Below, piece by piece: positions 1-64,000 of a stretch of 64,000 nucleotides of DNA; position 1 is the first letter of the stretch; every line of letters begins with the position of its first letter. A program made the translations under genes and the position numbers. The notes beneath the pieces were generated by a model. The model was not told the origin of the DNA, ran no database searches, and saw nothing but the letters and a program-made list of their open reading frames with translations. This DNA is from Geobacter sp. (GTDB taxonomy: Bacteria > Desulfobacterota > Desulfuromonadia > Geobacterales > Pseudopelobacteraceae): contig JANYBN010000127.1 in NCBI GenBank assembly GCA_025360785.1, positions 1 to 64,000 on the forward strand, given 5' to 3'.

Positions 1-559
1 TGGTGCCGGATATTTTGTCGGCGGGGGTGCCCTGTTTTTCTGCGACGGCGATGTACATGCAGAGCAGGATGGCGGCGGTGGAGTTGATGGTCATGGAGGT
101 GGAGACCTTGTCGAGCGGGATGCCGTCGAAGAGGATTTCCATGTCGGCCAGTGAGTCGATGGCGACGCCGACTTTGCCGACTTCACCAAGGCTCATGCCG
201 GCGTCGGAGTCGTAGCCCATCTGGGTCGGCAGGTCGAAGGCGATGGAGAGCCCGGTCTGTCCGGCCGAGAGGAGGTATTTGTAGCGTTCGTTGGATTCTT
301 TGGCGGTGCCGAACCCGGCGTACTGGCGCATGGTCCAGAAACGGCCGCGGTACATGGTCGGCTGGACGCCGCGAGTGTAGGGGTATTCGCCCGGCAGGCC
401 GAGCTGTTCTTCGTAGCCGGGATAGTCGAAGCCGGGGGTGAAGCAGCGCTCCATCTCGATGTTAGAGGAGGTCAGGAACGGATCCATCCGCTCGGGTGAC
501 TTGGCGAGGCTTTTGGCTATTTTTTCATTCCACTTCTGTTTGCTGTCGTTGATGCTCAT
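1..559 (-). CDS. mcm: Methylmalonyl-CoA mutase large subunit, N-terminal part (cut by window edge)
   Basis: Not in the ORF track because it runs off the left edge; read directly from the minus strand. About 186 codons are visible, starting [14 protein letters not shown] and including the mutase N-terminal signatures [22 protein letters not shown] and [12 protein letters not shown]. The family uses adenosylcobalamin to interconvert succinyl-CoA and (R)-methylmalonyl-CoA; the cobalamin-binding C-terminus lies outside the window. A GAGGTG Shine-Dalgarno precedes the ATG. It follows a biotin carboxylase gene and a carboxyltransferase gene on the same strand, so it probably belongs to a propionyl-CoA/methylmalonyl-CoA/succinyl-CoA pathway. 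A terminator-like hairpin between it and the upstream gene may reduce its expression relative to the carboxylase. Confidence 0.93.
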
Positions 560-604
560 ATTGTTTACACCTCAAATAATAGATTTTTTACAAGGTTCAA
601 TTTT

Positions 605-647
605 CAAATAAAAAGCCAGGGGAGAAGAGACACTCCCCGCCCTGGCC
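605..647 (-). terminator. Terminator-like hairpin between the biotin carboxylase gene and the mutase gene
   Basis: On the minus strand GCCAGGG-CG-GGGAG pairs with CTCCCCTGGC, followed by TTTTTATTTG. It lies about 30 bases after the carboxylase stop and 45 bases before the mutase start, so it could be a full or partial terminator inside the operon. Confidence 0.7.
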
Positions 648-674
648 TTTGATTCATCGCCATTCTTTTTAATT

Positions 675-3554
675 TTACAGTACAGCCTTAAGATATTCAG
701 CTGTTCGCTCACGTTTTTCTTTTTCAATCGCCTTTGGATCGACTTCTACAAATTTCTCATCCGGAGTAATCTTGAAGAGCGGCTGCCCCTTCTGGACAAT
801 GGAACCATCGCCACTCTGGATAACAATCTTGTCGATCGTACCGGAGAATGTTGCCCGGACCGTATTGAACATCTTCATAACTTCGATGATATATAACGCC
901 TGCCCTTTCTCAAAATGCATACCCTCGTGTACGAAGGTAGGCAGACCAGGCGCTTCCTGACCGTAATACATACCGCCGCAGATCGCCACGACTTCATCGG
1001 CTTTCGTAGATGGAGGCGGAACCAGGATCTTTTTCATGCGCGCCTGCAACTCGGCGTCAAACAGGTAATCCGGGATTGTTACTTCAAGATCTTCTTCTAC
1101 CCGGAAATCCCAGAAGTTGGTTTTATCGGCAATCAGGAACAGCATCCCCAGCAGCTCTACTCCCGCTTCAAAACCGAAGTGCGATGCACGGATTTCTGCC
1201 CATAATTCAGTAGAATAGCCACCCTGCGGTTTCACTTTCTGCAGAATATCGTTCAGCTTGGCGTGATCATCCGGGCCGAGCTTGAATTTGTCGTTAAGAG
1301 TTGCGTAGAAGCTAAGGGCCTTCTGCAATACCTCGTTATCATGATTCCAGATAATTTCGGCTGCCGGTACGCTGGCACGATAGGTCATGTTCAGGTACTT
1401 GTACGTTTCATCGAGAATAATCAGCGGATTTTTGAGCCAGACGACCTGGCCCTTTTCCATTTTGAAGTTCTTCCGGTTGAGACTCAGCCAGCCTGACAGA
1501 AGGTGCGGATCGTTGATAAACTTTTCAATCGGGCGGGTTACCAGAGTCCCCTTGCGATCAAGAGTCTGCGACATGGCCTTGGCTACATCAGGTTGATCGG
1601 GGAACTGCTCACCCACCAGCTTGGCGTACTGTTTCTTCATCTGGATAAAGGCGAAAACCGGGTCAAGCTTACTGGCCTCTTCCTTCAGCAGTCCGATCAG
1701 AGTCAGATACGGCACGACAAAGCGGGTGGTCGGTTTGGCCATAACATTATAGCCAAGGAACCAGTTGACCAGCCCGTAATGAAATTCCAGATTGGTACCG
1801 AGATCGTTGCCCCGCAGAGTTGTATGGCATAATACCTTTGACATCTGCTGGTAACTTTCAAGCCGGTCGTTCCCTTTGGTGAGGAGCAGGGCGATGTTTG
1901 AGTCGTATGCCCCGGCAACGCGGTAGCGCATGAACATGTCAGTATCGGGATTTACCAGGCAGATGCCCTGGTCATCGCGAATTTCACCCTCAATCGGCTT
2001 GGACCAGTAGCGGATCAAGCCACCGGCATGCGGTGAAAGCGAGGCATCGGTTGCATTCAGACGGGCTTCGGCAGATGCGTTGAAGCGTACGAACCGCTCC
2101 GGCTTGGGAAGACGTCCCTTGTGACGGGCGATAAGCGCCATCGCTTCGACCAGCGACTCAACAATGAAAAAGTCATTTTTATTCTTGGGGTTGGTGAATT
2201 TGAGGCTATAGCAGAGCTCGGTAACACGATGCTCAACCTGGATGCGGGTGTTGACCTCCATAAAGTAGTGACGGTCGCGGTCGACAATGCACTCAAAAGT
2301 TGAAGCAGAGTCGAGTCCGACAGCCTGCCCAAAACGCGCCGACTCCTCCTCCATACGTTTAAGCACTTTCAGGTCGCTCTCAAGAGCCTTGACTTCGGCT
2401 TTGCGCCCGGCTTTTTTGGCGCTTTCAATAGCCGTCATCAACCCTTCCTGCGTAACAGAAACCTCCAGCAGTTTCTGCTCATGCATCTGCAGCGAACAGT
2501 CGCGGCCACCCAGCGAGATGCACCACTCGCCATTGCCGAGCAACTGAATTTCATTGTGACGGGTCTGCTCAATATTCAATTCAACAAGTACGTTTTTATT
2601 GTCGCCGACACCGTTGGCCTTTACTTCGTTCAGGACCTCACGCACCAGCGTTGGAGCTTCGGCTGCTGCAGCAGTAATCTGCTTGTCGGTCGCTTTCTTG
2701 AGGGTAAGAAGCGAGCCCCCCAGAATACGCTGCCCCTTGCCGCCGCCACCACCGATCGCCTTGATGCGGAAGCGACTCTGCGGGAATTTTTTAAACAGTT
2801 CCACTACTTCTGACTGAACCTGAGCACACAGCTCTTCGATCGAGAAGAGGTCGATACCTTTGCGATATGACGCCATCAGGATGTAATCAGCCAGTACTTC
2901 AACTTCGATTTTCTTGTCGTTAAGAACTTTGCTGTCGCAATCAAGCCCCTCGGCACCGGCCAGTTTGACCAGCTTTTCGCGGGTAGGGAATTTTTTCAGC
3001 AGGGTCAGCGCCGTTATGTTGTTGATACCGGGGGTAACACTTACGTTCACCGCCAGAGCGGTCCTTTTGGCCTCATCCTTTTTCCCGGCCTTGGCCTGTG
3101 TTGACGCACATGGACCGATAAATTTAAGCCCGGCATTTTCAATCGTGGCAACAAACTCTTCGTCTTCCGCCATGAAGCCGTACCCGGCAAACACAGAATC
3201 ATAGCCGTTATCCTTGGCTATCTTGATAATCTGGTTCATACGCTCGACGCGCTCTTCTTTGCTGGCGCCGCTGTAGTCTGGCACCCGATGAACACGGGTC
3301 GAATCGGTCAGTTGGCGCAATTCAGGAGCCAGGGCGTTTGGATAGACAATCGAATCTTTCTCTGACAACAGGATCCCGAAATGGGTGATGCCCATCTCGG
3401 CGTAAACATCCATGGCCTCTTTGCGGATCGGGCCACGGCAGACGATCAAAGGCTTTAAATCCTCACTGGCGAACGAGCGGACCCATTCGGATTGTGACAG
3501 GTTCAAACGGCGATCTCGGTGAATCAGCGGATTGTGTTTGTAGTAATCAGTCAT
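675..3554 (-). CDS. Biotin-dependent acyl-CoA carboxylase, fused biotin carboxylase and biotin carboxyl carrier (propionyl-CoA carboxylase alpha-like)
   Basis: 959 aa. ATP-dependent carboxylation of the enzyme's own biotin, which the carboxyltransferase encoded just upstream then uses. The ATP-grasp glycine loop (IKAIGGGGGKGQRI) is near residues 265-277, the biotin carboxylase motif EVNTRIQVEHRVTE near 433-446, and a C-terminal biotinyl domain carries EVMKMFN with the biotinylated lysine at about 894. Typical alpha subunits are about 500-670 aa. This one is much longer, with roughly 60-75 extra residues before the glycine loop and a long region of about 300 residues between the two domains. 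A GGAG SD precedes the ATG. The mutase next door favours propionyl-CoA as substrate, but acetyl-CoA or another acyl-CoA cannot be excluded from sequence alone. Confidence 0.88.
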   Translation of the reverse strand: MTDYYKHNPLIHRDRRLNLSQSEWVRSFASEDLKPLIVCRGPIRKEAMDVYAEMGITHFGILLSEKDSIVYPNALAPELRQLTDSTRVHRVPDYSGASKEERVERMNQIIKIAKDNGYDSVFAGYGFMAEDEEFVATIENAGLKFIGPCASTQAKAGKKDEAKRTALAVNVSVTPGINNITALTLLKKFPTREKLVKLAGAEGLDCDSKVLNDKKIEVEVLADYILMASYRKGIDLFSIEELCAQVQSEVVELFKKFPQSRFRIKAIGGGGGKGQRILGGSLLTLKKATDKQITAAAAEAPTLVREVLNEVKANGVGDNKNVLVELNIEQTRHNEIQLLGNGEWCISLGGRDCSLQMHEQKLLEVSVTQEGLMTAIESAKKAGRKAEVKALESDLKVLKRMEEESARFGQAVGLDSASTFECIVDRDRHYFMEVNTRIQVEHRVTELCYSLKFTNPKNKNDFFIVESLVEAMALIARHKGRLPKPERFVRFNASAEARLNATDASLSPHAGGLIRYWSKPIEGEIRDDQGICLVNPDTDMFMRYRVAGAYDSNIALLLTKGNDRLESYQQMSKVLCHTTLRGNDLGTNLEFHYGLVNWFLGYNVMAKPTTRFVVPYLTLIGLLKEEASKLDPVFAFIQMKKQYAKLVGEQFPDQPDVAKAMSQTLDRKGTLVTRPIEKFINDPHLLSGWLSLNRKNFKMEKGQVVWLKNPLIILDETYKYLNMTYRASVPAAEIIWNHDNEVLQKALSFYATLNDKFKLGPDDHAKLNDILQKVKPQGGYSTELWAEIRASHFGFEAGVELLGMLFLIADKTNFWDFRVEEDLEVTIPDYLFDAELQARMKKILVPPPSTKADEVVAICGGMYYGQEAPGLPTFVHEGMHFEKGQALYIIEVMKMFNTVRATFSGTIDKIVIQSGDGSIVQKGQPLFKITPDEKFVEVDPKAIEKEKRERTAEYLKAVL

Positions 3555-3602
3555 TGCTATATATCTCCAATCTTCGTCGGATAGTAGGGTTCGGTTTTTG
3601 CC

Positions 3603-5327
3603 TTAGTGGAACTCTCTCTGTATGCCACCCATTGGAGATGGCTTGTAATGGCGCAGGAAGAAGTTCATATTTTCGCCCAGTACCTTGCGCAAATCAGTAG
3701 GCATTACGATCGAAGAGATCGAGCCGAGTGCCAGACCTTCTCTCGGGTTCATCAGTTCTTTTTCGTACCTGGTGTTAAGTACGGCCTCTTGCAGCTTCAG
3801 CCACTCGCTGGCTTCTTTTTCGGCATCTTTCTTGGCATCATCACCATTCATACCGGCTGCAATACGCTCTTTGGTCCCGTTTTTAGCCATATCGCCTGCG
3901 GTCCCACGGATTTTGCGCATTTCATCCTTATAGACGAATTCTTTACCAGCCGGCCCCATAACCGCAAGACGGGTGGTAGGAAGCGCCAGCACCAGGTCAG
4001 CGCCGGTAGGATAGTTGTTGTAGGATGCATAGGCGCCGCCGTAAGCGTTGCGCAGAATCAGCAGGATACGTGGCGTGCGAACATCGACGATGGAATCCAG
4101 CATCGAGCGACCAGCCTGGACGATGCCGCGTGACTCCTGCTCACGACCGGGCAGAAAACCGGTGGTGTCTTCCATGAAGATGATCGGGATGTTGTAGATA
4201 TTGCAAAAACGTACAAAACGGGCGATTTTGACCGCTGAATCGCAGTCGATCTGGCCGGAGGATACGGCGCTGTTGTTAGCGCAGAAGCCGACGACATTGC
4301 CATCCAGACGACCAAATGCGGTCACTACCTCACGGGCACGGTCGGGCTGCAGCTCGAAGTAATCACCATGATCACAGATCTGCTGAATAATGATCGAAAC
4401 GTCAAATGGAGTATTGAAACCGGTCGGCGAGTTGAAAGCTTTTTTAAGCAGGGTGTTGATCTCCCAGGTCTTCCGGTCAAGCGGGTCGCTGGTCTTTTGA
4501 TATGGCGCCATCACGCTGTTGTTGTCCGGAATGTAGGAGAGCAGCCGCAGCGCGGTACGCAGGGCGGCAACTTCGTCATCAACTGTCAGATCGGCAACGC
4601 CTGATTTACCGTGAACCCTGGGTCCACCCAGCTCCTCCGGTGTAATATCCTCACCTAATACTGATTTGACGACCCCAGGGCCGGTCAGACCGAAAAAGGT
4701 GTCTTGTGGCTGAATCAGGAAACTACCCTGACGCGGTAGATAGCTGCCTCCACCGGCATTAAAGCCGAACATGCACATGATGGATGGCACAACGCCACTG
4801 ATTTTGCGCAGCGCCGTAAAGGCTTCAGCGTAACCGTCGAGACCGCCGACACCGGCAGGAACAAAGGCACCGGCGCTGTCGTTCATGCCGATAACCGGTA
4901 TACCCTTTTCACCAGCCATATTGAAAAGCTTGGCGAGCTTGCTGCCGTTTGTCGCATCGATTGAGCCGGCGCGGACGGTAAAGTCATGCCCGTAAATAGC
5001 GACATCACGGCCATCCACGTTGATAATTCCGGTAACCAGAGAAGCTCCGTCCAGATTTTTACCCCAGTTTTGAAAGAGGATATTCGGCTGGCTGGCAGTC
5101 AAGGTGCGAATACGTTCCCAGACGGTCATACGCTTCTTGAAGTGCTGCTTCTCGATCTGATCAATGCTGACCGAATGTATCGGGCGCTGAATCAGGTCAT
5201 GACCTGCCTGCATGGCTTCTTCGTAGCCACCCTTTTTCCCTGGGATTTCCCCGGGAATCGTGAATTCAAGAGTTTCAGCCGGCGCGAACGGGTTTTTCAG
5301 TGATGGTTTAATTGCAGTTTTTGACAT
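3603..5327 (-). CDS. Acyl-CoA carboxylase carboxyltransferase subunit (propionyl-CoA carboxylase beta / MmdA family)
   Basis: 574 aa from the second ATG (MSKTAIKPS). I chose this over the track's ATG nine bases upstream because the AAGG SD is well spaced only for the second one. It shows the crotonase-fold carboxyltransferase signatures [35 protein letters not shown], and in the C-terminal half [15 protein letters not shown] and [12 protein letters not shown]. It transfers CO2 from carboxybiotin to the acyl-CoA, pairing with the 959-aa carboxylase gene that starts about 50 bases downstream. Gene order regulator, carboxyltransferase, carboxylase, mutase argues for a propionyl-CoA carboxylase. 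A decarboxylase or transcarboxylase role for this subunit family is the main alternative. Confidence 0.9.
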
Positions 5328-5385
5328 CTTCGCCATCCTTCCAGTTTAATGTATATCAACAACCTGAGTTGGTTTTGCTGTGAGT

Positions 5386-5949
5386 TTATCGTGTTACGAC
5401 AGCCAGCACCTTTACTTCTGAGCCATCTCTAGAAAGCAGACGGTGCTTCAATGATGAATCAAAATATACGCAGTCACCCTCATCCAGAACAATACGCTTT
5501 TCATCAAGAACAAGTTCCGCAGTTCCGCTCATGATGAAGAGAAACTCTTCACCGTCATGGCTGTAGGTGTTTTCTTCAAGCGCTTTTTCGGTGATGGAAA
5601 GCAGAAATGGTTCCATCTTCTTGTTTTGTTTGTGGAATGAAAGCGATTCGTAGGAATAGCCCTGGCTGGTTCCTGCTTTGGAGATAACGCGTGGGATCGA
5701 TTTTCGTTCGTTGGCTCTGACGACTTCAAAGCGGCATTCCTCTTCATCTTCGGTGAAGAATATGCCGATTTTTACATCAAAGAACTTAGCGATTCTGGAG
5801 AGTGTGGCAATCGGAGGTGAAACATTATTATTCTCGATTTGAGAAATGAGGGCAGGAGAAAACCCCGTCTCCTTGGCAACAGCCTGGAGAGTCAGTTTTT
5901 TTGAAAGGCGGAGCTTCTTGATTTTAGCCCCAATGTTGAATTCGCGCAT
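5386..5949 (-). CDS. XRE-family transcriptional regulator with C-terminal cupin domain
   Basis: 187 aa. An N-terminal helix-turn-helix of the lambda-repressor/XRE type (about residues 8-63, with KKLTLQAVAKETGFSPALIS) is followed by a cupin_2 beta-barrel (about 110-185, with EEFLFIMSGTAELVLDE and DCVYFDSSLKHR). Proteins of this plan usually sense a small ligand through the cupin. It is the first gene of the minus-strand carboxylase-mutase unit, 50 bases before the carboxyltransferase, so local control of that operon is the likely job. A ten-base palindrome lies across its own promoter, which suggests autoregulation. The ligand is not evident; an acyl-CoA or fatty acid would fit the neighbours but is inference. 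Confidence 0.88.
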   Translation of the reverse strand: MREFNIGAKIKKLRLSKKLTLQAVAKETGFSPALISQIENNNVSPPIATLSRIAKFFDVKIGIFFTEDEEECRFEVVRANERKSIPRVISKAGTSQGYSYESLSFHKQNKKMEPFLLSITEKALEENTYSHDGEEFLFIMSGTAELVLDEKRIVLDEGDCVYFDSSLKHRLLSRDGSEVKVLAVVTR

Positions 5950-5993
5950 CCAAACCCCTGGCTACAAAAGTAAAACTCAGTTTCCGTGCGGGG

Positions 5994-6022
5994 TTTGTAT
6001 ACAATTTGCTTTACAATGTCAA
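5994..6022 (-). promoter_or_regulatory. Promoter with palindromic operator upstream of the XRE-cupin regulator
   Basis: On the minus strand TTGACA (6017-6022) is followed after 17 bases by TACAAA (5994-5999), or after 15 by TATACA. The perfect palindrome TTGTATACAA (5995-6004) overlaps the -10 region, a natural position for a repressor site. Its assignment to the adjacent XRE protein is inference from position. Confidence 0.55.
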
Positions 6023-6096
6023 TAAAATTCCTTCAGCACAGATCAAATAACAACAGGCTGAATAAATTCAGTTTTATTGATATTAAAATTAATAAC

Positions 6097-7377
6097 TCAC
6101 TGTTTGAGTCTGCGCGCCAACAGTTGAAGGGTATGAACTACCTCAACATTCGAACCGTGCTGTTTGAGGCCGTCGGAGAGCTGCATCATGCAGCCGGGAC
6201 AACCGGTTGCAACGGCCTTGGCACCGGTTGCAATAATAGCTTCGCTCTTAACATCATTGATGTTCATGGAGGAGTCGTAGTGATAGACATTGAAAGTACC
6301 ACCCAGTCCGCAGCATTTGTCAGCCCCTTCCATTTCAACCAGCTCAACCCCTGGAGTCGCCTGCAACAGCTCACGCGGCTGTTTTGTTATACCGCGTGTA
6401 CGGAGATGACACGGGTCGTGATAGGTTATGCGGATATCTTCGCCGCCGCCGGTCTCAGCCGGATCAAGTCCCAGCTGCCGCAGCAACTGTGACGCATCGA
6501 CCGTCTTTTTCGCAAGAGCATCAAGGCGTTCACGCAACTCCGGATTGCGCTTTCCCACCACAAGCGGATACAGACGATGCAGGGCGCCGCCGCAGGTAGC
6601 GCACGCGCTCATGACATAATCCACCTCATATTTTTCAAATTCTTCCAGATTTTTTTCAGCCAGATCGCGCACAGTTGTGAGATCGCCGCCCGACATACCA
6701 GGCAGTCCGCAGCACTGCTGCCCCTTGGGGATGATGATCGTACAGCCGAGATGACGGAACAGCGCCAGAGCGGCCTCGCCGACATCGGTATAGACAAAGT
6801 TGGTCATACAGCCGACAAAAAAAGCGATGCGCGGCTTGCCCGGTTCGCCCGGTATGACTTCGGGATGCTGATCGATAAAACTGTTTTTGGCTATTTCGGG
6901 GATAAAGCGTGTATTGCCAATGAACGGCACCGGAAAACGCAGGCGTAGACCGGACGTTTCCGGAACCTTTTTGAAGAAGAGCGGGCCTAACAATGAGGCC
7001 ATCTTTGCCCCCATCTTCATGCGGCTTCTGTTCTTGATTACCTGGCCGACAGCGGCATGGAAAGTGGTCAGACCACGTTTCTGCGCCAGAGACTCACGTG
7101 CGGCGATAACGATCTCGTCGGTCGGAACATCGTTGGGACATTTCTCCACGCAACTGCCGCAGAGCAGGCATTTGGACATCGCCAGATAAGTCTGGTCGTC
7201 AAGCTCGATATCGTCGGCCAACACATGCTGGGCCAGCGCCACTTTGCCACGGGCCACCGCCGGCTCACGCTGAAATGTAGCGAACGCCGGGCAGTTGGTA
7301 CGACAGGCGCCGCATTTGACACATTTTTTCAGCTGGTCTTCAACCCGTTTGAGGGGATCGATGTTTTCAGTAGTCAT
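6097..7377 (-). CDS. Fe-S oxidoreductase subunit with paired CCG domains (GlcF / lactate-glycolate oxidase family)
   Basis: 426 aa. Two N-terminal 4Fe-4S ferredoxin motifs, CVKCGACRTNCP (about 19-30) and CLLCGSCVEKCP (about 70-81), are followed by two cysteine-rich CCG domains (CCGLPG with CATCGG, then CCGLGG with CPGC). This is the GlcF-type plan, which carries electrons from a flavin (GlcD-like) subunit towards quinone or a heterodisulfide-like centre. A GlcD-like flavoprotein gene is in this window but about 42 kb away, so partnership is possible and not shown. An AAGGA SD lies seven bases before the ATG. The substrate (glycolate, lactate or another 2-hydroxyacid) cannot be read from this subunit. 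Confidence 0.87.
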   Translation of the reverse strand: MTTENIDPLKRVEDQLKKCVKCGACRTNCPAFATFQREPAVARGKVALAQHVLADDIELDDQTYLAMSKCLLCGSCVEKCPNDVPTDEIVIAARESLAQKRGLTTFHAAVGQVIKNRSRMKMGAKMASLLGPLFFKKVPETSGLRLRFPVPFIGNTRFIPEIAKNSFIDQHPEVIPGEPGKPRIAFFVGCMTNFVYTDVGEAALALFRHLGCTIIIPKGQQCCGLPGMSGGDLTTVRDLAEKNLEEFEKYEVDYVMSACATCGGALHRLYPLVVGKRNPELRERLDALAKKTVDASQLLRQLGLDPAETGGGEDIRITYHDPCHLRTRGITKQPRELLQATPGVELVEMEGADKCCGLGGTFNVYHYDSSMNINDVKSEAIIATGAKAVATGCPGCMMQLSDGLKQHGSNVEVVHTLQLLARRLKQ

Positions 7378-7464
7378 TCAAAATCCTTCTTAAGGCGGAG
7401 TAACAAGGAAACAACACATATTTCTATAGTAAACAAAGAGACCCGTGGATTTCAAGTTGTTTAA

Positions 7465-8802
7465 TCAAGAATTCTGAGCCACCAGATGTGTTCTCCACTC
7501 TTCCAGTGACTCAAGCGCTCGTTCCGCCAGTTTCTGACGCCGTTCCTTCTTCTTGATCTTCCCCGGCAAGGCTGGGAAAAGGCCGTAATTTACATTCATC
7601 GGCTGGAAATGTTTTACGTCCGCATTGGTAATATGGTGCATCAGGGCGCCCAGGGCGGTTTCCGGCGACGGCACCGCAATCGGTTTGCCCTGTACATATT
7701 CAACAGCGGCGATACCGGCCAGAAAACCACTGGCTGCCGATTCCACATAACCTTCCACGCCAGTGATCTGACCGGCAAAGAAGATGCGCGGATCGCTCTT
7801 CAGCTGCTGGGTTGCTTCCAGCAGAGCCGGAGAGTTGATAAAGGTATTGCGGTGCATCGAACCGAGACGGACGAACTCGACATTTTCAAGCCCCGGAATC
7901 ATCCGGAAGATGCGGCGCTGTTCAGGCCAGGTCAGCTTGGTCTGAAACCCGACCAGGTTATACATGGTTTTCTCCCGGTTTTCGGCACGCAACTGAATAA
8001 CGGCATGCGCCTCGTGGCCGGTATTTGGATCGATCAGGCCGACCGGCTTCATCGGCCCGAAACGGAGTGTCTCCACGCCGCGCGACGCCAGCTCCTCCAC
8101 CGGCATGCACCCTTCGAAGTGGACAACCTTCTCAAAATCCCGCGCCGGCACCTTCTCGCCACTATTCAAAGCTTCGATAAACCGCAGGTATTCTTCCTCG
8201 TTCAGCGGACAGTTGAGATAGTCATCGCCGTCACCCTTGCCGTAACGCGAGGCGGCAAATACCTTGGACATGTCAAGTGAATCGAATGCCACAATCGGAG
8301 CGATGGCATCATAGAAATAGAGGCGATCACCGGTCAGATCAGACAGCGACACCGCCAGCGCATCACTTGTCAGCGGCCCGGAGGCAATGACAACGATCCC
8401 TTCAGCCGGAATTGCCGTTGTCTCGCTCCGTTCGATCCGGATCAGAGGATGAGATTCTATCTTGGCGGTAACATAATCGGAAAAAAGCTTACGATCAACC
8501 GCCAGAGCGCCACCGGCCGGGACAGAAGTAGCCTCGGCAGCCTCGATAGTCAGAGAACCACAACGACGCAGCTCCTCTTTTAGCAACCCCACGGCATTAT
8601 CAAGCGAGATGCCGCGCAGGGAGTTGGAGCAAACCAGCTCCGCCAGACCGGGCAGCTCGTGAGCAGGCGAGAACTTTACAGGTTTCATTTCGTGGAGGAC
8701 AACGTTGATGCCGCGCTGGGCGGCCTGCCATGTGGCTTCGCAGCCGGCAAGGCCGCCGCCGATGATGGTGATGTGATTTTGTGGTTCGATGTTATTTGGC
8801 AA
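7465..8802 (-). CDS. trmFO: Methylenetetrahydrofolate--tRNA-(uracil-5-)-methyltransferase TrmFO
   Basis: 445 aa, the usual length. It makes m5U54 in the tRNA T-loop using methylene-THF and FADH2. The N-terminal FAD-binding loop reads [19 protein letters not shown], followed by the family segment [29 protein letters not shown]; near the C-terminus [18 protein letters not shown] is characteristic of GidA-related proteins. The start is a TTG (TTG CCA AAT AAC) with AGGAG six bases upstream; no better start lies nearby. It is followed on the same strand by the GlcF-like gene after a gap of about 90 bases. Confidence 0.95.
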
Positions 8803-9090
8803 AGGGTTCTCCTGATGCTTCGTTATAATTTATGTTCATTGCGCACTATATCAGTTCTCCAGAACAAACAAAGGACATTATCAATATCTTTTCCTCAATA
8901 AAACATATCCTATGGACTTACTCATGCCTGTAATAGCGATTACAATGCGTTTAATTTACAACTAATATTAAACGCGACAACCACACTACTTGCTTTAAAT
9001 TTTAGCAAGTTAACCAACCGACAATTTCTAATAACAGTTTAGACCCGTTTAAATTTTATTCAGAAGATGAAATTTAAACGGCATAAACTT
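8803..9090. other. AT-rich intergenic region with a 12-bp inverted repeat
   Basis: No convincing gene is visible. The stretch is noticeably AT-rich. It contains a perfect inverted repeat, CCGTTTAAATTT (9045-9056) and AAATTTAAACGG (9070-9081), with a 13-base loop, just beyond the end of a small minus-strand reading frame. There is no T-run, so it is not a classic intrinsic terminator. Confidence 0.5.
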
Positions 9091-9198
9091 TTAGCTCCTT
9101 GCCGCCTCTTCCAATGCAGCATCCATTTTATCTACATGCAGGCGTATCAATTCATCCTGTATCGCAATTGCACGATTTATTAAAGTTTCAACGTCCAT
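9091..9198 (-). pseudogene. Short coding-like fragment, possible gene remnant (35 aa)
   Basis: Minus-strand frame MDVETLINRAIAIQDE... ending EEAARS-stop. The composition looks like a helical protein C-terminus, and the same frame stays open and protein-like upstream (ILRHADL) until it meets a REP-like palindromic repeat. There is no Shine-Dalgarno before the ATG. I read this as the tail of a decayed gene and not an intact one; the family is not recognised. Confidence 0.3.
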
Positions 9199-9248
9199 CA
9201 AATCTGCATGTCGCAAAATATCCAGAGTAAACCTGGAAAGACAAAAAG

Positions 9249-9293
9249 CCCCCTCATCCGCCCTTCGGGCACCTTCTCCCTTGGGGAGAAGGG
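9249..9293. repeat. REP-like palindromic element
   Basis: The sequence has two nested palindromes, GCCCTTCGGGC and CCTTCTCCC-TT-GGGGAGAAGG. Its look matches the short palindromic repeats scattered through many proteobacterial genomes. Only this copy is seen in the window. Confidence 0.6.
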
Positions 9294-9295
9294 AA

Positions 9296-9327
9296 TAAAA
9301 AAGGACAGTGCCGAAGCGCTGTCCTTT
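9296..9327 (-). terminator. Intrinsic terminator of topA
   Basis: On the minus strand AAAGGACAG-CGCTTCGGCA-CTGTCCTTTTTT forms a strong hairpin ending in a six-T run, about 30 bases after the topA stop. The stem is symmetrical enough to work in both directions. Confidence 0.85.
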
Positions 9328-9357
9328 TGCACAACCTTTATGAAACCGTCCGCTCTA

Positions 9358-11661
9358 TTACTCGCTGCTATTATAATCACAACCCTCTTTGGGACACTTC
9401 AAAAACTCGCCCTTGCGCTTGTATACCTTTTTAACCAGCAGCGGGAAGCCGCATTTCGGACAGGGGCTTTCCACCGGCAGATCCCACAATGCGAACTTGC
9501 ACTTCGGATATTGATTGCAGGAGTAGAAGAGCTTGCCAAAGCGGGATTTCTTCTCGATCAGCTGCCCTTCCTTGCACTCCGGACAGACCACTCCGGTGTT
9601 GAGCGGCTTTACCAGCGGCTGGATATTCTTGCAGGCCGGGTAACCGGAACAGGCCAGATATTTGCCGAAACGACCATCCTTGATCAACATCGGCAGGCCG
9701 CACTTTTCACACTTTTCGTCGGAAACAACCGGTTCGACAATTTCACCATCCTGATCGACATTGCGGGTATATTTGCACCCTTCCTGAAAACCGGAACAGG
9801 CGATGAATTTGCCGCGCTTGCCAAGCTTCACGACCAGCGGCTTGCCGCATTCGGGGCAGACCTCATCGGTCGCCTCTGTCGTCAGATCAGCCTTATTGAC
9901 TTCGCCTTCCTTCTGTTTCAGCAAGGCAATAAACGGCTCCCAAAATTCCTTCAGGAGCGGTTTCCACTCTTTCTCACCACGCGAGACCTGATCCAGCTCT
10001 TCTTCCAGTCCGGCGGTGAAGTTATAATCTACGTATTTCTGGAAATGGGCCGTCAGCAGATCACTGACAACCATCCCGACATCTTCCGGAAAGAAACGCT
10101 TCTTGTCGAGACGGGCATATTTACGCTCTACCAAGGTATTCATGATCGAGGCGAAGGTCGAAGGGCGGCCGATGTCGTACTCCTCAAGCGTCTTGACCAG
10201 CGTCGCCTCGGTGTAGCGGGGTGGCGGCTGGGTGAAGTGCTGCTCGGGGAGGACTTCGTGAAGTTTGAGCGCGGCCCCTTCCGTCATGGCCGGCAGTAGC
10301 CCCTCTTTTTCTTCATCCTGATCGTCCAGTCCTTCGATATACAGCTTCATGAAACCGGGAAAGCGGATGACGGTGCCGGCGGCACGCAGGCCGGCCCGGC
10401 CGGATCCCGCAAATGGGCCCGAGGATGGCGGCACGGACAACTCAGCGGTAATATCCACCGAGGTCTGGTCCAGCAGCGCTTCGGACATCTGGCAGGCGAC
10501 GGTTCGTTTCCAGATCAACTCATATAGTTTATGCAGATCCGGTGTCAGGAATTTTTTCAGCTCGACCGGAGTCTTGGCAATATAGGTTGGCCGGACAGCC
10601 TCATGGGCTTCCTGGGCATTTTTTGATTTGGTTTTGAAAATGCGCGGCTTGGCAAGCGCATATTCCTTGCCGTATGCGGCGGAGATAACATCGTGGGCAT
10701 CCTGCAACGCCAGGGTTGACAGGTTGACGCTGTCGGTACGCATATAGGTAATCAGACCGACCGAACCTTCCTCTCCGATGTCGATACCTTCATAGAGCTT
10801 CTGCGCCGTTGACATGGTTTTCCGGGCCGAGAAACCGAGCTTGCGCGAGGCCTCCTGCTGGAGAGTCGATGTCGTGAACGGTGGTGAAGGGTTGCGCTTT
10901 TTCTCGGTTTTGGTGATCTTGGCAACCGTGTAGCGCCCGGATTGCATGGCGATTTTCAGGGCGGCCGCAACCTCCTCGCCGGGGATATCGAACTTGCCGA
11001 GTTTCTTTCCGCCGACTTCCACCAGGCCTGCCTTGAACTCCTGACCTGCGGCAACGCCAAGACAGGCGGCAACTGTCCAGTATTCCTGCTCGTTGAAGGC
11101 CTGAATTTCCTTCTCACGCTCACAGACCAGCCGCAGCGCTACAGATTGGACACGTCCGGCGGAAAGCCCGTACCGGATCTTTTTCCAGAGAAACGGCGAA
11201 AGGTTGAAGCCGACCAGATAGTCCAGGATCGAGCGGGCCTGCTGAGCATCTACCAGGTCAAGCGCTATGTCACGGGGATTCTGGACGGCATACAGAATAG
11301 CCTCTTTGGTGATTTCGTGGAACTCAACCCTCTGGATTTTGATACCTGGATTCTTTTTATCGAGTCCAAGTGCCGCCAGCAGATGCCAGGAAATCGCTTC
11401 CCCTTCACGGTCGGGGTCAGTTGCAAGCAGCAGTCGATCCGCCCCCTTGAGCGCTTCCTTTATTGCATCGAGATGTTTTTTGCTTTCCGGCAGCACGTGG
11501 TATTTGGGTTCAAAACCCTTTTCAATATCCACTGAACCCTGTTTACTCGGGAGGGCACGTACATGCCCGAACGAGGCCAGAACTTTATAGTCAGGACCCA
11601 GGAATCTTTCTATTGTTTTCCCTTTTGCGGGAGATTCGACGATTACGAGGTTTTTCGACAT
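9358..11661 (-). CDS. topA: DNA topoisomerase I
   Basis: 767 aa from ATG (MSKNLVIVESPAKGKTI). The track starts at a TTG 21 bases upstream, but AAGGA then lies inside that extension and is correctly placed for the ATG. A type IA topoisomerase that relaxes negative supercoils: Toprim domain with ATDPDREGEAISWH, the active-site tyrosine in LITYMRTDS, and four C-terminal tetracysteine zinc-ribbon modules (CPECGKP, CEKCGLP, CPECKEG, CPKCGFP). A low-complexity segment (PPSSGPFAGSGRAGLRAAG) near residue 420 interrupts an otherwise standard core. It sits 17 bases after dprA and is followed by a strong terminator, so dprA-topA is probably one unit. Confidence 0.96.
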   Translation of the reverse strand: MSKNLVIVESPAKGKTIERFLGPDYKVLASFGHVRALPSKQGSVDIEKGFEPKYHVLPESKKHLDAIKEALKGADRLLLATDPDREGEAISWHLLAALGLDKKNPGIKIQRVEFHEITKEAILYAVQNPRDIALDLVDAQQARSILDYLVGFNLSPFLWKKIRYGLSAGRVQSVALRLVCEREKEIQAFNEQEYWTVAACLGVAAGQEFKAGLVEVGGKKLGKFDIPGEEVAAALKIAMQSGRYTVAKITKTEKKRNPSPPFTTSTLQQEASRKLGFSARKTMSTAQKLYEGIDIGEEGSVGLITYMRTDSVNLSTLALQDAHDVISAAYGKEYALAKPRIFKTKSKNAQEAHEAVRPTYIAKTPVELKKFLTPDLHKLYELIWKRTVACQMSEALLDQTSVDITAELSVPPSSGPFAGSGRAGLRAAGTVIRFPGFMKLYIEGLDDQDEEKEGLLPAMTEGAALKLHEVLPEQHFTQPPPRYTEATLVKTLEEYDIGRPSTFASIMNTLVERKYARLDKKRFFPEDVGMVVSDLLTAHFQKYVDYNFTAGLEEELDQVSRGEKEWKPLLKEFWEPFIALLKQKEGEVNKADLTTEATDEVCPECGKPLVVKLGKRGKFIACSGFQEGCKYTRNVDQDGEIVEPVVSDEKCEKCGLPMLIKDGRFGKYLACSGYPACKNIQPLVKPLNTGVVCPECKEGQLIEKKSRFGKLFYSCNQYPKCKFALWDLPVESPCPKCGFPLLVKKVYKRKGEFLKCPKEGCDYNSSE

Positions 11662-11678
11662 AAGTAAATTAGTCCTTA

Positions 11679-12770
11679 TCAAGTGATTGAGTAGTGTGTG
11701 CCCGGTAGCGGTGTAACCGCCCCCTTGAGTTCAAGGTGCAGTAACATAGAGGAAACCTCTCCGGCTGTCAATTCAGTTTGGGAGATGATGTCATCAATGT
11801 GCAACGGAGAGCGGGCCAGCAGTTCATAAATAGCCGCTTCTTTAGGTGTCAGTGCGAAGGTGCGGGGCAGCGATTGAAAAAGTGGAGTGTCCAGTGCCGC
11901 GAGTTCGCCCCCCGGAAGATCCTCCAGGATATCCTCGACACAATCCACCAGCTTGGCGCCTTGTTTTATCAGCCGGTTACAGCCGCGACTGGTGGCAAAT
12001 GAGATGTTGCCAGGTACGGCATAGACATCGCGCCCATGCTCCAATGCATATTGAGCGGTAATCAATGAGCCGCTTTTTTCGGCGGCCTCGACCACCAGCA
12101 CACCCCGTGAGAGTCCGCTGATGATCCGGTTGCGACGGGGGAAATTTTCGGCCAGCGGCAGAGTTCCCAATGGGAATTCGGACACCAGGCACCCCCTATT
12201 TGCCATCTCCTCGAAAAGTGAGCGATTTTCAGGGGGATAGATTTTGTCAACACCGCACCCCAGTACGCCGATGCTTCTCCCTCCCGTCTGAAGTGCCCCC
12301 TTGTGAGCCGCCGTATCGACTCCACGCGCCATTCCCGACACGACACACACTCCATGGCTGGCTAGCGACTCGGCCATTTTCCCGGTTGTCATTAACCCGT
12401 ATGATGTCGCCCGCCGTGAACCAACAATGGCGATCGCTAGCTCATGGGAGCGGAGTTCACCCTTTATATACAGAAACGGCGGCGGATCAGGTATTTCGAA
12501 CAGAGATTTGGGGTAATCATGCGAGATATATGTCACCAGTCGAGCTGCGCTCGTCTCAAGGCGGCGGCACTCCTCTTCCGCAAAGCGTTGCCATCCGCCA
12601 TTTTTGATTCCATCGATCACCGCAGGTGTAATCCCCTTGAATCCGGCGAGTGACGACAGTGGCGCTTTCAGTGCCGCTTCCGGAGTGTCAAAACGCTCTA
12701 AAAGGCGTCGGAAGGCAACATTGCCGATACCGGGAACTGCCTTGAGACCTATCCAATAGAAATTTCCCAT
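11679..12770 (-). CDS. dprA: DNA-processing protein DprA/Smf
   Basis: 363 aa. It loads RecA on incoming single-stranded DNA during natural transformation, though many non-competent bacteria carry it. The Rossmann-like DprA core includes VGSRRATSYGL, VSGMARGVDTAAHKGAL, LGCGVDKIYPPENR and FPRRNRIISGLS. Helix-hairpin-helix-like sequence precedes it (KAVPGIGNVAFRRLLERFD) and a winged-helix C-terminus follows (about 305-360). Upstream is the LysM gene, separated by a good terminator; topA follows at once, as in many Proteobacteria. No other competence genes are visible apart from pilT and its neighbour. Confidence 0.94.
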   Translation of the reverse strand: MGNFYWIGLKAVPGIGNVAFRRLLERFDTPEAALKAPLSSLAGFKGITPAVIDGIKNGGWQRFAEEECRRLETSAARLVTYISHDYPKSLFEIPDPPPFLYIKGELRSHELAIAIVGSRRATSYGLMTTGKMAESLASHGVCVVSGMARGVDTAAHKGALQTGGRSIGVLGCGVDKIYPPENRSLFEEMANRGCLVSEFPLGTLPLAENFPRRNRIISGLSRGVLVVEAAEKSGSLITAQYALEHGRDVYAVPGNISFATSRGCNRLIKQGAKLVDCVEDILEDLPGGELAALDTPLFQSLPRTFALTPKEAAIYELLARSPLHIDDIISQTELTAGEVSSMLLHLELKGAVTPLPGTHYSIT

Positions 12771-12790
12771 TTTTACACCTTCCGCAGCGA

Positions 12791-12820
12791 CAAAAAAAGA
12801 CCGGCCCGAAGCCGGTCTTT
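12791..12820 (-). terminator. Intrinsic terminator after the LysM gene
   Basis: On the minus strand AAAGACCGGC-TTCG-GGCCGGTCTTTTTTT forms a long GC-rich stem with a seven-T tail, 22 bases after the LysM gene stop. Confidence 0.87.
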
Positions 12821-12842
12821 CACTTTATTACTAACATTCAGG

Positions 12843-13871
12843 TTATTTCGTTTGGCTGACGATCCGATCACCTTTATAGATTGTGTCGATACTCTTGACA
12901 ACCAACGCAGTAGATGTTTTTTTACCTGTTTCTATTATAACCAGCGCTCCCAGCAGTTCCTGCGGCAGTTTATCGATACGCCCTTCCACATAACGCTGGT
13001 CGATCGTCACATCCCGGACAATATAGAGCATGTTACCGACTGCAGCCCCCTGACCGGTTCCAAGGTCAATATATACGACATCACCGGCGGCAATGGTATT
13101 GACGCCTTTGTAGCTCTCAATTATGTAACCTTTGAGATCGCTGGTTGAGCTTTTCAGAGCGATTTCCCGACGACGGTTTTCTTTGTAGGGGAGCAGATAG
13201 GCTCCCGGGCTGATTTCCAGGTGGGACTTTGTAATAATAGCCCGTGATGATTTCCGCTCTACATCAGTCAACTGAAGAGTCCCGAGTGGAATCATTTTGA
13301 AACCCATATCCTCGTTATTCAAAGGATGATTAACTGATACATCCTTACGATATACGGAAAATTTATCGCCGCCGCCGGCATTTTGATCAGAGCCGATATC
13401 GGTGTACACGATATCATCAACGCCAGCCACGATCCGATCATGCTGCACGCCAACCACAAAACCGTAAGGCCTGAATCCCTTATCTGCCAGAAAGCCCTCA
13501 GTACCATAGAGCGTGTATGTTTTCTCGGCGGCAACCTCCTGAATCGCCACAGCGACCTCTGTAGCAGAGGCAGGCTTTTGCGCGGGAACTGCCGCTCTCT
13601 GTTCTGTTGTTTGCTCTATGGGAACAAATTCAAGCCGATCCGGAAAAATCCGCAATTTCTGTCCGGGATAAATAAAATGCGGATTGGTTACCTGGCTGTT
13701 TTTTGACCACATATTAGGCCAATATTTCGGGTCTTTTATAAAACGCTCGGAAAGTCCCCAAAGCGTATCACCCTGTTTGATGACATAAATGGCAGGTTCG
13801 TCCTGTCCGACGGCAAGAGCTATCGATGGCGTGATTAAAAGAGCTAGCAGCAACAGCAATCTGATTTTCAT
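12843..13871 (-). CDS. Exported LysM-domain protein
   Basis: 342 aa from ATG (MKIRLLLLLALL). The track's longer start adds 15 residues upstream, but GAGGTGACCTAC directly before this ATG is a good SD and the shorter product has a clean signal peptide (LLLLLALLITPSIALA). A single LysM domain (about 25-75, YVIKQGDTLWGLSERFIKDPKYWP ... NPHFIYPGQKLRI) should bind peptidoglycan. The remaining 250 residues are beta-rich with no recognised catalytic motif. It is followed by a terminator and preceded by cpoB, whose stop overlaps the track's longer start but not this one. A structural or regulatory role at the cell wall is the best guess. Confidence 0.85.
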   Translation of the reverse strand: MKIRLLLLLALLITPSIALAVGQDEPAIYVIKQGDTLWGLSERFIKDPKYWPNMWSKNSQVTNPHFIYPGQKLRIFPDRLEFVPIEQTTEQRAAVPAQKPASATEVAVAIQEVAAEKTYTLYGTEGFLADKGFRPYGFVVGVQHDRIVAGVDDIVYTDIGSDQNAGGGDKFSVYRKDVSVNHPLNNEDMGFKMIPLGTLQLTDVERKSSRAIITKSHLEISPGAYLLPYKENRRREIALKSSTSDLKGYIIESYKGVNTIAAGDVVYIDLGTGQGAAVGNMLYIVRDVTIDQRYVEGRIDKLPQELLGALVIIETGKKTSTALVVKSIDTIYKGDRIVSQTK

Positions 13872-13912
13872 GTAGGTCACCTCATTTACTTTCTTTGCAT
13901 GACAAGACCGGA

Positions 13913-14641
13913 TCAATGAGCGTTCAGGCGTTCACGGGCCTTTATAGCGGCGGGGCTGCTTGGATATAAAGTAATAATTTTTTCGAAGACACTCGTTGCT
14001 TTTGCCTTATCTTTCATGGCTGACAAAGTATAGCCAAGCTTAAGCAGAGCATCCGGGGTCTTGGAGCTTTTAGGATAACTATCCGCCACCTTCATAAAAG
14101 CTTCCTTTGCCTTGGGAAGATCCGAAAGCGTGTAGTGGCACTCACCTATCCAGTACACTGCATTTGCTGCGTAGTCACTCTGGGGATTGTTCTTGAGAAA
14201 GGACTCAAACGATATAATCGCAGCAGGAAAATTGTTGGCGCTGTACAAACCAAAAGCCTTAAGATATTCGGCAGGGGGACCGGACTCTCTGGTCGCTTTT
14301 GCTGGTGACGGTTGGTTGACTATCTCAACTTTTGGGGTTTGCGACTGCTGGGCAAGAATAGCAACCCTGGCTTTAAGCTCATCGCTGGAGGTTCGCAACT
14401 CACGATTGTCATCCCTCAACTGCTTTATTTCACCTGACAGCAATTTGAACCGGTCATCCTGAACCTGCAGCACACCTGCAAGTTCATTCTGCCGCTGTTC
14501 AGATTTTTTAGAGGCCTGAATCAAATACTCGATTTTAGCCTCTGACTCTGCCTGACGCTTGACCACAAGGTCATTGGCAACGCACCCTGACAGAAAAAGA
14601 GACAACAACATATATGGTGCAAATCGACTGCATGATGGCAT
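13913..14641 (-). CDS. cpoB: Tol-Pal-associated lipoprotein CpoB/YbgF, coiled coil plus TPR
   Basis: 242 aa. Lipoprotein signal with lipobox LSGC near residue 19, then a heptad-rich coiled coil (about 30-90, ASKKSEQRQNELAGVLQVQ...), a short linker, and TPR repeats (about 125-240, EYLKAFGLYSANNFPAAIISFESFLKNNPQSDYAANAVYWIGECHY). This is the CpoB/YbgF plan; in E. coli the protein links Tol-Pal constriction with peptidoglycan synthesis. The Tol genes here are at the other end of the window, so the usual adjacency is lost. It is the first gene before the LysM gene. Unlike E. coli CpoB it carries a lipobox, which would anchor it in a membrane. Confidence 0.86.
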   Translation of the reverse strand: MPSCSRFAPYMLLSLFLSGCVANDLVVKRQAESEAKIEYLIQASKKSEQRQNELAGVLQVQDDRFKLLSGEIKQLRDDNRELRTSSDELKARVAILAQQSQTPKVEIVNQPSPAKATRESGPPAEYLKAFGLYSANNFPAAIISFESFLKNNPQSDYAANAVYWIGECHYTLSDLPKAKEAFMKVADSYPKSSKTPDALLKLGYTLSAMKDKAKATSVFEKIITLYPSSPAAIKARERLNAH

Positions 14642-14797
14642 AATACCCCCATTTAACGTATGTTTTCATAATTAAAGCGATATAGTTACCTTTGTCAAGC
14701 GAAAGGTGCCTTTTAAGTTTTATTGGCAACCCGATTATGGTAGCATCTATTCCCCGTAGACCAAATGAATTGTCAACACCTTTTAATGGAAATCCCT

Positions 14798-16030
14798 ATG
14801 CAGAGACCTGAATTGCTAGCTCCGGCCGGCAACATGGAAAAACTGAAAATTGCGATACATTACGGCGCCGATGCCGTCTATCTGGGCGGGGAAGCCTTCG
14901 GGCTCCGTAACATGGCCGACAACTTTTCCGTCGATGAGATGAAGTCGGCTCTCGATTATTGCCATGCGAAGGGAGTCAAAGCTTATCTGACGATCAACAG
15001 CTATCCGCGTAATGAGGCACTTCCGGAACTGGAAGAGTACCTGGCACAGATTGCACCGCTCCCTTTTGATGCCTATATCGTCGCAGATCCGGGGGTGATC
15101 GATGCGGTGCGCCAGGTGTCGCCGGAGCGGGAGCTGCACCTCTCAACCCAGGCCAACACTATCAACTGGCGCTCGGCCCGATTCTGGCAGCAGCAGGGGG
15201 TTCGCCGTATTAACCTGGCCCGGGAAATGAGTCTCGATAATATTTGCGAAACGGTAACAAAAGTCCCGGGAATGAAATTTGAGGCCTTCGTGCATGGGGC
15301 GCTTTGCATTTCCTATTCAGGGCGCTGCCTGATTTCCAGCATGCTGACCGGGCGCGACGCCAACCAGGGTGAATGCACCCACCCATGCCGCTGGAGCTAC
15401 CATCTGGTGGAAGAGTCCAGACCGGGAGAATATTTCCCGGTCGTGGAGGACGAAAACGGCACCTTCATCTTCAACTCCCGCGACCTCTGTCTGCTGGAAC
15501 ATATTCCGGCTCTTGTTGCCAGCGGGGTGCACGCGCTCAAAATAGAAGGGCGCATGAAGGGGATCAACTACGTAGCTTCGGTGCTCCGTGTCTATCGTCA
15601 GGCACTTGACGAATACCTGAACAATCTGGAGGGATGGCGTTGCCGCCCGGAATGGCTTGACGAACTGGCCAAACTAAGCCACCGCGGCTTCACGACCGGT
15701 TTCCTGTTCGGACAACCGCGTAATGTCGGGCAGGAGTACCAGTCGGCCTACATCCGCAGCCACGATTTCGTCGGCGTCGTCGATGAGGTAAGGGGTGACG
15801 GGACGCTACTAATCAGCGTGCGCAACCGGATCAAGAGCGGCGATCTGATCGAGTTTATCGGGCCTGGGATGCGGAGCGACTCCCTGATTCTGCAACAATT
15901 CATGCTTCTCCCTGAACGTGGAGAGGCTGTTTTGGTGGAGGCTGTCAATCCTAACTCGCGGATACTCCTAACGGTGCCGTTTGTCGTCGAAGCGGGAGAT
16001 CTGCTGCGACGGGAGAAAATTGAATCATGA
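14798..16030 (+). CDS. Peptidase U32 family protein (TrhP/YegQ-like RNA hydroxylation factor)
   Basis: 410 aa from ATG (MQRPELLAPAGNMEKLK); the track's start is 33 bases upstream and adds residues with no family resemblance. The U32 signature FEAFVHGALCISYSGRCLIS is intact, followed by GECTHPCRWSY and the LKIEGRMKG motif. E. coli members TrhP and RlhA use prephenate-dependent chemistry to hydroxylate tRNA U34 or 23S rRNA C2501, and the cysteines are thought to bind an Fe-S cluster. The length and C-terminal beta domain fit TrhP better than the longer RlhA. It is divergent from cpoB across a gap of about 155 bases that should hold both promoters. Confidence 0.85.
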   Translation: MQRPELLAPAGNMEKLKIAIHYGADAVYLGGEAFGLRNMADNFSVDEMKSALDYCHAKGVKAYLTINSYPRNEALPELEEYLAQIAPLPFDAYIVADPGVIDAVRQVSPERELHLSTQANTINWRSARFWQQQGVRRINLAREMSLDNICETVTKVPGMKFEAFVHGALCISYSGRCLISSMLTGRDANQGECTHPCRWSYHLVEESRPGEYFPVVEDENGTFIFNSRDLCLLEHIPALVASGVHALKIEGRMKGINYVASVLRVYRQALDEYLNNLEGWRCRPEWLDELAKLSHRGFTTGFLFGQPRNVGQEYQSAYIRSHDFVGVVDEVRGDGTLLISVRNRIKSGDLIEFIGPGMRSDSLILQQFMLLPERGEAVLVEAVNPNSRILLTVPFVVEAGDLLRREKIES

Positions 16031-16050
16031 ACAATACTGAACCATTTTTT

Positions 16051-16143
16051 TCACGCAACGGCGCGACGACGCAACGAAAGGCTTTAAACCCAATTCCGTG
16101 TTTGTGATTTTAAAGCGTTGCGTCGTTGCAAGCGTCGCGTGAG
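16051..16143. repeat. Imperfect inverted repeat of about 35 bp per arm
   Basis: The left arm TCACGCAACGGCGCGACGACGCAACG...CTTTAAA mirrors the right arm TTTAAAG-CGTTGCGTCGTTGCAAGCGTCGCGTGA. The outer six and inner fourteen bases match exactly, with small indels between. The loop is about 22 bases. It fills the gap between the U32 gene and dnaB and looks like a miniature repeat element, but it also forms a large hairpin that could end upstream transcription. Confidence 0.7.
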
Positions 16144-16218
16144 TAATGTCTTTCGGAATGTTTTGCTAATTAATCTTGTAAAGACTTCAACAGATAAAGG
16201 CCAAGGAATCAATTCTAT

Positions 16219-17580
16219 ATGAACGACCCAAAACTCCCGCCACAGAACCTCGATGCCGAGATGTCGATTCTGGGTGGTATTCTGATCGATAACGACGCCA
16301 TCAACCGGGTGCTGGAAAGCATCGTTCCGGAAGATTTCTACCGCGAGGTGCATCGCAAGATCTTTCTGGCGATGATGCAGCTGTCCGATCGGCGTGAACC
16401 GTGCGACTTGGTAACGCTGACCGAAACCCTGAAAAAGAAGGGTGAACTGGATGAGATCGGCGGGGCTGCCTACCTGCTCATGCTGGTAGATTATGTCCCG
16501 ACTGCGGCCAATGTCACCTATTACTGCAAGATCGTCAAAGAGAAGTCGGTCAACCGCAAGCTGATTTCCATCGCCACCGGGATTGTCACCCGCAGCTATG
16601 AGGATCAGACCGATGTCAATGAGCTGCTGGACAAGGCCCAGAAGGATCTGTACGAGATAGGCGAAAACAAACTGCGGCCGCAATATGTGCCGATCCAGCC
16701 GCTCATCAAAGAGGCCTTCAAAATCCTCAAGTCGCTCCATGATCGCAAAGAGCATATAACCGGAGTTCCGACCGGTTATGCGGATCTTGATTTGATGACC
16801 GCCGGTTTTCAACCGGGCAATCTGATCATCATCGCTGCCAGACCATCAATGGGCAAAACAACACTGGCGCTTAACATCGCCCAGCACGCCAGTGCCGAGA
16901 GCAAAAAGAAAACATCTTCGGTCATCTTTTCGCTGGAGATGGGGAAGGAAGATCTGGTCATGCGCTTTCTGGCCTCGATCGCCCGCGTTGATTTGAGCCG
17001 GATGCGCACCGGTCACTTCCTTGACACTGATTGGCCCCGCCTCACCAGAGCTGCCGGAGTGCTTCACGATGCCAAAATTTTTATCGATGACACCCCCGCC
17101 ATTAGTGTACTGGAGCTCCGCTCTAAAGCCCGCCGCCTGAAAAGCGAACATGATATCGGTCTTATCATTATTGATTATCTGCAATTGATGAAGGCAGGCA
17201 CTAAAATCGAGTCGCGGCAGCAGGAAATTTCCGAGATCTCGCAAGCCCTGAAGGCGCTGTCCAAAGAGCTTGGTGTACCTGTAGTCGCTCTGTCCCAGCT
17301 CAACCGTGAACTGGAAAAACGCGCCGACAAGCGCCCGATGATGAGCGACCTTCGTGAATCCGGCGCCATCGAGCAGGATGCCGACGTGATCATGTTTGTT
17401 TACCGCGAAGCCGTATATTGTGAGGCCTGCCGCAAGCGTGACAGCTCCTGCACCCTGGGCCATGATCGTACCGCCGAACTGATTATCGGCAAGCAGCGAA
17501 ACGGCGCAATCGGCACGGTAAGCCTTGCCTTTTTCGGCGAGCATACCCGTTTTGAAAACCTGACTGACCGCAGCGAATAG
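16219..17580 (+). CDS. dnaB: Replicative DNA helicase DnaB
   Basis: 453 aa. N-terminal DnaB domain (about 5-110, PPQNLDAEMSILGGILIDN) and a RecA-like C-terminal helicase domain with Walker A (IIAARPSMGKTTLALNIA, about 210-227), the DnaB motif SLEMGKEDLVMR, Walker B (LIIIDYLQLM) and the QLNRELEKRADKRPMMSDLRESGAIEQDAD signature. It is the hexameric 5'-3' helicase of the replication fork. Cysteines in EAVYCEACRKRDSSC near the C-terminus are an extra not typical of the E. coli protein, although the family varies here. It precedes the GspE-like gene by 40 bases on the same strand. Confidence 0.97.
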   Translation: MNDPKLPPQNLDAEMSILGGILIDNDAINRVLESIVPEDFYREVHRKIFLAMMQLSDRREPCDLVTLTETLKKKGELDEIGGAAYLLMLVDYVPTAANVTYYCKIVKEKSVNRKLISIATGIVTRSYEDQTDVNELLDKAQKDLYEIGENKLRPQYVPIQPLIKEAFKILKSLHDRKEHITGVPTGYADLDLMTAGFQPGNLIIIAARPSMGKTTLALNIAQHASAESKKKTSSVIFSLEMGKEDLVMRFLASIARVDLSRMRTGHFLDTDWPRLTRAAGVLHDAKIFIDDTPAISVLELRSKARRLKSEHDIGLIIIDYLQLMKAGTKIESRQQEISEISQALKALSKELGVPVVALSQLNRELEKRADKRPMMSDLRESGAIEQDADVIMFVYREAVYCEACRKRDSSCTLGHDRTAELIIGKQRNGAIGTVSLAFFGEHTRFENLTDRSE

Positions 17581-17620
17581 ATTTCAAATAATCTGATTCA
17601 TTCAACTATGGAGGTCGGCC

Positions 17621-19273
17621 ATGACTGCACAGATAAAAAAGGGGTCTCTGGGCGCAATACTCTCTGCCTGCAACATCATCACCGAAAATGACATCAACGC
17701 TGCACTGGAGGAGCAGGGACGTACCGGGGCACGTTTAGGTGAAGCGCTGATCACTCTGGGGATCGTAACTCAGGAGGATATTGACTGGGCACTGTCCAAT
17801 CAACTGGATCTCCCCTACATTCGGCTCAAAGCGAACATGATCGATCTGGAGGCGATTCGGCTTGTACCTGCAGCAACGGCAAGAAAATTCAATCTGATCC
17901 CGCTCATCAAAGCGGGAGGTGAGTTGAGCATCGCTATTTCCGACCCGCTCAACAAGGCTGCAATCGCGGCTGTCGAACAATTGAGCGGCTGTCAGGTCAA
18001 TATTTCAGTGGCATTGATCCGTGAAATCCGTGAGATGATCGAGGCCTGCTACGGCAGCAGCGGTCAGGAGCAGTTAGGTTTTGATTCTTCAGCCTTTTCA
18101 GAAAAGGTTCTGGATGTCATTAACGGCGACCTGGGCGGTGGCAAACTGCTTGACTACCTGCTGATTTTTATTTTACAGAACAGACTCTCTTCGCTCTCCC
18201 TGCAGCCGATGGGGGACACCGTGATGATCAGCGGCAGGAGAAGCGGGGTTTCGCGACCGATTGGGTCATTAGCTGGAACCTATTACCCTGACCTCACCCT
18301 CAAAATCCGTAAAAACATCGGCATCACCGCTCATAGCGAACCATCTTCCTGCGGCTTGCTTACGTTCAGCTACCGCTCTCACCCGATCACGTTCCAGATT
18401 GCCTCTATGGCCGGCTATGGCGGCGACTATATCACCATCCAGCCGCACCTGTCTGCCGGCGTTCCGGACCGGCTTGCCGATCTTCATCTTCCCGCCGGAC
18501 AGGAAGCCGATTTTATCCGGTTGTCACGCAGGCAGCAGGGTATTACCTTCTTTGCCTCGCGCAATACTCAGGAACGTGATCGTTTTATGGATCTTATGCT
18601 GGAGGAGATCGATACCGCCGGCAAGAACGTGATTATTCTGGGTGAAGGTCCGGGAAAAATGAACAAACGCTTCCCGCGTATCCTTCTGCCGCGCAATGAA
18701 GCTGAACGGGCCGAAACCATCATGAGGGCTTTGGACCATGCCCCGGACATTCTGGTCATAGAGGATGTTACCGAGGGGATGCCCTTCACAGCCGCCTGCC
18801 GGGCCGCCATGCGGGGCAAACTGGTTCTGGCCGGGCTCGAAACTCGCGGGACCCGCAATGTCCTGCGCCATTTACTCCTGTATCAGCAGCAGAACTACTT
18901 CCTGCCGATCTTTGTCAACGGACTCGTCTCTTTTAAAGGCATTCAACTGCTCTGCCAGGAATGCCGTACCGACTACTTGCCCCCGTCCGAGGAACTTGCA
19001 GCGATGAACCTTACCACCCCCCCCGCTTCGTTTTACCGCACAACTGGATGTGATGCTTGCGCCCATAGCGGTTTCAGCACAAGACAATTTCTGACTGATA
19101 TTCTGATCTTCACTGACGAATTTCTGCAGATATTTGAACAATCCAGTGATGTCGCCGCCCTGGAGAACTACCTCGGCATGGCTGGCTATCATGGCCTGGC
19201 GGATGAGGGACTGCGCCTCCTGATGGCAGGGGATGTTTCTCCTGAAGAATATATTGCATCCGTTGTTCTTTGA
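17621..19273 (+). CDS. Degenerate GspE/PilB-like protein without Walker A (probable pseudo-ATPase)
   Basis: 550 aa. The N-terminal MshEN/GspE-N type domain is well kept (about 1-145, LGAILSACNIITENDINAALEEQ, GARLGEALITLGIVTQEDIDWAL). The rest follows the PilB order but is eroded: where PilB has GPTGSGKTTT this protein reads GITFFASRNTQERDRFM (about 307-323), and the Walker B region is DILVIEDVTEG (about 375-385). The four zinc-binding cysteines of the PilB C-terminal domain remain (CQEC about 445-448, GCDAC about 476-480). The reading frame is open and the SD (GGAGGTCGGCC) good, so it looks functional but unlikely to hydrolyse ATP. It is immediately upstream of pilT. A regulatory partner of the pilus motor is my inference. 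Confidence 0.8.
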   Translation: MTAQIKKGSLGAILSACNIITENDINAALEEQGRTGARLGEALITLGIVTQEDIDWALSNQLDLPYIRLKANMIDLEAIRLVPAATARKFNLIPLIKAGGELSIAISDPLNKAAIAAVEQLSGCQVNISVALIREIREMIEACYGSSGQEQLGFDSSAFSEKVLDVINGDLGGGKLLDYLLIFILQNRLSSLSLQPMGDTVMISGRRSGVSRPIGSLAGTYYPDLTLKIRKNIGITAHSEPSSCGLLTFSYRSHPITFQIASMAGYGGDYITIQPHLSAGVPDRLADLHLPAGQEADFIRLSRRQQGITFFASRNTQERDRFMDLMLEEIDTAGKNVIILGEGPGKMNKRFPRILLPRNEAERAETIMRALDHAPDILVIEDVTEGMPFTAACRAAMRGKLVLAGLETRGTRNVLRHLLLYQQQNYFLPIFVNGLVSFKGIQLLCQECRTDYLPPSEELAAMNLTTPPASFYRTTGCDACAHSGFSTRQFLTDILIFTDEFLQIFEQSSDVAALENYLGMAGYHGLADEGLRLLMAGDVSPEEYIASVVL

Positions 19274-19284
19274 CGCACTTATCC
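19271..19284 (+). repeat. Partial copy of the stop-codon-associated repeat (3' part only)
   Basis: TGACGCACTTATCC begins exactly at the TGA stop of the GspE-like gene. It matches the 3' end of the longer hairpin repeats at 33251, 33414 and 34376. The 5' arm is absent here. Confidence 0.5.
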
Positions 19285-19314
19285 TGTTTTCTGGGTTAAA
19301 AGAGGAGGATTCAT

Positions 19315-20382
19315 ATGGCTCGCATAGATGCACTCTTTAACATGATGAAGGAGCAGGGAGCATCCGACCTGCACCTTTCCACCGGCAATCCCCCTATTTT
19401 TCGTCAGCGGGGCGAAATGGTGCGGCTCAATTTCAAGGCTCTGGGACATGAAGAACTGAAAACGATTCTGTTCGAGATCTTGAGTGAAAAGCAACAGGCA
19501 CAGTTCACCGAGACCAAGGATCTTGATTTTGCCTACGAAGTCCCCGGGTTGGCGCGCTTTCGCGGCAATATCATGATGCAGTATCGAGGGATCGCCGCTG
19601 TTTTCCGCATCATCCCCACAAAAATACTTTCGGCGGATGAACTGGGACTGCCGGAAGGGGTGCGTCGCATGACCAATTTCAAGAAGGGGATGGTTCTCGT
19701 CACCGGTCCGACCGGGTCCGGCAAATCCACGACTCTAGCCGGCATGATCGACCTGATCAACTCCACCCGCAAGGAACATATCCTGACTTTCGAGGATCCG
19801 CTGGAGTTCATTCATGAAAACAAGTTGTCACTAATGAATCAGCGACAGATCGGCGAGCACACCGAAAGCTTTGCCTCGGCCCTACGTGCGGCTCTTCGAG
19901 AAGATCCTGATGTCATACTGGTGGGTGAAATGCGCGACCTGACAACTATTCAACTCGCCATGAGCGCCGCCGAAACCGGGCATCTGGTCTTTGGAACCCT
20001 GCACACCAGCACCGCTGCCAAGACGGTCGACCGTATCATCGATGTTTTCCCGACCGACCAGCAGGAGCAGGTCCGCGCCATGCTGTCAGAATCGTTAAAA
20101 GGGGTTATCTGCCAGCAGCTTCTGAAAACAGCCGACGGCAAAGGACGCGTTGCAGCGCTGGAAATCATGCTCGGCACCCCGGCCATCGCCAACCTGATCC
20201 GTGAAGGGAAAACATTCCAGATCCCCTCCATCATGCAGACCGCCAAGAAGGACGGCATGCAGCTGCTGGATCAGCATCTGCTCGATCTGTTGAAAACTAA
20301 AATGGTCAACCCGGAAGAAGCCTATCGTTGCGCTGTTGACAAGAAACAGTTTGAGCAATACCTGACACCGGTAGACAAGTAG
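19315..20382 (+). CDS. pilT: Type IV pilus retraction ATPase PilT family
   Basis: 355 aa. Walker A GPTGSGKST (131-139), the Asp box FEDPLEFIHENK, Walker B DVILVGEMRD and the His box GHLVFGTLHT are all intact, and the C-terminal AIANLIREGK matches the AIRNLIRE motif specific to PilT. It should power pilus retraction as a cytoplasmic hexamer. The start has a strong SD (AGAGGAGG). It follows the degenerate GspE/PilB-like gene by 41 bases, so the two are probably co-expressed. Genomes of this group often carry several pilT paralogues and I cannot tell which this is. Confidence 0.93.
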   Translation: MARIDALFNMMKEQGASDLHLSTGNPPIFRQRGEMVRLNFKALGHEELKTILFEILSEKQQAQFTETKDLDFAYEVPGLARFRGNIMMQYRGIAAVFRIIPTKILSADELGLPEGVRRMTNFKKGMVLVTGPTGSGKSTTLAGMIDLINSTRKEHILTFEDPLEFIHENKLSLMNQRQIGEHTESFASALRAALREDPDVILVGEMRDLTTIQLAMSAAETGHLVFGTLHTSTAAKTVDRIIDVFPTDQQEQVRAMLSESLKGVICQQLLKTADGKGRVAALEIMLGTPAIANLIREGKTFQIPSIMQTAKKDGMQLLDQHLLDLLKTKMVNPEEAYRCAVDKKQFEQYLTPVDK

Positions 20383-20450
20383 ATCCTATCAGGAGATTTA
20401 TTCATGATCTCCGGCGTGATGTGGAGAGCTACTGCTGACAAGGCACCTGC

Positions 20451-21239
20451 ATGCAGATAGAACAGTCCATACGCCTTTCGGTTTTTGCCGGCGTCCTCCT
20501 GTTGGTCGCCCTTTGGGAGATCATCGCGCCACGACGTCCCCTGCAAGATAACAAGATCAGGCGCTGGCTTGCCAATCTGTCGCTGGTTGTTATCGACACC
20601 ATCTCAGTAAGGGTACTGTTCCCGATCCTCCCAGTTGCCTTGGCACAGATCGCCGAGACGCGCGGGTGGGGACTCTTCAATGCATTACAGATGACCTTCT
20701 GGCTCAAAATTATTCTGAGCATCCTCATTCTCGATTTCATTATTTATCTTCAGCACCTCCTGTTTCACTTTAACCCGATCTTATGGCGACTGCACCGGAT
20801 GCACCACACCGACCTGGATCTGGATGTTACCAGCGGCAATCGCTTCCATCCGCTGGAAATCATCATCTCGATGCTGATTAAAATGGCGGCGATCAGCGTT
20901 CTGGGTGCACCGGCACAGGCGGTGCTGGCCTTCGAGGTGGTGCTGAATGCGTGCGCCATGTTCAACCACGGTAATATCAAGCTTCCCGCCGCGTTAGACC
21001 GTCTTCTGCGCCTGTTCATCGTCACTCCGGATATGCACCGCGTTCATCATTCGGTTATTGTACGTGAGACCAACAGCAATTTCGGCTTCAACCTCCCATG
21101 GTGGGATCGAATCTGCGGAACCTATCGCTCCCAACCGGAAAAAGGCCATTTGGATATGACCATTGGGCTCAAGGAATACCGCGATCCGAAAAAACTAACC
21201 CTTCTTCGTCTCCTTGTTCAGCCGTTTACCTCTCCGTAA
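20451..21239 (+). CDS. Sterol desaturase / fatty acid hydroxylase family membrane protein
   Basis: 262 aa. About four hydrophobic segments (roughly 10-30, 45-65, 75-98, 145-170) and the di-iron histidine clusters of the superfamily: HLLFH near 104, HRMHH near 116-120, a middle HG, and HRVHHS near 202-206. The family uses a di-iron centre to hydroxylate or desaturate lipids, which needs O2. The substrate is unknown. It lies 68 bases after pilT on the same strand; no lipid gene is adjacent. A role in membrane lipid modification or oxygen-linked detoxification is possible. Confidence 0.85.
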   Translation: MQIEQSIRLSVFAGVLLLVALWEIIAPRRPLQDNKIRRWLANLSLVVIDTISVRVLFPILPVALAQIAETRGWGLFNALQMTFWLKIILSILILDFIIYLQHLLFHFNPILWRLHRMHHTDLDLDVTSGNRFHPLEIIISMLIKMAAISVLGAPAQAVLAFEVVLNACAMFNHGNIKLPAALDRLLRLFIVTPDMHRVHHSVIVRETNSNFGFNLPWWDRICGTYRSQPEKGHLDMTIGLKEYRDPKKLTLLRLLVQPFTSP

Positions 21240-21368
21240 CTGACTCCAGATAAATCTGTAATAATCCAGTCGATACAACCTCAACAATCAAACATGTCAC
21301 CATATTTATATTGACATTCATATACTACGATATTACTTATAGCACTCTGCAAACCATCGGGAGATGAC

Positions 21369-21581
21369 ATGAAAGAACTGCTGGAATACAGGTTTCTGAT
21401 CCCGGTGGTTCTACTGCTCGGATTTGCCCCGTTTTATCCTCAACCGCACATCGTCGAAAAAATCAGGATGCTAATGGCAGGCACCCTGAAACGCCCGATC
21501 GATATCTTTGACCTTGCCTGGCATGCATGGCCGTTTGTGCTGTTGGCTTATCGAGTTGTACGGGATATTACTTCCCGGTAA
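21369..21581 (+). CDS. Small membrane protein of unknown function
   Basis: 70 aa. Two hydrophobic stretches (about 8-24 and 46-62, FLIPVVLLLGFAPF and DLAWHAWPFVLLAYRVV) separated by a basic loop. GGGAGATGAC gives a good SD. It precedes the rhodanese gene by 24 bases, so the two are likely co-transcribed. No family recognised. Confidence 0.7.
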   Translation: MKELLEYRFLIPVVLLLGFAPFYPQPHIVEKIRMLMAGTLKRPIDIFDLAWHAWPFVLLAYRVVRDITSR

Positions 21582-21605
21582 AGTGGACCTTCCAAAGGAG
21601 TTACC

Positions 21606-21914
21606 ATGCAAGCCAAAGATTTATTTCAACTTATGAAAGCAAAAAGTTCACCACCGGTCATTGATGTCCGAAGCGGCGGCGAATTTGCCAGCGGTCACAT
21701 ACCAGGAGCGATCCACGCCCAGACCTGGAAGATTCTGCTGAAAATGGTGCGTTTACCTGAAGATAAGAACGCCGAACTGGTCGTCACCTGCGAGATGGGT
21801 CCCCGCGCCCAGATGGCTCAAGGACTTTTGGGAATGTATGGCTACCGGAACGTGTCACTTCTTGAGGGGCATATGGCGGGATGGCGGCGGTCCGGACTGC
21901 CGCTGGACAAGTAG
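21606..21914 (+). CDS. Single-domain rhodanese-like protein
   Basis: 102 aa, one rhodanese domain: VIDVRSGGEFASGHIPGAIHA near the N-terminus and the active-site loop with cysteine in VTCEMGPRAQMA (about residue 60), then GYRNVSLLEGHMAGWRRSGLP. The catalytic Cys is present, so sulfur transfer is plausible; the loop differs from the common CxxGxR form. An AAAGGAG SD precedes the ATG. There is no signal peptide, so it is cytoplasmic, although it is paired with a small membrane protein. The physiological sulfur acceptor is unknown. Confidence 0.88.
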   Translation: MQAKDLFQLMKAKSSPPVIDVRSGGEFASGHIPGAIHAQTWKILLKMVRLPEDKNAELVVTCEMGPRAQMAQGLLGMYGYRNVSLLEGHMAGWRRSGLPLDK

Positions 21915-21979
21915 CCGATTGACTACCTGTACGCACTGGTTCAATCGAATATTCATTTGATTACACTTCGTTTCAGTAC

Positions 21980-22018
21980 AAAAAAAGCGTGACAGGCATT
22001 TGGCCGGTCCCGCTTTTT
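21980..22018. terminator. Shared terminator between the rhodanese gene and tyrS
   Basis: AAAAAAGCG-T-GAC-A-GGC...GCC-G-GTC-C-CGCTTTTT is a long stem with two symmetrical mismatches, flanked by A- and T-runs. It can therefore end transcription from both converging genes. Confidence 0.8.
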
Positions 22019-22034
22019 AAATAGTATATATTCG

Positions 22035-23246
22035 CTACACAATCACAATCCTCGCAAAGCGGCGTTTGCCGATCTGGACAATATGCTCACCCGTTGCGGT
22101 CAACTCAAGATTGGTATCGCTGACTTTTTCACCATCCAGCTTTACACCCCCCTGATCAATCGCACGGCGCCCTTCACCGTTTGACTTGGTCAGGCCGGCT
22201 TCAGTCATGGCTCTGGCCAGCAGGATCACACCGTCAATCATCGTGTAGCTGACTTGCGGCATATCCTCAGGAATCTCATTTTCCTTGAATCTCTTGACGA
22301 AATTTTCTTCAGCAATTGCCCCGGTTCCGGCTCCATGGAAGCGGGAAACGATCTCGCGGCCAAGCTGTTTTTTGGCGGCCATCGGGTGCAGCAAATGATC
22401 CTTGAGATCACGCTTCAACAGTTCAAGCTCAGCAAGAGTCTTGTCGGAGAGGAGTTCGTAGTAGCGGAGCATCAGATCATCCGAAATAGACATGACCTTG
22501 CCGAAAATCTCGTCGGCCGGCTCGCTGATACCGATATAGTTGCCAAGCGACTTGGACATCTTGTTGATCCCGTCCAACCCCTCCAGCAGCGGCATAGTCA
22601 GCACACACTGCGGTGACTGGCCCCATTCACGCTGAAGCTCGCGCCCCATCAACAGGTTGAACTTCTGGTCGGTCCCCCCCAGTTCGACATCAGCCTTCAT
22701 TTCCACCGAGTCATACCCCTGGATCAGCGGATAGAGGAATTCATGGATCGCGATCGGCTGCTGGCTGGTAAAGCGTTTGTGAAAATCATCCCGTTCCAGC
22801 ATGCGGGCCATGGTACACTTGGAGGCCAGGGCTATCATGCCGCTTGACCCAAGTTCGTTCAACCAGGTGGAGTTAAAGACGACCTTGGTCTTTTCCGGAT
22901 CGAGAATCTTGAAGACCTGCTCCTTATAAGTTTCGGCATTACGGAGCACATCCTCGCGGGTCAGCACCTTGCGGGTTTCGGATTTGCCGGTCGGATCGCC
23001 GATCATGCCGGTAAAATCGCCGATCAGAAAATTAACCTCGTGCCCGAGCTGTTGGAACTGGCGTAGCTTCTGGATCAGTACCGTATGTCCCAGATGCAGG
23101 TCGGGCGCGGTCGGGTCGAAACCCGCCTTTATTACCAACGGGACGCCGGTAGAAATCGACTTTGTCAATTTCTCTTCCAGCTCCTTTTCAATCAGCACCT
23201 CAACGGTACCCCGCTTGATAACGGCCATCTGTTCGGATACGGACAT
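22035..23246 (-). CDS. tyrS: Tyrosyl-tRNA synthetase
   Basis: 403 aa. Class I synthetase with an HIGH-type motif (DLHLGHTVL near 50), the KMSKS motif intact ([11 protein letters not shown]) and a C-terminal S4 RNA-binding domain (about 335-400, [21 protein letters not shown]). The length and [14 protein letters not shown] fit the TyrRS form common in Proteobacteria (TyrZ/TyrS type 2). GGAGTAATC precedes the ATG. It is the last gene of a long minus-strand run from roadblock through rny and ends at a shared terminator. No T-box-like leader is seen. Confidence 0.96.
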
Positions 23247-23277
23247 GATTACTCCTAAAATATATGCGTGCTAAAGT

Positions 23278-24063
23278 TTAGCAGGGTATATTTATTCTCT
23301 CGATACTAAGCGCCTTGCCGCTCTGTTCATCAACACCGATCACCACGGCATTCAGGCGGATGTCCTTCTTGGCCACTTCAAATTTGGCCGGCAACTGGGT
23401 CAAAAAGCGGTGAATAGTCTCTTCCTTCCCCATACCTATTACCGAATCAAAACTGCCGGTCATGCCGGCGTCTGTCAAAAAAGCCGTTCCTTGCGGGAGA
23501 ATCCGTTCATCAGCGGTCTGAACGTGGGTATGGGTACCGACCAAGGCGCTGATCTGACCATCCAGATACCATCCTAACGCCGATTTTTCCGAGGTGGCCT
23601 CGGCGTGAAAATCGACAAAAATAATCGACGTTTCCTGTTTAAGACGCTTTATTTCACGATCGGCGACCAGAAAAGGACACTCCAGGGTTTTCATAAAAAC
23701 CCTCCCCTCCAGATTGAGAACGCCGACCTTGACCCCTCCGGGAGTTGTCAGAATAGCGCTACCGTTTCCGAGCGCACCGGCAGGATAGTTGGCTGGACGC
23801 AGTATGCGTCTGTCGGCAAGTATCAGCGACACCTGCTCTTTCTTGTCCCAGATGTGATTGCCGCCAGTCAGCAGGTGAATACCGTGGCCGAACAACTCTT
23901 TGGCCACCTCAACCGTCAGTCCAAAACCGCCGGCTGAATTTTCACCATTAGCGATCACGATATCGATCGTATGCCGGTCCACCAGGCGATGCAACTCACG
24001 CGACATCGCCTGTCGGCCCGGTTTACCGACAATATCGCCTACGAATAGTATTTTAACGGGCAT
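23278..24063 (-). CDS. YmdB-family metallophosphoesterase
   Basis: 261 aa. TIGR00282/YmdB-type phosphoesterase: [15 protein letters not shown] at the N-terminus, [37 protein letters not shown] and [28 protein letters not shown] supply the metal ligands. In Bacillus YmdB hydrolyses 2',3'-cyclic nucleotides and acts with RNase Y. Here its start overlaps the end of rny by 11 bases, the same pairing as in Firmicutes, which supports a common RNA-related role. Confidence 0.92.
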
Positions 24064-25615
24064 ATTCTACTGAACGTGTTTCGCGGATAACATTGACCTT
24101 GATCTGACCCGGATAGGTCATTTCAGCCTCGATCTTCTTGGCAATATCACGGGCCATAACCACTGACTGATCATCGCTGACCTGATCGCTGGAAACCATG
24201 ACGCGAATCTCGCGACCTGCCTGGATGGCAAATGATGACTGCACACCGCTGAACGATGTTGCAATACGCTCCAGATCACCAAGACGCTTAACGTAGGTTT
24301 CCATCATCTCGCGCCTGGCACCGGGACGTGCGCCGGAAAGCGCATCGGCGGCCTGCACCAGAATCGCCAGCACAGAATTCGGCTTTTCATCTTCGTGATG
24401 CGCCATGATGGCGTGAACGATCTTGGGTGTTTCCCCGTATTTGCGAGCGAGCTCCGCTCCGATGACGGCATGCGAACCTTCAACTTCATGATCGACCGCT
24501 TTGCCCAGGTCATGCAGAAGTCCGGCGCGTTTGGCCTGTTTGACGTTGATTCCGAGTTCGGCAGCCATAATACCGCAGAGGAAAGCAACTTCCAGAGAGT
24601 GTAAATAAACATTCTGGGTATAGGAGGTGCGGTATTTCAGGCGTCCAATCAATTTGAGAACTTCGGGGTGGATGCCGTGTACTCCCAGGTCAAAAGCGGC
24701 CTGCTCTCCGGCTTCTTTAATTGACAGTTCAACCTCTTCGGTTGACTTTGCTACGACCTCTTCGATGCGGCCGGGATGAATGCGGCCATCGGCAAGAAGC
24801 TTTTCAAGTGACAAACGCGCTACCTCGCGGCGTACCGGATTAAACCCGGACAAAATTACCGCTTCAGGTGTATCGTCAATAATCAAATCGATGCCGGTTG
24901 CTGCTTCCAGAGCGCGAATGTTGCGCCCCTCGCGGCCGATAATACGACCCTTCATCTCGTCAGAGGGGAGCGGCACGACTGAGACTGTACGTTCAGCCAC
25001 GTATTCACCAGCGTAACGCTGAATGGCAAGCGCCATGATTTCCTTGGCTTTTTTGTCGCCGGTTTCCCGGGCTTCATCTTCAATAGCCCTGATGATCTTG
25101 GCGGCGTCGTGCTTGGCCTCAGTCTCCATCGAGTTCATCAGCTCTTTCTTGGCTTCAGCTGCCGACATACCGGAAATCTGCTCCAGTCTGGCGATTTGGA
25201 CGTCTGTCGCTTTTTTCAACTCTGCATCCCTAAGGTCGAGCGCTTGCTCTTTTTGAGAGACAACCTGCTCCTTCTTCAGGACATCCATCTCTTTCTGGTC
25301 AATCAGGCCAGCCTTCTTATCGAGATTTTCTTCCTTCTGAGTCAGCCGTTTTTCAAGGATCTGCAGATCCTTGCTTTTTTCGTTCGTTTTGCGCTCATGC
25401 TCTTCCTTCGCCTGAATCGCTAAATCCTTCGCCTTGAGCTGCGCCTCCTTGGTGATGGTATCAGCTTCGCGGCGGGCATCGTCGAGCACCTTGCCTGCCA
25501 GCTCTTCGGCCTGCTTAAGAATCGATCCCGAATCCTTCTTGTTGAGCTTGTTGCCGGCAAAATAAGCTCCGGCAGCGACAATCAGAATGATAACAACACT
25601 AATAATCATTTCCAT
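24053..25615 (-). CDS. rny: Ribonuclease Y
   Basis: 520 aa, usual length. N-terminal membrane anchor (about 3-22, [17 protein letters not shown]), a long coiled coil (about 25-195), a KH domain with [19 protein letters not shown], and an HD domain with [18 protein letters not shown]. RNase Y is a membrane-bound endoribonuclease that starts mRNA decay. The genome also has RNase J (34.8 kb), so it carries the Bacillus-type decay pair. A good AGGAGG-like SD is present. It is followed without a gap by the YmdB gene and preceded by 5-FCL. Confidence 0.96.
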
Positions 25616-25664
25616 ACTATATCAACCTCCTGTATATGAATCCGGGCCGCCTGGCGAACTCCGG

Positions 25665-26231
25665 TTACTTCTTTATACGGACTATTCGTGTATCCGTAAC
25701 CACGATCTCCATAGGAATATCGTGAGCATCTGCCGGGACATGACTTTCAACAAGCTGGAAGTCATGACAGAGACCGACCAGGTGGGCTTTACGACCGGGG
25801 TGCTGCAAAAAACGGTCATAGAATCCTTTGCCATAGCCGATCCGGTGACCTGACAGGTCGAAAGCGACTCCAGGGACGACGATCAGATCAGCTTCGTCAG
25901 CATGGTGATCAACCCCGGTCGGACACGGTTCCAGGATACCAAAAGCACCTTCCCTTAACTCCTCGACAGCCTCAACTCGGCGAAAAACCATCTGATGGCC
26001 GCATACAGCCGGGTACAGCACACGCTTCCCGGCCTTAAACGCATCGGCCAGAATCAGCCCCGTATCAGTCTCGTTGTGTGCTGGAGCATATAGCGCCAGG
26101 CACTCGGCCCGGACATACTCATCAAGCGAGAGCAGGTTGAACTGGGCAGCGCAACTGGATGCGTACCATGAATCATGGCTGAGTGCACGGCGCTGTGCCA
26201 GCAACTGCGAACGGAGCGAACGCTTGGGCAT
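25665..26231 (-). CDS. 5-formyltetrahydrofolate cyclo-ligase
   Basis: 188 aa. Converts 5-formyl-THF to 5,10-methenyl-THF with ATP. Motifs are LRSQLLAQRRAL at the N-terminus, the middle PAVCGHQMVFRRVE and the C-terminal family signature DLIVVPGVAFDLSGHRIGYGKGFYDRFL. It lies downstream of zapA with a structured region between them, the arrangement in which 6S RNA (ssrS) is found in many bacteria. Next gene rny starts about 50 bases on. Confidence 0.94.
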   Translation of the reverse strand: MPKRSLRSQLLAQRRALSHDSWYASSCAAQFNLLSLDEYVRAECLALYAPAHNETDTGLILADAFKAGKRVLYPAVCGHQMVFRRVEAVEELREGAFGILEPCPTGVDHHADEADLIVVPGVAFDLSGHRIGYGKGFYDRFLQHPGRKAHLVGLCHDFQLVESHVPADAHDIPMEIVVTDTRIVRIKK

Positions 26232-26249
26232 ACGAATTCTTTCAATACG

Positions 26250-26430
26250 GCATGTGAGGATTGGCCCCGAAAAGAATCGGGACGGTCGACCAGGGAGGCT
26301 GAAGAGGAGAAAAAGGCTTGAGTACCGTCAGGTAAATGTGATGATTACGGTTATGCTACTCAGAAGCGTTTTTTCCTTTCAGTGAGGATATATTCAACGG
26401 GCGTTACACATATTTTAATCAGACGCTTTA
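26250..26430 (-). ncRNA. Candidate structured RNA, 6S-like by position
   Basis: No ORF. A rod-like hairpin spans 26299-26382: on the minus strand CTGAA-AGGA-AAAAA...GCTT..GAGTA...ACCGT pairs with ACGGT...TACTC-AAGC...TTTTT-TCCT-TTCAG, with internal loops. A second hairpin, CCCGA-TTCTTT-TCGGG, follows. The place between zapA and 5-FCL is classic for ssrS. The rod is only about 84 nt, shorter than typical 6S RNA (about 180 nt), and I cannot match the conserved central bubble by eye. The ends given are approximate. Confidence 0.4.
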
Positions 26431-26509
26431 GCCACAACGTTTGACGAACCCGGTCAGCAGTAAAATTATGCGAATATATGATCAAGTCTCCCTGAGAGAC
26501 CATGTAAAT

Positions 26510-26782
26510 TCAAACCGTTTCCAGCGCTGCGATCATAGAACTGATTCTGTTATCGATGCCGGCATCCTGCTCTCGCCGGGAGCGAAGCTCAATCAACTCT
26601 TCAGAAGTATTCAGCAGAGCCAGCGTCAGTACCAATTGAGCATCACCACTTTTTAGAGCGCTGCCGATATCTTGAAGCTTCCCATTTACGAAGGCTTCGA
26701 CCGCCTTAACCTTTGCCTCGGGAGCAGAACTCCGAACTGAAAGTTCACGACCCAGAACTGTCACTGCATGGCTTGTTTTCAT
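26510..26782 (-). CDS. zapA: Cell division protein ZapA
   Basis: 90 aa. Starts with the beta-hairpin typical of ZapA (HAVTVLGRELSVRSSAPEAKVKAVEAFVNGKL) and continues into a C-terminal helix for the coiled coil (LVLTLALLNTSEELIELRSRREQ). ZapA binds FtsZ and cross-links protofilaments at midcell. It follows the ZapB-like gene by about 20 bases on the same strand, and ftsY lies upstream, so this is a small division cluster. Confidence 0.86.
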   Translation of the reverse strand: MKTSHAVTVLGRELSVRSSAPEAKVKAVEAFVNGKLQDIGSALKSGDAQLVLTLALLNTSEELIELRSRREQDAGIDNRISSMIAALETV

Positions 26783-26802
26783 ACAATGACCACGGGCACT
26801 GG

Positions 26803-26979
26803 TTAAATTCCGTCCAGCTTGCCAAGGATGGCATCTACACGGGACTTGAAGCCCTCACGGTCGCTTGATAGCCGCTGTATTTCATCATTCAGACGCGCAT
26901 TTTCTTCTTTCAGAGCGCTATACTTCTCGACGATGTCGCCGATTTTCTTTTCAAGTACTTCTATCAGTTCTTGGTTCAT
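26803..26979 (-). CDS. zapB: ZapB-like coiled-coil cell division protein
   Basis: 58 aa from MNQELIEVLEKK. The track's 132-aa version starts far upstream in sequence with no protein character; AGGAAACGGAACC before this ATG is a usable SD. Nearly the whole protein is one coiled coil (LEKKIGDIVEKYSALKEENARLNDEIQRLSSDREGFKSRVDAILGKLDG). Its size, composition and placement directly before zapA support a ZapB-type Z-ring factor; sequence alone does not separate it from other short coiled coils. Confidence 0.7.
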   Translation of the reverse strand: MNQELIEVLEKKIGDIVEKYSALKEENARLNDEIQRLSSDREGFKSRVDAILGKLDGI

Positions 26980-27097
26980 AGGTTCCGTTTCCTTTCGAGG
27001 GTGATCACTATACGAAGGGGCAGACACAAAGTCAAGCCCTAATTGATTGAAATAGCAGAGATCCGTGACGTTCTTACCCTTTACTCGCCTTGTTTTT

Positions 27098-28171
27098 TCA
27101 GGCTTGAAAAAGGGCATCCGTGAACTCCTGAGGATCAAAGTCCCGCAGATCTTCAATTGATTCACCGACACCAATAAAACGGACCGGCAGGGCAAATTCA
27201 TGACTGACCGCTACCACAATCCCGCCTTTGGCAGTACCGTCCAGCTTTGTAAGGGCCAATCCGGTAACACCGGCGGCTTCTTTGAAGAGTCGGGCCTGGG
27301 AAAGTGCATTCTGACCGGTTGCGGCATCCAGAACCAACAAGGTCTCATGCGGAGCGCCGGGAATTTCTCGGTCGATCACACGGCGGATCTTCTTCATTTC
27401 CTCCATCAGATTAACTTTGGTATGCAGACGACCGGCTGTATCTATGATCAGTACATCAACATCACGCGCTACTGCAGCCTTACATGCATCAAAGACAACC
27501 GCTGACGGGTCGGCTCCTTCTTTATGTCGAATTACATCCACACCGGAGCGAGATCCCCAGACGATCAACTGTTCGGCTGCGGCGGCCCGGAAGGTATCGG
27601 CCGCTGCCAGCAGCACTTTGCTGCCTGAAGCGGAGAAACGCGAGGCCAACTTGCCAATGGTCGTGGTTTTACCAACGCCGTTGACGCCGATCACCAGCAA
27701 CACAAACAGCTTCTGGCTGCCGATATCAAGCGGATGATGATGAGCGATCAGCCGAGAGAGAATCTCTTCTTTCAGTGCCGCCCGCAATGCCTCGCCATCC
27801 TTCAGTTCGTTACGCCCCAGACGCTGTTCCAAAGTGCGGATCAACTCAACGGTCGTCTTGACGCCGATATCCGAGGTGATAAGTATTTCTTCCAACTCTT
27901 CCAGAGCATCAGCATCGATTGCCTTTTTACCCAGCACCAACGCATCAATGCGCCCCACCAGACCATCTCTGGTCTTCTTCAGGCCAGACTTCAGCCGTTC
28001 GAAAAAACCGGGTTTAGTTGCCGTTTCCTGTACAATTGGCTCCTGGTACAGAGCTGATTCCTGCACAGATGCTTCCGGTGATGTTTGAGGGATGTCTGTA
28101 GATGTAGATTCCGTACCGGATATTTTGTCGATCAGACCCCGGAAAAAACCTTTATTCTCTTGTAGTCCCAT
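27098..28171 (-). CDS. ftsY: Signal recognition particle receptor FtsY
   Basis: 357 aa. The acidic, variable N-terminal part is short (about 1-55). The NG domain has [17 protein letters not shown] (G1), [11 protein letters not shown] (G2), [20 protein letters not shown] (G3), [11 protein letters not shown] (G4) and [17 protein letters not shown] at the end. It receives the SRP-ribosome complex at the inner membrane. Its ATG overlaps the stop of the roadblock gene as TGATG, so the two are translationally coupled. Confidence 0.96.
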
Positions 28172-28527
28172 CAGATTTCCTTTCTCAGCTCAATGATTGC
28201 CAGACGTAAATAGTGCAACGCCAGCACCACTGTGCAACTGCGTTCAAGGTACATGACAAGCGAATAATCCTGATTGATGCAGCCGATGATCAGATGACCT
28301 AAGTTGGAGGTAACAACAACGTCCTCGACCTCGCCTATTTGTGCGGAACTTTGCATATCCTTGAGTCGCGCCAGGATAATGCCCTTATGAGCGGCAATGA
28401 AGCGAATATCATAAGGATCACAATGGCAGTGTTCCATGACCGCTTCACCTTCCCAGTCCACCAGAATTGCTCCGATTGCCTGTGGCACCTGATCCACCAG
28501 ATCCTTCAGAATCGCTTCAAATGACAT
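28171..28527 (-). CDS. Roadblock/LC7-domain protein (MglB-like)
   Basis: 118 aa from MSFEAILKDLVDQVPQ; CAGGAGTTAGTC gives this ATG a good SD, unlike the track's earlier start. A single roadblock/LC7 domain (about 3-110) includes AIGAILVDWEGEAVMEH and VLALHYLRLA. Such proteins often regulate small Ras-like GTPases; no MglA-like GTPase gene is adjacent, but the next gene is the SRP GTPase ftsY, whose start overlaps this stop by one base. Whether it acts on FtsY or on a remote GTPase is unknown. Confidence 0.82.
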   Translation of the reverse strand: MSFEAILKDLVDQVPQAIGAILVDWEGEAVMEHCHCDPYDIRFIAAHKGIILARLKDMQSSAQIGEVEDVVVTSNLGHLIIGCINQDYSLVMYLERSCTVVLALHYLRLAIIELRKEI

Positions 28528-28739
28528 GACTAACTCCTGATTCAAGTAAATATCAGCATACAAATTTCAATCGCAAACATGGTGAATCAAAACCGGCAAA
28601 ATCCAGGCTCATTCCGGATGGTACATATATCATAGTACAATGCAAAAGGTGAGTGACAAAAGAGATCCGAAAATGCCTGCTGCGGCATATTTGTCGTCCG
28701 GGCAAACCGGCACACTTCGTGTTTCCTTAATATGAATGC
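28528..28739. other. Intergenic region between purA and the roadblock gene
   Basis: About 210 bases with no gene. The roadblock SD (CAGGAG) is at its left edge and the purA hairpin at its right. A promoter for the long minus-strand run probably lies here, but I do not see one clear enough to mark. Confidence 0.4.
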
Positions 28740-28768
28740 AGAAAGGCCGGCAATATGCCAGCCTTTCA
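28740..28768 (-). terminator. Terminator-like hairpin after purA
   Basis: On the minus strand GAAAGGC-T-GGCA-TAT-TGCC-G-GCCTTTC forms a stable stem about 27 bases after the purA stop. The following T-tract (TGCATTC) is poor, so termination may be partial. Confidence 0.6.
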
Positions 28769-28794
28769 TTGTCTACGATGTGATACTCAGAATA

Positions 28795-31397
<2,603 letters not shown>

Positions 31398-31501
31398 GTA
31401 TCCTTTTAATTTAAATAGCGGCCTAACTCTAGTTAGGAGAGCCGGGATTTCAGCAAACAGTAGATTGTCGCAAAATCCGGTTCTCATGTCAAAACAAAAG
31501 G

Positions 31502-32485
31502 CTATCGAGCACTCTCAGTATCCGGAACTTTTACGTTCGGTGTCGGCGTAACGAGGACTGGCGCCTCAACAGCGCTTTTTGATGCCGGCGCCTGTTTTGG
31601 AGCCTGTTTCGCCGCTGGAGCGGATTCAGTCGGCGCAGTTTTTTCCTGAAGTGACGGCACTTTACCATCTGCAGTTGCAGCCCCCTTTGCCTGTTTGTCA
31701 ACATCATGCTTGATCAGCGAAGTCATATCATCAAACAATCTTCCGTAAACTTCCGGCTCCTGGGTTTCACGGAGCAGGAAGTCACTCTTTTTCTGTTCCA
31801 GAGTCCGACGGATGCCGTCAAGTGACTTGAAGCGCACCTCCGTTTTCCGGGACAGATTCGCCTCGGATTCGCTGAAATCAGGATACTGAAGGTTGACCAG
31901 TGGGTAATAGGTCAGAAGTCGTCCGCGAAAATTTGGATATTCCCAAAGAACGGTTCCGTCTGGCCCGATTATCTGGGCTGTCATCGTCAAAAAGTTAAAG
32001 TTGGTTTCAAGTGAGGTCATCAGATTACTGGAGTAGAGTTTACTGTTTCTGGATAGACCACTTACGACAATGACCATGACTGCATCCAGCCTGTTTTTCT
32101 TTATATAGGCGTTTATCTCATTATTCTTCCAAAAATATTTGTTGTACTGAATATCGGCATCATTCCGTTTTTCACGCCTGGACATGAGTGAACTGAAAAG
32201 CTGTTGAGGTTCTTCAGCCTGCAAAGTGACCGCATAAAAGTTGCCGGTGCTTTGTAATTTGCGAACAAACAACGGTTCGTATTTTCGGTTAAGATCGGAA
32301 ATGAGCGGGAGCAGAAGCTCTTTTTGAGGATAGTTTATGTCGGAATCGGTATCGATAAATATTGGTGCGACTCCTAGCACCTTTACTTTTTCGGCGAAGT
32401 TTTCGGCCGGGATATTGTAATAATTCTGGGCACAGCCGAGCATTGTACCGGCAACAAACAGCAAACCAACAGCGAATAGTTTCAT
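31502..32485 (-). CDS. Lipoprotein of unknown function
   Basis: 327 aa. Signal peptide with lipobox MLGC (about residues 15-18). The middle (about 30-250) looks globular, with [31 protein letters not shown] and [15 protein letters not shown], reminiscent of the small cell-envelope lipoproteins that share a CsgG-like or DUF799-like feel, but I do not claim a family. The C-terminal 60 residues are low-complexity Ala/Pro/Lys. GGAGTATAAATC is a good SD. Transcribed towards hisZ, about 100 bases before it. Confidence 0.75.
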
Positions 32486-32929
32486 GATTTATACTCCGAT
32501 TGTGGATATTTGATTAGAACCTGGTCCGGGCTAAATCCGATAGCGGCAATTCTCCGGAAGCGCTTCCGAATCGGGAAGCCGGATTTCAAAAAGCAAACTC
32601 ACCATCCCAGTAAATACGCTCGACTATGATATAGTCTTTGACATTAGCTATGAACTTATACCAGAAAGAATGGTCGTTATCTACTCAATTTGAGCGGATG
32701 GGCTGTAGTTGCTGCTGCGTTTATTTGAAAACAATTTGATGCTATAACCAGACATCCGACATCAATGAAACCGGCCACGATATCCAGACTGATCCGGTGA
32801 CCGCTCAGGCCGACAAACCGTTCCCCGGATTACCGTTTCATATGCCAAAAGCCGGTGAAAAACACTAAAAATCGTGTTTACCTGTAATCACATACCAGAT
32901 AAAGTTACCAAGAGACGAGAGAGGTTGAA
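32486..32929. other. Intergenic region with a coding-like remnant
   Basis: About 440 bases between divergent genes. It holds a perfect palindrome, CGGAAGCGCTTCCG, near 32556. Towards the right, plus-strand bases about 32740-32868 read as a protein tail (TSDINETGHDIQTDPVTAQA ... FHMPKAGEKH-stop) with a stop just upstream and no start. This may be the end of a lost gene. No clear promoter marked. Confidence 0.35.
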
Positions 32930-33253
32930 ATGGCTATTGAAATCAAGGAGGCAGATATAAAGGTCGAATTCTACCGAGGCTCCGGGCCTGGGGGGCAGCA
33001 TCGCAACACGACCGATTCGGCCGTGCGCATCCGCCATCTGCCGACCGGGATCGTTGCTCAGGCCTCGGAAAATCGCAGCCAGTTTCAAAACCGCGAGGTC
33101 GCAATGGAGCGTTTGCGAGTCGCACTGGAGCGGCGCGAACGTAAGACCAAGAAGCGGATCTCTACCCGAGTGCCGAAGCGAACCAAAGAAGCACGTCTCA
33201 CCGACAAAAGGATAACATCTGATAAAAAACGATTGCGTACATCCTTTGATTAG
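32930..33253 (+). CDS. Short release-factor-like protein with GGQ motif (ribosome rescue type)
   Basis: 107 aa. Contains the peptidyl-tRNA hydrolysis domain of class I release factors: [23 protein letters not shown] with the GGQ tripeptide at about 20-22, followed by a lysine/arginine-rich tail ([34 protein letters not shown]). There is no codon-recognition domain. This is the plan of ArfB-like stalled-ribosome rescue factors and of the C12orf65 type. GAGAGAGG gives the SD. Its TAG stop is also the first triplet of a hairpin repeat. Confidence 0.85.
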
Positions 33254-33314
33254 TAAGTTAGAACATATTATCTGCGTAATTTTACTGAGAATAACTTCGC
33301 TGACACACTTATCC
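33251..33314 (+). repeat. Hairpin intergenic repeat, copy A
   Basis: Starts exactly at the TAG stop of the rescue-factor gene: TAGTAAGTTAGAA ... TTCGCTGACACACTTATCC. TAAGT pairs with ACTTA and GTTAG with CTGAC. It aligns along its whole length with copy B at 34376. Confidence 0.65.
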
Positions 33315-33363
33315 CGATTAACCGGAGCTAGCCTCTACCTGCCACATTTCTCCCAGATTTAGT

Positions 33364-33392
33364 TTGACTCACATGCCATAACACTGTAATTT
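33364..33392 (+). promoter_or_regulatory. Possible promoter for the plsC unit
   Basis: TTGACT (33364-33369), a 17-base spacer and TAATTT. The -35 box is good; the -10 is weak. Confidence 0.35.
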
Positions 33393-33413
33393 GTCTGACT
33401 TTATATTTGCAAA

Positions 33414-33465
33414 GCAGAAGTTGTTTCTGCCTATGCAGTAAATGACTTCATTAACGCGCTTATCC
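33414..33465 (+). repeat. Hairpin intergenic repeat, copy C
   Basis: GCAGAAGT-TGTTTCTGC-CTAT-GCAGTAAATG-ACTTCATTAACGCGCTTATCC. GAAGT/ACTTC and CTGC/GCAG pair, and AAGC (33412-33415) can pair with GCTT. It shares CTTCATTAACGC(G/A)CTTATCC with copy B and ends 26 bases before the plsC start. Confidence 0.6.
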
Positions 33466-33490
33466 TGTTATCAGGAGCAGGAGCTTGTGG

Positions 33491-34195
33491 ATGTTTCGCG
33501 CATACCTTTTTCTTGCAGCTTTTATTCCGCTGACATTTTTGCTTTCAGTCAACGCCATCATCCTGACTTTGTTTGATACAAGCGGCATCGTCTATGCTTG
33601 GCACGCGCGTCTTTGGGGACGCCTTGGGCTTGCGCTGAATGGCATCAATGTAACGCTGTCCGGAACAGAGCATCTTCCGGATGGCCCGGTTATCTTCATG
33701 AGCAACCACCAGAGCAACTTCGATATTTTATCGCTTCTGGCTGCCATGCCACGCCAGTTTCACTGGATCGCCAAGAAGGAGCTCTTCGAGATTCCTGTGT
33801 TCGGCCACTCTATGCGCCGTGGCGGTTATATACCCCTTGACCGAGGCGATGGCCGTAAGGCATTGCAGAGTCTCGACGAAGCTGCTGCTACTATTCATCA
33901 AGGGAAAAGCGTCGTCCTGTTTCCCGAAGGAACCCGCACCCAGGACGGCAACCTGCTGCCGTTCAAGCGGGGAGGATTCATTCTGGCACGCAAGGCGGAC
34001 GTACCGGTTATTCCGGTCACCATCAACGGCAGCGGCAGAATTAATCCGGCCGGCCAGATCAAGCTGTACAGCGGCGATATTCATATTACCCTGCATCCCC
34101 CGATTATTGTACCGTCCGAACTCCGCCGGAGCGAGGCCGATACCTGGTTGATGGAAAAAGTACGGATGCAGATCGATTCTGCACTGGAGCATTAA
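33491..34195 (+). CDS. plsC: 1-acyl-sn-glycerol-3-phosphate acyltransferase (PlsC family)
   Basis: 234 aa from ATG (MFRAYLFLAAFIPLTF); the track uses a TTG six bases earlier, but AGGAG is better placed for the ATG. Acylates lysophosphatidic acid in phospholipid synthesis. An N-terminal membrane helix (about 3-27) precedes the NHQSNFD (HX4D) active site near 74, RGDGRKALQSLD, FPEGTRTQ near 144 and PVIPVTINGSG. It is followed with a two-codon junction (TAAATG) by a 60-aa membrane protein. Hairpin repeats lie before and after this pair. Confidence 0.92.
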   Translation: MFRAYLFLAAFIPLTFLLSVNAIILTLFDTSGIVYAWHARLWGRLGLALNGINVTLSGTEHLPDGPVIFMSNHQSNFDILSLLAAMPRQFHWIAKKELFEIPVFGHSMRRGGYIPLDRGDGRKALQSLDEAAATIHQGKSVVLFPEGTRTQDGNLLPFKRGGFILARKADVPVIPVTINGSGRINPAGQIKLYSGDIHITLHPPIIVPSELRRSEADTWLMEKVRMQIDSALEH

Positions 34196-34378
34196 ATGAG
34201 CATCGGCTATCAGTATATACTGCTGATTATCGCAGGCTTGGCTGGTATGGCCTGGGGATTGCCGGCTGCTCACCGCCTGAAAAGCCCTTTTGACATAGGT
34301 GCGGCATTCGTAGTTCTATGCGGAGTCATAGTCTTTGCTATGGGTGTCCTGTTGACCTTTACCCCCGGTTTTTTTTAG
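34196..34378 (+). CDS. Small two-helix membrane protein
   Basis: 60 aa. Two hydrophobic helices (about 5-22 and 34-57). Its ATG follows the plsC stop directly, so it depends on the same transcript. The stop TAG is the first triplet of repeat copy B. No family recognised. Confidence 0.65.
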   Translation: MSIGYQYILLIIAGLAGMAWGLPAAHRLKSPFDIGAAFVVLCGVIVFAMGVLLTFTPGFF

Positions 34379-34440
34379 TAAGTTAGAAGTTATTGTTTGC
34401 GATTTTCTCGCAGAAAATATCTTCATTAACGCACTTATCC
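34376..34440 (+). repeat. Hairpin intergenic repeat, copy B
   Basis: TAGTAAGTTAGAAG ... TTTGCGA-TTTTC-TCGCA ... CTTCATTAACGCACTTATCC. It begins at the stop codon of the 60-aa gene and ends 11 bases before the next gene. Nested pairs TAAGT/ACTTA, GAAG/CTTC and TGCGA/TCGCA give a nearly continuous hairpin with bulges. Confidence 0.65.
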
Positions 34441-34451
34441 TAGGTGATCAG

Positions 34452-34853
34452 ATGAACGAACAGATCAAAAGCATTATAGCAAACAGTTTTATTATAATCA
34501 TAATCAGCATCCTGTTGTTATTTGCGAGCACATGGTGGCGAATGAACAGTCAATTCAACCGCGGTGAAGAGGCGCTTCGTAAAGGAGATTTTGCAGGCGC
34601 TGTTGCAGGATTCGAGTCTGCTCTGCATATGTATATTCCTTACCATCCCACAATCGAAAATGCGGCCAAAAAGTTATGGAACATTGGCGAATCCAATGAA
34701 CGCATTGGGGATGTCAACCGCGCCCTTATCGCATACCGCTCTTTGCGCAGTTCCTTCTACGCCGATCACTGGCTTGTAACTCCCGGCAAAAGCTGGATCA
34801 ATAAATGCGATAAAAAAATTACTTCACTGATACCTCAGCAACATGAAAGATGA
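34452..34853 (+). CDS. Membrane-anchored protein with TPR-like repeat
   Basis: 133 aa. One N-terminal transmembrane helix (about 8-28, ANSFIIIIISILLLFASTWW), then a TPR-like pair of helices (RGEEALRKGDFAGAVAGFESALHMYIP and NIGESNERIGDVNRALIAYRSL). The end overlaps the RNase J start by 11 bases if the first ATG is used. Function unknown; the overlap hints at co-translation with rnj. Confidence 0.72.
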   Translation: MNEQIKSIIANSFIIIIISILLLFASTWWRMNSQFNRGEEALRKGDFAGAVAGFESALHMYIPYHPTIENAAKKLWNIGESNERIGDVNRALIAYRSLRSSFYADHWLVTPGKSWINKCDKKITSLIPQQHER

Positions 34854-36531
34854 CATAATGGAAGAAGTAGAATCACACTCGGCACTGCAGATTGTAGCGC
34901 TCGGCGGTTTAGGCGAGATCGGCATGAACATGATGGCCTACCAGTATGGCGACGATATAATGATCGTCGATTGCGGCCTGATGTTCCCCTCCCCAGACAT
35001 GTTCGGAATAGACTACGTAATCCCTGATATCAGCTGGCTTCGTGAAAGAGCCGACAATGTTCGTGCAATCTGCCTGACTCACGGGCACGAAGATCACATC
35101 GGTGCCCTCCCCTTCGTACTGCAGGAGTTGAATGTCCCGGTTTACGGCACTGCCCTGACGCTCGGTCTGGTTTCCGCCAAACTTGAGGAGTATAAGCTGG
35201 ACGGAGCGGTCGAACTGGTAACGGTCATACCCCGTGAAACCGTGATCATCGGGAGTTTCCAGGTCGAGTTTCTGCGTGTGGCCCACTCAATCGTTGACGG
35301 CTGTGCTCTGGCTATAACCTCTCCGGAAGGAGTGGTCATACATACCGGCGATTTCAAAATCGATCACACCCCGGTTGACGGCCAACTGACCGACCTGGCA
35401 TCCTTGTCTCGTTACGGCGAAGCCGGAGTTCTGGCTCTGTTATCGGATTCAACTAATGTGGAGCGTGAAGGGTACACCCTCTCCGAAAAATATGTAGGCG
35501 AAGCGTTCGGTGACATATTCCCGAAATGCAGCGGCCGGATTATCGTGGCCGCATTCTCCAGCAGCATCCACCGTGTCCAGCAGGTCGCCGATGTTGCGGC
35601 GCGCTGCGGCCGTAAAATTCTGTTGAATGGTCGCTCGATGGTCAAAAACGTGCAGATTGCCCGTGATTTCGGCTATCTGACCATCGCCGACGAGCAGTTG
35701 ATGGATCTGCGAGAACTCCCGCACCTCCCGCCTGAGCAGGTCTGCATCATTTCAACCGGCAGCCAGGGAGAGCCTATGAGCGCCCTGACCCGCATCGCCA
35801 TGGATGACCATAAACAGATCAAGCTGGAAAAGGGCGATACCGTCATCCTCTCGTCGCGTGTCATTCCGGGAAATGAACGTACCATTTCGGAGCTGATCAA
35901 CCACCTCTACCGTCGCGGAGCCGAAGTATTCCATGAAAAGGTGTCCGAGGTACATGTTTCCGGACACGCCAGCCAGGAAGAGCTCAAGCTGATGCTCAAC
36001 ACCGTGCAGCCACGCTTTTTCATTCCGATCCACGGCGAGTATCGCCACCTGGTCAAACATATCCAGCTGGCCCGCACAGTAGGCATCCCTGAGGAACGCT
36101 GTCTCCTGGCGACCAATGGCGAAGTGGTCTCCTTTTATTCCGGTACCGCCACGATTATAGAGCGTATTGAGTCCGGCAGAGTCTTCGTAGATGGCAAAGG
36201 GGTGGGCGATGTCGGCAGAATAGTGCTGAGAGACCGCAAACATCTTTCAGAGGATGGTATGATCGTAGTCATCATCGGACTGAACATGACTACGGGAGCC
36301 ATTATTTACGGCCCGGACCTCGTCTCACGCGGCTTTGTCTTCGAGGACGAAAGCCAGGAGTATCTGGAAGATGCCCGCAAGGTTGTAGCGTTTGCGCTGG
36401 AGGAGATCAACGTTGAAATGCGCTGTGACGCCGACGAGGTCAAGACCGCCGTCCGTCAGGCGTTGCGCCGCTTCTGCAAGAAGACCATCGAGCGCAGGCC
36501 GGTTATCCTGCCGGTGATCATGGAGATGTAA
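34843..36531 (+). CDS. rnj: Ribonuclease J
   Basis: 562 aa (a second ATG at 34858 would give 557). A beta-CASP metallo-beta-lactamase nuclease with 5' exo- and endonuclease activity: LGGLGEIGMNMM, the metal motif LTHGHEDHIGALP, HTGDFKIDHTP, SDSTNVEREGYT, SGHASQEELKLM and HGEYRHLVKH. The C-terminal domain is the usual one (about 450-562). Together with RNase Y (24 kb) it gives a complete Bacillus-like decay pair in one neighbourhood. A SAM riboswitch follows. Confidence 0.96.
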   Translation: MKDDIMEEVESHSALQIVALGGLGEIGMNMMAYQYGDDIMIVDCGLMFPSPDMFGIDYVIPDISWLRERADNVRAICLTHGHEDHIGALPFVLQELNVPVYGTALTLGLVSAKLEEYKLDGAVELVTVIPRETVIIGSFQVEFLRVAHSIVDGCALAITSPEGVVIHTGDFKIDHTPVDGQLTDLASLSRYGEAGVLALLSDSTNVEREGYTLSEKYVGEAFGDIFPKCSGRIIVAAFSSSIHRVQQVADVAARCGRKILLNGRSMVKNVQIARDFGYLTIADEQLMDLRELPHLPPEQVCIISTGSQGEPMSALTRIAMDDHKQIKLEKGDTVILSSRVIPGNERTISELINHLYRRGAEVFHEKVSEVHVSGHASQEELKLMLNTVQPRFFIPIHGEYRHLVKHIQLARTVGIPEERCLLATNGEVVSFYSGTATIIERIESGRVFVDGKGVGDVGRIVLRDRKHLSEDGMIVVIIGLNMTTGAIIYGPDLVSRGFVFEDESQEYLEDARKVVAFALEEINVEMRCDADEVKTAVRQALRRFCKKTIERRPVILPVIMEM

Positions 36532-36565
36532 GGAGACCACGGTTACCCAATACTCAAGGTTATTA

Positions 36566-36595
36566 TTGACAAAATACGGCGATATTTCGTATCGT
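36566..36595 (+). promoter_or_regulatory. Promoter of the metX riboswitch transcript
   Basis: TTGACA (36566-36571) is a perfect -35 box; with an 18-base spacer the -10 is TATCGT (36590-36595). Transcription should begin just before the riboswitch. Confidence 0.6.
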
Positions 36596-36609
36596 CTCAA
36601 AACAACCTG

Positions 36610-36761
36610 CTTATCGAGAGTGGTGGAGGGATAAGGCCCTGCGAAGCCACAGCAACCGGTCACATAGACGCCAGGTGCTAAATCCTGCCGAAAGGCAAAG
36701 ATGAGAGGTGTGCTGTGCTGCTATCAGCCCCTTTTCATCGATTAGATGCGAAGGGTTTTTT
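36610..36761 (+). promoter_or_regulatory. SAM-I (S-box) riboswitch with terminator, upstream of metX
   Basis: The aptamer reads CTTATCGAGAGTGGTGGAGGGA...GCGAAGCC...GCAACC...GGTGCTAAATCCTGCC...AAAGATGAGAG (36610-36708), the SAM-I consensus; P1 is CTTATC/GATGAG. Downstream CCCCTTTTCATC pairs with GATG-C-GAAGGG, then TTTTTT: an intrinsic terminator ending one base before the metX ATG. The P1 3' strand GATGAGAGG is complementary to the terminator's left arm, so it can form the antiterminator when SAM is low. SAM should therefore switch metX off. Confidence 0.93.
36728..36761 (+). terminator. Riboswitch-controlled terminator that also contains the metX SD
   Basis: The right arm GAAGGG is the only SD-like sequence before metX, six bases from the ATG. 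Terminator formation should therefore hide the ribosome binding site as well. Confidence 0.8.
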
Positions 36762-37859
36762 ATGTCAGAAGTCTACATCGCGGAACAATCCCAAACCTTT
36801 GAATCCGGCATTCGCCTGGACAGTGGGCGAATACTCGCTCCGATTACACTTGCGTACGAAACTTACGGCACGCTGAACGAACTGAAAACCAACGCTATTC
36901 TTGTCGAGCATGCCTGGACCGGCGATGCACATCTGGCTGGAAAACGGAATGAGTCGGAAACAAAGCCGGGCTGGTGGGATGCCATTGTCGGCCCCGGGCG
37001 GCTGCTCGACACGGACCGCTATTTTGTCATCTGCTCGAATGTCATCGGCTCCTGCTTTGGTTCTACCGGGCCCGCCTCGATCAATCCCAAAACAGGCAAA
37101 CGCTATAACCTGGCCTTCCCTGTAGTCACCATTCGTGACATGGTTCGCGCCCAGAAACTACTGATTGACGCCCTCGGCATTGAGCGTTTGCTGACGGTCA
37201 TGGGTGGGAGCATGGGCGGCATGCAGGCTCTGGAATGGGCAACACAGTATCCTGCCGCTATCGCATCTGCTATCGTCCTGGCCACAACTCCGCGCCCTTC
37301 GCCGCAAGCTATTTCGCTCAACGCCGTAGCACGCTGGGCGATTTTCAACGATCCAACATGGCGCAAGGGCGAATACAAGCACAATCCCAAGGACGGACTT
37401 GCTCTTGCCCGAGGCATCGGTCACATTACCTTTCTCTCTGATGAATCGATGAACGCCAAATTTGGTCGAAGGTTTTCTGCCAAGGACGGCCAATTCGACT
37501 TTTTCGGCCAGTTCGAGGTCGAGCGCTACCTGAATTACAACGGATACAATTTTGTAGACCGCTTCGACGCAAACTCTTTCCTCTATCTTGCCAAGTCACT
37601 GGATCTCTACGATGTAGCCTGGGGGTGTGAATCGATGGCAGAGGCTTTCAGCCCGGTACAGGCGCCGATTCAGTTCTACGCGTTCAGCTCTGACTGGCTC
37701 TACCCCCCCTATCAGACTGAAGAAATGGTAACCTGCCTCAAAGAGCTTGGAAAAAAAGCCGAATATCATTTGATTAAATCGGCATACGGCCACGACTCTT
37801 TTCTGTTGGAACATGAAACCTTTGCCCCGTTAGTGCGGAATTTCCTTGAGCGGGTATAA
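36762..37859 (+). CDS. metX: Homoserine O-acetyltransferase MetX
   Basis: 365 aa from ATG ([16 protein letters not shown]); the track's start lies inside the riboswitch. Alpha/beta hydrolase-fold enzyme that activates homoserine for direct sulfhydrylation to methionine. [14 protein letters not shown] at the oxyanion region, the nucleophile elbow [14 protein letters not shown] with Ser near 143, DW...YPPYQTEE and the C-terminal YGHDSFLLE with the catalytic His-Asp. Discrimination from succinyltransferase activity needs assay; MetX-type sequence favours acetyl or succinyl equally in some lineages. Regulated by the SAM-I riboswitch directly upstream. Confidence 0.93.
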
Positions 37860-37863
37860 AACT

Positions 37864-38661
37864 GTGAGCAGCTCAGAAAAGAAAAAACCGTCAGCGGAAT
37901 TCCGTGACAACCGGCTGTTCATAAAGCTGAAGCACGGCGTCGGCAAAGCTATCGCCGACTTTGGGTTGATCGAACAGGGTGATCGAATTGCGGTGGCCGT
38001 TTCGGGCGGCAAGGATTCCTACACTCTGCTTCTACTGCTGGAGGATCTGCGCAGGCGGGCACCGGTTGAATTTGAACTGGTCGCGGTAAATATTGACTCC
38101 GGCTACCCCGGCTACCGTACCGATGTTATCGAAGAATTCTTTCGGAAGCATGATTTCAGCTACAAGATGGTGCCGAGTGAGCACTATGCCATTATCAAGG
38201 AAAAACGACGCCCCGGTTCTTCCTACTGCTCAATCTGCTCTCGCCTGAAACGGGGAGCCCTCTACGAAGCGGCACAGGCGTTGGGATGCAATAAACTGGC
38301 GCTCGGGCATCATCAGGATGATTTTATCGAGACCCTGCTGCTGAACCAGTTCTTCGTCGGTTCGCTCAAGTCGATGTCCGCATCCATGCTGGCCGACAAC
38401 GGCATAATTACCGTAATCAGGCCGATGGTATATCTTGCCGAGGAAGATATCATCACATTTTCCCGTCAAGCAGAGCTGCCGGTGGTCTGCTGTTGTTGTC
38501 CGGTCTGCGGCACAGCCGACATGCAACGCAAACGGATGAAACGGTTACTTAAAGATTTGCAGGCAGATATCCCGCATGTAAAGAGCAGCCTGCTGAAAGC
38601 CCTTTCAAATGTTCATCCCCGCCATCTGCTTGACCCTTTGCTGAGCAAGGATAAGACATGA
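37864..38661 (+). CDS. TtcA-like PP-loop tRNA thiolation ATPase
   Basis: 265 aa from GTG (37864); the track's TTG at 37846 would overlap metX by 14 bases and neither has a strong SD. The PP-loop AVSGGKDSYTLLLLLE is near residues 43-58, CSICSRLKRG and ALGHHQDDFIETLLLN follow, and CCCCPVCG lies in the C-terminal third. These are the features of TtcA, which adds sulfur to tRNA C32 with a 4Fe-4S cluster held by CxxC and a third Cys. A close TtcA/TtuA relative acting on another position is possible. Directly follows metX, possibly on the same riboswitch-controlled transcript. Confidence 0.85.
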   Translation: MSSSEKKKPSAEFRDNRLFIKLKHGVGKAIADFGLIEQGDRIAVAVSGGKDSYTLLLLLEDLRRRAPVEFELVAVNIDSGYPGYRTDVIEEFFRKHDFSYKMVPSEHYAIIKEKRRPGSSYCSICSRLKRGALYEAAQALGCNKLALGHHQDDFIETLLLNQFFVGSLKSMSASMLADNGIITVIRPMVYLAEEDIITFSRQAELPVVCCCCPVCGTADMQRKRMKRLLKDLQADIPHVKSSLLKALSNVHPRHLLDPLLSKDKT

Positions 38662-38808
38662 GCAGGAAAAATTGCCGCTCTTTACGTCACTCCCACGCCG
38701 TTTCCTGAATCGGATTCCCATGTCTGCGAACAAATCAAGAGCTGAATACCATCCGCCTACAGCCACTACCGCCACTACCGCAACTCCTGCTATCATGATC
38801 GCTTCCAT
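38605..38808 (-). CDS. Small single-helix membrane protein, antisense to the end of the ttcA-like gene
   Basis: 67 aa. MEAIMIAGVAVVAVVAVGGWYSALDLF forms one transmembrane helix, followed by a basic segment (RFRKRRGSDVKSG) and a cysteine pair (FSCSCLIL). GGAGGTATCA directly before the ATG is a near-perfect Shine-Dalgarno, the main reason to believe in it. The last 57 bases overlap the 3' end of the ttcA-like gene on the other strand. Function unknown. Confidence 0.5.
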   Translation of the reverse strand: MEAIMIAGVAVVAVVAVGGWYSALDLFADMGIRFRKRRGSDVKSGNFSCSCLILAQQRVKQMAGMNI

Positions 38809-38920
38809 TGATACCTCCGCATGTAATCGTATAAACGGAGTGTATCATCGCAGCATGACAGAATAAGTCATTTGGCATAAACAAGCATGTTTATCCGACA
38901 TATCCGGGTTAGGTACTGAA

Positions 38921-39865
38921 ATGGAAAATACACATACTGATGAAGTGCTGAAATGGCTGCAGTCAAAACCTTCACTGATCGAACTCGGCACAGCATTTCC
39001 AGAATTGCGAGAAACAGTCCGCCGTGAAATTGCTGAAATCCTTGCCGGCAGCTCTGCTCGTGGGCTTCCGGGATATCTCGAACGAATGGCACAGGCAGAC
39101 CGGATCTTAGAAAAAAAGTATCGTCGCAGTCGTGGCGATATAAAGATTGCAGCTGCATTGGCACAGCAGTCTGTCTGCACTCGCATGGCCCATCTGGCAA
39201 TTAAGCAGCATTTGATTTCGGAGGCTACCGGCATTAAGAAGGGGAAGGTACGCTTTAACCTGCTGAACGGCTACCTTGCCCAAAAACTACTGTTTGCCGA
39301 CGGGCTCCTGCGAAAGCCTGTTTCACTGTTCTGGTTTCGCCTGCTTTGGCCGCTGATCTGGCAGAGAAGGCTGCTCATGCCGCTTGTCCAGCCGAAGGGC
39401 ATTTATTGTTTTTATTCACGGCAGCTGGTCGATAAACTGGCTGAGTTGATAGATTCACGAACCTGTTTAGAGATCGCCGCCGGAGATGGAACATTGACAC
39501 GTTTTATGACAGACAGAGGGGCCAAGATAACGGCGTGCGATGATTATAGTTGGAAACACGAGGTGGACTATCCCGCCTTCGTAACCAAGCAGGGTGCCAA
39601 AGAAGCATTACTAGAATATTCCCCGGAAGTGGTGCTCTGTTCGTGGCCGCCAGCCGGTAATTCCTTTGAGCGGCAGGTTTTCAGAACCAGGAGTGTACAG
39701 CTGTATATCGTTATCGGCAGTCGCCACCGGTTTGCCGCAGGGAATTGGGATGAATATCTCACTCAGACAGAGTTTGATCTTCAAGAAGACACGAGGCTGA
39801 GCAGCCTCGTACTCCCTCCGGAACTGGATGCCGCCGTATACATTTTTAGTCGAAAGCAGATGTGA
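38921..39865 (+). CDS. Putative SAM-dependent methyltransferase with helical N-terminal domain
   Basis: 314 aa. The N-terminal half (1-165) is helical and basic with no recognised domain; the C-terminal half looks like a class I methyltransferase, with the SAM-binding loop TCLEIAAGDGTLTRF (about 185-199), ITACDDYSW (acidic loop end) and VVLCSWPPAGNSFE in the place of motif IV (often NPP or DPP). It is convergent with motB. The substrate is unknown; the NPP-like SWPP hints at an amino group on a nucleic acid or protein, but this is a guess. Confidence 0.72.
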   Translation: MENTHTDEVLKWLQSKPSLIELGTAFPELRETVRREIAEILAGSSARGLPGYLERMAQADRILEKKYRRSRGDIKIAAALAQQSVCTRMAHLAIKQHLISEATGIKKGKVRFNLLNGYLAQKLLFADGLLRKPVSLFWFRLLWPLIWQRRLLMPLVQPKGIYCFYSRQLVDKLAELIDSRTCLEIAAGDGTLTRFMTDRGAKITACDDYSWKHEVDYPAFVTKQGAKEALLEYSPEVVLCSWPPAGNSFERQVFRTRSVQLYIVIGSRHRFAAGNWDEYLTQTEFDLQEDTRLSSLVLPPELDAAVYIFSRKQM

Positions 39866-39895
39866 GGTTGGGGCTTGCAAGAGCACTGAGGTTGA

Positions 39896-40681
39896 TCAGG
39901 GTTCGCCTTTTTCGGCCTCTCCCGACAGCATTACGAGATCGACACGCCGGTTCTTGCCACGTCCTTCCGGGGTGTCATTTTCTGCAATCGGCCTGAATTC
40001 GGCATAGCCGGTTGCCGAGATCTTGTCGGCATCAACATCAAAGTTTTTCAGCAGATACTTCAGGCCATTTGTTGCGCGGGCCGTTGACAACTCCCAGTTT
40101 GATGGGAACTGTGCTGTACTGATGGGGACGTTGTCGGTATGACCTTCAAGCCGAAGCGGATTGTTGTACTGGGTCATCACTTCAGCAATAGTGTTGATCA
40201 GGTCATACGCCTCAGGCTTAATGTTTGCCTGACCAGAGTTGAAAAAACCGGCTTCCTTGAGACTGACGATCAAGCCTCGACGGGTTATTTCCAGTGTGAC
40301 CTTGTTTTGCGCACCCTGCTTAATGAGATACGCCTCAACCGCTGACTTTATCTGGCGAAAATCCTTCTCTTCCGCCCGTGCCTTTCCCTGCCCGCTCCGC
40401 GTCCGCCCCATCGGATTTACTTTTACTTCCGGCTTGAGCGAAGGAATCACTGTGATTGTCTGCGAGGCAATTACATTGATTTTAGGGGCAGTTGCACCGG
40501 CTGTCGCCATGCCGAAGGAGGACTGAATGGACTGCATGACCTCTTCGACTTTTTTCTTGTCACTCTGTCCCATAGCATACAGAACTACGAAAACAGCAAA
40601 CAACAACGTAATGAAGTCGGCGTATGAAACGAGCCAGCGCTCGTGGTTAACATGCTTTTCCGGTTCTTTTTTAAGTGCCAT
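39896..40681 (-). CDS. motB: Flagellar motor stator protein MotB
   Basis: 261 aa. One transmembrane helix near the N-terminus (about 18-40, WLVSYADFITLLFAVFVVLYAMGQ) with the essential proton-binding Asp at about residue 22, a linker plug region, and a C-terminal OmpA-like peptidoglycan-binding domain (about 135-255, LRLEGHTDNVPISTAQFPSNWELSTARA). It pairs with MotA, whose gene ends six bases upstream. Confidence 0.95.
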   Translation of the reverse strand: MALKKEPEKHVNHERWLVSYADFITLLFAVFVVLYAMGQSDKKKVEEVMQSIQSSFGMATAGATAPKINVIASQTITVIPSLKPEVKVNPMGRTRSGQGKARAEEKDFRQIKSAVEAYLIKQGAQNKVTLEITRRGLIVSLKEAGFFNSGQANIKPEAYDLINTIAEVMTQYNNPLRLEGHTDNVPISTAQFPSNWELSTARATNGLKYLLKNFDVDADKISATGYAEFRPIAENDTPEGRGKNRRVDLVMLSGEAEKGEP

Positions 40682-40687
40682 AGCTGC

Positions 40688-41434
40688 TTAGTGGCCGCCT
40701 ACGTAAGCCATCAATTTCTGTTCAATGAAATGCGGGTTTTCGCCGTTCTGAATGGCGATCAACCCCTCAAGAATCATAACCCGCCGTAATATTTCCTCTT
40801 TCATCCGTATCTTAATCTTGGTTCCGATCGGAAGGCATATAATATTGGCGATCATAAGACCATAGATCGTTGCAACGAACGCAACAGCGATACCACCTCC
40901 GAGCTTGGAAGTGTCGGACAGATTGCCCATAACATGGATAAGGCCAAGAACAGCGCCAATAATACCAATTGTCGGAGCGAATCCACCAGCCGCCTCATAA
41001 AACTCAGCCGAATGTTTGGTGTGATCTTCGTAAGCCATAATATCAGCTTCAAGTGTTTCTCGCAGTTTCTGCGGATCAATACCGTCAACAACCAGTGATA
41101 TCCCCTTTTTGATGAACGGGTCGTGAGCCGACTGGGCTTCCTGCTCCAGCGAAATCAAGCCATTGCGCCTAGCTTTGGTGGCATAATTTATAATGTCTTT
41201 TACAACCTGCTCATGATCAACTTTTGTAGGTAAAAACGCAACCTTAACACATTTCAGTGCATTTATTATCGCAGGCAGCGGAAAACAGACAAAAGTAGCG
41301 CCAAATGTGCCGCCCAAAACAATCAACGCCGCTGTGGGCTGTATAAGGGACTTTATGTGGACACCTTCGATAGCTGCCCCACCGAAAACGGCGCCGAAAG
41401 CAATTGCCAAACCTATAATGGTAGCTAAATCCAT
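40688..41434 (-). CDS. motA: Flagellar motor stator protein MotA
   Basis: 248 aa. Four transmembrane helices (about 2-20, 28-50, 145-168, 178-200) with the large cytoplasmic loop between helices 2 and 3 (RNGLISLEQEAQSAHDPFIKKGISLVVDG). The PTIGIIGAVLGLIHVMGNLSDTSKLGGGIAVAFVATIYGL stretch is the ion-channel signature. It is preceded four bases earlier by flbD and followed by motB: the flbD-motA-motB operon seen in spirochaetes and Firmicutes and some deltaproteobacteria. Confidence 0.95.
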   Translation of the reverse strand: MDLATIIGLAIAFGAVFGGAAIEGVHIKSLIQPTAALIVLGGTFGATFVCFPLPAIINALKCVKVAFLPTKVDHEQVVKDIINYATKARRNGLISLEQEAQSAHDPFIKKGISLVVDGIDPQKLRETLEADIMAYEDHTKHSAEFYEAAGGFAPTIGIIGAVLGLIHVMGNLSDTSKLGGGIAVAFVATIYGLMIANIICLPIGTKIKIRMKEEILRRVMILEGLIAIQNGENPHFIEQKLMAYVGGH

Positions 41435-41437
41435 ATG

Positions 41438-41761
41438 TTAATAATCCCTGCTGTGAAATGGAGTGTGGTTCTGTCTGTCATGTGTGACTGGAGAGGCTTC
41501 GTCCGATTGGTTTTTATCGCAATGAAATTGGCTGGATCTGATACGCCCCAAATACTTTTTGGCTGAACGGCCTGCTGCCCTTCGTGATATCCTGGCCCGG
41601 AAGGCCACTATCCGGCTTATAATTGCATGAGCCCGGTCAAAAACAATATAGCGATTGCCGTTAAACAGGGTAATTACGGTATCAGGAGTCTCCTCGATAC
41701 AAATAATATGGTCCGGATTCAGATACATCAGTTGTTTATCCAAGCGTGTTACTGCAATCAT
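41438..41761 (-). CDS. flbD: FlbD-family flagellar protein with C-terminal extension
   Basis: 107 aa. The first 65 residues are FlbD (MIAVTRLDKQLMYLNPDHIICIEETPDTVITLFNGNRYIV, then a basic helix). FlbD is usually 60-75 aa; the last 40 residues here (AGRSAKKYLGRIRSSQFHCDKNQ...) are an added basic, polar tail. First gene before motA. On the minus strand a TTGACC box and AT-rich bases lie 50-80 bases upstream and may be the promoter. Confidence 0.8.
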   Translation of the reverse strand: MIAVTRLDKQLMYLNPDHIICIEETPDTVITLFNGNRYIVFDRAHAIISRIVAFRARISRRAAGRSAKKYLGRIRSSQFHCDKNQSDEASPVTHDRQNHTPFHSRDY

Positions 41762-41843
41762 AAAAACCCCGAGATATTGATTAACATTTTTCTATAAATA
41801 TCAAAAGCTGTATAAGGTCAAGAACTTTTTGCCGTTTTAGCAC

Positions 41844-42947
41844 TTATGATGCGAGATCCAGCATTGCATCTATCGCTTCAAAATCAATATGACGCTCTGC
41901 GATTGAATTAATCAACTCAATCTTTTCCCGATCCTCGGGGCCGATTTTTGAAACATGTTCACGTAGTTGATAAAATATCTCTGATGTTGTCTCTTTGATG
42001 CGAATGTAGGGAATGTTGCTGTCATCAATAATGCGCTGAGTGATATCTGAAACCGGCACATGTCCGGCAATAATCAGTCCAGCCAGGCGTGCCTTAAACT
42101 CCGGGATATGATGCAGCGACGAGGCTGTAACGAGCAGTTCATCACGCGAACTGGTCACAATCAGCAATGTTGATGCTTCAAGATGATCAATAACGATCTG
42201 CGAAGAGGCAGCGCCCAGTTGAATGTTGTGACAAAGACGGCTCCGTTCAGAATAGTCACCGTGAAGCGGAAGACCGAGAAACTCTGAAACATGAAGCAGG
42301 GTCGGGTCTGCCAGAGTGGGAAGATAATCAAAAGCACTCGTGACCATCATCCCGCTGCCGGCAAATGCCTTCTGCAAATATCCCAGAGTGTTATTCCGTT
42401 TTTCCGGAACCAGCTTGTTGGCCATAATGATGCGCACATCGGCTTTTTCTCGCTGGTAAAGCGCCAGATTGAGTTCAACAGCATCGATCACATTACCAAT
42501 TCCGCCCCCCGTGACGAGGAGAACCGGCGCCCCAAGCTCCGTTGCAATCCTAGCATTGTTGATGCCGACGACCGATCCGACGCCCCCATGCCCGGCACCT
42601 TCGATGATCAGAAAATCATATTTCTTTTCCAGCTCTGCGCAGGCTGACCGGATGGCATTACGAGGAACGGAGATGTCGATTTTCCCATCCAGATAACGTC
42701 TAGTTGTCCCTGGGGGCAATGTCACTGGCGACATAAGCGAAACATCCTCTTCAACACCAAAAACAGTTGCGAACATAGCTGCATCTTTGTCAACAATAGC
42801 ACCATTAAACTCTGTCCACTTGGGGCCGAGCGGTTTCATAAATCCGACCCGGCCATACTTTTTTAGCGCCAGGTGCATCAAAGAAAGACTGATAGTAGTC
42901 TTTCCGCAGTGCTGCCCGGTTGCGCCTATGAATATTTTCCTGCACAT
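41844..42947 (-). CDS. BioD-like ATPase fused to DRTGG domain (phosphotransacetylase N-terminus-like, standalone)
   Basis: 367 aa from ATG (MCRKIFIGATGQHCGKTT); AGGAGATCACATCC makes this the better start than the track's TTG. The N-terminal half (1-215) is a dethiobiotin-synthetase-like P-loop domain (Walker A GATGQHCGKTT, FLIIEGAGHGGVGSVVG). The C-terminal part (about 225-340) is a DRTGG-type domain. In long phosphotransacetylases this pair is the regulatory N-terminus; here the catalytic Pta part is missing and the gene ends cleanly. Found as a free protein in several deltaproteobacteria-like genomes as far as I recall. Function unknown. Confidence 0.75.
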   Translation of the reverse strand: MCRKIFIGATGQHCGKTTISLSLMHLALKKYGRVGFMKPLGPKWTEFNGAIVDKDAAMFATVFGVEEDVSLMSPVTLPPGTTRRYLDGKIDISVPRNAIRSACAELEKKYDFLIIEGAGHGGVGSVVGINNARIATELGAPVLLVTGGGIGNVIDAVELNLALYQREKADVRIIMANKLVPEKRNNTLGYLQKAFAGSGMMVTSAFDYLPTLADPTLLHVSEFLGLPLHGDYSERSRLCHNIQLGAASSQIVIDHLEASTLLIVTSSRDELLVTASSLHHIPEFKARLAGLIIAGHVPVSDITQRIIDDSNIPYIRIKETTSEIFYQLREHVSKIGPEDREKIELINSIAERHIDFEAIDAMLDLAS

Positions 42948-43006
42948 GGATGTGATCTCCTGCAACTTAACGCCAAAACATCCGGATCAACTCAAAAACG
43001 ACTTGC

Positions 43007-43360
43007 TTACTTTTTGGTAAAAGTGGGTGTAGCGATACTCTCAAAGAAGTCATCAAAGGCATCCTCTCCGGAATGAAATCGCAGAAAACGAACCCCCATA
43101 CCGCTTTTTTTCACTAGATGAAAAAGGTTTTGCGGCACTTTTTTTGCCCACATAACCCGAGCCTCAATCTCGACCTTAGAGCCTTCCGGGAGAATAAATT
43201 CTATTTTAATTTTTGAGTTTGGGAGGGCTATATTGGGTGTTTTAATAAACATGCCGGTCATGGAAACATCTTCTGTAAACGCTACCCTGATCGCTTCGTC
43301 GATTCCGAAACGGAGTGTTATGCGCTTTTTGATGCGTCTTATATCACGTTTGTCAGCCAC
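43007..43360 (-). CDS. PilZ-domain protein (c-di-GMP receptor type)
   Basis: 117 aa from GTG (VADKRDIRRIKKR); AGGGGGATGAAAGA before it is a good SD, while the track's upstream part is not protein-like. PilZ fold with the basic RxxxR-like start (RRIKKRITLRFG) and TEDVSMTGMFIKTP in place of D/NxSxxG, which is the second c-di-GMP contact. Both are present in acceptable form, so binding is likely. It lies about 60 bases before the BioD/DRTGG gene on the same strand and near the mot genes. Confidence 0.82.
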   Translation of the reverse strand: MADKRDIRRIKKRITLRFGIDEAIRVAFTEDVSMTGMFIKTPNIALPNSKIKIEFILPEGSKVEIEARVMWAKKVPQNLFHLVKKSGMGVRFLRFHSGEDAFDDFFESIATPTFTKK

Positions 43361-43519
43361 TCTTTCATCCCCCTGTATTCGCCTCGAAAGAGCAGGCTCA
43401 CTTTCGGCGGACACAATGCCAGAAATATACCAATATTTCAATAGATAGCTGTTTTAAGTATAAAGTTCGAAGACCATACTGTTCTTTAATAGTGACACAC
43501 ATAAATAACGCAACAAATG

Positions 43520-45100
43520 TCACGGACGACGCTCCAGAATGGTGGCATATTTGAATGTTTTACTTACTATATATTGTTCTGATATGTAGTGTTCCAAAGG
43601 TATTGAATCGCGAAACCGGGGCTTGTCCGTATTCACGATGATCCACCGGCAGGAGCTTTGCAGCAATAAGCTCCTTGTCTGCTCAAACTGTTGTTCAGAA
43701 TTCATGGGCCAGACGAGAAGATCATATGGCGAGGGGTTATTAAGACGAAACAAGAAATAGAATATAGCCGCATAGGGATAACAGAATGCGGTTTCCCCCT
43801 CCTTCCATGTTGCCGAGGCGAACGACGCGACACCCTGCATCGTCACTGCATCGCCAGCGTAGAGAGTCTGGACAGCCCCGGCGGGGGTACTGACTGAAAT
43901 TTTTGGTGATTCCAAAGTCAAAGCGGAATACGCCATCGCGATGGAGAAGAAGATCAATATCCATGTCACGCCCAGCGGCCTAAGGGAGCCAGTGCGCACC
44001 TTTAGCACATCGAGTGACAGGGCCACGAGGATAACGGATGACGAGGCAGCAAAAATAAGGGTGGAGGAGGAAAGACGATGTAGTGTCGCGAGATACGAGG
44101 AAATGAAAAAAGCTGTCAGGCACCCCATGTGGTAGCGGCTGTAAGCCTTCGTTTTCCAGAGCCTCCACAGCAAATACAAGCCTAAAAACGGCAGTAAATG
44201 AACTAAGATATTGCCCAGAAACCCTAAACCCCAAGCTATAAGCCTGAGCAGTCCGAGAGGCTGTGAACTGTGCTGCCATGCCGATACAAGTGTTTGCCAA
44301 AATTCTATTAAGTGTTTGGAAATGGTGCCTCTATGCTCCTCAAGGTTGTTATAACGCGTCAAGGGGAAAATAAACAGGTCATAGTAAAGAGTCTTCCATC
44401 CGGCTTGCAATAAAAAATAGACGGCTGCCGGGACTGCGCAGGCCGCTATTCCGAACCAGTACGCGACAAATGGTCGTAAACGGCGTGTACGTGGCAGCAG
44501 CAGAAAGACCAGGCTGGCGCAGATAACCCAGAGCCCCCCCCGATGCTGCAATACGAACACCGCAAGTGACGAAAGAGCACCGGCCATAGCTGATGCCGAC
44601 ATAGAGGGTGCTTCATCATCGTCCGATGGGAGCAGCAGAGCAAAAGCCGCCATGCACAAGACACCTGACAACCAGTGGTAGCTAGCTATAAACCAGATGG
44701 GGCCGCCATAAAAGGCAAGAAAAGCGGCGGGAACCATATAGACAAGAAGTGATTTCACTCCAGACCTGGCCAACGCAAACCATGAAGCCACCAACAGTGT
44801 TATTGACACAAATATGACACCCAGGCGCAGAGTAAAGAACGAAGGACCGAAAAGTTTAAACAGGAAGGCCCACCAGTAATAGGAACCAGGCACTAACGCG
44901 GTAAAAAAGTCCCTAAAGGGTACCTGACCCTGGTAGATGCGGTAGGCGTTTTGGGCAACCAGACCTTCGTCCCCGAAGGAAAAGCGTGGCAACATGATCC
45001 GAAAATATGGCATCCATGACAAGGAGATAATCACCAGCACCGGCCAGCACTGCCAAGGGATTCTTCTAAAGCATGACGATCGTTGACTGTTACATTGCAT
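43520..45100 (-). CDS. Polytopic membrane protein, GT-C-like glycosyltransferase
   Basis: 526 aa from ATG (MQCNSQRSSC) with GGAGG seven bases upstream; the track's extra 13 residues are not needed. About 10-11 transmembrane helices. The first periplasmic loop has FGDEGLVAQNAYRIYQGQVPFRDFF, with the acidic pair that GT-C enzymes (GT39/ArnT/PglB-like) use for catalysis. Such enzymes take sugars from polyprenyl phosphate. With the GtrB-like gene in the same locus it is a candidate for the final transfer of the sugar made here. It is the last minus-strand gene of the island. Confidence 0.7.
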   Translation of the reverse strand: MQCNSQRSSCFRRIPWQCWPVLVIISLSWMPYFRIMLPRFSFGDEGLVAQNAYRIYQGQVPFRDFFTALVPGSYYWWAFLFKLFGPSFFTLRLGVIFVSITLLVASWFALARSGVKSLLVYMVPAAFLAFYGGPIWFIASYHWLSGVLCMAAFALLLPSDDDEAPSMSASAMAGALSSLAVFVLQHRGGLWVICASLVFLLLPRTRRLRPFVAYWFGIAACAVPAAVYFLLQAGWKTLYYDLFIFPLTRYNNLEEHRGTISKHLIEFWQTLVSAWQHSSQPLGLLRLIAWGLGFLGNILVHLLPFLGLYLLWRLWKTKAYSRYHMGCLTAFFISSYLATLHRLSSSTLIFAASSSVILVALSLDVLKVRTGSLRPLGVTWILIFFSIAMAYSALTLESPKISVSTPAGAVQTLYAGDAVTMQGVASFASATWKEGETAFCYPYAAIFYFLFRLNNPSPYDLLVWPMNSEQQFEQTRSLLLQSSCRWIIVNTDKPRFRDSIPLEHYISEQYIVSKTFKYATILERRP

Positions 45101-45227
45101 CTTACAACCTCCAAAATGGGCGGCCTTTTGGCACCTCAATGTTGTTGTTCATAGCCCATTCACTTTTCTACCTGATGCGCTTGGCAAATCAAACCACTTA
45201 TGCACTTTCCATTTAATGTTACAAGAA

Positions 45228-46355
45228 CTAATACAGCTCCAGAATACTACCGACAATCCGTTCAAGGTCAGCTTTATTAAGATCGTTGTAAAAGGGGAGG
45301 CGCACCAATTGACTGCTGAACTTTTCGGTTACCGGACAGTCGCCGATCCGCCCTCCAAAACGCTCGCCCATGGGTGAGACGTGCAGCGACTGATAATGGA
45401 ATACACTGAGGATACCCCGTTCCTTGAGCCCGCTGATCAGTCGCTGACGATCATCAAGGGAGGGCATGAGCAAATAAAAGAGGTGCCATGACGGGTCGCA
45501 ATGTTCAGGGACATGTGGGAGCAGAATGCCATGTTCTTGAGCCCAACCAGCAAGATGTGTCGCATAGTATTCCCATATGTCGCGACGTCGGCCTTGTATG
45601 CTCTCTGCAGCCTCCAACTGGGCCAAAAGAAAGGCTGCAAGCAGATCGGACGGAAGGTAGCTGGAACCGAGGTCAACCCAGGTGTATTTATCTACTTGAC
45701 CCCTAAAAAAGCGACTGCGATTGGTCCCTTTTTCACGAATTATCTCGGCCCGCTCCACGAGAGCCGGGTCGTTGATGAGCAAAGCCCCCCCCTCGCCGCA
45801 GTGTAGATTCTTGGTTTCATGAAAGCTTTGGGTCGCCATGGAGCCGAACGTACCCAGCAGTTTACCGCGATATCTTCCAAACAGACCATGGGCATTATCC
45901 TCCACAACCGCAATCCCGTGCCGCCCAGCCAGATCCATGATGGTATCCATCTCGCAACCAATTCCCCCGTAGTGAACCGGGACGATGACCCGTGTCCTTG
46001 GGCTAATGAGGTCCGGAAGGAGGCGTTCGTCTATATTGAGGGTGTCGGGCCGGATATCGCAGAATACAGGTCTGGCACCTCGCAGGACAAAGGCGTTCAC
46101 GGTGGAGACGAAGGTAAAAGATGGGACTATTACTTCATCTCCAGGCTTAACATCCAACAGCATCGCAGCCATTTCCAGGGCATGGGTGCATGAGGTGGTC
46201 AGGAGTGCATTCGTAACACCCAGAGATTGTTCAAGAATAGTTTGACAGCGTTTGGTAAAACCCCCATCGCCCGAGATGTGGCCATTGACTACCGCTTCAG
46301 CCATGTAACTGAGCTCACGGCCGGTCAGATGGGGTTTGTTGAAGGGTATGTTCAT
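45228..46355 (-). CDS. wecE: dTDP-4-amino-4,6-dideoxygalactose transaminase (WecE/RffA-like)
   Basis: 375 aa from MNIPFNKPHLTG with AAGGA as SD. DegT/DnrJ/EryC1/StrS family PLP enzyme: the N-terminal NIPFNKPHLTGRE is WecE-like, HISGDGGFTKRCQ, TTSCTHALEMAAMLL, VPSFTFVSTVNAFVLRGARPVF, and the PLP lysine in SFHETKNLHCGEGG. WecE makes dTDP-4-amino-4,6-dideoxygalactose, the precursor of Fuc4NAc. A WecD-like acetyltransferase gene lies about 1.5 kb away on the same strand, beyond an inserted acyltransferase gene, so the two steps are both encoded here. Closely related aminotransferases differ in stereochemistry, so the product is an inference. Confidence 0.85.
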   Translation of the reverse strand: MNIPFNKPHLTGRELSYMAEAVVNGHISGDGGFTKRCQTILEQSLGVTNALLTTSCTHALEMAAMLLDVKPGDEVIVPSFTFVSTVNAFVLRGARPVFCDIRPDTLNIDERLLPDLISPRTRVIVPVHYGGIGCEMDTIMDLAGRHGIAVVEDNAHGLFGRYRGKLLGTFGSMATQSFHETKNLHCGEGGALLINDPALVERAEIIREKGTNRSRFFRGQVDKYTWVDLGSSYLPSDLLAAFLLAQLEAAESIQGRRRDIWEYYATHLAGWAQEHGILLPHVPEHCDPSWHLFYLLMPSLDDRQRLISGLKERGILSVFHYQSLHVSPMGERFGGRIGDCPVTEKFSSQLVRLPFYNDLNKADLERIVGSILELY

Positions 46356-46582
46356 GATTCGATGTCCTTTCATTTGTTACACATGTATCAAAACGACATT
46401 TGGAAATGTTTTAGCTCCATTTAAAAATGCCGATTTAAACGGCCTGGATTTTGCCACCACCACCCTTGGCGGAGAATGTTTACTCTTGCAATATTGGACA
46501 TTTATAAGTGATAGTTACGAATCTTTTTATTTTTGGCACGTTTGTGGTAAAAGTTACACTTATTTCAAGTACAGGTAATGTC
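46356..46582. other. Divergent intergenic region between wecE and the acyltransferase gene
   Basis: About 225 bases, AT-rich towards the acyltransferase. It must hold both promoters. TTGCAA with TATAAG or TGATAG near 46484-46512 is suggestive for the plus strand but not convincing. No inverted repeat ends of an insertion element were found by eye. Confidence 0.35.
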
Positions 46583-47752
46583 ATGTCTACATCAATTAAG
46601 AAGAAAGTTTATTTCCCGAATTTAAACGGTGTCCGTTTTATGGCTGCTATGATGGTGATGGTTCATCATGTCGAGCAAATAAAAATTTATTGTGGGCATC
46701 CGTCAGTATTCTATACAAATAATTTTATCAAAAATATTGGAGGTCTGGGAGTCACCCTGTTTTTTGTTCTTAGCGGTTTTTTGATAACATATCTGCTGCT
46801 GGAAGAAAAAAAAGAATTTAAAACAATAAACCTTAAAGAGTTTTATATACGAAGAGTACTGAGAATATGGCCGCTCTATTATCTGATAATATTTCTGGCT
46901 TTTTATATAATTCCAACATTTTTTAGTTCCATAATAGTTTCAGATTTTGGCACAATATTACAATTTGATTATTATAAAAAACTCGCAATGTATATATTCT
47001 TTGTTCCAAATGTCGCCTTTATTACCGTGTATCCGGTTTTGTTTGTTTCTCAGGCTTGGTCTATTGGAGTTGAAGAACAGTTTTATGCGATATGGCCTCT
47101 GCTGGTAAAGCACTTTAGCAGGCCACTATATGCAATGATCTTTATTGTCATTTTTTATATGTTTTTCAATATTGTGTTGGCAACACTGGTACAAAAAACA
47201 GGAGGAAAGTCATCACAATTCGTTATGTACAGGAATTTTTTTATTGTAACAAGAATTGATTGCATGGCCGTTGGCGGGATGTTTGCCTTCCTTGCTTTAC
47301 ATAAAAACCGGTTCGTCACAATTATTCAGAATAAATTCATTCAGTTTTTTGTTTATGCAATTACAATCATTCTTATGAATATTGAATTAATACCAGAAGC
47401 ATTGGGGCATCTGCCGTATGCTATTCTGTTTGGCGTTATAATTTTCAATCTGGCACTAAACCAAGATACAATACTGACTTTAAGCAATTCTGCTTTTGAA
47501 TATGGCGGTAAGGTTTCTTACGGAATCTATATGTTTCATCCATTGGGAATAGTTCTCACTTTTTTTGCGTATCAAAAAATGAACGTACATCTCAATCTTG
47601 TCGTGAGTAATCTTGTATTTTATAGCGCATCTATAGTGTTAACTTTCGTATTATCTTCGCTATCGTACCAATTTTACGAAAAGTATTTCCTTCTAAAAAA
47701 AATCAAATTTTCCAGTATTATTAGCGGTGAAAATGCCCTGGAACGACAATAA
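46583..47752 (+). CDS. Acyltransferase-3 family integral membrane protein (OafA/YrhL-like)
   Basis: 389 aa from the second ATG (MSTSIKKKVYFPNLNGVRFMAA); the start 75 bases earlier gives an extension with no family match. About ten transmembrane helices; the first one opens with NLNGVRFMAAMMVMVHHVEQ, and TLFFVLSGFLITYLLLEEKK and FYIRRVLRIWPLYYL are acyltransferase-3 signatures. Family members O-acetylate sugars of surface glycans from a cytoplasmic acyl donor. Its base composition is far more AT-rich than all its neighbours and it lies in opposite orientation within a minus-strand glycan locus, so recent transfer is likely. Confidence 0.86.
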   Translation: MSTSIKKKVYFPNLNGVRFMAAMMVMVHHVEQIKIYCGHPSVFYTNNFIKNIGGLGVTLFFVLSGFLITYLLLEEKKEFKTINLKEFYIRRVLRIWPLYYLIIFLAFYIIPTFFSSIIVSDFGTILQFDYYKKLAMYIFFVPNVAFITVYPVLFVSQAWSIGVEEQFYAIWPLLVKHFSRPLYAMIFIVIFYMFFNIVLATLVQKTGGKSSQFVMYRNFFIVTRIDCMAVGGMFAFLALHKNRFVTIIQNKFIQFFVYAITIILMNIELIPEALGHLPYAILFGVIIFNLALNQDTILTLSNSAFEYGGKVSYGIYMFHPLGIVLTFFAYQKMNVHLNLVVSNLVFYSASIVLTFVLSSLSYQFYEKYFLLKKIKFSSIISGENALERQ

Positions 47753-47848
47753 ATGTTCTCAAAAAGTGTTGTTGACGTCTCGACAATTGATAGTCATGAA
47801 CAGTAAATATCATATTCTCCAAGCTGCGGCATCGGGCCGTACTCGTTA

Positions 47849-48652
47849 TCACAGTAAAATATTATGCCCACTTGTTACATCGTTACTCCAATAATGAAAC
47901 ATCGCGGCAGGATCCCTGAATTTGAAGCCAAGACGGACATAAAGGTTTAGAACCGGGATGTTATTAACCGAAATTCTCGTATGCGCCTGGGTGAGGTTTT
48001 CGGAAGCCATATTGGCCAATACGCTTAACCAGAAATAGTCACCAAGGCCACTCGCAGAATACTTGCGGGAAAACCCCGCTAAAATAAGATGTTGCCCTTT
48101 GCTGGCCATGAATCCGATCACATCATCATCGTAGAGTAGAAGTTGAAATAGTGTGTCCCCTTTCAGCAGATCCTCAACCCAATAGACAAAACGTTTATCC
48201 GCAAGATGTTCCGGACAGCGTGGATCAACATGAAACCTGTCTTTGACAAATGATTCTGCCGCGATGCGTTTTACAGATTCGCACGCGGCTTGATCATTTC
48301 GGTCCAAGTCTTTGAACCCTAACGTATCGAAATTGATACGCTTCGGAACAAAGGAACCAGGGTTCTCTTGGAAAATTCGCAGAACAGAATTTTTACTCAA
48401 AACCGTGTATGGATCGACAGTGGTTTCTACAAATGAAAATCCTGCGGCTTCAATGGCAGTAAGCGCCGAGAACTGTTCCGGAACGACACGGGCTTGTACA
48501 AAAAGTTTGTTCGATTGAGCTGTTTTTTCAGCCAGCACGCATGCAAGACGTCCCTTGTCAGCACTATCTATAAAATTCTGCGTCAGGTCATAACTGGGCA
48601 TGCCCAGATTTCGCGTTTCATATTCAAGATATGTCAGGCAGTTTTCAGCCAT
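47849..48652 (-). CDS. WecD-like GNAT acetyltransferase (dTDP-fucosamine type)
   Basis: 267 aa. The N-terminal 110 residues resemble the WecD lead domain (YETRNLGMPSYDL, VQARVVPEQFSALTAIEAAGFSFVE) and the rest is a GNAT fold with the acetyl-CoA region near GFSRKYSASGLGDYFWLSVL and the C-terminal RISVNNIPVLNLYVRLGFKF. WecD acetylates dTDP-4-amino-4,6-dideoxygalactose to dTDP-Fuc4NAc. Its ATG overlaps the end of the GtrB-like gene by eight bases, so the two are coupled. The match to WecD is by eye, and another N-acetyltransferase in sugar synthesis is possible. Confidence 0.75.
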   Translation of the reverse strand: MAENCLTYLEYETRNLGMPSYDLTQNFIDSADKGRLACVLAEKTAQSNKLFVQARVVPEQFSALTAIEAAGFSFVETTVDPYTVLSKNSVLRIFQENPGSFVPKRINFDTLGFKDLDRNDQAACESVKRIAAESFVKDRFHVDPRCPEHLADKRFVYWVEDLLKGDTLFQLLLYDDDVIGFMASKGQHLILAGFSRKYSASGLGDYFWLSVLANMASENLTQAHTRISVNNIPVLNLYVRLGFKFRDPAAMFHYWSNDVTSGHNILL

Positions 48653-49610
48653 TCTTCACCTCGCTGTGATATGAAGCGTTCTGCTGCACAACATAGGAGG
48701 GACGTTCCATCATACGGAAGTGCATTCTTGCAAGATATTCCCCAATGATACCGATAGCCAATAGCTGGGCACCGGAGAAAATCGAAATAATTGAAGCAAG
48801 AAACGGGAATCCAGGGGCACTTCCCCCCTCCAATAGATAACGAATAACAACGTATCCTAGTATTAAACATCCAAACAAAGCAAAAACAAAACCCATAACA
48901 CTGGCAACCTGGAGTGGCATGACACTGAAGCCGGTCATCATAGTCAGGGCATGGACAAGCAATTTTTTAAAGGTATAGTTCGAGTTGCCAACAGCGCGCG
49001 GATCATGTCTGACATAGACAAAGGCAAAACGGGTAGTCCCCCAGGTCAAGAGCACATCGATGCAGACGTAGGGACTCCGATAATCGGCAAAGGCGTCCCG
49101 AACCTGGCACCTGAAGGCCCTGAATGCGCTGGCCCTCCGCGCCGTATCAGCCCCCATCGCCCCTTTAAGCGCAGTCTTGGTTACATACGACGCAAGATCG
49201 CGCCAGATCCCATGTTGCTCCTCACGTGGTGTGCCATAGACGACATCGTACCCTTCCCGCAGCTTTTCAAGCAGGAGTTGTATTTCCTCGGGAGGGTGCT
49301 GAAGGTCATCATCCATAGTGATGATCAATTCTTTCCCCGCCGCCCTGATACCACAGAGCAGTGCATTGTGCTGGCCATAGTTGCGCATCATGTTAATGCC
49401 GGACAGCATATTAGGATACTTGCGGGCAAGGGAGCAAATGACCTCCCAGCTATCATCCGTGCTACCGTCGTTAACAAGGATTATTTCAAAGTCAACGGCA
49501 ATTGAAGAAAGCAGCGCCGTCAGCTGACAAAGCAGTTCCGGCAGTATGGAAGCGCTATTGTAGACAGGTATAACTACGGAAAGCGATGTCTCGGGTGTAC
49601 GTTGGAGCAT
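48645..49610 (-). CDS. GtrB/ArnC-like polyprenyl-phosphate glycosyltransferase (GT2 with two C-terminal helices)
   Basis: 321 aa from the second ATG (MLQRTPETSLSVVIPVYN), for which GGGAGGG is a good SD. GT2 catalytic domain with SVVIPVYN, EIILVNDGSTDDSW, ITMDDDLQHPPEEI (the metal-binding DxD region) and YGTPREEQ, then two transmembrane helices at the C-terminus (about 225-250 and 262-288). This plan puts a sugar from a nucleotide carrier onto undecaprenyl phosphate at the inner face of the inner membrane, as GtrB and ArnC do. First gene of the minus-strand group. Confidence 0.87.
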   Translation of the reverse strand: MLQRTPETSLSVVIPVYNSASILPELLCQLTALLSSIAVDFEIILVNDGSTDDSWEVICSLARKYPNMLSGINMMRNYGQHNALLCGIRAAGKELIITMDDDLQHPPEEIQLLLEKLREGYDVVYGTPREEQHGIWRDLASYVTKTALKGAMGADTARRASAFRAFRCQVRDAFADYRSPYVCIDVLLTWGTTRFAFVYVRHDPRAVGNSNYTFKKLLVHALTMMTGFSVMPLQVASVMGFVFALFGCLILGYVVIRYLLEGGSAPGFPFLASIISIFSGAQLLAIGIIGEYLARMHFRMMERPSYVVQQNASYHSEVKNG

Positions 49611-49815
49611 CTGTTTATTCCCTCCCATGGTGACAATGTGTTGCCGGGATCAAGCTTAAGCATTCAGCAACATGCTGCCAGGCGAGATCATACAGCAGAG
49701 TCGGTTCTTCCACAAGAGCACGACACATAGAAATTGCTTGAAAGCAAAACTGCCTTGCAGTGTTGCCGCCATATCATGTATTCTGACACGTTGAATCTTT
49801 CCGAAAGGATCACCA

Positions 49816-51195
49816 ATGCTTGAAGCACATCTGATCAATGAACTGACATCGATAGTCGGTCCGGACAATATTGCAACCTCCAGACAGGATATGATCTGCT
49901 ACGGCTATGACGCCACCCAGATGGAATTTCTGCCGGATGCGGTAGTTCATCCGGCCAATGCCCAAGAGGTTTCTGCCGTTCTGAAGCTGGCCAACAGCAA
50001 AGGTTTCCCGGTGTTTCCGCGCGGCGCCGGCAGTGGCTTCACCGGCGGTGCGCTTCCCAAAGGGGGGGGGGTCGTGGTGGTGACAACCCGCATGAACCGT
50101 ATCCTGCGCATCGATACCGAAAACCTGATCGCCGAGGTTGAGCCGGGCGTTGTGACCGAGCAGTTCCAGATAGCGGTTGAAAAACTTGGATTCTTTTATC
50201 CGCCCGATCCCGCCTCGCTCAAGTTTTCAACTCTGGGTGGAAATGTCGCCGAAAACGCCGGGGGGCCGCGCTGTGTGAAATACGGTGTCACCCGTGACTT
50301 CGTTATGGGGCTTGAGGTGGTGCTACCGACCGGCGAAATCATCCGCACCGGCGGGGAGACCTACAAGGCGGTGGTCGGCTACGACATGACGCGGCTGCTC
50401 TGCGGCAGTGAAGGCACTCTTGGGATCATTACCAAGATAATCTTCAAGATCCTCCCGTTTCCGGACGCCAAGAAAACCATGCTGACGATCTTTGATTCGA
50501 TCGACGGTGCAGCCAAGGCGGTCTCGACGATTATCGGCAACAAGATTATTCCGACCACGCTCGAATTTATGGACTACGCCACCCTGCAATGCGTAGAACG
50601 CCGCTTCAGCCTGGGGATTCCACCTGAAGGACGGGCAGTGCTGTTGATCGAGGTGGACGGCGACCGCGACCTGATCGAAAAGCAGGCGGCACAGATTCAT
50701 GAACTGATCAAACCGCTCGGGCTTGTGCAGTTCCGGGCGGCCAAAGATGCCGCCGAATCGGAAGAACTCTGGAGGGTGCGGCGGCTGGTTTCGCCGTCGC
50801 TCAGGGACATCAACCCGACCAAATACAATGAGGATGTCGTGGTGCCGCGCAGCAAAGTACCGGACATCATCCGCGCCATCGAGAAAATTCAGGCCAAGTA
50901 CGATATACCGATTGTCAACTTCGGCCATGCCGGAGACGGCAATATCCATGTCAATATTATGGTAGACAAGTCTGTTCCCGGCATGGATGAAAAAGCGCAT
51001 GAGGCGATCCGCGACGTTTTCCAGGCAGCGCTGGATCTGAACGGCACCATGTCAGGTGAGCATGGGGTCGGGCTTTCCAAGGCTCCTTATATAGAACTGG
51101 AACTTTCTCCCGATCAGATTGCCGCCATGAAGGCTATCAAAGCTGCTCTTGATCCAAAAAATATATTGAACCCAGGCAAAATGTTTCCCTGGTAG
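49816..51195 (+). CDS. GlcD-like FAD-linked oxidase (glycolate/lactate oxidase subunit)
   Basis: 459 aa. VAO/PCMH FAD-binding domain (PDAVVHPANAQEVSAVLKLAN, FPRGAGSGFTGGALPKGGGVVV, PDPASLKFSTLGGNVAENAGGPRCVKYGVT) and a C-terminal FAD-oxidase domain (NFGHAGDGNIHVNIM, TMSGEHGVGLSKAPY). It oxidises a 2-hydroxyacid such as glycolate or D-lactate. The Fe-S partner GlcF is usually adjacent; here the only GlcF-like gene in the window is at 6.1-7.4 kb. AAAGGATCACC precedes the ATG. Followed 10 bases later by a small membrane protein gene. Confidence 0.92.
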   Translation: MLEAHLINELTSIVGPDNIATSRQDMICYGYDATQMEFLPDAVVHPANAQEVSAVLKLANSKGFPVFPRGAGSGFTGGALPKGGGVVVVTTRMNRILRIDTENLIAEVEPGVVTEQFQIAVEKLGFFYPPDPASLKFSTLGGNVAENAGGPRCVKYGVTRDFVMGLEVVLPTGEIIRTGGETYKAVVGYDMTRLLCGSEGTLGIITKIIFKILPFPDAKKTMLTIFDSIDGAAKAVSTIIGNKIIPTTLEFMDYATLQCVERRFSLGIPPEGRAVLLIEVDGDRDLIEKQAAQIHELIKPLGLVQFRAAKDAAESEELWRVRRLVSPSLRDINPTKYNEDVVVPRSKVPDIIRAIEKIQAKYDIPIVNFGHAGDGNIHVNIMVDKSVPGMDEKAHEAIRDVFQAALDLNGTMSGEHGVGLSKAPYIELELSPDQIAAMKAIKAALDPKNILNPGKMFPW

Positions 51196-51205
51196 GAGAA
51201 ATCAG

Positions 51206-51511
51206 ATGGCACATGACACACAGAAAGAGATTCAAAAAGCTTCGCTGATAGGGCGCATTCTGTCGATGGAAGCATTTTTGCTGCTGATGGGGATTGCCTC
51301 ATTGACCTACGGTATTGCCAACGATATGACCATGAGCATCTTCTGGGGATGCGTTATCATTCCGGGGGTGTTTATCCTTCACCATATTCGCAAAACTGAC
51401 TGGACAAAACACTGGCAGGAGATGGAAGCCGAACATAAGGCGGGGGAAGCTCGTGACGCAGTGAAAAGGAACGCCGCTGAAGAGGCGAGGAAAACTGATG
51501 ACGATAAATAA
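51206..51511 (+). CDS. Small membrane protein with charged C-terminal tail
   Basis: 101 aa. Two hydrophobic helices (about 22-42 and 45-62) and a highly charged helical tail (about 65-101, TKHWQEMEAEHKAGEARDAVKRNAAEEARK). Begins 10 bases after the glcD-like gene and overlaps maf by 14 bases, so all three are translationally linked. No family recognised; position suggests a link with the oxidase, not proven. Confidence 0.7.
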   Translation: MAHDTQKEIQKASLIGRILSMEAFLLLMGIASLTYGIANDMTMSIFWGCVIIPGVFILHHIRKTDWTKHWQEMEAEHKAGEARDAVKRNAAEEARKTDDDK

Positions 51512-52085
51512 TAATGGCACGATAATTCTTGCGTCGGCATCACCTCGCCGCACCGAACTGATATCGCTGGCAGGCATCGAGTTCAGCGTGGTTCCGGCTG
51601 ACATCTGTGAAGATGTTCTACCGGGGGAAGCTCCCGTTGATCATGTCATGCGCCTGTCACGCGAAAAAGCGGATGCGGTTGCGGCGAAAATTGATGGCCG
51701 TTTTTTCATCGGAGCCGACACGATTGTGGTATTGGATGGCGAAATTCTCGGCAAACCGGTTGACGCCGCCGATGCGATGCGGATGCTGTCCGGACTGTCC
51801 GGCAGGGATCACGAAGTCATCACCGGTTTCACGGTTTTTGACAAGATCAGCGGTGTCCACATCAGCCGCAGCGTCTGCACGGAAGTTACATTCAAAAAGC
51901 TGGAAGAAAAAGAGATGGCGGCTTATGTCGCCACCGGCTGCCCGATGGACAAGGCCGGGGCTTACGCGATCCAGGGGGGTGCAGTGCATTTTGTCCGTTC
52001 GATCAACGGTTCATACACCAACGTGATCGGCCTGCCGATGACGGAGCTGTATGAAGTGCTGCAGACCATGCAGGCTGTGAAGTAA
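51498..52085 (+). CDS. Maf-family nucleotide pyrophosphatase
   Basis: 195 aa. Maf/YhdE/YceF fold: ILASASPRRTELISLAGIEFSVVPAD with the SPRR motif, SREKADAV, GADTIVVLDGEILGKPVDAADA and the late YAIQGGAVHFVRSINGSYTNVIGLP. These enzymes hydrolyse non-canonical or modified NTPs (dTTP/UTP or m7GTP) to the monophosphate. It overlaps the preceding gene by 14 bases and precedes YggS by four bases. Confidence 0.93.
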   Translation: MTINNNGTIILASASPRRTELISLAGIEFSVVPADICEDVLPGEAPVDHVMRLSREKADAVAAKIDGRFFIGADTIVVLDGEILGKPVDAADAMRMLSGLSGRDHEVITGFTVFDKISGVHISRSVCTEVTFKKLEEKEMAAYVATGCPMDKAGAYAIQGGAVHFVRSINGSYTNVIGLPMTELYEVLQTMQAVK

Positions 52086-52089
52086 AGCC

Positions 52090-52773
52090 ATGACCATTGC
52101 CAGCAATCTTGCCCGGATCAACGAACGCATCCGTGTCGCAGCCGAAAAAGCCGGTCGCGATCCGGCATCGGTCCGCCTGGTTGCAGTATCAAAGACCCGC
52201 CCGGCGGCTGATATTGTTGCGGCCTACAATGCCGGGCAAACGGTTTTCGGCGAGAATTATATCCAGGAACTGGTGCCGAAGCTGGCTGAAGTAAAGGAAG
52301 CCGTTCAGTGGCACGTTATCGGCCACCTGCAGAGTAACAAGGTGAAATACATCGCGGGACAGGTGGCGATGATCCATTCGGTTGACCGCATTTCACTGGC
52401 ACAGGAGATCGACCGGCTGTGGGGTAAACTCGGCAAAAGCTGCGATGTGCTGATCCAGGTGAACGTCTCCGGCGAAACCACAAAGTCGGGAACGACTGAG
52501 ACGGGGGCGATTCAACTGGTGCGGGAATGCGCCCTGCTGCCGAACCTCAGGGTGAAGGGGTTGATGACAATGCCCCCCTTTTTCGATGATCCCGAGGCGG
52601 CGCGGCCCTATTTTGCCGAACTCCGAAGACTGGCGGAAGTAATTGCCGCACAGCAGATTGCGGGCGTTGACATGGCGGAGCTTTCCATGGGTATGTCAGG
52701 CGATTTTGAAGCGGCTGTTCAGGAAGGCGCCACCCTGGTGCGGGTCGGCACCGCTATTTTTGGGGAACGGTGA
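52090..52773 (+). CDS. YggS/PLPBP pyridoxal phosphate homeostasis protein
   Basis: 227 aa. Alanine racemase N-domain-like barrel without racemase activity: VRLVAVSKTRPAADIVAAYNAG with the PLP lysine, FGENYIQELVPK, WHVIGHLQSNKVKYI, MIHSVDR, IQVNVSGETTKSG and the end SMGMSGDFEAAVQEGATLVRVGTAIFG. Contributes to vitamin B6 balance. In the same run as maf. Confidence 0.95.
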   Translation: MTIASNLARINERIRVAAEKAGRDPASVRLVAVSKTRPAADIVAAYNAGQTVFGENYIQELVPKLAEVKEAVQWHVIGHLQSNKVKYIAGQVAMIHSVDRISLAQEIDRLWGKLGKSCDVLIQVNVSGETTKSGTTETGAIQLVRECALLPNLRVKGLMTMPPFFDDPEAARPYFAELRRLAEVIAAQQIAGVDMAELSMGMSGDFEAAVQEGATLVRVGTAIFGER

Positions 52774-52847
52774 CGGCAATTATAAACCCTTTTTATCAAC
52801 GTAAATCCTCTAACACCATAATATCGTGTAACCGTTTGATCATCCAG

Positions 52848-54014
52848 TCAACTCTCCCTAAGCGCGTCCACAATGCTCATCCGTCCGGCCCGTAGCGCCG
52901 GTATCAGCCCTCCTGCTAACCCCATAAACAACGAAAAACTGAGCGATTCAAGCACGGTGGTGACGGTGAGCCGGAAGGAAAAGGCCAGTTCGGAAAAGGT
53001 CTGCCAGTTCATGGTGGAAATCGTGATCAACTGCATGAATGAGGCGCAGAACACCCCGGCAATTCCGCCGATCAGACCCAGCAGCAGCGCCTCGGCGAGA
53101 AAGGCTGCCAGGATGCTGGAACGCTGAAAGCCGAGCGCCCGGAGGGTGCCGATCTCGCCGACCCGGTTGGCGACCGAGGCGTACATGGTAATCATCGCGC
53201 CGATGATGGCGCCGAGCGAGAAGATTACCGTCAGCGTCAGGCCAAGGATGTTGAGGAATTTGGCCATCGCCTCGGACTGGTCCAGATAATAGCGCGGTTC
53301 GCGCTTGGCCTCCAGCGTCAGGCGCGGGTCGTTTTCGATGCGCTCTTTCAGCTTATCGAAACGGTCCGTATCCGCCAGCCGGAAGAGGATCGAGGAGTAG
53401 ACCGGCCGGCGGAAAGCCTGCATCAGCTGGTCAACATCCCCCCATATCTCAGAGTTAAAGCCGGTGGTCCCGGCGTCAAACAGCCCCACGACAGTCCAGT
53501 CGCGCATGCCGAAGCGGAGATGTTCCCCGATACCGGCCCCCTGAAAGCGACGGGCGATACTGGCCCCGGCCATGATCTCTGACGAACCGGGGCGCGGCAT
53601 CCTCCCTTCGATCAGCCGGACCTGAGGCCTCAAAGTGAGAGAGACAGCGCCGGTGCCTCGAATAACAACATTGGCCGGATGGTTGCTGCCACGTTTGGGG
53701 AGACTGATCAGTACCACCAGCTCCTTGACCAGCAGCCGCATGCCGTCGGTGCCGGTGGCGATTTCCGGCTGACTCTCGACGAGGTTGGCCTGTGGCCGCT
53801 CCACACCGCTCTGCACCTCGGACTGGGAGCCTTTGCGAATCACGACCACATTATCTGGCGAACCGGTCTCCACCAGGGTCTTCTGCAGGCCATCGGTCAG
53901 CATCAGGGTGGCGGCGAAGACGAACACCACCATCGCCATGCCGAAAGCGGTCAACACGGTAGTCATCCGCCTGGTCAACAGGTTGCGCAGACTGTATGAA
54001 AGTGGAATCTTAAT
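52848..54014 (-). CDS. MacB/FtsX-type ABC transporter permease (second permease)
   Basis: About 388 aa if it starts right after the upstream stop. Four transmembrane helices: one near the N-terminus (about 17-38, TVLTAFGMAMVVFVFAATLML) and three at the C-terminus, with a large periplasmic MacB-PCD domain between. The start is odd. The family N-terminus KIPLSYSLRNLL is preceded by ATT codons, not ATG/GTG/TTG (ATT AAG ATT CCA); the first standard starts are TTG (53978) and ATG (53966), which cut off part of the conserved N-terminus. The track's longer version uses sequence from inside the previous gene in another frame. It follows the other permease by four bases. Confidence 0.82.
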   Translation of the reverse strand: MKIPLSYSLRNLLTRRMTTVLTAFGMAMVVFVFAATLMLTDGLQKTLVETGSPDNVVVIRKGSQSEVQSGVERPQANLVESQPEIATGTDGMRLLVKELVVLISLPKRGSNHPANVVIRGTGAVSLTLRPQVRLIEGRMPRPGSSEIMAGASIARRFQGAGIGEHLRFGMRDWTVVGLFDAGTTGFNSEIWGDVDQLMQAFRRPVYSSILFRLADTDRFDKLKERIENDPRLTLEAKREPRYYLDQSEAMAKFLNILGLTLTVIFSLGAIIGAMITMYASVANRVGEIGTLRALGFQRSSILAAFLAEALLLGLIGGIAGVFCASFMQLITISTMNWQTFSELAFSFRLTVTTVLESLSFSLFMGLAGGLIPALRAGRMSIVDALRES

Positions 54015-54018
54015 AATT

Positions 54019-55176
54019 CTAGCCGATCCGCCGCAGTCCGTCGGCGATCCTGATCGTTGAGGCGCGCCAGGTGGGAAAAATTGACGCGGTGACGCCGACG
54101 ATGGCGGCGGCGGCCAGCTGCAGCAGCGTGGTGGCGGTGGTGACATGAAATACCGGAAAGAACTGTGACAACTCCTTTTCAATCACACTGGCCACCGGAA
54201 ATGTGCCCATAACACCGGCGACCCCGCCAAGGATGGCGATAAACAACGACTCTCCGAACACAGCGCCGGCAATATGATGCCAGCGAAAGCCCAGCGTTTT
54301 CAGGGTGGCATACTCGGCAATGCGCTCCCGGGCTGTCATGGCCATGGTATTAGCGGCCACCACCATGATGATGACAATGACGACATATGAGACGATCTTT
54401 ATGGCGATCATGATCGCCTCGGTCATGGCCACGAAACTGAGCTGGAAGGCTTTCTCCGTCTCGCTCATGGTTTCGGCCAGCGAGTTTTTGAATCTGGTGT
54501 CAATCGCCTGAGCCACCTCGGCGGCCTGCTCCGGGTTGGATACGCCGACCACGAAGATGCCGACCTGATCGGCGCGGCGCGGGATGGTGCGACGCAGGGT
54601 TTCATTCAGATAGTCCCAGTTGAAGAAAAATTGGGTTTCATCCGTGCTCCGCTGGGCGCCGCGATAGATGCCCCGGATGACGAACTCCCACTGTCCCGGA
54701 AAGATGGTGCCTTTCAAGACGACCCGGTCACCCAGTTTCCAGCCATATTTGGCCGCCAGTTTCCGGCCGACCACCGCCCCCTGCCGGTCAAGCACAAACC
54801 CCTTCTGTTCCTCCGGAGTAAGCAGAAATTCAGGATAGAGGTCGAGATACGCCCTAGGTTCCACGGCGAAATTGGGAAAGAAGTTCTTCTCCGTTACATA
54901 GATGCCGCCAAACCAGTTCATAGCCCCGACTCTGGTGACTCCCGGAATCTGGCGAATGCGCTCCTTGTAGGAAATCGGCAGGGAGAAAACCAGCGAGATG
55001 GCATTGCGGGTGACGAGGCGGGTTGACGAGGAGGACTCGACCCCCAGATACCAGAGGCCGACCAGGGTGCGCAGCAGCCCGAAGGCGAGGATGGCAATGG
55101 CCACGCCGGTGACAGTCAGCAGGGATCTGAGCTTGTGGCGGAAGGCGTTACGGAGGATGTATTTCACCATGAACAT
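54019..55176 (-). CDS. MacB/FtsX-type ABC transporter permease (first permease)
   Basis: 385 aa. Same plan as its neighbour: N-terminal helix (about 16-38), periplasmic MacB-PCD domain and three C-terminal helices (about 260-282, 305-330, 350-372). ILRNAFRHKLRSLLTVTGVAIAILAF is the typical FtsX/MacB start. A second in-frame ATG two codons in (MVKYILRN) is equally plausible. Together with the ATPase and MFP genes it makes an export system with two distinct permeases and no RND pump, so a MacAB- or LolCDE-like mechano-transmission exporter is likely. Substrate unknown. Confidence 0.88.
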   Translation of the reverse strand: MFMVKYILRNAFRHKLRSLLTVTGVAIAILAFGLLRTLVGLWYLGVESSSSTRLVTRNAISLVFSLPISYKERIRQIPGVTRVGAMNWFGGIYVTEKNFFPNFAVEPRAYLDLYPEFLLTPEEQKGFVLDRQGAVVGRKLAAKYGWKLGDRVVLKGTIFPGQWEFVIRGIYRGAQRSTDETQFFFNWDYLNETLRRTIPRRADQVGIFVVGVSNPEQAAEVAQAIDTRFKNSLAETMSETEKAFQLSFVAMTEAIMIAIKIVSYVVIVIIMVVAANTMAMTARERIAEYATLKTLGFRWHHIAGAVFGESLFIAILGGVAGVMGTFPVASVIEKELSQFFPVFHVTTATTLLQLAAAAIVGVTASIFPTWRASTIRIADGLRRIG

Positions 55177-55177
55177 G

Positions 55178-55864
55178 TTAGCCGTCCGTCAGCAGGCCTT
55201 TTTCCAGGTGCCGGATAACATGGGCCTTTTCAGCGGCGCGCGGATCGTGGGTAACCATGATGATGGTCTTGTGGAAATCCTGTACCAGTTGGTCCATCAG
55301 GGCTAAAATCTCTCCGGCGGAGACGCGGTCCAGGTCACCGGTCGGCTCGTCCGCCACCAGGATGGCGGGATCGGTAACCACCGCCCGGGCAATGGCCACG
55401 CGCTGCTGCTGCCCCCCGGACAGCTGGGAGGGCCGGTGATCCATGCGGTCAGCCAGGTTGACGATCTCCAGCGCCGCCTCGACATGTTCGCGGCGCTCCC
55501 GGCGCGACAGCCCGGTCAGGAGCAGCGGCAGCTCGACATTCTCATAGGCGGTCAGTACCGGGATCAGATTATAGAACTGGAAGACAAACCCGACATTGAG
55601 TGCCCGCCACCCGGCCAACTCGGCATCGCCCAGAGTGGTGATCTCGCAGCCGCCGATTTCAATCGAGCCGCTGTCCACCTTGTCGATACCGGCAATCAGG
55701 TTAAGCAGCGTACTCTTGCCCGATCCGGACGGCCCCATCAGCGCCAGGAACTCGCCGGAGCGGATGGCAAAGCTGATGTCCTCCAGCACCGGCACCAGTT
55801 GGCTGCCGCGCCGGTAGGACTTGGTCACATTGCGCAACGTGACGATGTTGCCATTGTCGCTCAC
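55178..55864 (-). CDS. MacB/LolD-type ABC transporter ATP-binding protein
   Basis: 228 aa. Walker A GPSGSGKST, Q-loop FVFQFYNLIP, the signature LSGGQQQRVAIARAV, Walker B ILVADEPTGDLD and H-loop VTHDPRAAE. The GDLD after Walker B and the FQFYNLIP sequence are typical of the MacB/LolD/FtsE group. It drives the two permeases encoded immediately downstream, and its start is adjacent to the stop of the MFP gene. Confidence 0.95.
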   Translation of the reverse strand: MSDNGNIVTLRNVTKSYRRGSQLVPVLEDISFAIRSGEFLALMGPSGSGKSTLLNLIAGIDKVDSGSIEIGGCEITTLGDAELAGWRALNVGFVFQFYNLIPVLTAYENVELPLLLTGLSRRERREHVEAALEIVNLADRMDHRPSQLSGGQQQRVAIARAVVTDPAILVADEPTGDLDRVSAGEILALMDQLVQDFHKTIIMVTHDPRAAEKAHVIRHLEKGLLTDG

Positions 55865-57070
55865 TTATTTCTCCGCCACGCTGATTTTTTTGCCATTTTT
55901 CAGTTTGGCCAGTGGCCGTAGCGCCACCTTGTCGCCCGGTTTGACCCCGCTGATCTCCGTCAGTTCGCCGAGCCGCGCTCCGACTGTTACCGGCACCAGC
56001 CGAACATGGTCCTTGTCAATCAGATAAACGCTGTCCTTGCCGTTCACCTTGACGATGGCCGCGGGGTTGAGGGCCACTTTTGCCTGCTGATCCTGTGTGG
56101 TGGCCGGGCGGGACAGGATGGCGACCTTGGCGCTCATTTCGGGCAGAATGCGCGGATCGTTGTCCACGAAGCGCACCTTGACCATCACCGACGCCTTGGT
56201 GCGGTCGGCGGTCGGCACGATGGTCTGCAAAATGCCACGAAAGCGGGCTTGCGGCAGGGCGTCCAGGGTAATCTCGCAGGGTTGGCCGACCTTGACCTTG
56301 TCCAGGTTGGATTCGGAGACATCGGCCTCGACCTGCAACGACGACAGATCGGCGATGGTGACGACGGCGGCTTTGGCATTGGCGGCGGCGCCAAGCGGCG
56401 TGATGATGTCCCCGACATCGGCATTCTTGGTCAGCACCACGGCATCGAACGGCGCCCGAATCAGCGAATAGTCATAGGCCACTCTGGCCCCTTGCAGCGA
56501 CGCATCGGCCACACTCACCGCAGCCTCGGCTGCTGCAACGCCGGCCCTGGCCCGCTTGAAGCGCGCCTCTGCGGCGTCGAAATCCGCTTTTGCTATGATC
56601 CCCTGCTTAACCAGCTCCTTCTGGCGCTCATAGGATAGACCGGCATCGTCCCGTTCTGCCCTGGCCTGGTCAACATTAGCCTTGGCATTCTGAACAGCCG
56701 CTACCCCTTGGTTAACCAGCGCGTCGCTGTCACGATTCTCCAGGCGCGCGATGATCTGTCCACTGCTCACCCGGCTCCCTTCCTGAACCCCGAGCCACTC
56801 CAGCCTGCCGGTCATCTTTGAGGCCACGGCCGCCTTACGCTGCGCCACAACATATCCGCTCGCGTTCAGCAAGGTGAACGATTGCGTCGGATATACCTGG
56901 GATACGGTAGCTGTCTCAACCGGGACGCCTTTGCGCTCAAACGCCCAAGCAACGGCGACAACCATTAGCAAAGCTACCGCCACAAGCACCAACCAGCGTT
57001 TCCGGCTTACTTTACTGCGCTGGAAGGCCGTTTTATCAATTTTTAATTTACCAATAGCCTCAAGGCTCAT
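55865..57070 (-). CDS. HlyD/MacA-type periplasmic adaptor (membrane fusion protein)
   Basis: 401 aa. One N-terminal membrane helix (about 25-45, WLVLVAVALLMVVAVAWAFE), then a lipoyl half-motif (LNASGYVVAQRKAAVASKMTGRLEWLGVQEGSRVSSGQIIARLENRD), a coiled-coil hairpin (about 120-190), and beta-barrel and proximal domains (YSLIRAPFDAVVLTKNADVGDI, MSAKVAIL). Bridges an inner membrane transporter to an outer membrane channel. It is the first gene of the minus-strand operon MFP-ATPase-permease-permease. No TolC-like gene is near. Confidence 0.92.
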   Translation of the reverse strand: MSLEAIGKLKIDKTAFQRSKVSRKRWLVLVAVALLMVVAVAWAFERKGVPVETATVSQVYPTQSFTLLNASGYVVAQRKAAVASKMTGRLEWLGVQEGSRVSSGQIIARLENRDSDALVNQGVAAVQNAKANVDQARAERDDAGLSYERQKELVKQGIIAKADFDAAEARFKRARAGVAAAEAAVSVADASLQGARVAYDYSLIRAPFDAVVLTKNADVGDIITPLGAAANAKAAVVTIADLSSLQVEADVSESNLDKVKVGQPCEITLDALPQARFRGILQTIVPTADRTKASVMVKVRFVDNDPRILPEMSAKVAILSRPATTQDQQAKVALNPAAIVKVNGKDSVYLIDKDHVRLVPVTVGARLGELTEISGVKPGDKVALRPLAKLKNGKKISVAEK

Positions 57071-57306
57071 TAAGATGTTCCCCCTGACGGACGATTAAAC
57101 AGATGCCACTGAGTATATACCACTTATTTATACAGATGTGTAGAGGAGCACATTTTTCCATGGAATCTATGCCCGCTTTCTGAATCTCACCACTTACATT
57201 ATGCTCATTTAAGCCAGTTGTGCTGAATCTTGACTTTATTACTTCCATTTGTTAGCTTTACAAGTTGTTGACTAACTACAATTTATACAACAGCGGAGTC
57301 ACTCGC
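57071..57306. other. Divergent intergenic region between the MFP operon and the aminotransferase gene
   Basis: About 235 bases, AT-rich, no gene. It should hold the promoters of the efflux operon (minus) and of the aminotransferase (plus). The stretch TTGTTGACTAACTACAATTTATACAAC before the latter is promoter-like, without a clean spacing. Confidence 0.35.
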
Positions 57307-58380
57307 ATGCACAAAAAACTGTTTATTCCCGGACCTGTTGAGGTACATCCCGACATACTGAAAGCCATGGCATCTCCAATGATAGGGCATCGGATGAAAG
57401 AGTATGCCGAGCTGCACGGTCGGGTCACCACTGGATTGAAAAAATTGATGTTCACGAACGACAGAGTATTTCTGGCAACTTCGAGCGCCTTTGGCGTCAT
57501 GGAGGGTGCAATCCGCAATCTGGTCGGAAAGCGCTGCGCCAATTTTTGCAACGGCGCCTTTTCAGACAAGTGGCATGATGTCACGTTACGCTGTGGCAAG
57601 CAGGCTGACGCCATCCGTTTTGACTGGGGAGCTCCAGTCACTCCGGATGCGGTAGAAAAAGCGCTTGCGACCGGAAAATACGACAGCATGACCATGATTC
57701 ATAATGAGACATCCACGGGAGTCATGTCGCCTTTACCGGAAATCGCCGAAGTCATGCGAAAGTTTCCTGAGGTTATGTTTATTGTCGATACTGTTTCATC
57801 GATGAGCGCACTCAAGATCCCGGTCGACGAGCTGGGCATCGACAGCTGCATCTTCGGAGTGCAGAAAGCATTCGCCCTGCCGCCCGGCCTGGCCGTCTTT
57901 ACGGCCAGCGAGAAGGCGCTCCAGCGTGCAGCGACCATGGAAGGGCGGGGCTATTATTTCGATTTTGTCGAATTTGCCGCTAATGATGACAAGAACAATA
58001 CCCCTTCGACTCCCTGCATATCTCTCATTTATGCGCTTGACTGCCAACTGCAGCGAATGTTCGCGGAGGGTCTTGAGAACCGCTGGGCGCGCCACAACGA
58101 TCTTGCCGGTTACGTGCGCGGATGGCTGACGGATCGCGGTTTCGAATCATTCCCGGCGGCGGCGTACCGTTCGCAGACATTAACTTGCAGCCGCAACAGT
58201 CGAGGGGTTGATCTGGCGTCTCTGAAAAAGAATCTGGGCGAAGCCGGCTTTGCATTCGATGACGGCTACGGTAAGATAAAGGGTGAAACATTCCGTATTG
58301 CCCACATGGGTGACATGACACGCGCCGATCTGGATGAGCTTTTTAACGCAATAACCACTATTTCACCGGAACTGGCATAA
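57307..58380 (+). CDS. Class V aminotransferase (alanine-glyoxylate / serine-pyruvate type)
   Basis: 357 aa from MHKKLFIPGPVEVHPDIL, with GGAG eight bases upstream; the track's start adds 14 residues. Fold type I PLP enzyme: LFIPGPVEVHP, HRMKEYAELHGR, NGAFSDKWHDV, HNETSTGVMSPL, VDTVSSMSALKIPVDELGIDSC and GVQKAFALPPGLAVF with the PLP lysine. It likely interconverts glyoxylate with glycine or serine with hydroxypyruvate, which would fit a metabolic link with the GlcD-like oxidase 6 kb upstream. Such proteins are often annotated as phosphonopyruvate- or soluble-hydrogenase-type; the substrate is not decided by sequence. Confidence 0.88.
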   Translation: MHKKLFIPGPVEVHPDILKAMASPMIGHRMKEYAELHGRVTTGLKKLMFTNDRVFLATSSAFGVMEGAIRNLVGKRCANFCNGAFSDKWHDVTLRCGKQADAIRFDWGAPVTPDAVEKALATGKYDSMTMIHNETSTGVMSPLPEIAEVMRKFPEVMFIVDTVSSMSALKIPVDELGIDSCIFGVQKAFALPPGLAVFTASEKALQRAATMEGRGYYFDFVEFAANDDKNNTPSTPCISLIYALDCQLQRMFAEGLENRWARHNDLAGYVRGWLTDRGFESFPAAAYRSQTLTCSRNSRGVDLASLKKNLGEAGFAFDDGYGKIKGETFRIAHMGDMTRADLDELFNAITTISPELA

Positions 58381-58414
58381 CTTATTTGTCGTGATAAACA
58401 TTGGAGGTAACACC

Positions 58415-58591
58415 ATGAAATGCCCTAACTGCGGCAACCGGACAGACGTTGATATCGATATGCATTCAGGTGGATTTTCGGCTGAACATTCGCCGATTAA
58501 AGAGTGCGGAGAGTGCGGTCTGGTATGGCGGATAAAAATTGAAGCCGGAGAAGCGACGGTTGATATTATAAAAGCAGCAAATAAAAAGTGA
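58415..58591 (+). CDS. Small zinc-ribbon protein
   Basis: 58 aa from MKCPNCGNRTDVDID; GGAGGTAACACC gives this ATG a good SD. Two CxxC pairs (CPNC and CGEC, 32 residues apart) should bind one zinc ion. The rest is acidic with a helical end. It follows the aminotransferase gene by 34 bases and ends at a strong terminator. No function known. Confidence 0.75.
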   Translation: MKCPNCGNRTDVDIDMHSGGFSAEHSPIKECGECGLVWRIKIEAGEATVDIIKAANKK

Positions 58592-58603
58592 GTTGCAAAG
58601 GCG

Positions 58604-58645
58604 GCGGGGCGGGCAGATTGCCCGCCCCGGTTTCTTTTATTCTTT
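58604..58645 (+). terminator. Strong intrinsic terminator between the zinc-ribbon and rubredoxin genes
   Basis: GGGGCGGGCA-GAT-TGCCCGCCCC, then GGTTTCTTTTATTCTTTTTC. A ten-pair GC stem with a T-rich tail that reaches into the end of the converging rubredoxin gene. Confidence 0.85.
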
Positions 58646-58795
58646 TTCGAAGGCATCCTTGCCGGCGCCACAGAGCGGGCAGCACCAGTCCTCAGGCAAT
58701 GTCTCAAATGATGTTCCTGGTGCAATTCCGCGATCCGGGTCGCCAACGGCGGGGTCATAGACATACTGACAGATAGTACAGATCCAACGTTCCAT
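58637..58795 (-). CDS. Rubredoxin
   Basis: 52 aa from [34 protein letters not shown] before this ATG decides the start over the track's 96-aa version. The iron ligands are CTICQY and CCPLCGAG. A small one-iron electron carrier typical of anaerobes and of oxidative stress defence. The ferredoxin gene lies 25 bases upstream on the same strand, so they form a two-gene electron-carrier unit. Confidence 0.95.
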
Positions 58796-58820
58796 AATGT
58801 ATAACTCCTTGTATTCTGGA

Positions 58821-59006
58821 TTATGTCCAGTGGATACACTGGACGGGGCAGCCATCAATTGCGCTCTGAATCTCTGATTCAGGGGCTCCGGCAGGGTCGA
58901 AACATTCAGATTTGCCTGCGCTGTCAAATCGGAAAGCAGCCGGACAGGTTGAAATGCACAGTCCGCAACTGATGCAGTCCTCTGTTTCTACAAGCGCTAT
59001 TTTCAT
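58821..59006 (-). CDS. Single-cluster 4Fe-4S ferredoxin
   Basis: 61 aa. Cys ligands in [12 protein letters not shown] (C11, C14, C17) and the late CPVQC; two further cysteines (C21, C35) may form a disulfide as in Desulfovibrio ferredoxin I. AAGGAG gives a strong SD. Divergent from the MBL gene across about 140 bases. Confidence 0.93.
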
Positions 59007-59146
59007 CTGTTCATCTCCTTTGTAGTGAATTGGTAAAGGCGTTGATCAGTGTAGCATGTCCACATCTGATGTCAATTAGCAGTGAACTGCTTTGGATTTA
59101 CCCGATTGCCATGCATTTCGGGATCGCATTAAACGAAAGAAGAGTT

Positions 59147-59770
59147 ATGATATTTAAATCCCTAGAAGTTGGTCCACTTTCAGTCAACTGTTATATCGTT
59201 GCGTGCGAACAGAGCCTTGAAGGGGTCGTTGTCGATCCGGGAGGTGATGTCGAGTCGATTGTCAGCCTGGTTGAGCAGCTTGGGCTGAAGATTCACACGG
59301 TAATTAATACGCACGGTCATTTTGACCACGTGGGGGGAAACCGTCAGGCGATTGCAGCCTTTGATGCCAAGCTTCTGATACACGAGGCTGATGCTGCAAT
59401 GTTGAGCAGATCGGCCGAAGTTGCACGGAAATATGGTTTACAGGGAGAAAATTCACCGGAAGCGGACGCATACCTCATTGACGGCATGGAAATTTTCTTT
59501 GGCACTTGCCGCATTAAAGTGCTCCATACTCCCGGCCACACCCAGGGCGGTTGCTGTCTCTATTTTGAGGAGGAGCGAATCGTGATTACCGGCGACACGC
59601 TCTTTGCCGATTCAATCGGGCGTACTGACCTGCCGGGCGGCTCACACGAACAGCTGCTCGGATCAATACGTACCAAGTTGTTTACACTGCCGGACAGCGT
59701 GACAGCATACCCTGGACATGGCCCGCAGACAACCATAGGTCACGAAAAAAAATGTAATCCCTATTTTTGA
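59147..59770 (+). CDS. Glyoxalase II-like MBL-fold hydrolase
   Basis: 207 aa from MIFKSLEVGPLSVNCYIV; the track's start adds 39 residues with no match. The metallo-beta-lactamase motif is THGHFDHVGG, then LHTPGHTQGGCC, VITGDTLFADSIGRTDLPGG and YPGHGPQTTIGHE. This short form, without the C-terminal glyoxalase domain, includes enzymes that hydrolyse hydroxyacyl thioesters or act as persulfide dioxygenases. Followed 12 bases later by coaBC. Confidence 0.9.
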   Translation: MIFKSLEVGPLSVNCYIVACEQSLEGVVVDPGGDVESIVSLVEQLGLKIHTVINTHGHFDHVGGNRQAIAAFDAKLLIHEADAAMLSRSAEVARKYGLQGENSPEADAYLIDGMEIFFGTCRIKVLHTPGHTQGGCCLYFEEERIVITGDTLFADSIGRTDLPGGSHEQLLGSIRTKLFTLPDSVTAYPGHGPQTTIGHEKKCNPYF

Positions 59771-59782
59771 GGCAAACCTTCT

Positions 59783-60991
59783 ATGTTAAGAAATAAAAAA
59801 ATAATTCTGGGAGTTTGCGGCGGAATCGCCGCCTATAAGGCGATTGAACTGCTACGGCTTCTGACCAAGGCGGGAGCGGAAGTTCATGTCATCATGACGA
59901 GTGCCGCCCAGGAATTTGTCGCGCCGCTCACCTTTCAAACGTTGTCGTCAAACCCGGTTCATACGGAGCTATTCAACCTGATTGCAGAACGGGAGATAGG
60001 GCACATTTCATTGGCTGATCGGGCTGATCTGTTCATAGTTGCCCCGGCCACGGCCAATGTTATCGGTAAAATCGCTGCCGGTATCGCCGATGATATGCTC
60101 ACCACGACCGTCATGGCCACTAAGGCGCCGGTGCTGTTAGCTCCTGCTATGAACGTCAACATGTTCACCAATCCGATCTATCAGGAGAATGAACAGAAGT
60201 TGCGCCGTTTGGGATACCTGTTCGAGGCACCGGTCTGCGGCAGCCTGGCATGTGGCTGGGAGGGGGAAGGTAAACTGGCCGCTCCGGAGGCCATATTCGA
60301 GAGCGCTGTTATGGCACTGACTGAAAAGGATTTGGCCGGCCAAACAATAATGATCACCGCCGGGCCAACACGTGAAGAAATTGATCCGGTCCGATATATA
60401 AGCAACCATTCATCGGGCAAGATGGGTTATGCCCTGGCACGTGCAGCTCGGAGGAGGGGAGCGCAGGTGCATTTGGTCAGCGGTCCGACGGCTCTGGCAA
60501 AACCGGATGGAGTAACTGTTGTCAATGTTACAAGCGCGGTCGAGATGAAAAATGAAGTTATGGCGCACGTGGCTGAATGCGATGTGGTCATCAAGGCAGC
60601 GGCGGTGGCCGACTATCGACCGCTGGTGAGAAACAGTGTAAAGATCAAGAAGAAAGCGGATTCAGTAACTATTGAACTGGTGAAAAACCCCGATATTCTT
60701 GCCGAACTGGGGGGAATTGATCATGGCTTAAAAAAGCAGCCGTTTCTGGTCGGATTTGCCGCAGAGACCGATGCTCTTGCTGAAAACGCGGCAAAGAAGC
60801 TGCATGAAAAGAAATTGGATATGATTGTTGCTAATGACATCAGTCAGCCGGATGCCGGTTTCAATGTCGATACCAACAGGGCAATGCTGCTTTTTAAAGA
60901 TGGAAGCAGCTGCCGGTGCGAGCTTATGTCCAAGGAGCAATTGGCCGGGACAATCCTTGATCATATCGTAGTACGGCTGACTGAACGCTGA
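59783..60991 (+). CDS. coaBC: Bifunctional phosphopantothenoylcysteine decarboxylase/ligase
   Basis: 402 aa. The flavin-dependent decarboxylase domain CoaC (about 1-180, GVCGGIAAYKAIELLRLLTKAGAEVHVIMTSAA, PAMNVNMF, and the active-site loop GSLACGWEGEGKLA) is fused to the CTP-dependent ligase CoaB (about 188-400, ITAGPTREEIDPVRYISNHSSGKMGYALA, AAVADYRP and KKKADSVTIELVKNPDIL). Two consecutive steps of coenzyme A synthesis. Same strand as the MBL gene. Confidence 0.96.
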   Translation: MLRNKKIILGVCGGIAAYKAIELLRLLTKAGAEVHVIMTSAAQEFVAPLTFQTLSSNPVHTELFNLIAEREIGHISLADRADLFIVAPATANVIGKIAAGIADDMLTTTVMATKAPVLLAPAMNVNMFTNPIYQENEQKLRRLGYLFEAPVCGSLACGWEGEGKLAAPEAIFESAVMALTEKDLAGQTIMITAGPTREEIDPVRYISNHSSGKMGYALARAARRRGAQVHLVSGPTALAKPDGVTVVNVTSAVEMKNEVMAHVAECDVVIKAAAVADYRPLVRNSVKIKKKADSVTIELVKNPDILAELGGIDHGLKKQPFLVGFAAETDALAENAAKKLHEKKLDMIVANDISQPDAGFNVDTNRAMLLFKDGSSCRCELMSKEQLAGTILDHIVVRLTER

Positions 60992-61018
60992 AGTACCTTA
61001 TGTCATATCGGTTTTGTC

Positions 61019-61047
61019 TTGACTTGACAGTTTGAAAGTTCTAGATT
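61019..61047 (+). promoter_or_regulatory. Promoter of the tol operon
   Basis: TTGACT (61019-61024), a 17-base spacer and TAGATT (61042-61047), about 35 bases before the tolQ start. A well-formed sigma-70-type pair. Confidence 0.55.
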
Positions 61048-61081
61048 TTTCCAGTTTCTAACCCATTCGGAGGTATCATCC

Positions 61082-61753
61082 GTGGCCATAATCCTCGGTG
61101 CCGGTATTATTGTTAAGCTCGTCCTCTTACTGCTGCTTTCATTCTCGGTGGTTTCCTGGGCCATCATCTTGTTCAAGTTTTTTCAGGTTCAGCGAGCAAA
61201 CAGCGAATCGGAACGGTTCATGGACTTTTTCTGGAAATCAAAGCGCTTTGATGCGATCGCTTCCCAAGTAGATCGCTTTGCCAACTCTCCACTGACAGTA
61301 TTATTCAACGAAGGATACAGCGAGCTGAAAAAAGTCGTTGAGCCCGACAGCAAGAGCGACGGCAGTGCTCTCAGTACAGACTTGGGAGGAGTAGAGAATG
61401 TCTCCCGCGCCCTGCGCCGGGCAACAAATTCAGAGATAACCCGGCTCGAAAAGTACTTGACGTTCCTTGCCACGACCGGTTCCACATCCCCCTTCATCGG
61501 CCTGTTCGGCACCGTGTGGGGTATCATGACCGCTTTCGAAGGGATCGGCAAGACCGGTTCCGCCTCACTGGCCGTCGTCGCTCCAGGCATTGCCGAGGCT
61601 CTGATTGCCACCGCCATAGGTCTGGTGGCTGCCATCCCGGCTGTTATGGCCTACAATCACTTTCAGCATAAGATTAGAGTACTAATAAATGAAATGGACA
61701 GTTTTTCTACCGAGTTTCTCAATATTGTACAGCGCAATATAGCGGGGAAATAG
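61082..61753 (+). CDS. tolQ: TolQ (MotA/TolQ/ExbB proton channel subunit)
   Basis: 223 aa from GTG, with CGGAGGTATCATCC upstream. Three transmembrane helices (about 12-34, 135-157, 170-192) and the family signature [47 protein letters not shown]. With TolR it uses proton flow to energise TolA, needed for outer membrane constriction. First gene of a complete tolQRAB run; tolR begins three bases later. ExbB is the alternative, but the tolB gene downstream settles the assignment. Confidence 0.94.
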
Positions 61754-61756
61754 ATC

Positions 61757-62170
61757 ATGGCTATGGGTGGACAAAGCAACAACCGTGGTGTGATGGCCGA
61801 GATCAATGTCACCCCTTTAGTGGATGTCATGCTGGTGCTGCTGGTTATTTTCATGGTGACCGCACCGATGATGCAGCAGGGGGTTCAGGTTAACCTTCCG
61901 AAAGCCGACACCAAAGCCATGACTCCGGCTGAAGAGTCTGTAGTTGTCTCTGTAGACAAGGGTGGCAAGGTATTTATCGACAAGGATGAGGTCCCAGCCG
62001 GAGAACTGCGCAAACGGCTTTCAGATCTGTTTGCTACTCGGGCAAAAAAAGAGGTATTTTTGAAGGCCGATGCCGGAGTGCCATACGGTGAAGTGGTACG
62101 AACCATGGCCGACATCAAAGGGGCCGGTATCGAACGCCTCGGTATGGTAACGGAACCGGCTGCCAAATAA
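61757..62170 (+). CDS. tolR: TolR (ExbD/TolR family)
   Basis: 137 aa. One transmembrane helix (about 17-38) with the essential Asp in [19 protein letters not shown], and the periplasmic domain (about 45-137, [35 protein letters not shown]). Its stop overlaps the ATG of the tolA-like gene (TAATGA). Stator partner of TolQ. Confidence 0.95.
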
Positions 62171-62940
62171 TGAGCTCCCAGGTATCGAGAACTGATACTG
62201 GTGTAGGTGTCAGTTTCATTGCTTCAGCCGTCATTCACCTGGCGGTTTTTTTATTGTTTGCATGGTGGGGCAGGCAGTTTCCGACAGCCCCGGTGATTCA
62301 GGAGACATACTATGTGGATGTCGTTACCCTGCCGACAGTTGCTCCCCAGGCGGGCAGTACCATAAATAATCCGGGCAAGACTAAAGCGGCGTCTCTTCCT
62401 GCTCCCACGCTACCCATGGCAGTGCCACGCCCACCCAAAACTGTTCCTAAAACCGGGACCCAGTCAATCAAGACAGCATCTCCGCAGGATGCGGCTGAAA
62501 CAGAAGCAGCTTTTGCCGAGCGAATGGCTAAGCTGGAGAAAAACAGCGAGGCCAGGCGCGAGGAGGCTGTGCTTGAGAAATTGCGGAGCAAGGTCAAGGT
62601 CGCCAGCGCCTCCAAAACCGGCATGCCTGGAGCTGGCGGCGCTGATGCCGGCAGTCGCTATGCGGATTACGTCAGATCTCGACTGGAAGATGCCTTGAAA
62701 GTAACGAGCAGCTACACCACTAAAAACCCGGAAGTGGCCGTGCGATTGACTATCGCGGCAGATGGCCGGCTTGCACGGATCAAGATAGAGCGCAGCAGCG
62801 GCGATGCGGCATTTGAACTGGCGGTCAGACGGGCAATCGATCTCGCCAGTGAAAAATTCACTGCACCACCCAACCATACCACTTTTGATAACGGCTTTAT
62901 TTTTAAACCCAAGGGAATTTCCAGTGGAAAACCAAGATAA
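62170..62940 (+). CDS. tolA: TolA-like protein with TonB C-terminal domain
   Basis: 256 aa. One N-terminal helix (about 15-35, FIASAVIHLAVFLLFAWWG), a Pro/Ala/Lys linker with a helical charged part (ETEAAFAERMAKLEKNSEARREEAVLEKLRSK), and a TonB/TolA C-terminal domain (about 165-250, YADYVRSRLEDALKV..., VRLTIAADGRLARIKIERSSGDAAFELAVRRAID). It is shorter than E. coli TolA (421 aa) because the helical domain is brief. Position between tolR and tolB supports TolA over TonB. Confidence 0.87.
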   Translation: MSSQVSRTDTGVGVSFIASAVIHLAVFLLFAWWGRQFPTAPVIQETYYVDVVTLPTVAPQAGSTINNPGKTKAASLPAPTLPMAVPRPPKTVPKTGTQSIKTASPQDAAETEAAFAERMAKLEKNSEARREEAVLEKLRSKVKVASASKTGMPGAGGADAGSRYADYVRSRLEDALKVTSSYTTKNPEVAVRLTIAADGRLARIKIERSSGDAAFELAVRRAIDLASEKFTAPPNHTTFDNGFIFKPKGISSGKPR

Positions 62941-64000
62941 TACATATGGATATACTATAAAACTATTACTGCTGGTTCTGCTTGTTGTTGTGTTACCGTC
63001 GGTTCTGTATGCTCAAGCGGGTTATATTGAAATCACCGCTCCCGGCAACCGTCTTTTGAAGCTCGCAGTTGTCCCTCCGCGCTCACTTGGCGCACCCGCA
63101 AATGCCGAATCAGCCAAACTGGTTTCTGATATAATCACGTCCGATATGAATATGTCAGGTGTCATCATAGCTGAAAGTCGTTCTCAGTTGTCACCTGTCA
63201 GTGAATTATTGCTGGCGAATGTTGATTTTGCACCTTGGCAGAGTGCCGGCTTCGATCTACTTGTGCTGGGTGAATACATTCTCAAAGATGGGCAACTGAT
63301 AATCGAGTTCCGTCTTTTTGATGTTATCAATCGCAAGTTGATAAGCGCAAAACGTTATCTTGCCTCAGCGAAGGATCTGCGACGCTTCAGTCATACATTC
63401 GCCGATGAAATCCTGCGCGTGATTACCGGTGAAAAGGGTGTATTCACTACCAGGATTGCCTACGTATCAACATTAACCGGTAACAAGGAAATTTATGTCA
63501 TGGACTGGGACGGCTATAATCCGCTGCCATTGACGAAAAACGGCTCTATAAACCTGAACCCTGATTTTTCTCCTGATGGCAGTGAGATCATTTTCACTTC
63601 GTACAAACATGGCAACCCGGATCTGTATCGACGATCACTGTCAAACACGGCAGAAGTGGTTCTTTCAAGTCGCAAAGGGCTTAATATAACCGGCAGCTGG
63701 TCACCGGATGGCAATAAGATTGCCCTTGCTCTCAGCAAGGATGGTGACGCCGAGATATATACCTTGGATCGGGACGGGAGTCACCCGGTGCGCTTGACCA
63801 TCAATCCTGCTCTCGATCTCTACCCGGCATGGTCGCCGAATGGCAACCAGATCGCCTTTGTTTCGGACCGCCTCGGGAAACCGCAGATATTTATTATGAA
63901 TACTGATGGCAGCGATGTCAGAAGACTGACGACCTCCGGCAGTTACAACGTGAATCCTCGCTGGTCTCCAAAGGGAGATAAAATCGCCTATTCGAGAATG
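62924..64000 (+). CDS. tolB: TolB, periplasmic beta-propeller (cut by right window edge)
   Basis: Not in the ORF track; 359 codons read through to the edge with no stop. The start is GTG at 62924, inside the end of tolA (17-base overlap), with AAGGGAATTTCCA as SD. A signal peptide (IKLLLLVLLVVVLPSVLYAQA) is followed by the TolB N-domain (about 35-150, LAVVPPRSLGAPANAESAKLVSDII) and the WD-like propeller repeats LNPDFSPDGSEIIFTSYKHGNPDLY, ITGSWSPDGNKIALALSKDGDAEIY, LYPAWSPNGNQIAFVSDRLGKPQIF and VNPRWSPKGDKIAYSRM. About one propeller blade and the C-terminus lie outside. Confidence 0.95.
   Translation, partial: MENQDNTYGYTIKLLLLVLLVVVLPSVLYAQAGYIEITAPGNRLLKLAVVPPRSLGAPANAESAKLVSDIITSDMNMSGVIIAESRSQLSPVSELLLANVDFAPWQSAGFDLLVLGEYILKDGQLIIEFRLFDVINRKLISAKRYLASAKDLRRFSHTFADEILRVITGEKGVFTTRIAYVSTLTGNKEIYVMDWDGYNPLPLTKNGSINLNPDFSPDGSEIIFTSYKHGNPDLYRRSLSNTAEVVLSSRKGLNITGSWSPDGNKIALALSKDGDAEIYTLDRDGSHPVRLTINPALDLYPAWSPNGNQIAFVSDRLGKPQIFIMNTDGSDVRRLTTSGSYNVNPRWSPKGDKIAYSRM

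Follow-up and report, generated by a model that had tools for sequence, protein, structure and literature searches.

The window analysed here is a stretch of 64,000 nucleotides from a Geobacter sp. genome (contig JANYBN010000127.1, forward strand), in which an intact open reading frame with an ATG start (17621-19273, +) encodes a GspE/PilB-like protein of 550 amino acids, hereafter X. The genes dnaB, X and pilT lie on the same strand, with pilT starting 41 nt downstream of X and having its own Shine-Dalgarno sequence.

16219..17580, + strand: dnaB, ending 40 nt upstream of X on the same strand; a neighbour in family f1 only
17610..17614, + strand: Shine-Dalgarno sequence GGAGG of X, 6 nt upstream of the ATG and seen before most orthologues
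17621..19273, + strand: X, putative PilB/GspE-like pseudo-ATPase, 550 amino acids (ORF list, Pfam, NCBIfam, AF2 model, Foldseek)
17804..18067, + strand: MshEN C-terminal subdomain (residues 62-149; Pfam PF05157 at residues 62-149)
18137..18490, + strand: N2D-type domain (residues ~173-290; AF2 model and Foldseek to PilB/PilF/GspE)
18491..18916, + strand: degenerate RecA-like C1D domain (residues ~291-432; alignment and AF2/Foldseek; dN/dS 0.098)
18953..19060, + strand: tetracysteine C445, C448, C477 and C480, each present in 92 of 92 orthologues
19315..20382, + strand: pilT3-type retraction ATPase with intact motifs (TIGR01420, 472 bits; adjacency to X)

X is a member of the PilB/GspE superfamily in which the N2D, C1D and tetracysteine fold is kept, the domain order being MshEN, N2D, RecA-like C1D, tetracysteine domain and C-terminus. 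The original prediction, made from the sequence of the window, had described an MshEN-like N-terminal domain, a C-terminal tetracysteine and an intact 550-codon frame with a good Shine-Dalgarno sequence, and each of these is borne out; Pfam PF05157 (MshEN) scores 64.7 bits, and the MshE-related NCBIfam model c-di-GMP_motif (NF053729) scores 51.8 bits, above its cut-off of 38. The T2SSE model (PF00437) matches the C-terminal half only (residues 360-544, 52.1 bits; cut-off 24.9), and the best NCBIfam models, PilB and GspE (equivalogs TIGR02538 and TIGR02533), both fall far under their cut-offs (107 bits against 675.65 for TIGR02538). In the host genome, ten T2SSE matches score more than 370 bits and several others are of PilT type, and X is the weak outlier at 53.5 bits. 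PilB and GspE align to X across its entire length, with about 25% identity or less between X and PilB, and the X profile matches PilB structures at 1e-58 to 1e-64. Prediction of the structure of X alone, which had been proposed as a check, gave an AlphaFold2 model (from 38 orthologues; mean pLDDT 85.4, pTM 0.63) with the PilB/PilF/GspE fold, whose core it matches in Foldseek at E about 1e-27. The central 140 residues had been thought to be related to nothing obvious, which proved wrong: by alignment, AF2 and Foldseek they are the N2D of the PilB/GspE fold.

The ATPase motifs were compared between 92 non-identical orthologues of X (28-84% identity) and 8 active paralogues, in which the motif residues are all retained.

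18557..18580, + strand: position of the lost Walker A loop (residues 313-320), Lys replaced by R319; R in 89 of 92 orthologues, K in 0 of 92
18641..18655, + strand: position of the lost Asp box (residues 341-345, GEGPG); G341 in 92 of 92, against E in all 8 active paralogues
18743..18766, + strand: Walker B-like strand PDILVIED (residues 375-382), GE replaced by ED; E381 in 84 of 92, D382 in 82 of 92
18818..18841, + strand: position of the lost His box (residues 400-407); K400 in 79 of 92, with H at 400 not listed in any orthologue

The Walker A loop of X reads GITFFASRNTQERD, as against GMVLVTGPTGSGKT in the PilB of the same genome, and its predicted loss is confirmed: the P-loop glycines, Lys and Ser/Thr are gone, as is the catalytic Glu, the P-loop sequence is absent across the 92 orthologues, and Walker A is gone in a smaller alignment too (48 of 48). 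The Asp-box Glu residues have become Gly (341 in every orthologue, 345 in 85 of 92), H400 of the His box is mostly Lys and H407 has given way to variable residues. The further claim that the usual acidic boxes are lost holds for the Asp box (E341, E345) and for the Walker B GE, but acidic residues, E381 and D382, remain at the Walker B strand. Since the same losses are found in all 92 orthologues, chance or a sequencing error or frameshift artefact can be excluded as their cause. It had been suggested that orthologues with an intact Walker A, or frameshifts in sister strains, would point to recent decay; Walker A, the Asp box and the catalytic Glu are missing from every orthologue, nearly all of which have an open frame. 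The alignment thus strongly supports the view that X is a pseudo-ATPase, a non-catalytic protein as first supposed, with no working ATPase site and with a motif loss that is old and fixed in all orthologues.

The neighbourhood of the former active site is conserved (H373 and G307 in 92 of 92, besides R319 and E381), and it may be that an Arg-Glu pair fills the empty nucleotide site. The same conservation, together with the invariant G341, could instead mean that X has kept ATPase activity through a rewired site, in which R319 and E381/D382, for example, are at work. We consider this very improbable, given that nothing is left of the P-loop glycines, Lys and Ser/Thr, the Glu pair of the Asp box, the His of the His box or the catalytic Glu, and we know of no P-loop ATPase of the PilB/GspE family that works through such a site.

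X is followed directly by pilT on the same strand at 134 of 136 loci (some genomes being counted twice from two collections, and six cases of overlapping frames having been read by hand), the remaining two being contig ends. In a class sample of 195 genomes, where X was called at E <= 1e-60 and PilT3 as at least 78% identity to the PilT of the window, X occurs in 80 genomes, all of them Geobacterales and all with a PilT3-type gene, so that X without PilT3 has a count of zero. Named relatives with X include Oryzomonas, Pelotalea, Trichlorobacter, Geotalea, Geomonas, Citrifermentans and Geobacter argillaceus. Within Geobacterales, PilT3 without X is found in 9 genomes and neither gene in 8 (lists compared by eye). 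The chance of all eight PilT3-less genomes also being without X is about 2e-7 by a hand calculation that assumes independent genomes, which these are not, and adjacent genes such as X and pilT3 could in part have been lost together in single deletions. The suspected link to the neighbouring PilT is upheld, in that the two genes are adjacent wherever the junction is readable and X is never present without that PilT.

Outside Geobacterales, no orthologue with an intact Walker A was found at E <= 1e-60 in the 195 genomes, and no X was found near nine outgroup PilT3-like loci; the PilT3-like gene there often lies divergent beside a thiI-like gene, without X. Class-wide, a thiI-like gene ('MQRKALALLSGGLDSTLAVK') stands divergent beside pilT3 or X-pilT3 (L110, L118, L120, L133, L136, L157-L160, L168). 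In family f1 the X-pilT3 pair usually comes after dnaB and in families f3 and f4 it is preceded by the divergent thiI-like gene, so the pair persists despite a changed upstream neighbour. The simplest reading is that X was gained once, ahead of pilT3, in the ancestor of Geobacterales, and the thiI-like neighbourhood is likely to be the ancestral site of this gain.

Later losses of X have left dnaB-pilT3 in G007, G012, G033, G157 and G066, and in the single-contig genome G193 (L154) X is broken into several frames with pilT3 and dnaB intact, a lineage-specific loss. X is frame-shifted in G054, and in G045 (L058:2254-2787) it has shrunk to a stand-alone MshEN of about 167 amino acids with a short tail, directly before pilT3, in which the conserved MshEN residues are retained. 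As several genomes keep dnaB-pilT3 without it, X is dispensable. The missing or broken copies in G007, G012, G033, G157, G066 and G193 might be taken to indicate that X is a decaying pseudogene of an mshE or pilB copy, a reading to which we give almost no credence, in view of a dN/dS of 0.12, a frame of near-constant length that is open across the order and invariant residues at the lost motifs. The low dN/dS and the order-wide conservation of the loss rule out recent decay as a general account, and it is true of single lineages only.

By the Nei-Gojobori method (214 pairs within genus), dN/dS is 0.122 for the whole X gene, about 0.084 for MshEN, 0.098 for C1D and 0.157 for N2D, and 0.042 for PilT3, values that are approximate given a fair degree of saturation at synonymous sites (pS about 0.6). 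Because the ratio is about 0.12 overall and about 0.10 in the dead domain, these estimates indicate that X is under purifying selection, dead C1D included, and is not decaying. In the tree, the X sequences form a single clade (100/100; stem of 1.6 substitutions per site) apart from PilB, GspE and PilT and without a settled sister group. X is a conserved, dead subfamily inside the known PilB/GspE superfamily, and the subfamily is new.

In Geobacter sulfurreducens, the gene GSU0435 ('mshE') lies directly before pilT3 (GSU0436), an arrangement also reported in G. metallireducens and G. uraniireducens (PMC5065972). This position and the order-wide pairing of X with pilT3 make GSU0435 probably the counterpart of X, and by extension from the X family GSU0435 would share the motif loss; G. 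sulfurreducens itself was sought with published primer sequences in the genomes of two families and in the loci, and was not found. GSU0435 has been listed as a PilB-family ATPase with 26% identity to PilB, among possible PilB replacements (PMC8557921), and it is cited with PilT3 as abundant in Fe(III) oxide cultures (PMC5065972). A P. aeruginosa pilT mutant regains retraction when given PilT3, and a pilT3 mutant of G. sulfurreducens shows late electrode attachment and a lag on Fe(III) oxide (PMC5065972). The pairing of X and pilT3 need not be a strict operon, as RT-PCR experiments in G. sulfurreducens gave no support for a joint transcript of mshE and pilT3 (PMC5065972). No Rfam match was found near X in the window, and riboswitch control of X was rejected. 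A SAM riboswitch (RF00162, 72.3 bits) is present in the window at 36608-36707 (+).

We propose, with moderate confidence, that X is a lineage-specific, catalytically dead PilB/GspE paralogue and the non-catalytic partner of PilT3, the retraction motor whose gene comes directly next. Judged from the sequences, the whole fold is kept and selected, the four ATPase motifs are gone, and X depends on the presence of pilT3 rather than the reverse. X is probably a regulator and not the motor that its annotation implies, and is best read as an accessory that regulates PilT3-driven pilus dynamics independently of ATP. Since X cannot run the ATP cycle, it would be held in one nucleotide-free, PilB-like shape. 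In Myxococcus xanthus, a Walker A mutant of PilB binds nucleotide poorly, assembles no pili and behaves as a gain-of-function signalling form, and the nucleotide-free state of PilB is thought to be the signalling state (PMC5544727). The MshEN end of X may sense a cyclic dinucleotide or a protein and signal this to the pilus base, and X could then tune the engagement of PilT3, or the competition between PilB and PilT3 for PilC, the outcome being that X would set when surface cells hold or retract their pili.

Another possibility is that X is part of the assembly machine, as an adaptor or subunit without catalytic activity, within the PilB ring or as a PilC-side scaffold, with an MshEN domain that only docks and senses no ligand. 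The full PilB architecture and tetracysteine of X would suit such a part, GspE-type N-terminal domains do dock on partners (e.g. GspE with GspL, structure 4pht, which is among the Foldseek matches), and MshEN motif I is altered. However, X is genetically tied to pilT3 and not to the pilB cluster, and few positions are as tightly constrained as those of motif II and D108, seemingly beyond the needs of simple docking, so that we think this role unlikely.

The extended c-di-GMP motif, (R/K/L)LGxx(L/V/I)(L/V/I)xxG..., occurs in two copies and is joined by an Asp from the C-terminal subdomain (PMC11731258). X and MshE match over residues 9-117 to 9-117, and the residue numbering of MshE therefore carries over to X.

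17645..17716, + strand: MshEN motif I (residues 9-32), altered, with R9 replaced by S and G18 by N; S/T/A at residue 9 in 90 of 92 orthologues (consensus from PMC11731258)
17732..17803, + strand: MshEN motif II (residues 38-61), intact, RLGEALITLGIVTQEDIDWALSNQ; R38 in 91 of 92, and G40, E41, L43, E52, D53 and W56 in 92 of 92
17942..17944, + strand: D108, counterpart of the c-di-GMP-contacting Asp of MshE (D108) and PilF (D266); 92 of 92 (PMC11731258)

Across the orthologues, residue 9 of motif I is S in 73, T in 12 and A in 5, and R, K or L in none, and residue 18 is mostly Q or N instead of G, from which it follows that the guanine-stacking residue of one half-site is missing. In motif II, Q61 is kept in 89 of 92, and position 39 is mostly F, not L. 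One half-site of X (R38, D108) therefore looks canonical and the other does not. The c-di-GMP signal envisaged by the original prediction is accordingly no more than a possibility: motif II and D108 are intact, but the first position of motif I never has the expected residue. Binding of c-di-GMP by X is possible, since GSPII-C of PilF binds it despite a deviating first motif residue (P335), while GSPII-B tolerates K/L (PMC11731258); as it stands, the MshEN of X would leave room for weak c-di-GMP binding, for another dinucleotide such as cGAMP, or for no ligand.

That X is a c-di-GMP receptor exactly like MshE, where c-di-GMP binds MshEN and switches PilT3, is an idea we hold only tentatively, at somewhat less than even chances. 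It would fit the score above cut-off for the NCBIfam c-di-GMP motif, the intact motif II and D108, the tolerance of PilF for P335 and K/L, the G045 genome that keeps MshEN alone directly before pilT3, and the 27 GGDEF matches of the host genome (surveyed on loci); the residues that replace R9 and G18 throughout the orthologues speak against it. The host genome also has 14 GEMM-I riboswitches. At L189 (G000:C145:63339-63809) there is a GGDEF domain with GHMVGS and GGDEY, with Ser at the position reported for cGAMP-making Hypr enzymes. This Ser-bearing GGDEF domain and the GEMM-I riboswitches make cGAMP a candidate ligand of X, and only a candidate. As a long shot, X might read asymmetric 3',3'-cGAMP against c-di-GMP through its canonical guanine half-site (R38, D108) and its rebuilt half-site (S/T/A9, Q/N18), with the dead motor body relaying the signal to PilT3, and contact with a mineral or electrode thus setting pilus retraction.

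If X is dead, one of the proteins listed as possible stand-ins for PilB could no longer be counted as a likely ATPase in Geobacter, a point that matters when pilB-deletion strains are interpreted. As a concrete partner, X would also give a handle on PilT3 and on its unexplained part in attaching to surfaces and respiring Fe(III) oxide. The term 'pseudo-ATPase' was not met in the type IV pilus literature searched, and judged against that literature type IV pili would gain a new regulatory layout in a pseudo-ATPase that is fixed order-wide and coupled to a single motor.

Among known systems, PilB (Geobacter 5tsg/5zfr, T. thermophilus PilF) resembles X in domain order, length and fold (Foldseek 1e-25 to 1e-27), whereas X has lost the ATPase motifs, falls in its separate clade and stands beside pilT3 instead of in a pilBTC cluster. 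MshE of V. cholerae (MshEN, 5htl) shares the MshEN match over residues 9-117, with R38 and D108 kept, but X lacks R9 and a Walker A and is not known to assemble an MSHA pilus. GSU0435 is like X in its place directly before pilT3, and Geotalea, the genus of G. uraniireducens, has X; in contrast to the dead X, GSU0435 has been published as an ATPase or possible PilB substitute (PMC5065972, PMC8557921). PilU is described as a PilT-dependent accessory partner whose gene often stands next to that of a PilT-type motor (PMC6762196, PMC6821130), but PilU is a PilT-family ATPase and X a dead member of the PilB family. PilB K327A of M. xanthus is, like X, an ATP-dead PilB, and one that still signals; it differs in being a laboratory mutant of a working ATPase that controls exopolysaccharide, with action on PilT not shown (PMC5544727). 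X may be the natural and permanent version of this signalling state of PilB, fused to a sensor domain and dedicated to PilT3.
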